NCBI GenBank assembly: GCA_026874595.1
Contig: CM049309.1
Span: 53,356,079 to 53,420,078, forward strand
DNA: 64,000 nt
Source: Sipunculus nudus
Lineage: Eukaryota; Annelida; Sipuncula; Golfingiida; Sipunculidae
Direction of reading: 5' to 3'
In this document: in pieces, positions 1 to 64,000 of the stretch
How positions within the stretch are numbered: position 1 is the first letter of the stretch
How the letters are laid out: every line of letters starts with the position of its first letter
Notes under the pieces: generated by a model
Seen by the model: only the letters and a program-made list of their open reading frames with translations
Told to the model about the DNA's origin: nothing
Databases searched by the model: none
Position numbers and translations under genes: made by a program

Positions 1-45
1 CCTCTACCCTTGATGGGATACCACCAGTCATCATACTGTAAATAC
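1..45 (-). CDS. Exon 7 (partial) of the secreted glycosidase-like gene
   Basis: The acceptor TTTTTCCAG precedes G-TAT-TTA-CAG. The leading G completes an Arg codon begun in exon 6 (AG|G), giving IPYRYLQYDDWWYPIKGR. The exon runs off the left end of the window. Its first bases and its acceptor are part of the neighbouring 31-bp tandem array. The DDWW motif in a Tyr-rich strand is the most glycosidase-like feature of the protein; which of its acidic residues would be catalytic cannot be told here. Confidence 0.8.
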
Positions 46-3000
46 CTGGAAAAATACTGATCTGTGAACCAGGTGCCTGAAGAAATACTGACAGGTGAGG
101 CAGATACAATGAGAAATACTGACAGGTGAGGCAGATACATGGAGAATTACTGACAGGTGAGGCAGATACCTGGAGAAATGCTGATGGGTGAGGCAGACAC
201 CTGGAGAAATACTGATTGGTGAGGTGAGGCAGACCTGGAGAAATACTGATGGGTGAGGCAGACACCTGGAGAAATCTTGAAATGTGAAATGGATATGGAG
301 AGAAATACAGACAGATGAGAGAGATACCTTGAGAAATACCGAGGGGTGAATTAGATACCTTGAGTATAACTGACAGGTGCTATAAATACATGGAGAAATA
401 CTGAGAGGTTAGTTGCTTACCTTTTGTAATACTGAGAGGTTAGAGACATATGTGGAGAAATACTATCATGAAAACTGTAAGAGTGAAAGGTAAGATATAT
501 ACTAGGTAATAAAAACTGGAGAATACTGACAGGTGATTCAAATACCTAGATAAGTACTGATGGGTGAAGCCGATGCTTTGAGATATAATGTAGGCATAGA
601 TATATTGAGATGTACACTCAGGTCATGCACAACTCAAGCAAACTGGTGACAAAAAGCAAGAGACACACTGATTCATAAACTGAAAAAAATTGTCAACCAC
701 TGCAAATTACTGGAGATATACCTGATATTACAGATAAGGCATCTTTGACATGGTCTAAATGATGCTAATATGAAAAATAAGAATAATCAATTAAGTAATG
801 AAAAAAAACACTAAAGTTCAATTCTTGCAAAAGCCCAAGGTTTCAACTGTCACTTTTCTTTCAAATTATATGAAAAAATGTATCTATGCATATAAAATTT
901 GCATTTGAAAAAAATTCAACAAATTCAAATTTATATTTATGTTAAATTATTGTAATACAATTTGTAAGGGCAAAAGTCTACCTGTATGGAATTTTTTTCT
1001 TCATGGCATCATTATATATACCAAGTATTGTGTCTTCATAGTTCATGTCTGGTTCTGTCTTGTGGTAATAATAAGCCCCTAAAATACAGAAACATTTTTG
1101 CAGATATTTATATCTACCCCGACAATATTCTGTACAAAAATAATTATCTGACATTATTCTGCACACAGTATATCACTGTCTCTGGTTCTGCAAGTACTCT
1201 ATACTCTGCATATTATCATCTCCAACTTGAAGAATATATTGCTTGTACATTACAGAAATGATTACAATGCAAGTGTAGATCATGAACTTATTTCATAACA
1301 CATTGCCATATGTGCTCAGGCCATGCAATGTCCTATAAAAAGTCAGGTTTAATATATTGGCAAGGATCATCAGTTTGCACACTAATTATAAAATGTCTTT
1401 ATTCATTTCATTGAAGGATTGATTAATACACCATGGCAGTTTGATAATTGATTCAATTACCCTCATTTGTGTAATTATGCAGGCAGAAATAACAAGTTGT
1501 AAACTTAATGATTGAAGACATGTAAATAAGTTTATATATGAGTGAAGACAGGATGGCTTACAGATTCTCCAATGGTTCGAATGTCTAATGGTGCCTCAAA
1601 CCATTGTTAGTGTAGAAACATATGTAGGCAATTGCCCTTTCTGTTGTCTGTGTAGTAACTTATAAAGGGTATTGTTCTTACCATTGTCTGTGTAGTAACC
1701 TATGTAAGCTATTGTCCTTACCATTGTCTGTGTAGTAACATATGTAGACTATTGTCCTTACCATTGTCTGTGTAGTCACCTATAAAGGCTATTGTCCTTA
1801 CCATTGTCTGTGTAGTCACCTATGTAGGCTACTGTTCTAACAATTCTCTGTGTAGTAACCTATGTAGGCTATTGCTCTTACCATTGTCTGTGTAGTAACC
1901 TATGTAGGGTATTGTTCTTACCATTGTCTGTGTAGTAACCTATGTAGGGTATTGTTCTTACCATTGTCTGTGTAGTAACCTATGTAGGGTATTGTTCTTA
2001 CCATTGTCTGTGTAGTAACCTATGTAGGCTATTGTTCTTACCATTGTCTGTGTAGTAACCTATGTAGGCTATTGTCCTTACCATTGTCTGTGTAGTAACC
2101 TATGTAGGCTATTGCTCTTACCATTGTCTGTGTAGTAACCTATGTAGGGTATTGTTCTTACCATTGTCTGTGTAGTAACCTATGTACGGTATTGTTCTTA
2201 CCATTGTCTGTGTAGTAACCTATGTAGGGTATTGTTCTTACCATTGTCTGTGTAGTAACCTATGTAGGCTATTGTCCTTACCATTGTCTGTGTAGTAACC
2301 TATGTAGGGTATTGTTCTTACCATTGTCTGTGTAGTAACCTATGTAGGCTATTGTCCTTACCATTGTCTGTGTAGTAACCTATGTAGGCTTTGTCCTTAC
2401 CATTGTCTGTGTAGTAACCTATGTAGGGTATTGTTCTTACCATTGTCTGTGTAGTCACCTATAAAGGCTATTGTCCTTCTGTGTAGTCACCTATGTAGGC
2501 TACTGTTCTAACAATTCTCTGTGTAGTAACCTATGTAGGCTATTGCTCTTACCATTGTCTGTGTAGTAACCTATGTAGGGTATTGTTCTTACCATTGTCT
2601 GTGTAGTAACCTATGTAGGGTATTGTTCTTACCATTGTCTGTGTAGTACCCTATGTAGGCTATTGTCCTTACCATTGTCTGTGTAGTAACCTATGTAGAC
2701 TATTGTCCTTACCATTGTCTGTGTAGTAACCTATAAAGGCTATTGTCCTTACCATTGTCTAACAATTCTCTGTGTAGTAACCTATGTAGGCTATTGTTCT
2801 TACCATTGTCTGTGTAGTAACCTATGTAGGGTATTGTTCTTACCATTGTCTGTGTAGTTACCTATATAGGGTATTGTTCTTACCATTGTCTGTGTAAGAA
2901 CCAATGTAGACTATTCTTCTTACCATTGTCTGTGTAGTAACCTATGTAAACAGTTGTCCTTACCATTGTCTGTGTTGTAACCTATAAAGGCTATTGTCCT

Positions 3001-6000
3001 TACCATTGTCTGTGTAGTAACCTATGTAGACTATTGTGCTTACCATTGTCTGTGTAGTAATCTATGTAAGCTATTGTTCTTACCATTGTCTGTGTAGTAA
3101 CCTATTTAGGGTATTGTTCTTACCATTGTCTGTGTAATATCCTATGTAGGCTATTGTCCTTACCATTGTCTGTGTAGTAACCTATATAGGGTATTGTTCT
3201 TACCATTGTCTGTGTAATAACCAATGTAGACTATTGTTCTTACCATTGTCTGTGTAGTAACCTATGTAAGCAGTTGTCCTTACCATTGTCTGTGTTGTAA
3301 CCTATAAAGGCTATTGTCCTTACCATTGTCTAACAATTCTCTGTGTAGTAACCTATGTAGGCTATTGCTCTTACCATTGTCTGTATAGTAACCTATGTAG
3401 GGTATTGTTCTTACCATTGTCTGTGCAATAACCAATGTAGACTATTGTTCTTACCATTGTCTGTGTAGAAACCTATGTAAGCAGTTGTCCTTACCATTGT
3501 CTGTGTAGTCACCTATGTAGGGTATTGTTCTTACCATTGTCTGTGTAGTAACCAATGTAGACTATTGTTCTTACCATTGTCTGTGTAATAACCAATGTAG
3601 ACTATTGTTCTTACCATTGTCTGTGTAGTAACCAATGTAGACTATTGTTCTTACCATTGTCTGTGTAGTAACCAATGTAGACTATTGTTCTTACCATTGT
3701 CTGTGTAATAACCAATGTAGACTATTGTTCTTACCATTGTCTGTGTAGTAACCTATGTAAGCAGTTGTCCTTACCATTGTCTGTGTAGTAACCCATGTAG
3801 GGTATTGTTCTTACCATTGTCTGTGAAGTAACCTATGTAGGGTATTGTTCTTACCATTGTCTGTGTAATAACCAATGTAGACTATTGTTCTTACCATTGT
3901 CTGTGTAGTAACCTATGTAAGCAGTTGTCCTTACCATTGTCTGTGTAGTAACCTATAAAGGCTATTGTCCTTACCATTGTCTAACAATTCTCTGTGTAGT
4001 AACCTATGTAGGCTATTGTTCTTACCATTGTCTGTGTAGTAACCTATGTAGGGTATTGTTCTTACCATTGTCTGTGTAGTAACCTATATAGGGTATTGTT
4101 CTTACCATTGTCTGTGTAATAACCAATGTAGACTATTCTTCTTACCATTGTCTGTGTAGTAACCTATGTTAGCAGTTGTCCTTACCATTGTCTGTGTAGT
4201 AACCTATAAAGGCTATTGTCCTTACCATTGTCTAACAATTCTCTGTGTAGTAACCTATGTAGGCTATTGTTCTTACCATTGTCTGTGTAGTAACCTATGT
4301 AGGGTATTGTTCTTACCATTGTCTGTGTAGTAACCTATATAGGGTATTGTTCTTACCATTGTCTGTGTAATAACCAATGTAGACTATTCTTCTTACCATT
4401 GTCTGTGTAGTAACCTATGTAAGCAGTTGTCCTTACCATTGTCTGTGTTGTAAACTATAAAGGCTATTGTCCTTACCATTGTCTGTGTAGTAACCTATGT
4501 AGACTATTGTGCTTACCATTGTCTGTGTAGTAACCTATGTAAGCTATTGTTCTTACCATTGTCTGTGTAGTAACCTATTTAGGGTATTGTTCTTACCATT
4601 GTCTGTGTAATAACCTATGTAAGCTATTGTCCTTGCCATTGTCTGTGTAGTAATCTATGTAGGCTTTGTCCTTACCATTGTCTGTGTATTGACCTATAGA
4701 GGCTATTGGTCTTACCATTGTCTGTGTAGTAACCTATATAGGGTATTGTTCTTACCATTGTCTGTGTAATAACCAATGTAGACTATTGTTCTTACCATTG
4801 TCTGTGTAGTAACCTATGTAAGCAGTTGTCCTTACCATTGTCTGTGTTGTAACCTATAAAGGCTATTGTCCTTACCATTGTCTAACAATTCTCTGTGTAG
4901 TAACCTATGTAGGCTATTGTTCTTACCATTGTCTGTGTAGTAACCTATGTATTTATTTATTATAATATTGTGAAGGGTGGCCTGTACCAGAATAAGAATT
5001 CTGTTATAAGCAGGGCCCTCTTCCAAGATATACAAGATATTATAAACAATGGAACATGATAATAAAAATACATTAAAGTACATGTACAATGCGAAATATA
5101 AAAGACATAATGAGACTGTAAACTCATTACAAAGGAATGATAATATCATAAAATTAATAAAAGGGACGGTACTAACAGCGGTAAGAGCAATGATTACATC
5201 TAAAACAATTTCGTGCTGTGATAAGATTATGACATCATTGTAAAATCGAGAAGTACAAACGTGATAATTTTTTAAAATGCTGCAAATTAGAAGCAAACTT
5301 AATGTGTCGAGGAAGGGAGTTCCATAGAGTACTGCCTGCATAAAAAGAGGTAGCCTTGAAGGCTTCAATACGCGGTTTCGGAAGGATACAGTTTTTGTTT
5401 TCGGTTAACCGCGTCGAATAATTATGAATGCCCTTCGCCATATGAAAATTCTTACATAAATATGAAGGGGCTAAATCATTAATGCATTTATAGGTTAAAA
5501 TAGATAGGAGGTACAAATATCGCTGATCAATTGTCATTAAGCCTATTTCTTTCACTAAATCTAAACTTCTTTGAGTTGGGTCGTAATTTTTTGTTATTAT
5601 CCTAGCTGCACGACACTGCATTCGTTGGATTGCGGCACGGAATGTGCTGGGACAGCTGCCCCATACTGTTAGGCTATAATCTATTGAGGGTTGAACAAAG
5701 GCGTGATATATAGTGACTAAAAACTTCTGTGGTAGAAATTTGCTGAGCCGATGTAAAAGTCCAATTTTGCAACATAGCTTTTTAAAAACGGTAGAAGTGT
5801 GAGATTTCCATGTGAGATGGGCGTCAATGATCAAGCCAAGGTGAGAAAATTCATCGACATTCGGGACAATATCTTTATCGATAATTATTTGTAATGAATT
5901 TGATTGTTTGCGTTGCTTGGAACTCACAAGCATAGTAGCTGATTTTGTGGCGTTTGCAATTAGTTTGTTTTTATTAAGCCATTTAGTAACTTGGTCTACA

Positions 6001-9000
6001 GCAGCCTGTAACTTATGTTGTGCTGATTCGCGATTGATGCCGTCTGCGTATAGCGTGATGTCGTCAGCATAAATCGAGCATTTTGCGTCTGTTACATTAT
6101 CGGGCAAGTCATTAAGATATAGTAAGAAAAGAATTGGTCCAAGTACAGTGCCTTGTGGTACACCTGTATCGATGGTTTTCACCTCAGAATTATAGTTATT
6201 GAAGCAGACAAACTGCTTTCGGTCGTATAAATAATTATAAAACCAGGTGTGCGAATTTCCATTTACGCCATACTGTTTTAATTTAGCCAATAATATATCG
6301 TGATTTAGGGAATCAAAACCTTTTTTAAGGTCGAGAAAGCATATGGAGTTTACATGTCCGCAGTTCATAACTGTCAGCCAATTATCAACTATTCTATGTA
6401 ATGCAGTTTGGGTAGAGTTGTTTGCAAGAAAGGCAGTTTGTTCAGGAGATATCAATCGTTTGTGGTTTAAGTAATTAAGGAGATGACGTTTAATGTGCTT
6501 CTCTAAGATTTTAATCCCATGGCTAGTGATCGAAATTGGCCGGTAATTGTTAGTATCAGAAAGTTTCCCTTTACCCTTATAAATGGGTACCACCCTTGCA
6601 CACTTCCAGTCAGGAGGAACTATTCCTGTACTGAGTGATAAGTTAAGAATATGTGTCAGCGATGGCGCTAAGATGACCGCGGCCTCTCCAAGTAAAACCC
6701 CGGCATATTGAGGACATCAATTCCATGTTTATTCTTAAATGCGACTAGAAGTTTCACGACATCCTGTTGGCTCATTTGAGGGATTGAAAACCGAGAATCA
6801 GTAAAATCAGGTTGGTCCTGCACAACATCTTTGGTAAATGCTTTAGTTAAAGTTTTTCCAACTGAGGCAAAGAAGTCATTCAGGTCATCCGCAGTTAGAT
6901 CTGGACTATCTTGACCCCGTCTAACTGGAATGATCACGTGTTTTAAAGACTGCCAAATCTCCTTGGGAGATTTTGATGACTGTGCCTTGTGTCTATAATA
7001 GGAACGTTTCAGTTGACGGATCATGCAAGTGACCCGATTACGTAACCGCCTGAACTGTGCCCACAGCTGCGGATCATTATTTGACACAGCAGATTTACGA
7101 ATGCGTTCTCGGTTTTATATTAGACGCTGGATATCAGGTGACATCCAGGGATTGTGTCTATTATTTCTAACTCTAAACTTTCTAAAAGGTGCGTGTTTAT
7201 TACATATGGTCAGAAATTCATCACGCCATAGATTCCAGGCCGAGATGACATCATTTACATCGGGAAGACAGTGAAATGTTAATGATGACTGAATGGACCG
7301 CTTGAAGGCAAGGGGATCAAATTTCTTAAAGGACCTAACTCTCACAAATTTGGTTCCTTTTTGGCAACTGCCTCCTGAGAGCCGGGTAAAAATAATATGA
7401 TGATCGCTAAGTGACCACGGAATAACGCCGGATGATGAGTGAATACCGGGTGTATTTGTAAAAATCAAATCTATCGTACTGGATGAGGTTGCGGTGACTC
7501 GAGTTGGGGAGGTTATAAGTTGATGAAGGTTGTATGATGTGGCCATATTCACCAACTCAACATTTATAGACGCTTTGGGGTTATTAAAATCAATATTAAA
7601 ATCGCCTATGATCACTGTATGAACATGTTTAGCCATAGCAAGGCTAATGTTATCGAAGAGAAGTTGTAAATAACTTTTGTCAGAGTGAGGCGGTCTATAT
7701 ATACACCCGATCAGAGAGTTACGTCTGTTCCATTGAATTTGGACCCAGATTACTTCTAGATGATCATTAGAAATAAAAGGACATACGGTAGATTGCAAGG
7801 AACATTGTACATAAATGGCAACACCTCCACCATGTCTATTTCGGTCTTTTCGGTAGAGAGTATACCCCGGGATTTCGATTTCATGGGTTGCGATACTATC
7901 GTCCAACCAAGTCTCAGTGAGACATATTACATGGACCGAACCAACCTTTAAGAGGAGCACTAATTCGTCGAACTTGGGAGGAAGACTTCTTACATTTAAG
8001 TGGATTATAGTTAGGCCATTCTTCTTTCGGATACACTGTAGGAGTGTTTCAATTGAGGTACCATCATCATGCGTGTTTGAGGGAGGCACGTTTTGATAAT
8101 CGGTAATGAACCCGTCATTGTTGTGACCAGGTAAGTAACTCTCGTTGTAAGGGGTACTGTTCATGTTAATTCTATTACTGCTTGCTTGTGAAAATTTTTA
8201 AGAGAGGTTGCGATTTTGATTACATCACATATATTCGAACGGAATGCCTTTGAGCCTTTCTTGTTTAGATGGAGGTTGTCAGATTTTAGTGTAAATGGAC
8301 CAAGGTTATCATTCATTACCAGAGTCCATCCGTTTTTTTCAGCGTAGATTTCTAGTGCGGCATTCAGAAGTCTTATTCTTTTAGAGTATATCTTAGAGGG
8401 TCTGCTAATCACTGTGCTAATTGTGACGTGCTTAATACTAGGATTCTGTTTTATAATTGGCACAATCTTACGGAACTTACGAATGCTAGTGTCTGCATTT
8501 TCTTTGCTTACATGATTTGTACCGATGTGTATGAGGAGATGGTCAGATTTGACTTGCTTGATCCTATCAATAGCATGATCAAAAGTAAACACACTTGAGT
8601 CCACATGCACATTGACTTTGGTTTCCTCGGAGAGGTCAGAAGAGTTCAAGTTCTTTGTCATTGAGTCCCCCAGGACAGTTACGTAAGAGGATTGGCAGGG
8701 CCTTGTTTTGTGTTGCTTGTGTTCGTGTGAAGGCTTGGGCGTAGAGTTCCCTGATTTCTTCTGAGCTCTGTTTACATGGCATGTTGCTGGGTTTACACTG
8801 GAGTCGTTGTGTACTTCTGTGGAAGCGTCTGTGCTAGGATACGCGTTTACGTCTCGGAAGCTGATAGTTGAGGCTGTTACAGACGAATCTTCACTCGTTG
8901 GATTTGATAGTGTGGAGTTTAGAAGAGTAATGGGTGTACTGGTATTCAGCGTAGTCTGTGTTGCAGTGGTCTTGATTTTTGGAGTTGAGGGTGGATCATT

Positions 9001-12000
9001 TACTGGTGATGACGAAAGGCAGTTTGTTGTTACGTTACATTTGCATTGACAGCATCGTGTTGAGTTCGATGGAGTGGTACGTTCCATTAAGGCATATTAT
9101 GGGTTTGAAGGGCTATGTTTATCTAAATTAGCGACTCAAGGCGGGTAGCAAGGAGGTTGATTTTGTGTGGATAGTTTCTGCACGTTATACACGTCCAGAT
9201 GCCAAGAGTTCCACTATCCTCTCCTACACATACTGGATGGAACCAGCTCATACAGATGCAGCATCGAACCATAGATTCATCAGCATACTTGCGATCATAT
9301 ACACAGTCCTTAGAGCAATATGATTCTTCTTGATCTTTGGTTTCAAGGTTGCGTTTTGATTGCTCTTTAAATGATGTTCTTTTTTTTGTATTACGTGTCT
9401 GACGTTCACATGTAGCTTTATCGGGTGTTAGTTTATCACAGTTTGATTTTGTGTTCACCTCATTGTATGAATTAGGAGAGCAATGGGTGTTATCATTCAG
9501 CTCAGCGTGTGAAATAGGGGAGCAATGGGTGTTATCATTCAGCTCAGCGTGTGACATTACACTAATATCCAGAGGTGATGGAGGCGACGTAGAGGCTGGC
9601 GATAATGGAGAGTCTTGAGGTATTGATGAGTTTATTTCAGGTAATGGACTCATTGAGTTGGAATTTTGAGGGGTCTTCTGGAAAAGATCCCCCAGGATGT
9701 TGTCTGTTGTTGTTGACCCTTTGTTCACAATTGAGGATGAAGCGATGACCGCAACACTGGTTTCACTCAATCTGGTTTGTACTCTGTTGTTTATACCATT
9801 AGATATGAATAACGCTTTGCATGAAAGTACAGGTTTTGGTATTGACGGGATTATATTGGCAAGTTCTGCCTGGATTGCTGACTTGCATTTTGTTTTCCTG
9901 AATTTGTTTAGGTCACACTTCTTCATATTATGAACAGTGGTATTCCAGTTATTTGTGACGTCACTGATGGCTTGCTCGAGTTTTTCTTTTGTCGGCACAG
10001 GCAAGCTATCGAGCAGCATGTTAGATTGTTGAATCAGTTTGTCAGACATGATTTCTTTTGCGTATACACTAATATGAGTTCGATAAAACGTCTTAGTGAC
10101 TGTTTATAGGAAGATGAGAGAACAGGACGCGGGGTTTGTTTACAGTTTCCAGGGGCGACGTCTTGAATGTTATGATAGATAAACTTACTTTTCCGTCGCT
10201 GAAATATCACTCAAACATCCCCACAACACAGTATAGGGGAATGCATGGAATATCACAGTTTGTCTTCTAAAACATGTGCTTGTAAAATCCGTTTAAGAGC
10301 GTAAAATCCATTAAAATCCAAGTAAAAATGTGAGCACTATAACTTCTCTGCTCGCTCCTTCACGCATGCGCATTTGTCATTGATTGTAGGGTATTGTTCT
10401 TACCATTGTCTGTGTAATAACCAATGTAGACTATTGTTCTTACCATTGTCTGTGTAGTAACCTATGTAAGCAGTTGTCCTTATCATTGTCTGTGTAGTAA
10501 CCTATAAAGGCTATTGTCCTTACCATTGTCTAACAATTCTCTGTGTAGTAACCTATGTAGGCTATTGTTCTTACCATTGTCTGTGAAGTAACCTATGTAG
10601 GGTATTGTTCTTACCATTGTCTGTGTAGTAACCTATATAGGGTATTCTTCTTACCATTGTCTGTATAATAACCAATGTAGACTATTGTTCTTACCATTGT
10701 CTGTGTAGTAACCTATGTAAGCAGTTGTCCTTACCATTGTCTGTGTAGTAACCTATAAAGGCTATTGTCCTTACCATTGTCTAACAATTCTCTGTGTAGT
10801 AACCTATGTAAGCTATTGTCCTTACCATTGTCTGTGCAGTAACCTATGTAGGGTATTGTTCTTACCATTGTCTGTGTAATAACCAATGTAGACTATTGTT
10901 CTTACCATTGTCTGTGTAGTAACCTATAAAGGCTATTGTCCTTACCATTGTCTAACAATTCTCTGTGTAGTAACCTATGTAGGCTATTGTCCTTACCAAT
11001 TTCTGGGTAGTCACCTATGTAGGCTACTGTTCTAACAATTCTCTGTGTAGTAACCTATGTATGCTATTGTTCTTACCATTGTCTGTGTAGTAACCTATGT
11101 AGGGTATTGTTCTTACCATTGTCTGTGTAGTTACCTATATAGGGTATTGTTCTTACCATTGTTTGTGTAATAACCAATGTAGACTATTCTTCTTACCATT
11201 GTCTGTGTAGTAACCTATGTAAGCAGTTGTCCTTACCATTGTCTGTGTTGTAACCTATAAAGGCTATTGTCCTTACCATTGTCTGTGTAGTAACCTATGT
11301 AGACTATTGTCATTACCATTGTCTATGTAGTAACCTATGTAAGCTATTGTTCTTACCATTGTCTGTGTAGTAACCTATTTAGGGTATTGTTCTTTCCATT
11401 GTCTGTGTAATAACCTATGTAAGCTATTGTCCTTACCATTGTCTGTGTAGTAACCTATGTAGGCTTTGTCCTTACCATTGTCTGTGTATTGACCTATAAA
11501 GGCTATTGTTCTTACCATTGTCTGTGTAGTAACCTATGTAGGGTATTGTTCTTACCATTGTCTGTGTAGTAACCTATATAGGGTATTGTTCTTACCATTG
11601 TCTGTGTAATAACCAATGTAGACTATTGTTCTTACCATTGTCTGTGTAGTAACCTATGTAAGCAGTTGTCCTTACCATTGTCTGTGTTGTAACCTATAAA
11701 GGCTATGGTCCTTACCATTGTCTGTGTATTGACCTATGTAGGCTATTGTTCTAACAATTCTCTGTGTAGTAACCTATGTAGGGTATTGTTCTTACCATTG
11801 TCTGTGTAGTACTCTATGTAAGCTATTGTCCTTACCATTGTCTGTGTAGTAACCTATGTAGGCTATTGTTCTTACCATTGTCTGTTTAGTAACCTATTTA
11901 GGGTATTGTTCTTACCACTGTCTGTGTAATAACCTATGAAAGCTATTGTCCTTACCATTGTCTGTGCAGTAACCTATGTAGGCTTTGTCCTTACCATTGT

Positions 12001-15000
12001 CTGTGTATTGACCTATAAAGGCTATTGTCCTTACCATTGTCTGTGTATTGACCTATGAAGGCTGTTGTCCTTACCATTGTCTGTATAGTAACCTATGTAA
12101 GCTATCATCTTTACCATTGTCTATGTAGTGACCTATGTAGGCTATTGTCCTTACTATTGTCTGTGTAATAACCTATGTAGGCTATTGTTCTTACCATTGT
12201 CTGTGTAGTAACCTATGTAGGCTATCGTTGGATCATGATCCTTCATGTGAGGATCCTTGTTGTACCAGAATCGCATCAGTTCTCCCCAGGCAGACATAGC
12301 CTACAATCACATGAATGTTGACATTCATACATGCAGGTCTGATACAAGACCCTCAACACTGGTCCAGGAATAGTTAAACTACAGTCTGTCCATCCAAGGG
12401 ATGCCCATTGGATTTTGGAAATATTTATGAAAACAAAACCTAGTATTTCTGTCCAGTATGTAACAAGAGCATTATGAGCACTTAAGCAAATAAGAATATG
12501 ACATTTGAATCAACCTGATTAAATGTATACTTTTTCTTCATAAATGACAGCACAGGATGGTCTCTTTTTAGCTGATTATGTACTGTATCAAATTTATGGT
12601 ACCAAGTACTACTATCAGCCAATCACTGTCTGCCAAATATGGCCTTGGCCATGTCCCTTCAATCAACATGTCATAATAAAAGCTATCTGTCTTCTCAGAT
12701 GACAGCCAGAGGAAAGGTAATTTTAATACTTGTATTATATATATAATTTTGTTTATTTTATTATGAATAATATACTCACTTGATTCAGCCCTCTGTCTCC
12801 ATAGAATACAATGGTTTCATACAAGAACCCTTTTGGAAGTGCGTTGACATTACCCATGATGCCCCAGTTGACAGTGTTCATCTTCTGGTCATGTGACATG
12901 GAGGCAGCCATGAATTGGTTGAATGGTGAGATGATGATCACATGACCAAGCTTGTCAAACAGAACCACAGGCCCACCCTCTAAACCATCAGTAAACTTCA
13001 AATCTGGCTTCCATCTGTGTAAATAATTCACATACTGTTCACCATTTTATTGATAGCCTTGTTCAATGTGTTTTTGTTATTTAGATGGTCCCCCAACATG
13101 TTATAAACACATGGATATAAACAAAAAGAAAAGGACAGGACAGGATATGGTGACCTCTGATCCTTAACTGTGAGATTTATTTTAGATTTTAGATAAATTC
13201 CTAAACTTTTTATATGCACATTACAGGTAGTATCTCTCTTTGCTTTTATTGTATAGTTATCAATTTTGTAAACAGTTACTATAGAGAGGGTTTGCTAAAT
13301 TTAATGGAAATTGTTATTACTTAATCATTTGTAACCATGTTAAAAATCTGACCAAATGAGGGGGCATTAATCTGATTAATCCTCTGAGCAGTAAAGGGCT
13401 GAAACATTCTGATAAATCTATTAAACTTAAGGATTGGTTGCAGGGGATCAATATGGGGGGGGGGGGTATATATCCCCCCCACTTTTTGGCAAGGGGGGAT
13501 GGTCAATGTAATCCCCCCCCCCCAATATTCAGTGAATAATATTTATATATTTCAAATTAAATATATAAATAAATAGAATTATAGACTTTGGTTCCATTTA
13601 TGAGTTTACCAAGAAATATTTATATCTAAATGGTTTAGAATAAACATATCCCTTTTTTTAAACCTTATGATATATATATTTGATATGTGTCACACAGACA
13701 ATAACAGGTATATATAAATATATATATATATAATACATATATTATATATATATATATGTATTAACATGTCTGTTTTATTCAAATTTTGACTACCATCCAT
13801 GCTTGTCACCCCCCCCCCCCCCGACCCATGCCTGTCAACCCCCCCCCCCTTGCGACCCCCCCCTTTCAATATTTAAAATCCCTGCCCCCCATAATTTTAT
13901 TACCCTTACTTCTCAGTTTAAAATAAAACCAATTTGTCAGGGGAATGATTATGACTAAGATTTCTATCAGATATTTAATTATAAAGTTATAAAAAAAACA
14001 GTCAAAATTCCTGGCAACATTTTTTTATAGCATCTGTATGACAGGAGGAAACACAATGGGACCACAACATGACTTTAAGCATATAAAATGAATAGTTGCT
14101 AATTTTCAGGAGTATTACATGAAAACAAAACACTGGAAAAATACTATTGTAAAAATGGAATATAAAAGATACTCACTGACCAATCACCTTGGAATAATCA
14201 CCAATGAAATTCCCCCCTAAAGCCAGGTAGCCAATAGCATTGTGAGAATCTTCAACATGGAATGATGGGAAGGCTGACACCACTTTGTTTGGATCACCAA
14301 CAGCTGTGTTCCTGGCATCTGCACCTTCAATCATCTGCAAAGGGGTGCACAATGTTTGTTTTACTTATATTTTGTTTATAATAATTTAATTACATTTTTC
14401 CATACTTTTAGAAAACAAGGTCTACAGGCCTAATGCAAACCTGTGCACAGTTTGGGAGTGTGAATGGAGTATTTCTGTTTAAATTAAATATTGATCCTCT
14501 TATGTCCTGCATATCTACCTTAGTCATTATGATTTCAGCAAAATGGACATTTCGGACCTGCAAGGTTCGGACTAGGACATTTTTAAACTAAACTAGGATG
14601 TATCAGTCAGGATTTTTTGGATATGTTCTTCTTTGCCAGGGTAGATTATTTGGACAGATGAACGGACAATTTGGTAGCATGGTTTCTGAGAAGAACATTT
14701 TTTAATGTGTTTTGGCTTCTTCCCTATAAAATTTTAGAAAATGCAGTTAGCCAAGAAATAAGCAAAATCCAATAGAATTTTTAGATGACAAATTTTTTGC
14801 AAAAAATTTGGTGATGCTAGCTCCTGAGAAAGCTATGATGCACGACGGACGATGGAAGACTGACGACACCACACCATTGCAAAAAATCTCAGAGATTCAC
14901 TATAAATGCAATCCCAGGTTTTTTCAAACAGTTGAAAGATATAGTTCCAATAGTTCTAATCTGGGCACTCTGTGTCTAGACCATGTGTCTAGATGTCTAG

Positions 15001-18000
15001 ACACTGTGTCTAGACGTCTAGACATTGTGTCTAGACAAGGCAGAGCCAGGTCAGTTGCCATGGTGATGTCTGGACCCCACCTGGTTGTACTGAGTGACCT
15101 CTTGATTTGGCTGCTGAAACGCGGCATGTTGTCAAATCTGTTTTCAAACACAGAAAGCCTTTTTTTCAATTGGCTACACTTCTTTTTTAAAGCTGCATTT
15201 ACCCAATCTATTCTTATAAAACTAACAGAACCCTACCATAGAATAATTCTTGTAAAGTTTAAACCAATGAGCTTAACAGTTTTATCAAAAAACAATGTAT
15301 AAGCTAGAAAAGTCTAAATTACATTTTCACTTGTGAAAAACAGATCAATGTGGGTGGCGCCACCAATACCTCAATTTCAGATATGACTTATATGACAAAC
15401 ATTGACATAAAATTTGGTGATGATAGCTCCAGCTGTTTCTAAGATTTTAATTTTAGTGTCCTTTTTTTGACAGATGACTAAATTCAACCTCCTGTAACTC
15501 AGCCACAAATCAACAAACTGGAACCATTGAACAAACTGGAGAGAGATTGTTCCAGGGAACATTTCTGTGAAATATTGGACAATTTGGCTGGACAGTTTCG
15601 GAGAAGAAGATTTTTAAAGGGTTTTAAGCTTTTTCTCTATAAAATCTAAAGTAATGCAGATACCCAAATATAAGCTCTAGGGCACCAAGTTTCACATGTG
15701 ACTAACTCTTACATGTAATTTGGAGCTGCTAGCTCTGAAGGTTTCTGACTTACAGCCCTGGACGGCAGACAGCCAGCCCTGGACGGCAGACGGACGATGC
15801 CACGCCATTGCATAAGCTTACAGGTTCACTAAAAAGACTGTCTGGATTAGTAATTTTTATCAAGGGGCAACATATCACTAACATGCAAACAATTTTTAAC
15901 ATACAATAAGATTGTAATGTATATATAACAGTTAGTAAATATAAGCTGAAGAAAGATGTAGGCTGTTTGGCCTACATTTATTTATATATTCTATTTATAA
16001 ACAAATACATAATATTCTACTGCAGGAAATGGACACTTTTAAACTGGTTGTATTACTTTTTATTTGACACAATTCTTTAATCTGTCATATGATTAAAACT
16101 GGTTGGTACTTTAATCTGTTCACCTGTTCTTTGTGCTACTTCCTTAAAATCAATTAAGCTTACAAGTAATATTGGCAAAGGGGAAAAAAACATGTTTTAT
16201 ACATTAGCAACTTGAAATGCACAAAATATTTAATTTATGACCTATTAACATGTGCTAACGGTGTAGAGATTGCATATTGACCTTTTAGACTGCAGGCCTT
16301 AACACCTACAAAATATGGAATGACATGTATGTTACATGAGGGAGGTCATGTGGATCATTTAAAAGTGATTCAACTTTAATTGGTAGACATGGCAGATCAA
16401 TAAAATATTGATTTGGAGTTTTCCTGCTCATTTAGATAAGACTGGAGTGCAGGTGTTATTTTGTGAGGCTGTTTGTGAATTGAACACTGCAACATATCAT
16501 GACTTCATCTTCCGTTAAATTAAATACCCCTCCTCAGAGCAGCAGACTCTCCCATTCTTATTCGCTGCTTGAGTCATGTATGTTTACAGCTTGAGATATG
16601 TTTTCATTTTTTTTTACAAACTTGATACATGAACTAATTTTACTTTCACTAACTTAATGCTGCCTTTTATTCTTATTTTGCTTTCAACAAAAATTTAATC
16701 TTTATAAAAAAAATAAAAAATGTATGGACTGATGGTCACTATACTAGTAAGTGGTGAACTGCAGAACTTATTTGTCTGGGTATTTACCTGTGAAAACACA
16801 GCAACTGACTGGAGTTTATAACGACGTATGGAGCAGCCAGCTGTTGCCTGATGTAGCGAGTACCCGTATGTGACCTTATTCCAGTCTCCCAGCTTATCTG
16901 CTCCCTCAGAGCGCTCTGGTGGTCCCTGCAGCTTCAGGGAGCCATCAGCAGTTGTCTGTAACTTACCATCATTCTGAAAGAAGGTGGCAGCACTGTTTAG
17001 CCAAACCTGACCATCAACAGTGATTTTGTAGCTCCCATCTGGATTTGTAACAACATCAAATCCTGGCTGTGTACTGAGCACAGCAGTACAGACTCCCGCC
17101 ACTGAAAGAAAGAGATAAAAAGGTCAGAAATAATCATAATAATTTAAACTTGCATAGTTATGGATTATCTAATTACTTATACATGTATGTATTATATAAA
17201 AGAGGAGTACACATTTTATAATGCACTGGAACTTATCCTTTCTTGTATGTTTTTTCTCTGCTTGCTCTAACACTCTACATATAGTCAGAAGGGCAGGGAA
17301 AAAACTTAATTCTCTGTGTGATAACATCCATAAACACTGCAGCCCTGTTTCTCCTTCAGGTATATTACCTGGGAATATTTTTACCACAATAAAGATACAC
17401 TGCTAAACTCTGAGTATCTATAAACCAACATGGTTATAATCACTCTATGGCAGTGGTAATTATAATGCCTTTCCAGCCATCTCAGACAGGCAAAATTTCA
17501 TTTTGTACCAATCTGCTGGAAAGGTGAACACCTAATTGTTTTCTTCATTAATAGATGATAAGAAGTAACATTACAACACTAAAAAAAAAGCTTTTAGAGG
17601 TGGTATTCAACCGACGCCCTATATTTCCATATAAAACTGGTCCATAATTTCTTATAAAAGAAATATATAATTTCTTCATAAAATGAGTCTGTGTTCCCAA
17701 ATAACTTCGGTATGTAACTGAGTATGACACGGTAGATGCGAGAACGGAGGACTTATTAAACTTATTATCTATGAACTTGCAGGGAGCTGCAGAATTAGCG
17801 GAGAGTTTTCCAATGAAATGTACATTGCAAAATATGGGCAGGAAGGTGTTAAAATACTCCATAAATTCTCCAGGTCTATGCCAATTTTGCGAGATTCTCT
17901 TAACCGATTCTATTCAACCGATGCCAGGTGCTGCTGTTTAGGCCGTCCTTAAAAAATTCTTCGTTGGGGTTAACCCGGCTAGTCGAGTATTTGGATCTCA

Positions 18001-20016
18001 GCTGGAACTTTTTTTGGACTAGTCTGCAATTTTTTTTTTGGTATGATCTGCCCCAAGCGCCCCATGTTCCCATAAAATCTGCCTTCATGTGCTAGAAAAA
18101 CAGCCCCTTTATAGACCTTACATTCTAGATGCTCTTAAATTCCATTATGAAAGATATTACCAGACGTTGCCGATCGTTAAATTTGATCCTTAAAATTAGA
18201 CCATGTCTTTATACGTGGAAGGATCGTTACACTTGTGCGCAAGAGGAAAATACCTGCCGGAGAAACGCAGGTACAGTTTCACAGATAATTGCAAATTTCT
18301 TTGATAATTGTATATATTTGTCTGAACCGATTAATAATTGATCATCAGTCAGTTTGCTCAAACCGATGATCGATTATGTAAAAGGAACTGACTCCCACCA
18401 CTATTACACAGTGTCCATCTGTTTGTCTGCCTTGGGTTAAAATCACTCATATCTCTGCAGTGGTTTGACTAATTCACCTGAATTTCCGCATGCGTATACA
18501 TCCTGGATAGCTTTCTTGATTTTATGACAGGTGGCGCCACCTACATTCATGTTCATGCTGCAGACATCCATGCTTATATCTCTGGACTGGTTCGACGTAT
18601 CTTCCTGAAAATTTGCATGTGTATAGATCTCACATAGCTCTTTATCATATGCAAAATTGGTGGGGCCATCTGCAACCATTTTTGCACAGCGTCCATCTGT
18701 TTGTCTGCTGTGGGATAAAATCACTCATATCTCGGCAGTGGTTTGACATATCTGCCTAAAATTTGCAGATTTATACATCCTGGACAGCTTTCTTGATTTT
18801 ATGACAGGTGGTGCCACCTACATTCTAGTTTACCCTGCAGAAATCCAAGCTCATATCTCTGGAACCATTTGACCGATTGGGCCAAAATATTGCATGTGTA
18901 TAGATCACTCATAGCTCTTTATCATACACAAAATTTGAGGGGCCACCTGCATTTTTGCACAGCATGGGTCTGTTTGTCTGCCATTGGCTAAAATCACTCA
19001 TATCTCAGTAGTGGTTTGACTTATGCAGACACCCATGCTAATATGCAACACACCTCACGCTATTTCCCCTTGCAACTCAATCCATGCCTCACTTACCTGT
19101 TCCACTATGATTTGGCAGATACACGTAGTCGCTTGTTGTCTACATGATTCTAGTTAAAGGTTGGGCTCAAAGGCAAACACATTTCCATTTTAGTTTAGCT
19201 GACAATGGATATGCTCATCACATAATTTGCAAATTAAGAAAGAAAACATGAATATTAACCCTGGACACAAAAAAATTAACCTGCTGTTTGAAACTCAAAG
19301 AATCCCTAGGTGAAAATGAATATCCATAAAATGAAATGCCCATTATACAATCATCTGAGAGATAATCACCTTTCTAATTTAGGCAGATTTTCTATAAAAT
19401 CTTAAGTCAAATACAAATCCTGTTTTTAACAATGATCTAGCAGCATTTATACACTATGGCTTCAAAAGGAGAAATGATTCAATTGTATTTTAAAATCGGA
19501 GTACTAAGAAGGACTACTCAACACAAACTCTGGTTTTGTTATAATTTTGCAATAAGAATAGGCAAACTTTATATATTTTATTGGGAACTGTGTAATTGAC
19601 TCAGTACTTGACAATAGATGCATTTAACTGACAGCGTGAGTTTCCATTTACTGATAGAAGGTAAATTTAAGGCACCGTGCCACGGGTACGGAATGAATCA
19701 TAGTTTAGACCCGGCGATATTAATATATAAACTACCACTATCAATCTGCATGAACATAAAACCCGAAAACAACACGTACAGATTTAGAGGCTAAACTGTG
19801 TCAAGTGGTACAGCTGAAATTTCAGTCCGCACTATACCGCTCCAACTTGTTTAAGACTTAAGCTTTTTTCACATTTTCAGCCGTCTGTAACACGGATCCA
19901 TATTTACTGATTTTATTGTCTGCTTGCCGGATTTAACGAGATTGCACAAACAGAAAGTTTCGCTTAAGCTTACCCCACAAGAACTGGAAGTACCGGACAG
20001 CCATCCGGCCCATCAT
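1..20016 (-). CDS. Secreted glycoside-hydrolase-like protein, seven exons, 3' end outside window
   Basis: Seven coding exons (20016-19974, 17101-16788, 14334-14177, 13014-12780, 12300-12195, 1078-982, 45 to beyond 1) join with GT-AG introns and compatible phases at every junction, giving about 332 residues before the window ends. The start MMGRMAVRYFQFLWVAGVCTAVLS reads as a signal peptide, so the protein is probably secreted or lumenal. A Gly/Asn/Asp-rich beta-type N-terminal part is followed by GYLALGGNFIGDY, GPVVLFD, IIISPFNQFMAAS, TIAYIGYYTDNGAYYY and IPYRYLQYDDWWYPIKG. The last two blocks look like strands of a (beta/alpha)8 glycosidase of the alpha-galactosidase/raffinose-synthase type; that assignment is inference and no catalytic pair was identified. 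Intron 5 is 11.1 kb and is filled by a minisatellite and a LINE. The exon chain is near certain, the function is not. Confidence 0.8.
38..600. repeat. 31-bp tandem array in intron 6, including the exon-7 acceptor
   Basis: There are about 18 degenerate units with a 31-bp period, core CTGACAGGTGAGGCAGATAC. The first units are regular (starts at 90, 121 and 152) and later ones are decayed. Read on the minus strand, each unit carries CCAGGTAT, the same string as the exon-7 splice acceptor (CCAG|GTAT), so the array overlaps the exon boundary. Confidence 0.85.
601..981. other. Rest of intron 6
   Basis: This is AT-rich intron sequence between the 31-bp array and exon 6. I see no coding or structured feature beyond the donor of exon 6. 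Confidence 0.6.
982..1078 (-). CDS. Exon 6 of the secreted glycosidase-like gene
   Basis: The exon is 97 nt. The acceptor is TGTATTTTAG and the donor is ACAG|GTAGAC. It enters in phase 1, completing Gly, and leaves in phase 2. It encodes AYYYHKTEPDMNYEDTILGI then YNDAMKKKIPY. Joined to exon 5 it gives a continuous TDNGAYYYHKTEPDMNYE block across an 11-kb intron, which is the best evidence that both exons belong to one gene. Confidence 0.87.
1079..1609. other. Intron 5, unique part next to exon 6
   Basis: The sequence is AT-rich. It contains the exon-6 acceptor with its short polypyrimidine stretch and short chance ORFs. No repeat or gene is recognised. Confidence 0.6.
1610..4950. repeat. 40-bp minisatellite, left block (about 83 units)
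   Basis: The period is strictly 40 bp; the plus-strand unit reads TGTGTAGTAACCTATGTAGG then STATTGTYCTTACCATTGTC. On the minus strand each unit reads as the end of exon 5 (GCCTACATAGGTTACTACAC, AGACAATG) followed by the donor GTAAG. Variant units (CAGTTGTCC, CTATAAAGG, CCAATGTAGAC, TAACAATTCTC) recur in a fixed order and form higher-order blocks. The block stops at the LINE 3' end at 4950. Confidence 0.97.
5235..8164 (-). pseudogene. LINE ORF2: APE endonuclease and reverse transcriptase, broken
   Basis: Three open segments make up one ORF2. Segment 8164-7115 starts with ATG and is the APE-type endonuclease: HLNVRS with N57, TETW with E84, GDFN near 187-190, and SDHH near the end. An in-frame TAA at 7117-7115 interrupts it. 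Segment 7114-6668 in the same frame is the linker (WAQFRRLRNRV). A one-base frameshift around the GGGGTTTTA run near 6693-6701 then leads into the RT segment ending at 5235, with NYRPIS, FLDLKKGFDSLNHDIL, GVPQGTVLGP, the YADD active site and LGLIIDAHLTW. The usual Ala in LKKAFD is Gly. EN nicks target DNA and RT copies the RNA at the nick. Two lesions make this copy non-functional. Confidence 0.92.
8161..9087 (-). CDS. LINE ORF with SGNH/GDSL esterase domain
   Basis: The ORF is 308 residues and starts at an ATG that is the first Met after an in-frame stop. The N-terminal 130 residues are Ser/Thr-rich and low complexity with a small Cys cluster (CCQCKC). The C-terminal half is an SGNH hydrolase fold: YVTVLGDSMTKNL (GDS, residues 140-142), LLIHIGTNHV (GTN, 189-191) and DNLHLNKKG (Asp270 and His273 of block V). 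Esterase domains of this kind occur in ORF1 proteins of CR1/L2-group LINEs. Its stop overlaps the ORF2 start as ATGA. It begins 35 nt after the PHD ORF ends, in another frame, so it is either a separate cistron or the second half of a frameshifted ORF1. Confidence 0.85.
   Translation of the reverse strand: MERTTPSNSTRCCQCKCNVTTNCLSSSPVNDPPSTPKIKTTATQTTLNTSTPITLLNSTLSNPTSEDSSVTASTISFRDVNAYPSTDASTEVHNDSSVNPATCHVNRAQKKSGNSTPKPSHEHKQHKTRPCQSSYVTVLGDSMTKNLNSSDLSEETKVNVHVDSSVFTFDHAIDRIKQVKSDHLLIHIGTNHVSKENADTSIRKFRKIVPIIKQNPSIKHVTISTVISRPSKIYSKRIRLLNAALEIYAEKNGWTLVMNDNLGPFTLKSDNLHLNKKGSKAFRSNICDVIKIATSLKNFHKQAVIELT
9123..10049 (-). CDS. LINE ORF1 with C-terminal PHD finger
   Basis: The ORF is 308 residues from ATG to TAG. 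The N-terminal part has Leu/Lys-rich helices, and the middle is Ser/Pro/Thr/Asn-rich with an internal duplication (MSHAELNDNTHCSPIS then SHAELNDNTHCSPNS). The C-terminus from about residue 235 is a PHD-type zinc finger: CSKDC, then RCCICMSWFHPVC, GIWTCITC. PHD fingers in CR1-group ORF1 are known and could serve RNP assembly or chromatin targeting. It is the first ORF downstream of the 5' leader. Confidence 0.85.
   Translation of the reverse strand: MSDKLIQQSNMLLDSLPVPTKEKLEQAISDVTNNWNTTVHNMKKCDLNKFRKTKCKSAIQAELANIIPSIPKPVLSCKALFISNGINNRVQTRLSETSVAVIASSSIVNKGSTTTDNILGDLFQKTPQNSNSMSPLPEINSSIPQDSPLSPASTSPPSPLDISVMSHAELNDNTHCSPISHAELNDNTHCSPNSYNEVNTKSNCDKLTPDKATCERQTRNTKKRTSFKEQSKRNLETKDQEESYCSKDCVYDRKYADESMVRCCICMSWFHPVCVGEDSGTLGIWTCITCRNYPHKINLLATRLESLI
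10050..10383 (-). promoter_or_regulatory. LINE 5' untranslated leader
   Basis: This is a 334-nt segment between the right insertion junction and the ORF1 ATG, more GC-rich than the flanking array. It ends at CACGCATGCGCATTTGTC next to the junction. Non-LTR elements carry an internal promoter here; no specific motif was identified. Confidence 0.5.
10384..12235. repeat. 40-bp minisatellite, right block (about 46 units), ending in exon 5
   Basis: It has the same 40-bp unit and variant set as 1610-4950, so the two blocks are one array split by the LINE. The last unit merges into exon 5 (12,195-12,235): its plus-strand CTTACCATTGTC is the exon-5 donor and its remainder codes for IAYIGYYTDN. The block shows the same ordered variants, including TAACAATTCTC units at about 10,530, 10,785 and 10,955. 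Confidence 0.96.
12195..12300 (-). CDS. Exon 5 of the secreted glycosidase-like gene; its last 40 bp seed the minisatellite
   Basis: The exon is 106 nt, following a GATTGTAG acceptor. It encodes AMSAWGELMRFWYNKDPHMK and then DHDPTIAYIGYYTDN, leaving one G that joins GG at the start of exon 6 to give Gly. The donor is AATG|GTAAGA. The final stretch of the exon plus its donor is exactly one unit of the 40-bp array that fills the adjacent intron, so the array begins inside this exon with no boundary. The donor given here is the exon-proximal one. Later array units offer many near-identical alternatives, and reading through reaches a stop within two units. Confidence 0.85.
12301..12779. other. 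Intron 4
   Basis: This is AT-rich unique intron sequence of 479 bp with the splice sites described for exons 4 and 5. Nothing else is seen. Confidence 0.7.
12780..13014 (-). CDS. Exon 4 of the secreted glycosidase-like gene
   Basis: The exon is 235 nt. The acceptor is TTTACACAG and the donor is CAA|GTGAGT. It starts by completing a Gln codon left by exon 3 and ends in phase 0. It encodes WKPDLKFTDGLEGGPVVLFD, then GHVIIISPFNQFMAASMSHD, GIMGNVNALPKGFLYETIVF and YGDRGLNQ. These dense hydrophobic and aromatic blocks look like conserved core strands. Confidence 0.88.
13015..14176. other. Intron 3, with G/C homopolymers and a TA tract
   Basis: It contains paired long G and C runs around 13,456-13,525, further C runs at 13,808-13,862 and a TA-rich tract near 13,716-13,760. 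The G and C runs could pair into a hairpin. No coding signal is present outside exon edges. Confidence 0.6.
14177..14334 (-). CDS. Exon 3 of the secreted glycosidase-like gene
   Basis: The exon is 158 nt, between a TTTGCAG acceptor and a CA|GTGAGT donor, entering in phase 0 and leaving in phase 2. It encodes MIEGADARNTAVG, then SAFPSFHVEDSH and GYLALGGNFIGDYSKVIG. It is too short to stand out as a long ORF, but phase continuity with exons 2 and 4 and the conserved-looking Gly-rich LALGGNFIGDYS block support it strongly. Confidence 0.85.
14530..15840. repeat. Two diverged copies of an interspersed repeat ending in GGACGGACGATGCCACGCC-like sequence
   Basis: Two related stretches (about 14,640-14,890 and 15,570-15,840) share, in order, ATTTGG...CAGTTTC-GAGAAGAA, a TCTATAAAAT block, GATGCTAGCTC, then GACGGACGATG and CCATTGCA. 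A short palindromic minisatellite built on TCTAGA (14,984-15,036) lies between them. The whole sits in intron 2. It is probably a non-autonomous transposon of unknown class. The 164-residue plus ORF at 14,808 is a by-product of the repeat. Confidence 0.55.
15841..16787. other. Intron 2, remaining part
   Basis: The sequence is AT-rich with no recognised repeat or exon. It contains the donor of exon 2 at its right edge. Confidence 0.5.
16788..17101 (-). CDS. Exon 2 of the secreted glycosidase-like gene
   Basis: The exon is 314 nt. The acceptor is TTTCTTTCAG just upstream on the minus strand, and the donor is CAG followed by GTAAAT. It starts in phase 1 and ends in phase 0. It encodes the end of the signal peptide (AGVCTAVLS) and the first mature part, including NPDGSYKITVDGQVWLNS, a Gly/Asp-rich segment and GCSIRRYKLQSVAVFSQ. 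The alternating hydrophobic pattern suggests beta strands, as in the N-terminal beta-sandwich of many retaining glycosidases. That structural reading is inference. Confidence 0.82.
17530..18345. other. Unexplained higher-GC block in intron 1
   Basis: This block is less AT-rich than its flanks and holds three open stretches (minus 17,862-17,548, minus 18,088-17,900, plus 18,129-18,341) without introns or recognisable domains. The phrase TATTCAACCGAYGCC occurs twice, near 17,606 and 17,909. It could be a decayed mobile element. I do not recognise a protein. Confidence 0.3.
18404..19045. repeat. Tandem repeat of about 275 bp, 2.3 units
   Basis: The start block CAGYGTCCATCTGTTTGTCT recurs near 18,411, 18,687 and (diverged) 18,960, each followed by AAAATCACTCATATCTC and a GTGGTTTGAC box, then ACAGGTGGYGCCACCTACAT in the first two. 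It lies in intron 1. The internal GGTGGCGCCACC is a perfect palindrome. Confidence 0.75.
19974..20016 (-). CDS. Exon 1 of the secreted glycosidase-like gene (start codon, signal peptide)
   Basis: The exon encodes MMGRMAVRYFQFLW plus the first base of the next codon and ends at a GTAAGC donor (19973-19968). The leftover G joins TG at the start of exon 2 to give Val, so the N-terminus continues as a hydrophobic stretch (VAGVCTAVLS) typical of a cleavable signal peptide. Two ATGs are adjacent (20016 and 20013), and I took the first. This exon is 2.9 kb upstream of exon 2 and was found by reading, not from a long ORF. The perfect phase match and the completion of a signal peptide are the evidence. 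Confidence 0.72.
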
Positions 20017-22265
20017 TCCTAATTCCTTTCTCTTTCTTTCCCAACACATGTGCATTGAGCTGACAAAACAGCCAAGTCATATGACTTCACTCGTCAGGGG
20101 TTATCGTGTCACATGACGAAAGGTTAGGCATGGCGAGTAGGCTTACCCGATTGCCTACTGAGTCGGGTTGTCACGGCTAGCATGGAATGCACTCCCTTGA
20201 GCAGATACACACATACTGGTAAATAGCGATTGTCTCTGCGGAAAAAGCACTTAATATTTGTCATTAGCGCCAAAGATATTGAACTAAAAATAATGTAATA
20301 ACTACGATGATTTGCATGTTTCTCTAAATAAAACAGTCCAACCGTTCTTTATTTTTATCCATTCTTTTCAATGCGTTCCTATAGTGTCTGTGAAGAAAGT
20401 AAAATAATAACTCAGTGTTTAGGTAAAGCTGCGCAAAGCCCCCAGCAATTTAGTCTCTTGAAATTGTGCAAGAATGATTTGAATATGTTTTCTATGATTT
20501 GCTGGTTAGTTAGGGCAATCATTGGAAAAGGTCAAGACATAAAAAGGTCGGTTTCAATTTGGTGTCAATTTGGCCCCCCCCCCCCCCCCCCCCCCATCCC
20601 CGCCCCCCCCCCCCCCCCCCCCCCCCACCGTCAGGAAAAGGCCTTATATTGGCCTAGTTTGCATGATGTGGATAATTAGAGTACTACTAGCAGTAGAATT
20701 ATTGTTGTGTATGTCACAAATCTTTGATTTCCAGTAGAAATTTGCCGATTTTGAGCCCTAGCTTCTCGGACATCTCTTTCTAGAAAATAAATTTTGAACA
20801 TTTCGTTTTATGATGATGTACTTTTACCCGTTATTATCATAGTATCCCCTGATCATATGAAATTTTTATCTGAAATATATAATTTGGTAAAAATCCTCTT
20901 CCGCATTGATTAATGAAAAAAGTGCCTGAAAGTCCTTTTCGTCTAATTTTATTTTTTGTTTTTGTTTATTGACCTGCACATGTAAACAACAGATACGAGA
21001 ACACCCCCCCCCCCCCCCTTTAACCTCGATTAAGGCGTGGTTGAGAGGCGAGGCAGAACAACATTGAACCCCTCCTGAGATATGAGCCATTTATTTACTG
21101 CTGCTCCTTGTACTGGTTAGCTCTCCATCTCGCTTTACTTTAAGACTACAAACCTTTGTTTCCATAGTATTAGGCTCATATCGGCAAAAATGGGAATGGT
21201 GATTTAACGCAAGAAACTCTTAAAGGTTGTCTGAAAATTTCTAAACCTTTACCTACTTATATACCAGGTATATAAAATAAAAAAAAATGTATTATAATAA
21301 TTTCTCCTTCAGATTTTACGGATTCAGTTTTCTTCTAAAACCGGTAGCTTACTCCTGTGGGGACAAGTGGAATAATCGTGCACCTTGCGCTTTCAGTGGG
21401 ACAAAACATGAACATGGCATGCGCGCACATTTGTAGAGATGGGTTATAGCATTAATTAATAGAATCATATCTAGGCTGATGCTTAATGTATGTATGGCCT
21501 GTGTAAGAAAAAATTACATTGATTATATTTTCGTGATTCCATTTTCAACACTTGTTTAAGGTTCATACTCGTCTAAATATATAACAGCCACGTTTAAAAC
21601 AGAAACCTACAAGTACTAATCTTTTAACATTATACTGTTTAGCAAATGTCTGCATGGGGGAGGGAGCAATCATTTGTGGTTGTATGTTCTATTGAGGCAT
21701 TAGATGACAAAGTTTTGGCTGATTTTATCAGAGTTTTTTTAAGGCGCACCATGCAGACTAACAATATTCATTATAATCTATCGCAGTCCCTGCATATTCT
21801 AAGGACCTTCTAGAATCACGTATTAACACAGCCGATCAAATCCCTACAATTCCATTTGTTGCGAAACTTCAGTAGAACCACATGCCCCGTGCTTTACATA
21901 ACGATGTAAGTTATGGAACAGCAATCAAGCTGCGTGACCTTGTGTGGTATTGCTGCCAGAATAAGTGTCGCTTGAGGACTCTGTGAGTGATTATATATAG
22001 GTAATCACGACGTCACGTCAGTATGATGACCCTTACCATGTCCAGCGACTCTAGTGGTCAATATGCCAATCTTGGTGATCTGAACAAGTTTATGTACATG
22101 TTGATGTCTGGGCAACCTATCCAGTTTGTGAAAAAATAAATAAATCCTTGAATGTATTCTTGATATAAATGTATTGTGTTTGCACTTTGCTGGAGAAGGA
22201 GAGAGGAAGAGAATGAGAGAGAGCTATCAATGCAAACAGCCAACAAACAAAAGGTAAAAAAAAGT
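20017..22265. promoter_or_regulatory. Upstream region of the secreted glycosidase-like gene; otherwise featureless
   Basis: The first few hundred bases must hold the promoter and 5' UTR of the minus-strand gene. No TATA box is clear. Long C runs occur at 20,574-20,628 and 21,003-21,018. No ORF here has support. Confidence 0.35.
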
Positions 22266-22284
22266 AACCTCCTTAGCGGAATAA

Positions 22285-22367
<83 letters not shown>

Positions 22368-22400
22368 ATATATACAGAGCGAGAGAGAGAGAGAGTGCAT
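22266..22400. repeat. (TA)n microsatellite with adjoining GA tract
   Basis: This is an almost pure TA tract (about 22,287-22,364) followed by AGAGCGAGAGAGAGAGAG. ORFs made of Tyr-Ile repeats on both strands are artefacts of it. Confidence 0.95.
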
Positions 22401-23193
22401 GGAGCCTGTCTGAAACATCACCTGCCTATATTTAGACCCCTATTTAGTGATCCGTAGCTGACCTGTCTAAAAAGACCACCTGATAAGACCACTAATAAGA
22501 CCACCACATCATAATGTTTCATAATCCATATCTGGTTGACTTGGCGAGGAAAACTTTCTTCCCTTTTCTGGGATGATTATATGGTTTTATGTCCATCAGT
22601 CTACTTATCCCTTTTAAAATAATCACTTTCGAGAATTCCTATTTTTATTCATAGACCGAATCAAACTTCAAAGGTTAAAGATTTAATATTGCAACTCAAT
22701 ATGGCAATTTAATATGGCAATTCAATGTAATTTTCATGCTGATCATTCTTTCTACACATTATTATGAACATTATAACATTTTTATTTCAATATTATGTAT
22801 TTATGAATAAATAACACTGGTACTAGTGTGTCACAATCAGAAGCCAATTGATTGGTATAGTTATAAAAGCCTGTATATATCCAGCCACACTATACCCCAC
22901 GTCTGTGAGTAAGCAGCCTACAACCGATAATTGTCACTAATTGATTTTCCTATACAAGCTTTTTGTCTATATCATATGACATGGGAGCACCCCATGCTAA
23001 ATTACACAAAACGAGACCTGAATATGTGATATTTAGAAATTGCTCACTGCCTAATCCAACATTACAAACAACGAAAGCTATATAAATATTTATAAGCCAC
23101 CGAAAGACCATTGATGACACAGTGCAGTTTCTAATGTCCCGAGGATAAATGAGATCTAGCGTTAGCAGTAGATAATCACCCCTCTGTGGTTTA
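22401..23193. other. Intergenic, with a fragment of the CAGTGAAACC/GACCACC repeat
   Basis: GACCTGTCTAAAAAGACCAC with repeated TAAGACCACC at 22,459-22,507 resembles the ends of the TIR elements at 37.7 and 39.6 kb. The rest is AT-rich with nothing recognised. Confidence 0.5.
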
Positions 23194-23222
23194 TTGAGTT
23201 TCTTAGCGGGTTATACTTCGAC

Positions 23223-23772
23223 TTACAAATACAGTTGGCCCAAGCCTTTTAATATCATATCAACAAACAAGGCCATCCCCTCGTGGGGTAAAGGCGCCGC
23301 AGTGCTCAGCGTGAAATACTCATCCGACGGCCGACTTTCAAGTGTTGCGCTAATAAGTAATGCGTCGGTCACCACAGATTTAATATCAGACGAACATAGT
23401 GTTTGGCGGGCTCGCCTCGAGTAAACAGGGCGTCCTACCAATACAATAGCCGTGGTGTACCTTTCTCTCAGTGGTGTCGTATAGAAATTGAATTTCTTCC
23501 CATATGCCCTGAACTCTCCACTTGTGGGCGACTTATAGTGACTTTTAACTATGTTTGTTGAAATAAGAATATTCATAACCGCCCAACTACTGTCAGTATT
23601 ATCCGCTAGGTGACCCATTGATTCGCTTCCCCGCGCCAGTCCATGGTGGCAATACATTAAAGACGTTCGATCGTTTCTATTTAGTTTCACAGGTCGAACA
23701 TAATGTAGGAGGACATAGCGTGTTTGTCTACGCTGATCAAGTACCACCGGTATACTGTTTAGAAGGGTAGTC
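23223..23772 (-). CDS. Uncertain ORF or exon, unknown product
   Basis: An open minus-strand reading frame of at least 174 codons lies in a locally GC-richer segment. A possible acceptor (TGTCAG) sits at 23,778-23,773, after which the frame reads TTLLNSIPVVLDQRRQTRYV. The stop is at 23,225-23,223. There is no ATG at the open-frame start and no domain I recognise. A plus-strand ORF of 76 codons overlaps it. It could be a terminal exon of an unknown gene or a remnant of a mobile element. Confidence 0.22.
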
Positions 23773-24788
23773 TGACATTCGGAAAGCTAACATACACGAT
23801 CGAGACATTAAAAAATTAGACAGAAAAAAAAGATCCTTTTTATCTGTCTACTGGAAATATCATGTGACCAGGAGAGCTCCCTAAAATGCAAGTACTGTTA
23901 AAAACTGAATGATGGACGTTGCCATGACAATCAAGTGATCAGCTCGCAGCGTTTGTAGTGGTGCTACAAGCCGGTGTCACTCAAACCCAGCTGGAGTCTT
24001 CATCAACCGTTTGAGTCTTGTGTGATACGGGTCCGATGTATCAGTATCGACATATTTTCATCGGAGCACTGAATGACATTATATCCACCCATCGGTATGC
24101 ACAGGCCTTAAGATCTGATTACCAGGTCGAAGTGTGAAGACAGATAAACCATCATCGTTTAATCCGTCATAAGTGTCGGTATCATCACGCCTTTTTTATT
24201 AGTTATACAAGTGAACATCTATAAACAGGTGATGAACAATTCTGCCTCATGATTTGGTGATGTGGTAACCTTGTTATGTATGTTGATATAAGAAAGGCAC
24301 AGACTGACAGATACCGAGGTACCCAGGTACAGTTTACAGCCAGTATACATGAGTACTTCAGTGCGAACGTGTCCACCGGGACTGTGGAGAGCTTGATTAC
24401 GGTACAAACGTGTCCAACACCATCGTAAACTCTATAACGCTTTATGTTTAAGAGTCTTGTACTCTTTGTAACAAGGCACTTTTTCATTATAAGCTTATAT
24501 GTTAAACACTGCTCAACACACGGATTTACCCACAGATCTTTGTCTGGGCTGATATCATACTATTTCAATACCAGGAAGAACTTACATATTTATTTATTCT
24601 GATATTTAAGGTCCCCACTGGATGTGACCAGGGGATATGGAAGGGTCAGTGTTAGAGACAACCCTGCAATAGAAACAGCAAAGGTGATATACAACCAGGT
24701 GCTTGCTCAAATATCGCAAGGGCAGGATTTTGAACCATTTTCCCATGCTCCAAAGGTGATAAGTAGTTTGTGAATACAAGGTACGATC
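23773..24788. other. Intergenic upstream of the coiled-coil ORF
   Basis: No supported gene is present. It may contain the promoter or 5' UTR of the ORF at 24,789. Small ORFs on the minus strand overlap each other and have no support. Confidence 0.4.
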
Positions 24789-25217
24789 ATGTTTGGCATG
24801 GATGAACAGACGCGGCAGGTCCGGTTTGAGGACATGCGCCTTCAAGCGCGGAACCGGAAGTTGTACCTAATGCATCGGGAACTGGATAAGCAATGTGAGA
24901 AAGAAGTGCGTCGTCATGAACACGACAGTCGCGTAGTGACAGCAGATATAAGGCGGCAGCAAAAACTGATGGAGCAGAAAAAAGTAGATCTGCAGAAACA
25001 ACAAAAACGTATTGAGGTGCAACGAAAACGCACACACACTCTATTAGCTCAAATGGACCGTTCTCACCAAACCTTTCATTTCCAGACAGAGAGAAGCCAC
25101 ACTGTGTTCAACTTCCAGAGGAACAGACCAGCGAATGATGACGTAGAACTACTCAGGGCAGTGGGTAAACTGGTTTTACCAAAAAGTATGAGAAAACGTC
25201 GAACGCAAAACAGCTAG
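24789..25217 (+). CDS. Small basic coiled-coil protein, function unknown
   Basis: The ORF is 142 codons. Its ATG has A at -3 and is the first Met after an in-frame TGA just upstream. The protein is rich in Arg, Lys and Gln. Residues about 10-95 (RFEDMRLQARNRKLYLMHRE, RRQQKLMEQKKVDLQKQQKR) have a long charged helix or coiled-coil pattern. The C-terminus ends in a module DDVELLRAVGKLVLPKSMRK followed by RRTQNS. Diverged copies of that module follow in tandem after the stop. I do not recognise a family. It may be one exon of a larger lineage-specific gene, or an intronless gene whose 3' end has been truncated by a stop. Confidence 0.5.
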   Translation: MFGMDEQTRQVRFEDMRLQARNRKLYLMHRELDKQCEKEVRRHEHDSRVVTADIRRQQKLMEQKKVDLQKQQKRIEVQRKRTHTLLAQMDRSHQTFHFQTERSHTVFNFQRNRPANDDVELLRAVGKLVLPKSMRKRRTQNS

Positions 25218-25665
25218 AAACGCGAAGTTCAAGTTACCAAGGATTATTTATGATGATGTAGACCTGCACAGGACTGTTGGGAAACTGGTCTTACCTAAAA
25301 GAATGAGAAAACATCGAACGCAAATCGGGTGGAACGCCAAGGTAAAACTGATGAGGATTTTCATTCTGATGTAGAAGTTTTTCGGACATTTTGTAAAATG
25401 ATCTAAGCCGGACACGTGAGGAAACTTCATGCACAAAACAGAGACATTGTGTCTATATAAGTAAGGATGATTTACTACGATATAAGGAAACTTCATGCAC
25501 AAAACAGAGACATTGTGTCTATATAAGTAAGGATGATTTACTACGATATAAAACTATTCGGGGCAGTTAGTAAACTTGTTAAACCGAAAGGTATTAGAAA
25601 ACGTACCCAAAACCGCTTCATTGATAATATAGAACTGCTCAGGACAGTGGGAAGTCTGGTATGAA
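25137..25665 (+). repeat. About 115-bp tandem coding-derived repeats after the coiled-coil ORF
   Basis: Units start near 25,137, 25,252 and 25,368, with disturbed units near 25,543 and 25,627. The second unit still reads DDVDLHRTVGKLVLPKRMRK, the fourth reads as LFGAVSKLVKPKGIRKR, and the last as DNIELLRTVGSLV. Later copies carry stops and frameshifts. A roughly 60-bp direct duplication (ACTTCATGCACAAAACAGAG onward) occurs at 25,425 and 25,491. Confidence 0.7.
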
Positions 25666-27065
25666 TGTATGCGTAAACTTCTTAAGCAAACAGCAAAAGA
25701 CTTTACGTTTAAGAAGTAACCTGCGTAAGTGCTGATGGTGAACTACTGAGATGAGTCGGTTAACTAAACTTCTCACACGACGGTTATACACTACAGTTGC
25801 TCCAGATCTCCTTCGTTTGAACCGTTGCTCTGTGTAGCAAGATTCTCTGGGTCTCATCACCAGGGCGCGCACAGGACAAACAGTTATAATCGACCAATGA
25901 GAGTGTGGTATCACATTAATCATGCCGCACCAAGTTTTAAACCCGCGACACCCCGCTCACGTCAAATTCTTGGCCCTTTGCCAGCCCTGGTGTTGAGACC
26001 CCGAACAACTTGCTAAACAGAGCAGCGGCGCAAACGAAGGCGATCTAGAATAACTGCAGCGTACAAAACGTGTATTGGTGAATCCCGATATGATTGTACC
26101 TAAGAGCACGTGTTTGAAAATGTGGTTCGCAGATGAGGCGGGAACAATCGGGTAACATGTTGTAAAAAGGAATTTTAATGTCAGTGATGTATGTAAATCT
26201 CCCAGAGCGCTGGGTGACCGGTCTTTCATTAAATAGGATAATACATATTTTTCTTCGAAACACTTGTGTAAGTACCTTACATAAACTACTGAAATGTTTA
26301 AAAATGATACGATAGTTCACAGAAACTTTCTTTTTGTCGGTTTTAAGTTTCAAGAGATTGAGCGGTCCTAGGTCATCATTTGACGGTTATTCTTGTTATT
26401 AAATATGATATTGCTTTTCATCTGTGAATTTTAAGAGCTATATCAATACAACTGAATATGACTAAATCTTAGCTCATATAAGAAAACTCTTCAACAAGCA
26501 ACGAACTTTGAAAAGTTCTGTTCGAGTTGAAATATAATAATCGTGTTTTGTGTAGATGTCTAAATGCGAGGGAAAAAAATTCAAAGGGTCGACCTAAATC
26601 TTCAGGTTATAAGGGAATTTCCGCAAAAGCACGCAGGAAAACTATAACTTTTGCTTTACAACCATGGTCCTCATGGGTATATAGCAAGCAGGGCATGTAA
26701 GATTTCTTTGTATAAATAAGTATCTACATAACACAAAAGGTAAACGACAACAGGGAGAGAGACAATAGGAAAGAAGCCTGTAGTATTTCAGTTCTAGTAA
26801 GTATCCGTTTTTGTGGAGATTTTGAAGATTTTTCGTCATTTGCGTATCATCTGAGAAACATTTGTACTTCAAATGCTTTATTTTTGAATATGTCATCAGT
26901 CTTATCCATGATGGACCTCAATATTAAAAATCTATAAAACCTGATGCATTTTTTTTTTCTTAATTATCCCTCAGCTCCATGTTTTTCATTGCGAGTACAC
27001 GCACCGTATCTGACAAGAATTCAATCACCATATTAATGTTCATAACATGATTTTATTAACATGAT

Positions 27066-27067
<2 letters not shown>
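25666..27067. other. Intergenic, nothing recognised
   Basis: This is mixed-composition sequence with short overlapping ORFs on both strands and no motif, repeat or splice pattern that I can support. Confidence 0.4.

Positions 27068-27118
<51 letters not shown>
27068..27118. repeat. (TA)n microsatellite at the left edge of the Penelope-like element
   Basis: A pure TA tract of about 50 bp abuts the first codons of the truncated retroelement. Confidence 0.95.
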
Positions 27119-27119
<1 letters not shown>

Positions 27120-27124
<5 letters not shown>

Positions 27125-28113
27125 ACCATTGAAACTAACCTGACCTGCACAGATTTCTTAGACGTAACATTTGACCTCCAAAATGACATCTTCTACCCTT
27201 ACAGAAAACCGAACAATGACCCGCTATATATCCACGCACAATCCATTCACCCCCCAGCTATTATTAGGCAGATACCTATGATGATCAGCAAGCGTGTATT
27301 TGACAACTCCTGCAATGAAGAGCTATTTATGAAAGCCAAACCCATGTATGACAAAGCTTTAGCGAAAAGCGGGTTCTCAGAAAGCTTAAAATATGTTGAA
27401 CCTACAGTAATAAAACAAAAGAAACAGGAAAAGGAAAATAATATGGTTCAATCCCCCTACAGCCGTCATGTGAAAACCAACATTGGCAGACAATTCATGA
27501 AACTAGTTGACAAACACTTCCCTAAAAATCACAGGTACCACAGGTTATTCAACAGGAACAATTTGAAAATTAGCTATAGCTGTCTACCCAACATGTCTAA
27601 CCTGATCAGCAAACATAAATGAAGGTTTTAAATACTGACAATGTTGTGAATGTACCTCAAAAACAATGTAACTGCCGTAAAAAAGACGAATGTCCTATGA
27701 ATGGTCAGTGTCAGCTGAGATGCATTGTCTATAAGGCAACAGTTAGAACAGACAATGACGAGAAACACTACATAGGGTGTACTGAAGGTGATTTCAAGAC
27801 AAGATACAATAACCACAAGCAATCCTTTCGTAACAGATCCCACGCTAAAAATATTGAACTGTCTGAACACATTTGGTCACTAAAAGACAACAATATCAAT
27901 TACAATCTCTCCTGGGAAATATCTGCCAAGGCAGCACCTTACTCCTGTGGGACCAGGAAGTGTGATCTCTGCTTGTCTGAAAAGCTACTTATAGCAACGC
28001 CCCCCAGCCCCCCCCCCCCCCCCCCCCCCGGATCATTGTTGAACTCAAGAGCTGAAATTCTCTCTAAGTGCCGCCACCAAAACAAATTCACTCTGAAATG
28101 TTTTAAAATCTAG
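27120..28113 (+). pseudogene. Penelope-like RT C-terminus plus GIY-YIG domain (frameshifted)
   Basis: The first frame (to 27,622) reads CTDFLDVTFDLQN, FYPYRKPNNDPLYIH, SIHPPAIIRQIP and later SYSCLPNMSNLISKHK, the thumb and C-terminal part of a Penelope RT. The reading frame then shifts. The second frame (from 27,619, overlapping as ATGA) has a Cys linker (CNCRKKDECPMNGQC, residues 17-31), then IVYKATV, KHYIGCTEGDFKTRYNNHKQ with YIG at 51-53, and LSEHIWSLKD with the catalytic Glu, then SCGTRKCDLCLSEKL. GIY-YIG nicks target DNA during Penelope retrotransposition. The C-terminus is disturbed by a C homopolymer (28,004-28,029) coding for Pro repeats, then resumes with LLNSRAEILSKCRHQNKF. Confidence 0.88.
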
Positions 28114-28715
28114 CATTCATACTAATTTCTACGTGCCCGCTCATCTCACCCCCCCCCCCCCCCCCCCCACCACGAGGATCCGCTGGGCAGACTCATCTGT
28201 TCAGGTGGTTGCTCTCTCACTGCTGGCTCGAAGAGTCCATTGGATGACAGGAAAGTTCTACTTTATCCTGGTCTAAGGGACTTTACGACCTTCAGCTGGG
28301 AGACCTGTACCACTTGGTATGAGTATAGTACATTTGCCTTTTATATTCCTTTTTATATTGTATATTTGCCTTTTGAATTGTATATTTTCATAGTATATGT
28401 GTATTGTATATTTATATCATATGTGTATACTACTGAAATGTCTCTGTACCCAGGACCCTATTAAATATCAGCTTACTTGCTAATGGGCTTCCTGGTAAAA
28501 TATCTTTGTATTAATTATAAACATTAAAACCACAATAAACCTCTGTGCCCTGTTATGTTCCAGAATCGCACGTGTACCCCGCCCAATCATATTGTGCCCC
28601 CGAGGACAATAGGATCAGTGTCAGTCATTAAATGTTCCCCCCAATACGCACAAAGCATAATCTCGTAATTTCGTACAGTCTCGGCTTTTCAAACCACGCC
28701 CCTTAGCTTCATTCT

Positions 28716-28782
28716 AACAACATTCACCTGATGATCGGGTCGCATCCCGTGAAACAGACTGCAGTGAATTTACAGTGTTGTT
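28716..28782 (+). ncRNA. Degenerate type-I hammerhead ribozyme-like motif in the Penelope-like 3' region
   Basis: The core CTGATGA (28,728-28,734) and GAAA (28,751-28,754) are intact. Stem I: ATTCAC (28,722-28,727) pairs with GTGAAT (28,764-28,769), extended by AACAAC (28,716-28,721) with GTTGTT (28,777-28,782) across a 7-nt bulge. Stem II: CGGG/CCCG with a hexaloop, but a T-T pair at its base. Stem III is very short (CA/TG, loop GAC). The predicted cleavage follows A28,763, but the usual U before it is C (TGCA). Hammerheads with short stem III are established for Penelope-like elements. This one is probably weak or dead. Confidence 0.55.
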
Positions 28783-28793
28783 TTTCTTCAGAG

Positions 28794-28795
<2 letters not shown>

Positions 28796-28872
<77 letters not shown>
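28796..28872. repeat. (TA)n microsatellite at the right edge of the Penelope-like element
   Basis: A pure TA tract of about 77 bp begins a few bases after the hammerhead-like motif. Confidence 0.95.
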
Positions 28873-28873
<1 letters not shown>

Positions 28874-31736
28874 CAGTAACCCGTAGCATAAACATATGCT
28901 AAACGCATGTATATAAAAAGATCGGTACACAGAGAGAAAACACTGGGAAAATACATATATGAGAGGAGTGGTGCTCTACTGTGTGCTTATTCTATATAGA
29001 TGTAAACTTGTCCTGTCCAGCATCCATTATCAAATATCCAAGGCTTTGTCACAGCTATCACCGCCAAATATTACACACACCGTGATCATATGAAATAAAT
29101 GTAACATCACTCCCTGACCCAACTGATATTTTCCACCCATTAAAAATAGTATTTTGCATAGACAGTGCAATAATCATTTTAATTTTGGAAAAGTTAAAAT
29201 GACGGTTTTGTTTGCTGAATATCATAATCCGTTAATATAAAATTGAAAATCCTTCCTTCATTGTACCTGTACATGTAAAGCCAGAGGAACAGAGCCGTTT
29301 CAAACCCATTTACACCATAAATGGTAATGTTTTGCCGGTGTGAATGCTCTATAAATGTTTAGGCCCACATCCAGAATGTGGCCAGTGACTGCTGTGCACG
29401 TGTCTGCATGTTGCTTCCTGTGTGAGATGTACATGCTCCGTGTCTTATTGCACCCAACGTGGATAAACTACCAACTAGTACCAAGCATGCAGCATTAGCA
29501 GTCTCGACAAAGTGTTCATGTGTATAAGAACAAACGAAACGTAAAGCCATACAAAAAAATATTGATCTATATATATGGATTCGCCGCTCTAATTTTTCGT
29601 GGATCAATTTTTTTTCATGCAAATGAAGACCAGGTCCTTTGTAATGCTGCTAATTTGTGTTATGGCACAAATTCCCTGGAATATATTTTAAGAAATGGAA
29701 AATGGACTAAATTTTGTATTGATCATATACACCATTTCAATCACTGGAGCAAAGTTTAGATTTTTCTCGGCAAGCTGGCAATATTCCACGCACTATGTCT
29801 CGGTCTGTAAAAAGAAAAAAAAATTCGATAGCTCTAACCATATTTTTCCAAGGAACAATAATTCTCTTTGTGTGGCCTTATATAAAAAGCGTGAGCTTAC
29901 TCGCATCGCTCAAAAAAAAAAAGTTTAGAAACCGTCTTGTGTGTTACAGTCTAAACTAATAGTCACACAACGAAGTCCTGCCTTCATTCGACTCAGTTGG
30001 GGACCTACATTCAGGAAAACAAGCCATTTTACCAGGCTCAAATAAACTAAAAAAAAACAATCACACACAATCCAGGTATATACACGAGGCAAAAGTAGCT
30101 GGTAAATTATATATTAGAATTTATTCTCATCCTGAATAAAGGAATATTTAATTAAAAATCGTTACACATAACAATATCTCATTTGGGAACCGTTTTGTTT
30201 AAATATACACATATAGCTACCGGCATTAAGAACCATATTGTGTTTTCCAAAACCTATACATCCCTACGCTTAAAATATATTCAAAAACGTGTAAATAAAT
30301 AATCAGTGAAACATGGACCGAAGTGCATATTCAAACACTAATATGAACATGAGCACAAAGAGTCTGATCAAGAGCTAACAAGGGCCCTTGGGCAATAATA
30401 CAGTACAATAATACAATAAAACAGTACCCCTTCCTCCCGGAATAATTACCACAAATTATATATGAAAGGAATCTGTCATGCATTATGCGTTTTTACCTGA
30501 CTTTGTTTTAAAAGGCACCTATCCAAATGACAGGTATGTTAAATTTATGTTTTCTCCTTCTGATATTCCAGTGTTTCGCTTCTGATATTCCAGTGTTTCG
30601 CTCTAAACTAATTTGGTTACTACTGTGCACCGGCGTAATCAGTGACGCAAAACATATCATAACGTGTATACTCCGTACAGCACAACTTTAAAAATCAAGA
30701 ATTTTCAACCGGTGTTCCCGCTGTGGTTCTTCTTTCGTGTTTCTTTTCCTTGTTTGGACGTTGTCGCGCATGCGCAAGATCGGACCTCTGGTCCCGGGTC
30801 TTTTATGAAAAATAGACATATACGTTGACTGCGTTTACTCACACAGAGAACCACAACAACGTATAAAGCTGGTGAAATGGAGATCAATGTGTTGGGAAGA
30901 TAGCTAAGAATCCTTTGTTTTCAACCACAATGAACCAATAGCGTGAGACAATACACATATTATTGCAAATGTTAATGTAGAGCTACCTTTAAGTGGCAGT
31001 GATGGGAACTTTGAAGGGTAACGTGTGCAAAACAGAAAATGGATTGTAGGTAGCGCCACCGGTCTTCTATATATACAAAACAGCTGTCCCAGAGGGCAAT
31101 CCGCAACCGACTCATGAGAATGGAGATACATGTATTAATCTTTTGAGAAAGCGCAAATAGGCCAATTCAATGTCAAGAATCACACTGGAGGTCATTATTA
31201 TAATCAAAACAGGTATCGTCTTCTGCCCCATATATGTGCACCTGCAAAATTTAACAAAATAAATAGATAAAATTCTTTTATTGCGCCCTGCAGAACTGAC
31301 TGCGGCGGTGGCGGGGCTGATGTTGGTTAACGGGTAGGCCTAATCACTGAAACCATATTAAAAAAACGACCTCCTGTTTGGGATATATAATTTTATATTA
31401 TACATATTTGCAACGTACAACCAGATACAGCCCGGTATTATATCTCTATTGAAGGCCAGATTTCTTATTAAGCTGACTCGGTGATTAACTCTGTTTTTAG
31501 AAGTGCATGGTTGCGGTGTATCCCTTTACATACGCGTGTGCGTTTGCTTTATCCCCTCGACACAACTATATGTGCTTAATTTCACACACGATATATACAT
31601 AATATTAATAAATATGCGCTCTCCAGTCAAATTAAGGTATAAAGGAAACTGATCTATCTATAAACGCACGAGTATATATAGGCTTAAAATTATTTGCTTT
31701 ATATTTCCTGGAGCAAACTTTTGAATATACCTATAG
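28873..31736. other. Intergenic, nothing recognised
   Basis: The sequence is AT-rich with many short ORFs without support. A perfect tandem duplication of a 22-base string beginning TTCTGATATTCC occurs at about 30,558-30,601. A somewhat GC-richer patch lies at 30,690-30,860. Confidence 0.4.
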
Positions 31737-31875
31737 AGTGATGCAGGTCTTGAGTGCAGACTTGGACTCGACTCATTTCTTTTTTTCAGGGACTCGGGCT
31801 TGAACTTGAGGGTCTTAAACTGAGAATTGTACTCAGACTCTGAGGTCAGGACTTGAGAAAGCAGGCAGTCCACCT
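31737..31875. repeat. ACTTGGACTC-family interspersed repeat, fragment
   Basis: It contains GACTTGGACTCGACTC, a TTTTTCAGGGACTCGG box, and GTACTCAGACT; the same boxes occur in the same order at 38,141-38,330. Confidence 0.65.
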
Positions 31876-31943
31876 CGTGAAAAAAAAGACAAACACTATA
31901 TCACGTAAGGCCTAACGTTCAGATTGTAAGATATATACTGTAA

Positions 31944-31944
<1 letters not shown>

Positions 31945-32009
<65 letters not shown>

Positions 32010-32010
32010 T
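31945..32010. repeat. (TA)n microsatellite
   Basis: A TA tract of about 60 bp. Confidence 0.95.
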
Positions 32011-32869
32011 ATATTATACATATATATATAACTTGTGAACTGCTGGCAGAATATGATAAAAGATTTTACTGAGCGTTGTCTTTGCACAGAGAATGGAATG
32101 TAGGTCTAATTAAACATTACTTTTTTTACATTTACATAATAACTGACATGAAAAAAAAACCAAGACAAATTTAGCGTTTCTTGCTGTTATAAAATCCTCA
32201 TATATATGTCAAGGCCCAGATTGCGATCTGGACGGATCTTAGATCTGTCCAGCCCAAATTGCGATCGCAGTTCAGGCCGGCCCAAACTGCGATCGCAATC
32301 CGGGCTAGCCAGATCTTAGATCCGTCCAGCCTATATTGCAGTCGCAGTTTAGTCCGGTCCAGATTGCGATCTTGTCTTTCTTGCTTCAGGATCGCAATCT
32401 GGACTGGACAGATCTAAGATCTGTCCAGTCAAGATTGCGATCCTAAACTTGACCAGCCCATACTGCGATCCATGCGATCCAAGTGTTTCAGCTTGTTAAT
32501 TGATAGTTATTTTAAAATTAAAATAAAATTAAAGTACTGATTAAATATGTCAATATGTTTCACTAATAATATTAAGACTCGTGGCTGTATCAGCTGTCAC
32601 AAGACTATGTAAATAATCAAAATCTGTATTGCTGGTTCCTCAATTTATGTTAATAAAATTATACTTGCCCATCTCTAGTTTTCTCCTTGTATAATTTAAA
32701 AGGGTGTTCTTATGCTTGAGTTATTTTTTATTCTTATAATGGTTTCATATCTGAGATTGCTTTTAATTTTTTTTTACATTTTTTTAAATAAAAATATTTA
32801 AATATGATAAAAAATCAGATCTTAGACAAGTTCTCGTTATGATTTCTATAATGTTGATAATTGTCATAA

Positions 32870-33735
32870 GACTTTTGCTATGTCTAGTGCTTAGATTGAT
32901 GTGAAAGTAGTCGAAAGTGAGTATAATAGTTTTATGTTTAAATATAAATTAAAGCCATAAAACCAGGTACTTATGATCATTGTGATCATACTTATGATCA
33001 ATTTGTGAAATTTGTAAATTCTGGATTCTCAAGAACTTTGTTTTGCTGAAACTGAATAAATACCAGACATGATAAGAATACTTTGCAAATATATTTGAAT
33101 GCGAATATGAATATATGTAGTGCTTCATAATTTCATGCATAAAAATAGGAATACAGGTATAAATGAAAGTATTTGAATACAAATGCAAATACTTTCAAAA
33201 TGTAATCATGAATGTATTCATGAATATATTCTATAATATTATTTTAACAATCATTTATTTTGCTTATATTATTAAAAGATCTTTTCATATGATGCTGTTA
33301 TTATTTTTAATTTAAATTATATTTGACACAATATTTGTTATTAATTTATAATAAATAGTTATATTATTTAAGTTTTATTATTGAGTAAGAATAACCAGTA
33401 ATTATTAAATAAAAGTTCTCATTTGTAAAAATCAAAATTACCATGACTGATAATGGACAGGTTTTTTTTCAAATAATTCTACTGCAATATAGATAAGGTT
33501 ATATGGCCAAGTCAAAACCTATGTGAAAACAGCACACCATTTCCAACTGTATAATATAAATGACATCAATCCTCTTCCCTGTCTCCAAGGATATTATCAT
33601 AATCTTACATAACTTGAGTTAAACATCATCAGCTCAAAATGCAGCTTATATTACCACACAAAACCTGCACTTGCCTACCTCCTCTTCCCAATCATATTTT
33701 GTGAGCATATAAAACCCATGGGTTCCTTGTTACCT
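32870..33735 (+). repeat. Repeat family A, copy 1 (inside the foldback element)
   Basis: It shares long collinear stretches with 50,200-50,961 and, inverted, 46,293-46,925: TTGATGTGAAAGTAGTC, ACCAGGTACTTATGATCA, a TATTCATGAATG palindrome box, ATATGGCCAAGTCAAAA, CTTCCCTGTCTCCAA and a terminal ACCCATGGG...CCTTGTTA. Confidence 0.75.
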
Positions 33736-34138
33736 TTTTTTCAACAACCATGCAATACTAAATGAGTTGGTGAAACATCCCATGTTTCACTTCTGTGATA
33801 TGAAGGAGTGAAAATTGCCTTTCTGTATTATAATTGTATTTATTATGGGAAAATGGTACAATGCAATACCAAATGAGTTGGTAAAACAACCAATGTTTCA
33901 CTCCTGTGATCGTAAAAGCATGGATCGCAATATAGGCTGGTCAAGTTTAGGATCGCAATCTGGGCTGGACTGATCTTAGATCTGTCCAGACCAGATTGCG
34001 ATCCTGGAGCAAGAAAAGTCTGGGCCAGACTAAACTGCGATCGCAAACTAGGCTGGGCGGATCTAAGATCTAGCCAGCCTGGATTGCGATCGCAGTTTGG
34101 GCCGGCCTGAACTGCGATCGCAATTTGAGCTGGACAGA

Positions 34139-34602
34139 CACATACAAAACTTTCCTATGGGGGCTGCATGTGTTTGCCTATCACATGATCAGCTCATGAA
34201 TATGGCATGACCCAGCAGAGAACCAATAGGAGATAAGGACAAATGACATCACTCATAGACTTGTAACCTGCTCATGAGCTTATCACTAGCTGTCATGACA
34301 CATCAAGTTAACCCATATTAAAAGGCCTAAAGCCCTCATACACTTCTTATTGCCTCACCAAACCCTAACAACATATATTTTCAAATACTTTTTCAAATGA
34401 TTTTAATAAGTAGTTATAATATAATTTTTATTTTAGGATTTATTTATTTTTCATTATGTTTAAAATACAACTAATTTCAACTGAATTTGAAAATATTTTT
34501 AAAATGTTTAAGGTATATAATCTGTGTGTGTATTATATGGAAAATTCTATATCTCTTGTCATAGTTTATTTACACCTGTATCAATATTTTATTTAAATAT
34601 AT

Positions 34603-34634
<32 letters not shown>

Positions 34635-34764
34635 TATATATACATATTATATATATATATAACTTGAAAAATTAAACATGCTTTCAAATTATATATGTAT
34701 TGCTATATTAAAAGTGTTTTCCAGTGCACATATACAAGTATTTTAATTTTGTATATATGTATAT

Positions 34765-34831
<67 letters not shown>

Positions 34832-35085
34832 ATTTTGAGATATAATTCTTTATAATAATTATATTTTATTTTTTTCTTTATTCAAATATCAGCTATTTGA
34901 CTGAAATCACCATTATGTTCAGTTATACGTGCGTATTTGTTTAGAAAATATTTAAGTATACATTGTTTCATTTTTTAAGCATGGCCATATGTACAAGTGA
35001 TAATGTTAGCTAACTTTCAGATATGTAGGCCTATTAAGTATTTGTATTAGAATAATAATACTAGATACTTTTGTACCTCATTTGT

Positions 35086-35139
<54 letters not shown>

Positions 35140-35426
35140 AATAATTTTAATGACATTTCTAATGGTTTAAGCAAATTGTAAAATAATTTTAAAATGATTA
35201 TTGGTTCATACAGCTAAACCAATATTATTTTCCAAATACACATGAGTGTACATATGTTTTGTGTGTGTTATTATTTAATATTATCTTACAAATTTCATAT
35301 ATCATGTGTGTGTGTGTGCCAATATGTTGTGCATTTTTAATAATTTACTTTTTTTATATTTATAAATCACCTCTTAAATTAAACTGGTTTTGTTATGTAA
35401 CACTTGAGTAAGTACATAAAGGTGTG

Positions 35427-35499
<73 letters not shown>

Positions 35500-35584
35500 T
35501 TACAGACATATATTGTTTACATATTAATTGTATGTTATTTTTTATTTTTTGACATATAAAAGTTACATATTATATATATATACA

Positions 35585-35631
<47 letters not shown>

Positions 35632-36316
35632 TATTATACATTAATATTTAATAACAATATAATAAAAAATAATATAATATAGTACGATATAAGAATTAAA
35701 ATACTGTATATACCATTACATATATACTCTGATGTGTTTATATGCATAAGTATTGAAAAGCCTGAATTTAATGAACATGAAATGTGAAAATGTAACTTAA
35801 AAGCCCTTAAATCTCTGTAGATATAGCAGGACTAGACTGGTACCCTGCACAATTAATGATTGACAAAACCCTAGTTAAGCTATATAAATCATACAAAAAT
35901 AATTAAAAAATAACAATGGGCAACCTATTTACATATACTAGTGTGAAGGACAACACTTGTAGAATACGATTATTTATACTTTTTCTCCTGATGTGACCGG
36001 GATTGGCTGCTTTTAATCAGTGAAATGAAGCTTGTTGATGCTGACATGCCAACTCTGACATGAAGCGGCGTCATGAACAAGGGTTGAATTCTTCACTTTT
36101 TTTTCGCTAGTAACGATCTCTTACTGGTCATTTCACGTAAATAACCACTCAGGATATCATTAAATGTAACAGTTTGATGAAAAAAACTTTAATTAATTAA
36201 GATAAATACTCATTCTAACACTGAAGCGATCTTCGCCAACATGCACGCCGCCTAGTGGTAGAAGTTTGAAACGGCTAATTATGCGTGGGTAAATCTGCAC
36301 AGCATGTTTGATTGTG
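34139..36316. mobile_element. 2.18-kb insertion inside the right foldback arm, 5-bp duplication ACAGA
   Basis: The right arm is interrupted exactly between ACAGA (34,134-34,138) and ACAGA (36,317-36,321), while the left arm is continuous at the matching place. The inserted DNA begins CACATACAAAAC and ends GATTGTG; its reverse end reads CACAATCAAACA, so both ends start CACA with weak inverted similarity. The inside is very AT-rich with several TA tracts and no ORF. The class is unknown. Confidence 0.6.
34570..35640. repeat. Cluster of TA microsatellites
   Basis: TA tracts lie near 34,595-34,660, 34,751-34,826, 35,093-35,137, 35,430-35,496 and 35,573-35,628, all inside the 2.18-kb insertion. 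Confidence 0.9.
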
Positions 36317-36354
36317 ACAGATCTAAGATCCGTCCAGATCGCGATCTGAGCCTT

Positions 36355-36358
<4 letters not shown>

Positions 36359-36442
<84 letters not shown>
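36359..36442. repeat. (TA)n microsatellite upstream of the dioxygenase gene
   Basis: About 84 bp of pure TA adjoins the right end of the foldback element, some 215 bp before the dioxygenase start codon. Confidence 0.95.
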
Positions 36443-36444
<2 letters not shown>

Positions 36445-36657
36445 ACTGTTTGGAGGCTATATATGATCTTGTGTGAAAGAGGTAGATAAAAGTACATCCG
36501 GCAATATGTCAACAAGGGAAGCCGGCTGGCATCAGGGGTTTGGGAAATCAATTTGTGTCAGGGAAAAAGTACAGTAGATGATCACATGTCATGCTTATTT
36601 AAGAAACCCACATTGTTTTCATGTCTACTTCTGAAGGCTGCATTAATCAGATCGTCA

Positions 36658-37042
36658 ATGGCTGCGTCGTTCTATCAGCTGACCCCGCTCAAGCTTGGAG
36701 CCGAGGTTCGCGGGGTGAAACTTTCTGAGGACGTACCCGCGGACGTTATTGAACAGATCCGACGTGACGTCACTAAACATCGAATCCTAGTGTTCCGTGA
36801 CCAGGGAGACATCAGTGGTGACCGGCAGGTGGAGATAGGTCGCTGGTTTGGGGAGCCTGAGTCCACTTTCTACAAGCATCACCGCTCCCCACATCCTGAC
36901 GTGTTCCGGGTGTCTAATGATGAGGAGGAGGGGTGTACCGGGGTCGGGAGGACCGGCTGGCACATTGATGGGTCCTTCCAACCCGCACCATTCAGTTATG
37001 CTCTCTATCATATAGTCCATGTACCAAAAAAAGGAGATACAG
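36658..37042 (+). CDS. Dioxygenase exon 1 (HxD iron ligands)
   Basis: The exon is 385 nt and ends at ACAG|GTAATT in phase 1. It encodes the first 128 residues, including RILVFRDQG, FGEPESTFYKHH and the WHID iron motif. It is clearly more GC-rich than its surroundings. Confidence 0.93.
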
Positions 37043-40000
37043 GTAATTGTAATCAGATCAGGTAATTAGTCTAAAGTTCCACGAATAATTGATGACTCAT
37101 AATTCATTATGAATATGTGTCAATGAATGAAATAAAATCAAAATAGCACATTCAGCATTTAATATAAGATTTTAACAGTCAAGTAAGATAAGACCTATTT
37201 AATAAAAGACTGAATTAGTAGAATAAAATAAACTTGGTAGGTCTACATATTTCTAATGAACATACACAGATGGTTATCCTGTATCTTTGATGACCATGGG
37301 TATAAATCAAACTTAAATGACCAAATAATACAAAGTAATTCATTTTAGTATGGTAAAAATAAATAAATAAAAAACTGCTGTACATAATAAATTCAAAGAC
37401 CCAGCTGCTGGGTATAATAAACATATTAAAATGTGCTTTAATATGTTGATTTGTGACAAAGACTGTAAATCATGACAGTCAGTATTCCTTGCATGGTAGT
37501 CATATAAACTAACAATTCCAATTAACAAAAATCAGTTTTTTTTCTTTCTTTACAATAATCTACATAAACTTTCTCCAGAACTTGATTACTGTTTTATAAA
37601 TATTTGAGGAGGAGAGGTTCCCTGTCTTAGTACAAGATGGGAAATATTTCTTTCTTTAAATACAGTGAAACCTGTGTTATGCGACCACCCATAGGACTGG
37701 TCAAAAGAGGTTTTAATTTACAGGTGGTCTTATTAGAAAGGTCAGTTATAACCAATGTGAATGCTTTCAGTACACCCAAGGAGGGTCTTAATAGACAGAT
37801 GGTCTTACAAGATAGGTGGTTTTTCAGACAGGTTCTACTGTAATATATAATTGCAGAAGCCCTATACAACCACGGTACCTGTATTAGTAAATTATATCAA
37901 TGTATTTAGTATCTCACCATCACCATTGATAATCATATGTAACTGTACTTGTGACCCCTGTACATCATGTATATGTCTGATTCAAGGGAAACATCCATAG
38001 TTTCAGCTACACGAAGTACAATGTTGTATACCAGTATATAACACAGAACTTTAAAATTTTATTGTTATGCCACCTTTTAGGTTTATATAACTAATCAAAT
38101 ATACTAATTATAATATTGCTTTTCCCCTATTTTTTATCAGTGATATAGAACTTGAGTTCAGACTTGGACTCAAATCAGTACATTCACTTTTTTCAGGGAC
38201 TTAGACCTGATGGTCCTGGACTCGGACTTCAACACTAAGTGACTTGTACTCAGACTGCCAGGTCAAGATTTAAAAAATTAGGCCCAGTCAATCTTGACTC
38301 CAGCAGGAAAAACATTGTCACCTTAGTTCTGATGATAAGATTGGAAAACACACCTTAAATGTTTACAAACTATTGACAGAACCTTAAACACAATAAGATT
38401 GGCCAATATTGAATTCCCTCCTGAATATCCAAATTGGATAGATCTCAAGCTAAACACTTGTGAAAAAAAGAAAGCATTGACTATACAAAAATGAACTTTT
38501 ATCTCAGATTTACATTTTGTTAATACATGTTCATATATGTAATATATTTGTTGTTGGGCTCAGATCCAGGCTTGTACTCAGTTTCAAAGAGACACAAACT
38601 TGAAGAACACAATGAGCTGTACTAGGACTCAGACCTAAAGTACTCAGACTTAGACTTGACCAGCCTGAATCTGGACTTGCACTCTTTTTCAGATAATGTG
38701 GACTTGACTACAACTTGCTTCAGATGTTAAGGCTCATTGAGTCCTCTAGTTGACATTGTTTTGTACATCTGATCTGACATTATCTCATATTACAGCCACA
38801 CATAAACTGACCTAGAGAGATCTTTCAGCTCTAACTGTATTAGACCGTAAGCCCTTAATACAATACTTGTTTGAATTACCTGATAGTCACTTGCGTATAT
38901 GGGTATCCTTGTAACTATTCAGCCCTGTCAGTCATGTTTCAATCATGTTTCTTCATATATCAGTGTGTATCACTAGAAAAATTAGACACATTTACCATGG
39001 TTTACAGCATTGTTTGTCTGATGGATGAATGTACACTTACTTTGAAAACAGAAATAATTAACATTTATATGACTACCTTGTTGATTTTTGCTCTGTTTTT
39101 GCTTTGCAGTGTTTGCCCCTTTGACAGAACTTATCGAAGGTCTGGATGAGCAAAAACGGGATCGCTGGGAAAGGTTATGGATGGTCAGTGATGCCCGAGC
39201 TGATCGTGTTCATCCTCTAATTTACCCACATCCCCTGACAGGACACCAGGTCAGTATACCTAACTAGAAAGTAGTCAGAGACATCATGTGCACCTCCACC
39301 TGGATCTTATTCAAACTTTACTGGTTTGGTGCATGCTACACAGAAAATCTGTCACCTGTGAACTCTGCACACTTAAACAAAGGCAGCCCTCAATAACAGT
39401 GAATCAAAAGACCTAGATTATCAAATTGCCCGATGGTAAAAATCTAAAAAAAAATTACATTTCATAATGACCTGGATTACCTCCAGACTGTAATGGATGC
39501 TCCAAGAGGTTTACCCAAACTTCCAATAAATTTCATCATAATCCATTCGTAACTTTTTGAGTAAAATAAATTGCTGTCAGACAAACCAATTAAGTAATAA
39601 CCAACAGTGATAAAAACATTTACAGTGGAACCTGTCTGAAAGACCACCTTATTAATAAGACCACATGTCTATAATGACCACCCTTGAGTGAACTGAAAGC
39701 TTTCGCATAAGGTAGGGTTCTCAGGCACTTTTTTTCTCAGAAATCAGTGTTTTTTACCTTTTTTTGTGTGTTTCAATAAAAATGTCATATGATCAGGGAA
39801 AAGCATGATAATTACAGATTTTTTTTGCTAAACAGGTAAAAGCACTACATAACAAAGGAAATCTAATCAAAATTATATTATTTTATCATCTTGAAAGAAA
39901 TGTCTGTGGGGCTTGATCTTAAAATTGGTAAGTTTCTATTGAAAATCAAAAGGAAAATTTTTGATGTGGGGGTGGGGGGGGGGGGGGGGTTAAATTGACA

Positions 40001-43000
40001 TGGGTAGTGCCTGAGAATCAAACCTTAATTTTTTTTGGCCTTTGTTAAAACTGACCTGGCTTATAAGACCATGGGTGGTCTTCTTACACAGGTTTCACTG
40101 TAAATATTCATTTTATAATATGACCTATGCTGTATGTAACCTTTGTTTTATCACAATTATTTACTAAGAAAGTAGTTTCTCTTACTACTTGCAATAGTAA
40201 CCCTAACCTGTGCCACCACCACTTGATGCTTTTGTAAAAAAAAAAAAAAAAACATGTCAACATTTTTTTTTCAAGGAAAAATGTTTTTAAAATTGTTCAG
40301 GTAAAATTGTTTTATCCTGTTAATATGTTTTTCTTTTACCTGTTTTCCAGTGTTATTTCTAGTCAACATATAATTTCAGACTATGTGCTTCCACCTTGGC
40401 ATGACTGAGGCTTTTATCTGGGACTACAAAACACCAAATGAGCGCTGGACTGACTGGCGAGAGACTGTGCAGATCTTGAAGGAAATACATCATGAGTTTG
40501 TCAAAGACAACAAAGCCATTCAGTATTCACATAAGGTAAAATCACTTTCGAAGATTGTATAGTTTTGCAGGCAGATGACAGATGTCAGCACATGTATAAC
40601 CTTATGGCTAAATTTACAGCATGCCAGCAGATGGCACCACAGTCTGAACTAAAGTACCATTAGGACTAGGATCTAGTTTTTTGAGTACCACATGATTGCC
40701 TATCCTTTATAATTAACATAACAGGCAGTGACACTTAAGACAGTTAGTCATATAAGTGGTTGCTGTAATCTGAATGATGAGTCTGAATGATGGCTCATAA
40801 TTGCCTTATGTTCCAAAAAGTTAGCCTTAAAACTGTCATTGTCAGGCTATAATTAAAGGGTACATGTAGTGAATTTCAATAATTAGCTGTTTAAAAAACC
40901 ACATATGATACTAGTGATTCCGTCAGGTTACGTTGTTAGTGAGTCTACAAAAAATTATAATACAGAGTCAGGTTTTGAATCCGTTGTAATTTGGATCATA
41001 TAGGACTGTATATAAGTGTTGGTAGTTACATAAATATAAATTAGGCTTGAACAAAATGTTAACAACATGAACCAGTGTCCCTAGGACGAGATGAATATAG
41101 TAGGGCACCAGAACCTGCATTGGTTGATAATTTATCATTAACTTGTATAAATATCCTTCAAAGAACCTGTCTGTTTTGGACATGTTTTAGAATCGAATAA
41201 CACTGACGAAATGTGTAAACCCCGGCATATTGCTAAATCTAGCAACAGCTGTGCTTGATGTTAGTCAGGCAGCATGGCTGACAATCAGCAAGTTGCAGTG
41301 AAATCTTACAACTACTGTTTGAATACAGCCATGACAATGTGCCATCTAAAGCAAAATTGAGCTGTAATGCTAGTGCATTTTTCAGGTTACACATGATTTA
41401 CAGTGGGCCAGTTCAGAGCTAAATAACTTCAGAGAGTCATAATTTCACATTTATCCTAACTGACAAAAATTATGCCAGTTATGCACCTCAGTACAGATCA
41501 GTGCTGTGTTCTAAGATATCAGTGACATAATCATAATTTGCTCTTAAAGTAACATTGTTAACTAGAGAGCAATCAGAGACTACACATGCACCTCCACCAA
41601 CATTCTAGATCAACAGATCACTGTACAGAAGAAATATGTGTCAAAACTCACCAGCTCTGCCTGCTAGAACAAAGCTTTTTTTATTAAGGTCACACCTGTG
41701 GACATTCACATGTTCAGAAAATAACTAAAATTTTGCCCCAACACCAGTGGATGTTGACCATCTTGCTTGATACATCTCACACTGCTAAAGAATCATTTTA
41801 ACCAAAAAGAATTATTATAGTGACCTCAATCTCCACATAACTTCATCAATATCTGTTCATAACCTTTCAGCTTGCCAAGTTGCTAAAAGACAAATCAACC
41901 AATTAACTAACCATGACAAATATAATACCTTTTTGCAGAATTATAATTGCCTGTTTTGAATACAGGCATGTGATCAAAACTGGTCACACAGCACAAGAAC
42001 TAAGATTTACATGCTGATAGATGTTTGAAACCTATTTATAGCATTATGATAAGATTTTGCTGGGTTTGTGTCAAGCCCCTAAATGTGTGCAAATTCTAAT
42101 GTATGTCAAGTTTTGTCTGACCCAAACACATTGTTACTGGTGTGACTGCAAGGCACACTTGATTTAATTCTGAAATCAAACAACAGATGGCAGCTACTGT
42201 GCTTACCAGCCAGGGTTGCAACACTCTGGGACATATGGATGGATCATGCATAATTGGTACAGGAAGAAAATAGCATGAATGAAAATGGTTCAAAGATAGT
42301 TAAAATTTGAAAAATCACAAAAGATTTGTCAAAATAATCCATTCATCCAAAAGCAGTGTGTACATGCCTCATTGGCATTTTTGCTTCATTATGACTTTTG
42401 TGAATTGTCTTTCATTGTAGGTGCACATAATAGTTTTTTTTTTTTCACGAGTTTCTCATTCAGTTTTAAAACTGACATTATGTATATGCATCATGCTGAA
42501 TACATGCAGCTCAATGGAAAGATGTATGTAGTATTTCACTCTAGCCCTTCACTGTTCAGATTTTTAGATTTTCCTTTTTGATTTATTTTACTCAGGTTTC
42601 TTTGTGTCTTACCAGAATTTATGCAGTAACCGGTATTACAGATTTGGTGTTTTTTTTTGGGTTAAGATAAATCTTAAGAACTGAAAACAAATATGAACTA
42701 GATTGAGTTTGTTTTGGCAAGGCAAAAATAGTTGCATCTTCCCTCCTAGCGACAGCTTGTCACCCCAAACGTCGATTTTAGGTGAACTGAAGACGATGGG
42801 GTGACAGTACAAGCTATTGGGTTTGCATCAATTCTAGTATGTGCAGATGTGCACGCCATTTCTGACACTACCTTTTCATCTTCTTCTCGAACTGTCATTT
42901 TCCTGAGTTAAGACGAAAAGTGACGTTATTCTGTTGGGGAAAATAATAATTATTACATCCATGGTTGACTTACGTGTATTCGTGCAGCAGTTTTTAATTC

Positions 43001-44891
43001 CGAGGCTGGTTTTACTCTAAAAACTCATCTCCACGTCTGTCAGCAGGAGAACCATAACTTCCAGTAGGGGATTTCCAAACGGCTATGTGTAAAACCCAGA
43101 AGACCGAAGTCGAAAGCAAGGACTTTTTTTAAAGCAATGATCGAAGCATAATTAAAATGCTACTACATCAATAGAAAGTACCTTTTTATGTTGGTGGAAA
43201 CATGGAAAAAAATAAAGGTTTTGATAATATTTTATACATGTGCCCCTATAAAAATCACCCTGATAATATCATAGAGACTTAAACAGAAAATTTGACAGAA
43301 CCAAAAAACGTCCAGTTAATGTTTTTACAAGTTGTTTCGAACAAAATATTTTATTTTTAATGTATAAATTGAAAAACCTTTTCCTCTTCCATTGACCAAA
43401 TAATTTCATCAGGATTATGAATCTCTTAGACTCTTATCTATTATGTAATACTTTATATACAAATTATATTTTACATTTCATGGTCCGGTTGCACACATTG
43501 ATTTATATATATATTATGTAAACAAAATTGTAATTTCTTATCGAGATCCTTGTAATCGTACAGTAATATGAAGTTGAAGGGAGCACATTCTGGTTAGATG
43601 CCCTTATCATGCACATATTATAACATTTGAGAGTGAAATCAGTTGCAAACATACTTTAATATATTAATAAATATCCATATATTTGAAGTTGAAATGTGAT
43701 GTTGAAACATCAGGAGTGAAATTATTATAATATAAATTTCGAGATTGATAAAGTTTGAAAGAAAGAGTGAAAAACTTGAAAAAGAATTAATTTTAGTTTT
43801 AAAAAAATATTTGCTTAAATTCACAAATCGATCAGATTTTATAATAACACATGTATTAGTATGTTAAATATTATCTGGACTGTTGTATCCTTTTTTTAAG
43901 ATATAAATTTAACATTTTTTTTTAAAATATCGTTGAACTCTAACATATTGAAAGACATTTCGTTTTGTATATGATACATGTATGTTTGTTCCAGCGATGA
44001 CCTACTGGGATATATTGAATTTTCATATTTGTTCAACGTATGGAAAATATATTACTATTTTTTATTTTGAATGACATCGTAATTTATAACTGTATTTTTA
44101 ATGCCGTATTAGGGTGTATTATACCATATTTATTATTCAGTGATGCATTCATAGAGGGCGCAAGCCCGTTCAGACCTAATATCTTTCATTTTATCGAGTT
44201 CTTTTCCCATTTTTTCCTAATTAATTTTCATTTCTTTTCCAGATTACTTTTTTTATTCCCTAGCAATTTCATTATTATATTTATTACTTTCCAATTCATA
44301 AATTGGTGATTTACTCCACTGAGAGAGCATCCAAATATATACTAGTATAATGAGAGAGGAAGTATTTCCGTTATCACACTTTTCTTGATAATAACACCGA
44401 CGAATCCCAATCCCCCCCCCCCCATCGCATTACCGTGCGAGTCATGCACGGTCTCCCCACAGACTGCTGAGCTCGGGTTGGGATCGACCGTAAAAAATTC
44501 TCACGGCTCCTCGGCTGATACTCAGACTCGCCCACTGTTCTGCTGTCCGAGCCTGTGCGCTCACAGATCACAAATGTCGGAAAAAAATGCAAAGATTGTC
44601 ATAAGACTTAATCATATCAAATATTTTACAACGAGTACTACATTTAAATACTAGGAGTGACATTTGCCAGTTATAAATGTATAGACGCGCATTTCATCAT
44701 AGACATTAACATGTTACGAACTTTTGAATATTTGGACTTTCCAGTTTATACCGTAATTTTATAGAAATATAAATATTAAAGCCCAACAACCTAAACTTTG
44801 AATACATTGTTCAAAAACATGTAGGAGAATAGATGCGGAACAGAAAATCAATCATAATCTTGAGATGGAGTGAAATATATTACGTGAAAAT

Positions 44892-44949
<58 letters not shown>

Positions 44950-47900
44950 TTTACAAATAAAAAAATTAAGAACTTATAGTTTTCCGATTATGTATCATGT
45001 ATTGTATTATACACTCATTAAAAGCAGAATCATGCATAAGCAATTTTAATATATGCATGCAACTATAATTATAATGAAACTGCATTTGGGCACAAGTTAA
45101 CCAGTGCGTCTCTGTGACTTCCGAGTTATACACATTGGATAACATCCAAGCACTTCTGACTGACTTCTGAGATGGCTTCCGAGCACAAAATCTTCCATAA
45201 CGTTCAGATTAAACAATGGATAACTATTATTCTTCACAGAATGATAAAAAAGATCTTATTCTATCGGGGGAAAACAAAACGGTATTGAATCATTAGCATT
45301 TTGTATATGCTTTAAACTGCTTTCGTTGGTTTCCGGCTTCCGACTTCCAAGTTTACATACACGACCGCGCCATGACACATTTAGTTTTGAATGAGAAGTA
45401 CCGCTTCACGTGAATCGGTGCCACAGTGATGAAAGGAGGTAATAAATGTAATTATTTTTGTGTAACAACATTTTTTCTTCGATATTAAGCACATATCATA
45501 CGACTATATAAGCCTGTGATGCCAAATAATACCAGACAGGAAATATTTTGATCCGACCCTTAGAATGGGCGTTCTGTTGTGACTGCCATCATGACTCCAG
45601 GCCCTATCACTGTATCAGTTTATTTCCAAAGGCCTGAGTGTCATGTTGTCATGGCTACTTCCCTCCCTATGGGCCTCTCATCCCCATATATCCCCTAAAT
45701 GGGGTTCACAAAAATCCTAGAGATCTGAAGATTTGACCTTGAAGATGGCCAAGGTCACTGTTTTTTTAACACATCCAAGATTGTGGAAGGGACAATTCAA
45801 GTATTGATTTTAAAAATTTTGTGTATCAAGTTTGAGGGAAAAATATGTGATACTTGAAGAAGTTATGGGGTTCACATTCTACTTCAACTTATTTGACCTT
45901 GAAGGTAATCAGTAATCATAATATCAGTATGTTTGACTCCTTTAATTATAGTGACTGTGACCCAAGGTGAAGGCTAGGGTACATGTTCACGCTATGTATG
46001 TACACTGTGCTTGTGTAAACACGTCATTACTACACAGGCAAACAATGATGACAGGATCTAGGAAGAAAAACTATCATGTAACCTCTTTTTAAGTTTGAGT
46101 TATAGCTGACATTTGACATATTAAAATGATGTGCTCATCCTAGCTCACCGAGGCCTTTGAAGCTGATTTCCCAGGTTAACATGGCTTGGCATTAGTCATT
46201 TATCAGTTATGGAGCAATCAACCTCAAAAACTATCCAAAGAGCTGTCACATAGCATGGTGTGCAGATATTGTGGCTGTTTATTCCTCACACTCAACAAGG
46301 GACCCATGGGTCAAGGCGCTCAGATGTTATATATGATAAAAAAATATGATTTTGAAATGAGGCACATGCTGGTTTTGTGTGGAAATAAATATAAGCTGTA
46401 TTATGAGTTGTTGGTGTTAGCTTATGTATGATTTTGATAGTTTCTTTGGAGACAGGGAAGAGATTGATATAATTTATCCTATTAACAAATGGAGTGCTAT
46501 TATCATACAGATTTTGACTTGGCCATATAACTGATAAGCAGCACATATAAGATGAGAGTTTAACTATTTATTAAAATTTAATAACAAATATTGTGCCAAA
46601 CATAATTTTTATTAAAAATAATAAGAGAATCATATGATTTTTTAAAAATAAAATATAACTGAAATGATTATTAAAATAATATTATATAATATATTCATGA
46701 ATGCATTCATGAATACATTTTGAAAGTATTTACATGATATTCAAATACTTTCATTTTTGATTTTTACCTGAATTCCCATTCTTATGCAAGAAATTTTATA
46801 ATGGAGTACATATTCATATTCGTATTCAAATACATTTGCAAAGTATTCGCACCATGTCTGGTATTTATTCAGTTTTAGCGAAACAATGATGTTGAGAATC
46901 CAGAATATAAACAAAGGACCCATGGGTCAAGGCGCCCAGCTTAAGTTTGAAATTTTTGCAAATGCAAATATGAAAATATTCTATTGTAATGTTTTTCATT
47001 TATATAAGCATATGATAAGCTAAGAGGAAAGGGGCCCTCCTACTTGGTTATAGTAAAGTTCTAAATATATAATTGCAAACTAATACTCTGACAAGACTGT
47101 CATGAAGAAAAACAGTAAAAGTTTTGAGATACTGTGATGCATATGAAAAATTTACAGGCAAGTGGACAGAATGGACAAATACCAAATTACCAAATTTCAC
47201 TTTCAAGGGAATAATGCATTTCAGTTTATATATACACCTATTTTTTTAGCATATCCACTTTTTCCATTAATAGTTTTTATCTGATTCATTTTTTTATTTA
47301 CAAGTGTTATAAATTTGTAATAAATAACTGAAAATATAAGTTAAAATATAGAATTCTAAGTTGCAATCATTATATATCCAGATTGTAGCTCATATTGGCT
47401 CATATTATGCATACACATATATTTTATTATTTTAAAATAAAATGTTTAAACTGAATTTAAAAGAAAATAATGCCACAACATGGCATCTACAAGATTATTC
47501 CTTGAATCCCTATTAAAAAGTTTTGCACATTGGAGTTTTCAGTACATGCTTAATTTTATTCACCAAAATAAAATAAAAGATTCAGTAAATTTGATAAAAA
47601 AAAACATCTTTTCAAATAAAGTATACACACTTTTGGTTGAATGAGGGACAAACAATTTCCTTATGCTAAATACAATCTCAGCTATAATTAATTACTGTAA
47701 TTAATAGTCAATTTCACACCTGGTGAAGTTTTACTCTTCAGAAGTAAAGCATTACTTATCTGATGAACATCCACACTTTCATAGCAATACATCACTTTGT
47801 GGGCACAATTAAATGTACACTTTAATCATTGTAACCCTGGTGGTACAATACAAAATCTAAAATACAGAAAATTATAACATTCATCTAGTTTATGCACCAG

Positions 47901-50900
47901 CTGGGGGGGGGGGGGGGTGCAGGGCAGAGGGGAAGCCTGCTAGTAGTGGCCAAGCTGAGCCAAGGCAAGGTGCCTGGGGTGGGTTACATAATGAAGGCTG
48001 TATTACTAGGTGGACCAGATGTAAACAACACTTGACATGGTGTATGAAAACTTGAATAAAAGTTACTTTTTTTAAACAATTCCTTTGAAATTTCAGATTT
48101 TAAAAGATTAAATCCTTATGTATATATGCTGTGAAAATTAAATCAACAGTGCTTACAGGGAAAAAACGTGCCATTGCCAAAGTTGGACAAAATTTAAGGT
48201 ATTGATTTTTTATTTATGCTAATAACTTGAAAAATTTGCAAAATTCAGATCTAATTTTGGGTAAACAATTGAATCTTGATTAAATAAAGTTATATTCCTG
48301 ATAAAAAGTCTCCAGCTTCAGCAATTCTCATGTTAAGTGAGCAAATATATTTCCTGATTTTTAGCTCAGCTTACTTTAAGTCATCTGAGCTATAGTCGTG
48401 GTCCACTGTCCGTCGTCCGTCTGTCCGTCTGTAAGACTGGCACGTTTTGACACCATTGGACCTACGAATCCTAAATTTGCCATACAGTTAGATGTCCCAA
48501 AAATCTCCTACCATGCCGAAAATTGGGTCAATATGACTTTGTTCCTTCGAGATATTAAGGAAAAACCTCAATTTTTTATTAGAAATCTATTTTCACACTT
48601 CAGGACTGCCTAATATCAAAACCACTCATCTGGTTTTCTTCATATTTATCATAAATATTCCTCTATATAGTTCCTATGTACATGCCAGAAATTAAGTCAG
48701 TATTATTTAATTTTAAAAAGTTATGGGCCCAAACATAATGGACTTTGTAAAAAAATCAGGAAAGATATTTGGTCACTTAAGACCAAAAGTGTTAAAGGTA
48801 GGGACAACTTTAACAACTTTAATTGATCAAAATTTAATAGTATACCAAAAATTAGATCAAAATCTGTTAAATTTTTCTAAATATTGGCAAAAATATAAAA
48901 TTGGTACCTTAAATTTTGCCCAAGTTTGACCATGGCACGTTTTTTTCCTGTAAGTACTGTGGATTTAATTTTCACAGCATGTTTTTGTTAGCATTTTGTC
49001 TGTTAACACCAAAAATTTGAAACCAGTTGTTCAAAAACTGTAGATTTTATTCACGTTTTCAAGCACCATGTCACATCAAATTTACATCAAGCTAGTGTTA
49101 TGCAGTTTGCTAGAGCTCAGCTCCCCAGCTTCAGCTCTAAGTTCCTTAAATTTAGCATACAGTTAGATGTCTCCAAAATCCCCTACCATGCCAAGAATAT
49201 TATCACTAGGACTTAATACCTTCGAAATATTTATGAAAAACTTCATTTTCCATTAAAAACCCATTGTTACACTGTAAGACTGCCTAATATCAAAACCACT
49301 GATCTGACTTTGATCATATATAATACACATATTTTTCTATACATTCTCTATGCACATGTCAGAAATGATGTCAGTATTGCGTAATTGTTTTAAGTTATGG
49401 GCCCAAACATAATGCACTTTGTAAAAAATTAAGAAATATATTTACTCCCTTAACAAGAGGATTGCTGAAGCTAGAGATTTTTTTTCAGGGATGTAACATT
49501 ATTTAATCAAGGTTCAATTGAATACAAAAAATTTATTAGTATAAATATAAAATCAGTACCTTAAATTTTGCCAAATTTTGACCATGGCACGTTTGTTTCC
49601 GGAGAGCACTGTTGATATAATTTTCATATCATGCACACATAAGGATTTCATCTTTGTAGTTTAGAAAGCTGAAAGAAATTGGCCATATATTGTAGCTTTT
49701 ATTAATGTTTATATGAGACCATGTCAGACCCAGGCTTAATCCAGCCCCTCTTCAGTCACCTGTATGTTGACCTTGTTGACCTTTCATCAGATTATGCATG
49801 CTTGAGCGAAGCATACACTGGGGCAGCAGGCAGCTAATGCCCAGCCACAGTTGATCAAGGTGTCCAACCCAACTCATCTAGTAGTTGTTTTGAAAAACAA
49901 CATAACAATAAACAATTAATTAATAATTTTGTATTGGTTTTTTATAACAAATTAAAGAAAAATTAATAGAAAAGGAATTTGTTAGTTGATGAGTAACAGA
50001 AGATTAACTTGCAGTTACTGATGATGTAAGAATCTTGTATGGATGGATAGAATGTCAATGTCAATGTTATTCCTAATAACACCATGCAGTCACCTGTGGT
50101 ATTTTTCAGTGAAATTTTAATGATAAAAAAATAAATCATATTATTCATTACTAATCATTAGGGATCATATGAAGGAAATTAATGATAGACAAAGATGCAG
50201 TTGATAATATTAATCTAGATTCCTACTGTGTCCAGTGTGTAGATTGATGTGAAAGTAGTCCAAAGAGAATATATTACATTTTTTTTTAATATAAACTAAA
50301 GCCATTAAACCAGGTACTTATGATCATTATTTAAATTTGTGAATTTTGTATATTCTGGATTCTCAACATCTTTGTTTGGCTAAAACTGAATAAATACTAG
50401 ACATGGTGCAAATGCTTTGAAAATATATTTGAATACGAATATGAATATGTAGTGCATTAAAAAATTTTATTGCATAAGAATGGGAATTCAGGTAAAAATG
50501 AAAGAATTTGAATACCAGTGCAGATACTTTCAAAATGTATTCATGAATGCATTCATGAATATATTCTATAATATTATTTCAATAATAATTTCAGTTATAT
50601 TTTATTTTAAAAAATCATATGATTTTCTTATTATTTTTTTAATAAAAATTATATTGGCACAATATTTGTTATTAAATTTTAATAAATAGTTAAACTCTTT
50701 TATAATATGTGCTGCTTATAAGTTATATGGCCAAGTCAAAATCTGTGTGACAATAGCACTCCATTTTTTAATAAAATAAATGAAATCAATCCTCTTCCCT
50801 GTCTCCAAAGATACTATCAAAATCATACATAAGCTACACACCGAAAACTCATAATAAAGTTATATTTATTACCACACAAAACAAGCATGTGCCTCTTTCC

Positions 50901-53900
50901 CAATCATATTTTTTAACATATATAACAGCTGAGCGCCGTGACCCATGGGTCCCTTGTTAAAAAATTGCATTATATTTGGGCCCATAACTTCATAATAATA
51001 CCCAATACTGACCTAATTTTAGGTATGTGCACAGAAAATGTATGGAAAAATATGAATACTAAATATGATCAAAAACAGTTCAGTGGTTTTGATATTAGGC
51101 AGCCTTGAAGTGTAACAATGGCTTTTTTATGGAAAACGGAGGTTTTTCCTTAATATCTTGAAGGAACAAAGTCCTAATGACCCAATTTTCGGTATGGTAG
51201 GAGATTTTGGGGACATCTAATGGTATGCAGAATTTTGGATTCGTAGGTCCAAGGGTTTTAAAACGTGCCCTGATAATGGACAGACGGACGGACGGACGGA
51301 CAAAGGACCACGACTATAGCTCAGATGACTTATAGTCAGCTGAGCTAAAAATCATACAAAGAGCTGTCACATAGCATGGTGTGCTGATATTGTGGCTGTT
51401 TAAACATCATCAAAAACAATTACAAAAAGCTGTCGCAGAGCATGGTGTGCTGATATTATGGCTGTTTATTCATCACTCTCAAAAATCATACAAAGGGTTG
51501 TCACATAGCATGGTGTGTTGATATTGTGGCTGTTTATTCCTCACTCTCAAAGATCATACACAGAGCTGTCATATAGCATGGTGTGCTGATATTGGGGCTG
51601 TTTATTCCTAACTCTCAAAAATCATACAAAGAGCTGTCACATAGCATGGTGTGCTGATATTGTGGCTGTTAATCATCATCAAAAACCATACAAAAAGCTG
51701 TCACAGAGCATGGTGTGCTGATATTGTGGCTGTTTATTCCTCACTCTCAAAAATCATACAAAGAGCTGTCATTTGGCATGGTGTGCTGATATTGTGGCTG
51801 TTTATTCCTCACTCTCAAAAATCATACAAAGAGCTGTCACAAAGTATGATGTGCTGATATTGTGGATGTTTAATCAATATAAAAAATCATCACCTTAAAA
51901 ACATCATACAAAGGGCTGTCACATAGCATGGTGTGCTGATCTTGTGGCTGTTTAATCATCACCCTAAAAACATCATACAAAGAGCTGTCACAGAGCATGG
52001 TTTGCTGATATTGTGGCTGTTTAATCATCACCCTAAAAACATCATACAAAGGGCTGTCACATAGCATGGTGTGCTGATATTGTGGCTGTTTATTCCTCAC
52101 TCTCAAAAATCATACAATGAGCTGTAAAATAGCATGGTGTGCTGATATTGGGGCTGTTTAATCATCATCCTCAAAAGCCATACAAAGAACTGTCACAGAG
52201 CATGGTGTGCTGATATTGTGGCTGTTCAATCATCACCCTAAAAACATCATACAAAGGGCTGTCACATGGCATGGTGTGCTGATATTGTGGCTGTTTAATC
52301 ATCATCCACTAAAACCTTACAAAGAACTGTCACAGAGCATGGTTTGCTGATATTGTGGCTGTTTAATCATCACCCGTAAACATCATACAAAGGGCTGTCA
52401 CATGGCATGGTGTGCTAATATTGTGGCTTTTTAATCATCATCCACTAAAACCATACAAAGAACTGTCACATAGCATGGTGCGCTGATCTTGTGGATGTTT
52501 AATCATCACCCTAAAAACATCATACAAAGAGCTGTCACAGAGCATGGTTTGCTGATATTGTGGCTGTTTAATCATCACCCTAAAAACATCATACAAAGGG
52601 CTGTCACCAGCCATGTGTAAAAATATATATAGTGATCTGTGTAACCCCCCCTCCCCCCCCCCCCCCTGATTAAAAGTAGCCATCTCCTCATGAACCCGAT
52701 ATGTTTCTCATGAAGTTTCAAATATTTAATTCATTTAGTTAATTCATTACATTTCCCATGAAAGATAAATAGAAACATTATAAGTCACAAATCTTTGACT
52801 TATGCTCAGAAATTCAGTGCCTTAAATATCCTTATTCAGAGAAGAGAATGCAGAACACCAGTTTTGAGACACCAGCCAGAAGACATTTTATGGGATCTGC
52901 CATCGTGTTGATTAAAACTATGTCAAACGGAAATAGCATTAAGCTGATTCTTTTTTTGTTAACCTCTAGCAGGAAAGCCTTGATGAAGACCAACTGCTCT
53001 GCTTTTTCAATGGGTGGAAATAACAGGACTGCCTTATGCTTAAGGTTGTTTGTCAGAGTTAATCCAATTACATGCTAATACTGGGGTAGGTTCTCCAGCA
53101 TTACATACTGACAGCTAGGTCATAAAAAGTCAATTAATGAAATAGGGTTTTGTGTATTTAAGGTGCTGTGTGTCAGATTAAGCGCAGTCTTTGACAGAGC
53201 TCATTAGGGAGCAAGCTCTGGTTTTCAGCATGACAATTTTTTAATATTTGATTTTTGCTCATTTCCGGACTAGGCAGTTTTATTTGAATTGGAGCCTTTT
53301 TCACAGTTTGTATAAAAGATTTCATCAACATGTAATTGACTTTTTCACAGTCCAGCCATAGATATTAATTTTTATGTTCCTGGTAACTGGAAATAATTAA
53401 TAAACCATTGCTGGCAGTGGTGTGTGGAGTAGGGGGTTGAGGGGGGAGGGGAGGGGGGGGGGGGTGGGGGGGAGATGGTTGGAGTGTGAGTGTAATAGCC
53501 CATAAATGCCAATAAACAAAAAATTCCGTTTAGGGGGGCATTGTGTTGACATTGAAGAACCTGGTGCATTTTGGCACACTTTTACATGGTTGTATTGTTA
53601 AATGTGTCTTAGGAGTTGTAAATATTCATAAAAAAAAAATTAGCTAATATTGGAATAAAAGGTAGAACAATCATTTTAGGCAAAAGGAGAACAATGGAGA
53701 AAATATTCTCACAAACACATCTGAAAATATCTTTTGGTCAAAATGTAAAAATTATCATATAATAGAAGAGACACAGCATGGAAGTAATTAAGGATTAAGT
53801 TCATTCATGTTCTCTCTTCCCTACTTTTTTTTCTTTGCAACAGAGGGGGGGGGGGGGGCTGTATGGTCGTGCAGTCTTTCCACCCCTGACAAGTGTAGAC

Positions 53901-56900
53901 ATTATAAGCTTCTCACTGGCCACATTAAGGTTAAACAAGGGACCCATAGGTCACTGTGCTCAGCTGAAGTTGACCTTGAAGAATAAAACCTAAAATAATA
54001 TCAAATGGAGATGAAGTGTGAGAGGAAGAGGTAATATAGGCCATAGTTGGTTTAAAAATTAATTGATTCGTATTGATGAGCAAGAAATTGTTGCAAATAA
54101 TATTTTGTGACCTAACCATGTGTTTCCTAATCTGTACTATTCCCATGTTCATTAATTGGCTTTTTGATTAACTGTTAACATTTCAGTAGTTTACACATTT
54201 GTTCAATTGAATGTATTTTTTATAATATATATTATTAAATATATGTATTTTTATTTTATTTTATGAAATGTATACAGTTGAAATATAACTATTGACCCAA
54301 GTCCACAGATGAAAGGACTTGGTGGTGGTGGTGTGTGTGTGTGGGGGGGGGGGTGTAGAATGATGGGAGTTACAACATATCTGTATTATTATAGTGTATA
54401 TACATAGGATTTTCACTTAATTCAACAATGCTTACATGATAAAAAAGTTCATTCATAGTTACTTAATATTTAAAAAAAAAGAATATATGTATAGGAAAAA
54501 TATATGAAGTTTCAATTATTTCTTAATTTATTTATTTTATCAAATTTTTTTAAGTGCCTAAAGGAAAAATTTCATAATTAATATATATTTAATGATAAAA
54601 GAGAGGTGATGGACACAGCTGATTACTTTGTTCCATTCTCCTAAGGCAAGAATATGTTTCAATAAGATCTTAATTTTCCTAATCCAATTATTTTTTCAAT
54701 TAAATAAATTTTATACATTTGCAATAAAACTAATGTCCCAAGTGCACAGGAATCAATGGCAGCAGGAGGGAGGGGGGGGGGGGGGGGGAGATGGTGGGAT
54801 TGAAAACACTTCTGCATATACATACAGGGCAAACAAAGCCTGAACTCCAATTCTGCTGAGGCAGGAAAATAATGAACAAATGTTTGTATTAGAACCTTAA
54901 TTTTTTATCACATCATTTTTTTTTTATTATAAGTTTATATTTTTATACATTTCCAATATAACATATATATCTGAATATAAAAGTTGATTCATAATTCTAA
55001 ATTGTATCATCATAAATCTCAATCTTGTCAGATAACACCACATCATGCATAAAAATGTTTATTTATTGTTTACCACAAAAATATATCTTTTAAATTTGCA
55101 CAACAATAAATATCTAAAAAAATAATTGATTTAGATTTCACAGTTTTAAATCGTGCCTTTATTTATCCATAATTTGCTTCATATTTTATAAATTTAAGTA
55201 TACTGATGGGTTAAATTTTATTTATTAAAATCATTAAGAGGAAAACTGATTAAATTAAAACTTTAAAATGCTACATTTACACAACATGGCATCTTCTGGA
55301 TTACATCTTGAATTACTTCTTCAAGGAAAGTTTATGTATATTGGAGTGGAAACAGCATTACAATTAAGGAGATACAGTGAAAACAATAACATTTGCATAA
55401 CACTTGATGAGTTGGTTTTTTTTAGCTCAGCTGACTATAAGTCATCTGAGCTATAGTTGTGGTCCATTGTCCGTCGTCCATCTGTCTGTCTGTAGATGTG
55501 GCACCTTTGAAACCGTAAGACCTAGGAATCCAAAATTCGGCATAATGTTAGATGTCCCCAAGCCGAAAACTGGGTCTTTGCGACTACGTTCCTTTGAGAA
55601 ATTAAGGAAAAACCTCAATTTTTTATTTAAAACCTATTTTCACACTTCAGGACTGCCTAATATCAAAACGACTCATCTGTTTTTCCTCATATTTACCATA
55701 AATATTCCTCCATATAGTTCCTATGTACATGCCAGAAATTATGTCTGTATTATATAATTTAAAAAAGTTATGGGCCCAAACATAATGCATTTTGTAAAAA
55801 ATCTGGAAAGATATTTGATCACTTAACACAAAACATGTTAAAGCTATGGACTTTTTTTCCAGTAATATAACTTTAATTAATCAAAATCAAAATGTATACC
55901 CAAAATTAGATCAAAATCTTTTAAATTTTTTAAAATATTTACAAAAATAAAAAATTGGTACCTTAAAATTTGCCTAAATTGACCATGGCAAGTTTTTTTC
56001 CTGCAAGTACTGTGGATTTAATTTTCACAGCATGTTTTTGTTAGCATTTTGTCTTTTAACACCAAAAATTTGAAACCAGTTGATCAAAAACTGTAGATTT
56101 TATTCAAGTTTTCAAACACCATGTAACATATTGTTTACAATCCTCTTCCCTGTCTCCAAAGATACTATCAAAATCATACATAAGCTAAACAACAACTCAT
56201 AATACAGCTTATATTTATTACCACACAAAACCAGCATGTGAATCATTTCTAAATCATTTTTTTATCATATATTACAGCTGAGCGCCGTGACCCATAGGTC
56301 CCTTGTTTGGGGGGGGGGGGGGGGAGGCTTGGGGTGGTGATTTGAGAATAACTTTACACCTGTCACAGAAGGGGATCTCCCACATTGACTGTAACAAATC
56401 AGAAACCCTGGCATAGCTGACTTCCAGTGACCTGGTGTGGGAAGCTGCAGCTGGACAAAGCAAATGACTACAAGAGAGCCTAAAAAAGAACAATAACTAG
56501 CCTAATTTTTCAACAAATTAAATACTGTGAATGCTGTGAAAACTAAATTAATAGTACTCACAGGAAAAAAACATGCCATGGTCAGTTGGGCAAAATTACG
56601 CTCCCGAGGCAGCGGAAATCTTGCGCTTCTAAAGAAGCTACTGATTTTCACGCTGCCAGCTTTGACCGTTTATGATATATTTAGACACCAGATGGCGGTT
56701 CGTTGTTCGCTGAAAAATATGTCCGTATGATGCGACAAGCAGCCAACCAGATGCCAATAAACAAACACTCGACAGGCATCCTGGCTCTGCCCATAGCTGC
56801 GCTTCAAGCGGTGCTTGATGAGTTTACGGTCGAATTTTAATTGCTCCCTCTGCATTCTCGCATCATCGATCGATTCGATTATGACATTATGACTGTGTTA

Positions 56901-58319
56901 GCATAGCCATGTATCTGTTGTCTGCAGAACTGAAACCAGCCAGCGAGGTGTGCAAGCAGCCTTTGTTGTTACGTTTCGTTTGAATTACAGCTCACCGGCC
57001 GGGCATCCTATGTGCCCAAGGCCCTGAGCAAACCACGTCTGGGGCAATTCTCTCTTAGCCTGTGGCCTGTTACCGGGGCGATGAGCTGTCAATCAAAAGG
57101 AAATGAACATTATTGGCTCCGTGTATTCCTCGCTTGGCAGTGTCTTCCAGCACAAAGTCTCACCTGATTGGACAAAAATACAGTGCTCCCCTCTGGTGGA
57201 GCAATTCAGGATACCAGGTCATAACAAACAGCGCTTACGATATAGGTACTAGGCCTATAGTTAAAGCACTGTGTAAAGAGCGGAGGGCAAAATTTAAGGT
57301 ACTGATTTTTATTGTTATGCTAATAACTTAAAAATTTACAAAATTCAGATCTAATTTTTGGGATACAATTGAATCTTAATTCAACAAAGTTATATATTTG
57401 GGAAAAAAGTCTCTAGTTTCAAAATTTCATTAATTGTGTTAATTGTTAAGTGAGTAAGTATTTTTCCTGAATTTTTACCAAGTCCATTATGTTCGGCATA
57501 AATATAGGAAATATATAGGAGATTACTTCTGGTAAATATTAAGAAAAACAGATAAGTGGTTTTGATATTAAGCAGTCCTGAAGTGTGATAACAGGTTTTT
57601 AATGGAAATTTGAGGTTTTTCCTAAATATCTTGAAGGAACAAAGTCATACTGACCCAGTCTTTTGTATGTAGGAGATTTTTTGGGGACATCTAATGGTAT
57701 GCCTAATTTTGAATTTGTAGGTCTTATGGTTTCAAAACGTGCCAGTCTAACGGACGGACGGAATGACAACGGACAATGGACCATGACTATAGCTCAGATG
57801 ACTTATAGTCAGATGACTTGTCAGCTGAGCTAAAAATGCACCATGCCTGTTAACAGGTGGTATCTAAGAAAATATTAGTTGTGTGGTAACATGCTTAACC
57901 CAGAAGAAATGGTATATTCCCCAGTATAAAGTAACAAAAACAGTCCATTGAGTGCCTGCATCAAGTAAATAAGTTTTATATTACTACAAGTTTTTGCAAC
58001 AGAATTCAATTTTATACCTTAAAGTCTATAATAGCGTAAAAAAATTAATTTGGTGCCATCTGAGATGATCTCTATGGATAAAAGGTGTAAAGTAAATATT
58101 GATTTGGGAGATTTAAATTCAGTTTCCATTTCTTTTCAGTGGACAAAGGGAGATTTCATCATATCAGACAACTTGGCTGTTGGTCACGAAGCCAGTCCAG
58201 AGACACAGCTGCCTAGAAGCGAAGTTGGACTCCGCGTGATGCACAGGACAACGATCAAAGGCATTCATCCTCCAAAGAAGTCACGCGACACCACCTCACA
58301 ACCAAAAGAGGAACTGTAG
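36658..58319 (+). CDS. TauD/TfdA-family Fe(II)/2-oxoglutarate-dependent dioxygenase, four exons
   Basis: Four exons (36658-37042, 39110-39249, 40380-40535, 58140-58319) join in phase to a 286-residue protein, the usual TauD length. The fold would be a jelly roll that binds Fe(II) through His102 and Asp104 (GWHIDGSF) and distal His243 (SDNLAVGHEA). Arg259 or Arg263 (GLRVMHRTTIKG) is a candidate for 2-oxoglutarate binding. Other family features are LTPLKLGAEVRGVKL near the start and ILVFRDQGDIS. Members hydroxylate small organic acids or sulfonates using O2 and 2-oxoglutarate; the substrate cannot be told here. ATG 36,658 is chosen because family homology starts there. An in-frame ATG at 36,586 would add 24 basic/hydrophobic residues without acidic ones, which could be an organelle-targeting form. 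Stop TAG at 58,317. Confidence 0.92.
37663..37840. mobile_element. 178-bp MITE-like element, TA duplication
   Basis: Imperfect inverted ends CAGTGAAACCTGTG and (reverse) CAGTAGAACCTGTC are flanked by TA on both sides. GACCACC-type sequence lies inside the ends. Structure and TA target fit a non-autonomous Tc1/mariner-type element, though the class is inference. Confidence 0.7.
38141..38750. repeat. ACTTGGACTC-family interspersed repeat
   Basis: Repeated short boxes of the type ACTTGGACTC, GACTCGGACTT, TGTACTCAGACT and CAGTCAATCTTGACTC. Related copies are at 31,737-31,875 and 58,455-58,885. Confidence 0.65.
39110..39249 (+). CDS. Dioxygenase exon 2
   Basis: The exon is 140 nt with acceptor GCTTTGCAG and donor CAG|GTCAGT. 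The split codon gives Val, so the join reads GDTVFAPLTELIEGL, the expected continuation of the family after the GGDT-like turn. It ends in phase 0. Confidence 0.93.
39264..39605. repeat. Interspersed repeat shared with 41,560-41,905
   Basis: Both begin ACTAGA(A/G)AG, then CAGAGAC...CACCTCCACC, carry CACCTGTG near the middle, and end with a TCATCAATA...CCATTC(G/A)TAAC(T/C)TTT-like block and AGACAAA...CCAATTAA. Confidence 0.6.
39623..40100. mobile_element. 478-bp MITE-like element, TA duplication
   Basis: The ends CAGTGGAACCTGTCTGAAAG and (reverse) CAGTGAAACCTGTGTAAGAA form inverted repeats that continue into GACCACC, and TA flanks both. It is of the same family as 37,663-37,840 but longer. 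It contains a G homopolymer at about 39,967-39,989. Confidence 0.75.
40380..40535 (+). CDS. Dioxygenase exon 3
   Basis: The exon is 156 nt with acceptor ATAATTTCAG and donor AAG|GTAAAA, phase 0 at both ends. It encodes TMCFHLGMTEAFIWDYK and a helical segment ending AIQYSHK. Confidence 0.92.
40536..44896. other. Dioxygenase intron 3, left part
   Basis: The stretch is AT-rich. It holds the interspersed repeat at 41,560-41,905 and a hairpin-forming inverted repeat at 42,754-42,815. Short ORFs have no support, and no exon fits the dioxygenase phases here. Confidence 0.5.
41560..41905. repeat. Interspersed repeat, second copy (see 39,264)
   Basis: It shows the same order of boxes as the copy in intron 2, about 300 bp, moderately diverged. 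Confidence 0.6.
44897..44944. repeat. (TA)n microsatellite
   Basis: A TA tract of about 48 bp. Confidence 0.95.
44945..46185. other. Dioxygenase intron 3, segment without recognised features
   Basis: This is mixed intron sequence. TTTGACCTTGAAG occurs twice (near 45,733 and 45,890). No gene or mobile element is identified. Confidence 0.4.
46225..46292 (+). repeat. Single copy of the 68-bp unit found in tandem at 51.3-52.6 kb
   Basis: AAAGAGCTGTCACATAGCAT, GGTGTGCAGATATTGTGGCT and GTTTATTCCTCACACTC match the array unit almost exactly. It stands alone directly before repeat family A. Confidence 0.85.
46293..46925 (-). repeat. Repeat family A, copy 2 (inverted)
   Basis: It begins AACAAGGGACCCATGGGTCA (plus strand) and holds, inverted, the same blocks as the copy at 50,200-50,961, including the ATGAATGCATTCAT palindrome. 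A second ACCCATGGGTCAAGGCGC copy closes it at 46,918. Confidence 0.8.
48100..49080 (+). repeat. Repeat family B, copy 1 (AGCTCAGC...CTGAGCT palindrome, CCGTCCGTC run)
   Basis: Order of blocks: GTGAAAATTAAATCAACAGT, CAAAATTTAAGGTATTGATT, TTTTTAGCTCAGCTTAC with CATCTGAGCTATAGTCG, CGTCGTCCGTCTGTCCGTCT, GACTGCCTAATATCAAAACC, AAGTTATGGGCCCAAACATA. The same order recurs at 55,420-56,105 (plus) and in reverse at 50,960-51,345 and 57,285-57,835. It resembles a widespread molluscan non-autonomous element; no class is assigned. Confidence 0.75.
49120..49640 (+). repeat. Repeat family B, diverged partial copy
   Basis: It shares GACTGCCTAATATCAAAACC, AGTTATGGGCCCAAACATAA and TTTTGACCATGGCACGTTT with the neighbouring copy. 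Confidence 0.7.
49641..50199. other. Dioxygenase intron 3, unique segment
   Basis: AT-rich; nothing recognised. Confidence 0.4.
50200..50961 (+). repeat. Repeat family A, copy 3
   Basis: The clearest copy: TTGATGTGAAAGTAGTCC, ACCAGGTACTTATGATCA, the TTCATGAATGCATTCATGAA palindrome, ATATGGCCAAGTCAAAATCT, and a terminal CTGAGCGCCGTGACCCATGG then GTCCCTTGTTAA. Confidence 0.8.
50962..51348 (-). repeat. Repeat family B, inverted copy
   Basis: It reads in reverse the family B order, ending with repeated GGACGGAC and AGCTCAGATGACTTATAGTC, AGCTGAGCT. It pairs with the plus-oriented copy at 48.4 kb. Confidence 0.8.
51349..52612. repeat. 68-bp tandem array, about 18 units
   Basis: The period is about 66-68 bp; the unit contains ATCATACAAAGAGCTGTCAC, ATAGCATGGTGTGCTGATAT and TGTGGCTGTTTA. 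Two sub-types differ in the spacer (TTCCTCACTCTC versus ATCATCACCCTAAAAAC) and tend to be grouped. Long ORFs reading through it are artefacts. Confidence 0.95.
52613..55419. other. Dioxygenase intron 3, segment rich in G/C homopolymers
   Basis: C or G runs occur at 52,645-52,667, 53,448-53,473 (within a 50-bp purine strand), 53,845-53,858, 54,341-54,352 and 54,772-54,789. Fragments of repeat family A occur at 53,935-53,970. No gene is seen. Confidence 0.5.
55420..56105 (+). repeat. Repeat family B, copy 3
   Basis: TTTTTTAGCTCAGCTGACTA with TAAGTCATCTGAGCTATAGT forms a near-perfect palindrome, followed by CCGTCGTCCATCTGTCTGTC and the family blocks to TTTGACCATGGCAAG and CACAGCATGTTTTTGTTAGC. 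Confidence 0.8.
56136..56311 (+). repeat. Repeat family A, 3' fragment
   Basis: CAATCCTCTTCCCTGTCTCC through CAGCTGAGCGCCGTGACCCA and GTCCCTTGTTT matches the end of copy 3, directly after a family B copy as at 50.9 kb. Confidence 0.75.
56520..57835. repeat. Repeat family B copy, rearranged and split by an insertion
   Basis: 56,520-56,597 and 57,287-57,450 together match 48,123-48,340 without the intervening DNA. 57,480-57,835 is the inverted palindrome-containing end. Confidence 0.75.
56598..57286. mobile_element. 689-bp insertion with 8-bp duplication GCAAAATT, class unknown
   Basis: GCAAAATT at 56,590-56,597 and 57,287-57,294 brackets DNA that is absent from the matching position of the family B copy at 48.2 kb. 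The insert is distinctly GC-richer than its host. Ends: ACGCTCCCGAGGCAGCGG on the left, AAAGAGCGGAGG on the right; no clear inverted repeat and no ORF. An 8-bp duplication is typical of hAT-type elements, but the ends do not prove this. Confidence 0.65.
58140..58319 (+). CDS. Dioxygenase exon 4 (distal His and Arg), stop codon
   Basis: The exon is 180 nt including TAG, with acceptor TTTCTTTTCAG. It encodes WTKGDFIISDNLAVGHEA with the third iron ligand, LPRSEVGLRVMHRTTIKG, and a polar Lys/Thr/Glu-rich tail. It lies 17.6 kb after exon 3. The ORF seen upstream of 58,140 in this frame is intron. Confidence 0.92.
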   Translation, partial: WTKGDFIISDNLAVGHEASPETQLPRSEVGLRVMHRTTIKGIHPPKKSRDTTSQPKEEL

Positions 58320-58454
58320 CATGTAGATTTTAGCAACTGACACTCTGCTGGTCAAACCAAGCGTTCATCCTTGCATGCTTCCTAAGGTTTTCATTTCATC
58401 GATCTAAGCTTAAGCTGTAAAATCTTAATTAAACTAATGAACATGGTATTTATC

Positions 58455-58885
58455 AGTGGTGTTGGACTTGAGTCTGAACTCAAGACTTAATGATCCTGGC
58501 ATTGGAAATGAAAAGGACTTGAAAAAACCTGGCCAAGTCCATCTTGACTCTAGGAGCAGGAAAAAAAGCTATGTCACTTACTATAGAGACTCGTACATGT
58601 GAGAACTAAAATAATATTACCAAAAAGGACTATATATATCATGCTGTAGCTCTGCATTTGGAGCTAAATATTAAAAAGCATGTGTAAATGAACATTAAAT
58701 ATACATCTCAAATTTCCATTTCCACATCAAATTCATTAAAGAGAGATTGTTACTGGACTCAGGACTTGAAACTCGTTCCAAATAACTTTGACTTGAAGGG
58801 GGACTTTGATTCAAATATCAATGAATGGACTTGAATTTGAGACTTGGACCTGGATGGTATGGACTCAACTACATCATTGGTGTTT
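58455..58885. repeat. ACTTGGACTC-family repeat in the dioxygenase 3' UTR
   Basis: Boxes GGACTTGAGTCTGAACTCAA, CATCTTGACTCTAGGAGCAGG and GGACTTGAATTTGAGACTTG match the family at 38.1-38.7 kb. Confidence 0.65.
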
Positions 58886-59870
58886 ATCATTTATCACATT
58901 CATGGCTAAATCTTGTTGATTTTGGAGTATAGACTTGTCATTTGTCTGCTGTTAGTATTTTAGATCCTTGGAACTGGTCATGACAAATGGTCAAATTAAT
59001 CTAAGCAGTTCCTTGTACCTTTGTTATCACCAGAAACAGCGTCCATATTGAAACAAGATTTAAAATGCTAGTTTAATAATTATTGTCCAATGATCATTTG
59101 TCTGACACACCAAATACTTGTTATTCAGAAGAATGTTGTTGTTGCATGAACACTGTACATTGTTACATACAGACCTAGCTATTATTTTAAGTCAAAGAAA
59201 ATGTTTTGTTTTTTTTCAAGGTTTCAATTGATACTGCCTTGTAATCATACCAGACCAAACAAATATATTCAGTACAGGGATGGCAGGATAACACTACAAA
59301 GACTACATTAGTTCATATTTAATCCAAAATGTAATGCCCACACTAAGTTCTAAGCAGTATCAAAATGTATCTAACTCACCAGTTTAATGGTTGTTAAGGA
59401 CAGAGATATAATTTACAATGAAACTCTGCAAGACCCTTGGATGTAGTTACTAAGTCAGTCATAGAGAACTTATTTTATATAAAATTCACATTAAACTGGT
59501 GCTGTATTATTTAAATCTTTATGTTGAGAATGGCCATCATTGAATAAGCATTAACCGTAAGCAGTTAAGATTTTATAAACATTTCAGCTGGGTATATTGC
59601 TGTAGGAAGAAAATATATTAAACACTCATAGATACATGGTTACAAACATTGGGAACTAGCTGGTTCACTTAATTTTTACTTAGTGAGTTCAAGGCCCAAA
59701 ATGATATTGCATTCTTATTATTCTTTTTTATTTATAAATAGTAAAAACATGATCTCTTAAGTAATGATTATGATATTATTAATAAATTATATAAACTGTT
59801 ATCTATATATTGCTGATAACTTTTTTAATATAAATTTGTCATGTATTAACTGCTATCATGTTAGATTATA

Positions 59871-59876
59871 AATAAA
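59871..59876 (+). terminator. Poly(A) signal AATAAA of the dioxygenase gene
   Basis: Canonical hexamer, followed within about 25 nt by a TG-rich element. Confidence 0.6.
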
Positions 59877-60125
59877 ATATTACATACTCTCATTGTGTTT
59901 CATTGTGTACTTTTACTTTGGATAAATACCATGCGATGCATTTGGTTCTCTATATAAAACTTTTTCTCCTTTGTGTGTGTGTGTTTGTGAGGGGCAGAAG
60001 CAGGATAGAATTTAGGGACAACAGAACTATGGGACAATTGGTTAGGGCATTGTAGAAGTAAAGAACATATATGAACTCTCAGGCCACACACACAAAAAAG
60101 CCAACATGAAAATTAAAAGTGAAGT

Positions 60126-60131
60126 TTTATT
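60126..60131 (-). terminator. Possible poly(A) signal of a minus-strand gene to the right
   Basis: TTTATT on the plus strand is AATAAA on the minus strand, facing the dioxygenase poly(A) site about 250 bp away. It suggests converging genes, but no minus-strand coding exon is visible up to 64,000. Confidence 0.3.
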
Positions 60132-62777
60132 AACCAAATATGGCAAAGTTATCTAGCACACTCCCTGGCTTCGGTAAAAGCTGGTCCACAACATGACATA
60201 TTACAGTTGCAAATGAAAGGAAAAAACACATTTGTTTTCGGCAAACACTGCACCCCAATATACCTTGAAACCTTGTGTATAAAACGTTACAAAGCCAGAG
60301 GGCACTGAAGCTACGATAGTCCGCACGGTGTTCAGGTTGTCAAGAGAACTACTACACATAAAGGGTAGTATTGAAATAATGTTGTGTAAAGGCCCAAGAG
60401 CATGGGCTATTATAATCTATAGAAAAAAATAAACTATAAGCTGCTGTATGACTAAAGTTCCTACTGTTAATTTATACAATGGAAGAATATTAGGAGTTTG
60501 GTTTCATTCAGTGATACAAAGCACTGCCATGGGAACAAACGACTAACTAGCCATCAAAAGAAGCCTCCATGTATCACCATTTCAAGAAATATCTTCATAT
60601 ATCTAAGTAACTCTTGTGTATATAAGTGTCCACCACACAGTGAATATTTAAATATCTAGGTAAATATATAAACCCCAAGAAACCTGACTTCGAGTAATCA
60701 GGAAGTTATCAACATCATTCACCCCATCTCTCCCCCTCCTCCCAGTCAACCTGCTGAAACAAGATTACTGGTACAACAAATTACAATCATAACAGTATAA
60801 TATAGTGCAGTTTCAAACCTGCAGGTCTCAGTACTTAATGGAATAAACCACATACCTTTCAATGTAATTTTTCAATTACAATGTAATTGGTGCCAGCACC
60901 AACCAAAAGAGACTTGACTTAAAACAAGAATCCTCCAATGAACTGTTCATCAGAGAGACAGATGCATGCAAAACAGAATTTTCTCAAGTCAATGTCACGG
61001 CTGGGTAGCACCATATGAAGGCAAATAACATCAAGCAATGTCACCTCATGTACAGTCTGTGACAGCTTATAACAGCAGCAGCAGCAATAATGCAGCACTG
61101 TTCCTCACAAAGAATGGTGCTGAACAGTATTTCACATAATTGTGCCCAACTGATTTAAAATTTGGTCAAAGCTGAAGCGAGACGTAGGTCCAAACATATT
61201 AAGTAAAATAATATTGGGCCAATCACTGAGACCTGTGACGTCCGTTATGTGTAACTTAAGAAATGTATTTATGAAGATGAAAAATTGATTCAATTGGACA
61301 TGGTTAGCTGTTTACAATATAGTTATAGCATAAATGGATTTAAAAGGTACTTTCTATTGCATTTCTACTGTATTAATACTGGTTCATGTCAGCTTGCAGT
61401 CCAAAACGCTTACCTAGAGGTTGAAAACCTACAGACTATAGCACTTCAACTGTGGTTAAGTTCTTGAAACTACAGATGTGTAAAATTCAAATGAATATTT
61501 GCAATGATTATCACAAGCAGTCACAATCCCAAGTACAGGATACTATATAATATAAAGATAAATTTCACAATATAAAATACTCTATAGAATTGCTGTGCTT
61601 ATCAACTATGACCATATAAAAGTTTACACTTTTAAAGAAAAGCTTTGAAGAATTTCATTTTGTTCTGTTTTTAACACTGATTGCTTATCATCAAGAAGAT
61701 AAACCCCATCTTCCTGGGAGCAAGGTCTCAAGTTCGGCTGAGAAGAGACCTTGCTTCAGGGACAACCTGAGCATGAATATATTCATTAATTATTTAACAA
61801 GAATATTGAACCAATCAGGCGGCTTGTATGTGGCCTGTCTATGCAGTGGGGAAAACTTTATTTAGATCAACCATCTGGCAATGAAGTAATGGAGAATCTG
61901 ACCAATCATATAAAGGGTTGTAAACCTTGTGAGTTTCCAGTGCATGTGCTCTTGTTGATAAGGTGTGTGAATTGTATTGACTTCTGTGCACTGTTTACTA
62001 TTATAACTAAAGATTTGATTATCTGTAATAATCTTGGCACCCTCAGATGGGAGCCTTTTCAAAATTCAGGATATAGCAGGCCAGGTCCCCTGAAGGTGTC
62101 TACTCAACCAAGCTTGAGACATTGTTCTCAGGATGAAATCCCAAAGAAGAACATGTGGTGGCCAAAGCAGAGGCACAACAAACAAGACAATTCTATGATT
62201 AATGTTGTACATTCAGGATTCAGGACAAATAGCTGTATATGAACACCAAAACTTTGAACTATAATTTTTATATTACACCAAACCTGTATTCACTTAAAAA
62301 AAAAAAAAACAAATTACAGTGTTTAATTTACTCTTGTAAAATTGTGTTCCAATCTTAAACAGTTGTTTGTTTGACTGAAGCGTAATAACTGTCCAGGATA
62401 AATCTATCCCTGTATTTCTAACTTCCGATATTTAACACTGATAAGCTTTTCAGGTTTTGAGAATGTTAATAATGAGAATGTTAATTATGACAAATGGTGG
62501 GGAACATGTCCAACACCATGGGGAAATTGTGACACATGACAAGTCTACTTAATATATTCATATACAGAAAAACAAAAGAACTTCACAAGTCTATTGTGTA
62601 TAAAATTCCATTGATGAAGGCAGCAAAGATTAGGGCTTCCAGCTTGGGAGCACAGTAGTAACAATTTCAAACCTTTAGTGATAAGCAGATTACTTGGTCT
62701 TCAGGCCTGCCTAAGGTAAAAGACCAGAAAAAAGGGTGAGCACTGAAAAAAAGAATTCTTTGAAATAAAGAATAAAA
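60132..62777. other. No gene recognised; possible minus-strand 3' UTR
   Basis: Slightly less AT-rich, mostly non-repetitive sequence with no supported ORF. It contains an 11-bp perfect inverted repeat (61,719-61,755). The 133-codon plus ORF at 61,841 has no recognisable feature. Confidence 0.4.
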
Positions 62778-63920
62778 CTAGATGTGTCGGAACGACACGA
62801 ATGCCCCCGCCTGGGGCAACTTAGAAACATTTGTTAAATTTTGAAAAATTGTTAAGTTCAGGAGGTGTCATATGGTCAAAAGTAGGTCAACAAGGGCAAA
62901 ATGCAAACTCGATCTGTAACGGGTCATTATCAAGCAACACACCAAAAATCAGGCCAGTATCTGCAGGCATTGTGAAAAAAAGTCCATACATGTGCATTTT
63001 CCATAAAAAATTCTGTCTTTCATTAAATTTGTTATGTTTAGGAGCCGTAAAACAATCAAAAGTAGGTCAACCGGGACAAAACGCGAACTCGATCTGTAAC
63101 TGTCATTATCTGCCAACATATAAAAAATCAGGTTGGTATCTGCAGGCACTGAGGAAAAAAAGTCTGTACATATGCATTTGTTATGAAAATTTCTATTTTT
63201 CATGAAATTTTCTATGTTCAGGAGCAGTCAAATGGTCAAAAGTAGGTCAACTGGGACAAAACGTGAACTCGATCTGTAACTGATCATTATCTGCCCACAC
63301 ACCAAAAATCAGGCCCATATCTGCAGGCACTGTGAAAAAAGTCCATACATGTGCACTTTTTTATGAAATTTCTATGTTAGAGCACCGTCAAATGGTCAAA
63401 AGTAGGTCAACTGGGACAAAACGTGAACTCGATCTGTAACTGGTCATTATCTGCCCACACATCACAAATCAGGCCAATATCTGCAGGTATTGCGAAAAAA
63501 AGTCTGTACATATGTATTTGTCATGAAAAGTTATATTTTTCATGAAATTTTCTATGTTCAGGAGCTTCAAAAGTAGGTCAACTGGGATGAAACGCGAACT
63601 CGATCTGTAACTGGTCAATATCTGCCCACACACCAAAAATCAGGCCAATATCTGCAGGCATTGCAAAAAAGTCCGTACATGTGTATTTGTCATGAAAATT
63701 TCTATTTTTCATGAAATTTTCTAAGGAGCCTTTAAACGGTCAAAAAGTAGGTCAACCGGGACGAAACGTGAACTCGTTCTGTAACTGGTCATTATCTGCC
63801 CACACACCAAAAATCAGGCCAATATCTCCAAGCATTGCGAAAAAAGTCCGTACAACTGTTTGATTTCGGAATGACGGACATGGGTTAAACTATATGCCCT
63901 TTGTGGCGGGGGCATAAAAA
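62778..63920. mobile_element. Non-autonomous element with six tandem core repeats of about 175 bp
   Basis: It starts near CTAGATGTGTCGGAACGACA and ATGCCCCCGCC (62,801-62,811); the exact inverse GGCGGGGGCAT is at 63,905-63,915. In between, AAAAGTAGGTCAAC recurs near 62,879, 63,059, 63,239, 63,399, 63,570 and 63,744 (periods 180, 180, 160, 171, 174), each unit with ACTCGATCTGTAACTG, ACACACCAAAAATCAGGCC and ATATCTGCAGGCA. This layout of a tandem core between conserved ends recalls the bivalve pearl/Helentron-like elements; the class is inference. Confidence 0.75.
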
Positions 63921-64000
63921 AGTAAAATTAGCAACAATTCCCATTTTTATCAAAGACTGTATAAAGATGTGCTACACTAACTACAAATGTGTATATATAT

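Follow-up and report, generated by a model that had tools for sequence, protein, structure and literature searches.

Minisatellites extending across exon/intron boundaries are known from amphioxus, where they were first described and termed 'mirages' (PMC3087553, PMC3902484). They were reported there from Adh3 and the globin genes BflGb6 and BflGb9, with similar duplications in PGBD5 and troponin C, and those of Adh3 and the globins were said not to disturb regular splicing (PMC3087553, PMC3902484). Adh3 units measure 10-72 bp, while the two BflGb6 haplotypes described had six and three repeats of 150-160 bp (PMC3087553). Instability in length, germline or somatic, is a further trait counted with this type. 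Another related system is the polymorphic VNTR in intron 18 of human ABCA7, whose 25-bp unit is present in about 12 to 427 copies and whose influence on splicing, on expression and on disease risk has been measured (PMC5954066). The donor of its second unit is used, giving frameshifted, NMD-sensitive transcripts; this use, with a share of apparently 2 +/- 1 %, was unchanged with array length. Longer arrays were accompanied by reduced expression and by more frequent skipping of the following exon (PMC5954066). In 90 % of samples from one brain region, alternative transcripts taken together outnumbered the canonical form (PMC5954066).

The locus considered here lies in a 64,000-nt stretch of Sipunculus nudus (assembly GCA_026874595.1, contig CM049309.1, positions 53,356,079 to 53,420,078), hereafter the window, with a GC content of 35.6 %. 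The intron downstream of exon D of a minus-strand gene was ~11 kb long, and about half of it consisted of ~130 tandem copies of the exon end and its splice signal. This array is a further example of the known 'mirage' type and not an unprecedented structure. As described for amphioxus, its unit straddles an exon/intron boundary and many units retain the AG/GT signals; the terminal unit coincides with the real exon boundary of an ancestral intron (six of six paralogous copies, by eye); both 5' and 3' boundaries are duplicated (with acceptor arrays at exon L and, also in paralog C10b, at exon F); and the interior is homogenised while the cluster boundaries are not. In contrast to amphioxus, ~130 units of 40 bp were found at one junction and are split by a LINE, and several junctions of one gene family are affected.

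Like the ABCA7 VNTR, the array sets in at the authentic donor, which is then repeated; the unit opens with the donor GT in both, and its length is not a multiple of three. For ABCA7, exon sequence does not figure in the description of the 25-bp unit (PMC5954066). A local tandem duplication across an exon/intron boundary is also shared with AGGT-duplication intron gain, as described for potato RdRp (PMC4974935), but here no intron was gained and an existing one was lengthened, at a position common to all six paralogous copies.

Gene layout and anatomy of the donor array

Exons were placed from exon A (16788..17101) onward, followed on the minus strand by exons B (14177..14334) and C (12780..13014; its end, 12781 as printed, was shifted one base to give CAA/GTGAGT). 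Exon D (12195..12300, minus strand), called exon 5 in the initial annotation, is 106 nt long; its acceptor reads gattgtag/GCTATG and its 3' end and donor TACACAGACAATG/gtaagaac (phase 1). The next exon, E (982..1078, minus strand; GAYYYHKTEPDMNYEDTILGIYNDAMKKKIPYR), displayed acceptor tgtattttag/GGGCTT and donor CATACAG/gtagac, and of exon F only the start (1..45, minus strand) was placed, with tttttccag/GTATTTACAGTATGATGACTGGTGG (YLQYDDWWYP). The 317 aa of the window gene gave no Pfam match (E up to 0.01) and no PDB sequence match (E up to 1), and a 478-aa paralog composite gave no Pfam match at E up to 5. Pfam searches for GFP and mollusc haemocyanin, intended to indicate the lineage, likewise stayed without a match, although such silence is no proof of absence.

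The initial annotation had counted 130 units, and this number stood. Wrap-around alignment returned 130 units (126 complete and 4 partial, with 67 distinct sequences), and TRF concurred on a 40-bp array at 1600-4951 (82.7 copies) and 10385-12229 (45.3 copies). The exon-proximal part (10381..12225, minus strand) held 46 units, 44 of them complete, with 12195-12225 belonging to exon D; the distal part (1601..4951, minus strand) held 84, of which 82 were complete. The array had been announced as spanning 1610..12300; the span is indeed 10.7 kb, but only 5.2 kb of it is array DNA, since a LINE at about 4952..10380 splits the array.

The unit is composed of the last ~31 nt of exon D and ~9 nt of intron, and matches ATAGCCTACATAGGTTACTACACAGACAATG plus GTAAGAACA. 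It was therefore built as the annotation had proposed, although the claim that every unit equals exon end plus donor was too strong, the exact exon-derived 40-mer being present in only 7 of 126. The terminal unit, first in transcript direction, is the end of exon D itself, as had been stated. Eight units carried an 11-bp insert and six a deletion. GT was kept in 121 of 126 complete units and GTAAG was intact in 115 of 126, or 114 of 125 when the authentic donor was left out. The first 12 units lay on average 1.83 from their nearest other unit, those in the middle 0.41 and the last six 2.67; the interior is homogenised and the ends are decayed, which fits concerted evolution with the cluster edges left out.

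A genome search (1.43 Gb) placed 23 out of 23 exact matches of the unit core at this locus; with up to three mismatches, 115 matches were obtained, and all 100 of those listed fell here as well. The unit was accordingly rejected as a dispersed element, and it differs from introner-like elements in that, among the matches listed, no near-identical copies were spread over many genes.

Junction arrays in the gene and its paralogs

The end of exon D and its donor were found at the same place in six out of six paralogous copies (by eye), and five of these had no junction array there. The exon is therefore ancestral and the array derived, so that the origin from an exon/5' splice-site junction put forward earlier was upheld; the reverse, an exon derived from the array, was rejected, as paralogs lacking a junction array at this place have nevertheless conserved the exon end. 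The array is likely to be a 'mirage'-type minisatellite that is tolerated since the exon-proximal donor is kept. A short tandem duplication straddling the junction of exon D with its intron would have expanded by slippage or unequal exchange to about 130 copies, and a young LINE would later have split them.

Two further junction arrays were present in the same gene, at the 3' splice sites of exons F and L. The former (46..464, minus strand) has a 31-bp unit (CAGTATTTCTCCAG/GTATCTGCC...; TRF 11.8-12.5 copies) made of the exon F 3' splice site and about the first eight exon bases, and paralog C10b also displayed an acceptor array at exon F. In all, the paralogs harbored five junction arrays, distributed over four of the five, of both boundary types and with up to ~40 copies. 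The two additional arrays of the gene, those of its paralogs and a donor ladder at one unrelated locus (below) are what is new here. Over the gene family, eight of 13 counted arrays lay at junctions, against a rough expectation of about 5 % each. This excess over random placement weighs against plain tolerance and points to junctions being mutationally favored or to a role under selection.

Splice junctions, donors and acceptors alike, could be mutational hot spots that found minisatellites in many genes of this genome, a reading that we regard as less likely than not. Besides the three junction arrays of this gene and the five in four of five paralogs, it is favored by an unrelated locus (L064), where a donor ladder adjoins an exon-like frame, and by 1,733 triple AGGTRAGT ladders genome-wide versus 1,048 for the reversed motif. 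These totals were not accepted as a genome-wide enrichment, as the reversed control had more loci where both were listed: the control pattern occupied four loci and the donor pattern one within the initial 7.6 Mb of C1, in a crude control that compares loci of both patterns in this one stretch only. The genome may thus simply be rich in minisatellites. Three of the 19 listed ladder loci were inspected and one was clear, one ambiguous and one without an edge in view. In 30 kinase loci, none of four arrays touched a visible exon (by eye), although this baseline is weak, the best matches being largely long open frames and the four arrays, two of which run off their locus, coming from 111 kb. The gene family itself was moreover entered via one such array, which also weighs against generalization.

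With the same reserve, splice junctions may act here as recurrent minisatellite seeds, introns growing by amplification of their own boundary signals, independently in paralogs and possibly outside cephalochordates. If so, the choice of the exon-adjacent copy by the spliceosome would make the process tolerable. Should junction-seeded arrays be common, they would offer introns a way to grow and would give rise to heritable variation in splicing, as in human ABCA7.

Donor choice, tolerance and selection

Tolerance of the 'mirage'-type array is proposed to follow from its copies falling on the intron side while the exon-proximal donor stayed intact. We infer that this donor serves most transcripts: apart from the few donors right after it, no other would give exon D a normal length when measured from its acceptor, and the array displayed no acceptor-like site (0 in 5,166 bp versus 15 in 3,607 bp of other introns) by a simple, ad hoc criterion that exon D's own acceptor would fail (hand count). 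The over one hundred candidate donors in series noted initially were confirmed, U1 pairing being equal to or better than that of the true donor in 115 of the 126 donors scored, among which the true one is counted. Their predicted effect on the frame was equally recovered. A slip to a later donor would add at least 40 nt, and for nine out of nine later GTAAG donors tested the first stop was codon 49 from the exon D start, 13 codons past the exon, so that nonsense-mediated decay would probably eliminate such transcripts. The locus represents a natural test of how the spliceosome picks one donor among more than 100 near-identical ones in series, and the six paralogous copies offer versions of the same junctions with and without arrays.

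Tolerance does not preclude an effect of the array, as the consequences of array length in ABCA7 indicate. The ladder and the 11-kb intron could jointly act as a length-dependent modifier, cutting correct splicing or expression by copy number and causing heritable dose variation that is not selected as a regulator. The U1 pairing of the ladder donors would allow this, and the ABCA7 array likewise sits at a donor, with its second donor used and longer alleles showing less expression and more skipping (PMC5954066); we nevertheless regard it as rather unlikely, since amphioxus mirages were reported without effect on splicing (PMC3087553, PMC3902484) and second-donor use in ABCA7 was no higher with a longer array (PMC5954066).

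A ladder held by selection, with its donors acting as U1-binding decoys for intron retention or against premature polyadenylation, appears very improbable. In its favor, GTAAG density was 22.45 per kb in the array versus 0.75 per kb on the same strand of the rest of the window (30-fold), and the donor and its exon flank formed the least variable stretch of the unit. GTAAG retention was higher than that of unit positions 9-27 but not higher than that of the adjoining ACACAGACAATG, so that the suggested check, retention beyond neutral positions, brought no sign of selection. Private variants numbered 1.4 per position in GTAAG and 0.65 in the exon-derived part, and hence were not scarcer in the former; 39 of 40 circular five-position windows had as few or fewer, and five paralogs manage without an array at the exon D junction. 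Purifying selection on the ladder donors was rejected on this absence of depletion, and nothing indicates selection for regulation. The ladder had been left as ignored, tolerated or regulatory; tolerance seems best supported by the sequence, and a selected function of the ladder is probably slight or absent.

Long tandem arrays are difficult to assemble, but an inflated array is exceedingly unlikely given 67 distinct units, a clean LINE insertion and decayed edges, as is an exon D ending elsewhere given a donor position common to all six paralogous copies and a protein that continues into exon E.

The LINE within the array

The LINE splitting the array lies on the minus strand and encodes an endonuclease (PF03372) and a reverse transcriptase (PF00078), together with a GDSL-like frame scoring below Pfam's cut-off. 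Its reading frame is interrupted and it is flanked by TACA on both sides. Among the 40 of 270 candidates that were scored, this copy included, 39 other places in the genome displayed 98-99 % identity over 941 bp.

The exon D array and its origin

The window forms part of contig C4 of the searched genome (G000, 1.43 Gb, with introns) and has a GC content of 35.6 %; 131 out of 138 kinase matches and all 88 esterase matches in this genome fell on contigs C1-C17. Neither GFP nor mollusc-haemocyanin domains gave a match in Pfam searches, a silence that need not mean absence. The minus-strand gene comprised exons A (17101-16788), B (14334-14177), C (13014-12780, its end shifted by one base from the computed 12781), D (12300-12195, 106 nt), E (1078-982) and F (45-1), and its protein after splicing reads ...DPTIAYIGYYTDN|GAYYYHKTEPDMNYEDTILGIYNDAMKKKIPYR|YLQYDDWWYP. 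Pfam and PDB sequence searches with the gene family returned no matches. A plus-strand open frame at 36490-37065 presumably resembles an exon of a TauD-type dioxygenase.

The intron directly 3' of exon D is made up of copies of ATAGCCTACATAGGTTACTACACAGACAATG|GTAAGAACA, counted by TRF as 45.3 and 82.7 in two halves. Parsing yielded 126 complete and four partial units, with 67 different sequences among the complete ones; an 11-bp insert was present in eight units and a deletion in six. The terminal unit is the last 31 nt of exon D itself, and the minisatellite of exon/donor junctions described in the initial annotation was confirmed. Of the 126 complete units, 115 had an intact GTAAG (114 of 125 if the authentic donor is left out) and 121 kept the GT. 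Units had decayed towards the array ends and were homogenised in the middle, a pattern that unequal exchange would be expected to leave. An exact genome search with a 29-base unit core gave 23 matches, all at this locus; allowing up to three mismatches gave 115, and all 100 among the matches listed were again at this locus.

The two halves are separated by a LINE (~4952-10380) with endonuclease and reverse-transcriptase matches, a GDSL-like frame and an interrupted reading frame. TACA flanks it on both sides and the array continues beyond, so the array predates the insertion. Since a 941-bp piece showed 98-99 % identity to 39 other places in the genome (40 out of 270 candidates scored, the window copy among the 40), the LINE is young.

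Five more copies of the gene were detected by tblastn, two on C10 (C10a, C10b), one on C5 and two on C9 (C9a, C9b). By eye, exon D ended at the same place in all six copies, with donors ...AATG|GTCAGT, ...AACG|GTCAGT, ...AACG|GTAAGA, ...GGAG|GTATTT, ...GGAG|GTAACT and ...AATG|GTAAGA. TRF found no junction array at this donor in the five other copies; C10b displayed an AAT microsatellite a few bases past it. Because the donor position is common to six copies, five of them lacking a junction array there, exon D is ancestral and the array derived, which established the proposed origin from the exon/donor junction. What makes the array interesting is its size, the way such arrays recur in paralogs and at different boundaries, and the test that it offers of how a donor is chosen.

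Donor choice along the array

The true exon D donor had a U1 pairing energy of -8.0 kcal/mol, and 115 of the 126 scored donors, the true one included, pair with U1 equally or more strongly, so donor sequence alone cannot mark it. Position would mark it instead: exon D measures 106 nt, each unit adds 40, and only the first few donors would lie at ordinary exon length from the acceptor. No acceptor-like site was found in 5,166 bp of array, under an ad hoc pyrimidine criterion that the exon D acceptor itself fails by hand count; for this reason, units would be hard to turn into separate exons. The predicted frame shift and stop were borne out: nine later GTAAG donors were tried, and every one led to a stop at codon 49, 13 codons past exon D; such products would presumably be degraded.

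Non-consensus bases amounted to 2.1 % in GTAAG, 2.2 % in the adjoining ACACAGACAATG and 10.1 % at unit positions 9-27. GTAAG was therefore better kept than positions 9-27 but no better than ACACAGACAATG, a pattern of common variants that we take to reflect unit subfamilies. With 1.4 private (singleton) variants per position, GTAAG exceeded the exon-derived part (0.65), and as few as in GTAAG or fewer occurred in 39 of the 40 circular five-position windows. Private variants in GTAAG of the array units thus gave no sign of selective keeping of ladder donors, and the suggested regulatory use of the ladder was left unsupported.

The exon D array is a further case of an already described phenomenon. 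According to excerpts of PMC3087553, boundary-spanning minisatellites were first found in Adh3 in 2002; these "mirages" of amphioxus affect both 5' and 3' boundaries, form clusters of unstable length, are suggested by the data to leave regular splicing undisturbed and were proposed to give rise to new introns. PGBD5 and troponin C are further cases (PMC3902484, in part). In the human ABCA7 VNTR, as excerpted from PMC5954066, the first two bases are the donor of exon 18. The second-unit donor is used (+25 nt, frameshift) at a share tentatively read as 2 +/- 1 %, unchanged with array length; longer arrays displayed lower expression and higher exon 19 skipping, and in one brain region 90 % of samples had more of the alternative transcripts, taken together, than of the canonical transcript. 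In potato, a new intron arose via a single boundary-crossing duplication (PMC4974935, in part). An incomplete literature search, mostly at title and abstract level, returned no further description of boundary-spanning arrays; intronic minisatellites are reported from abalone and earthworm, boundary-spanning units not being stated in the excerpts. Were the host outside cephalochordates, mirages would be extended to another group; were it a cephalochordate, this would be a large, well-populated example of them.

Junction arrays in the gene family

A second array of the window gene (window 46-464, minus-strand gene) consisted of 31-bp units from the exon F 3' splice site, in the next intron. A third, at 6583-6999 of L021 (C4:53346080-53356079, reverse strand), had 10 copies of ~39-bp units representing the 3' splice site of the later exon L, TATTACAG|GACTGGTTGGATTTTG. 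The exon L donor of C9b carried 39.8 copies of a 64-bp unit including GTCACTCAG|GTATGA (14778-17326 of the joined stretch L028/L030, coding strand), and shorter arrays (64 or 70 bp) occurred at the same donor in C9a, C10a and C10b. C10b had a second junction array, at the exon F acceptor (3.8 copies).

Considering units of 20-120 bp with at least 2.5 copies and merging overlapping TRF rows, eight out of 13 arrays in the six gene copies straddled a splice junction (one in C10a, two in C10b, one in C9a, one in C9b and three in C4), a figure biased because the family was found via one such array. The C10a array counted through row merging only, its row within limits sitting just inside the intron; a strict count gave seven out of 13. 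The five non-junction arrays were C9b 1574-2044 and 6413-6584, C9a 1630-1983, and C4 3466-3528 and 8942-9047. Among arrays excluded beforehand as outside these limits, the examples from C5 (329 bp x 4), C9b (278-280 bp x 4-4.7) and C4 (19 bp x 11.6) straddled no junction by coordinates. The rough expectation was ~5 % per array, from ~144 junctions in ~104 kb, both estimated by hand. As the exon L donor arrays of the paralogs may share ancestry, the junction arrays perhaps arose independently five or six times.

Donor ladders elsewhere in the genome

Ladders of three AGGTRAGT sites at steps of 23-53 bp gave 847+886 genome matches versus 414+634 for the reversed motif. Among the matches listed, AGGTRAGT ladders corresponded to 19 distinct loci on C1 and on C2 up to 70 Mb, and the control to four loci in the first 7.6 Mb of C1, where the donor pattern had one; these locus-level counts are no evidence of donor-ladder enrichment. 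Three loci were inspected: one headed the list, and the others were chosen for coding-looking units. The unrelated L064 (C1:6783427-6783840) displayed an acceptor, the open frame MSEKAEIQNGPKENGDKKGLLDQQNHNEYPPEPVLPNKNKNYSEKG, AAAG|GTAAGC and then ~41-bp copies of the junction. In L062 an exon-like frame adjoins 42-bp units; as these stay open, it may be a coding repeat. The stretch fetched for L063 lay wholly within its array. Thirty kinase loci (111 kb) held four arrays with units of 20-200 bp in 2.5 or more copies, two extending past the locus end and none touching a visible exon by eye.

The window contained two further minisatellites, one of 68-bp units at 51347-52607, with no adjoining exon recognised by eye, and one of 160-180 bp at 62876-63854. 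Intronless, nearly full-length aldehyde dehydrogenase frames were encountered on contigs C72, C85-C88, C93, C109, C111 and C128, which suggests bacterial cobionts in the assembly.
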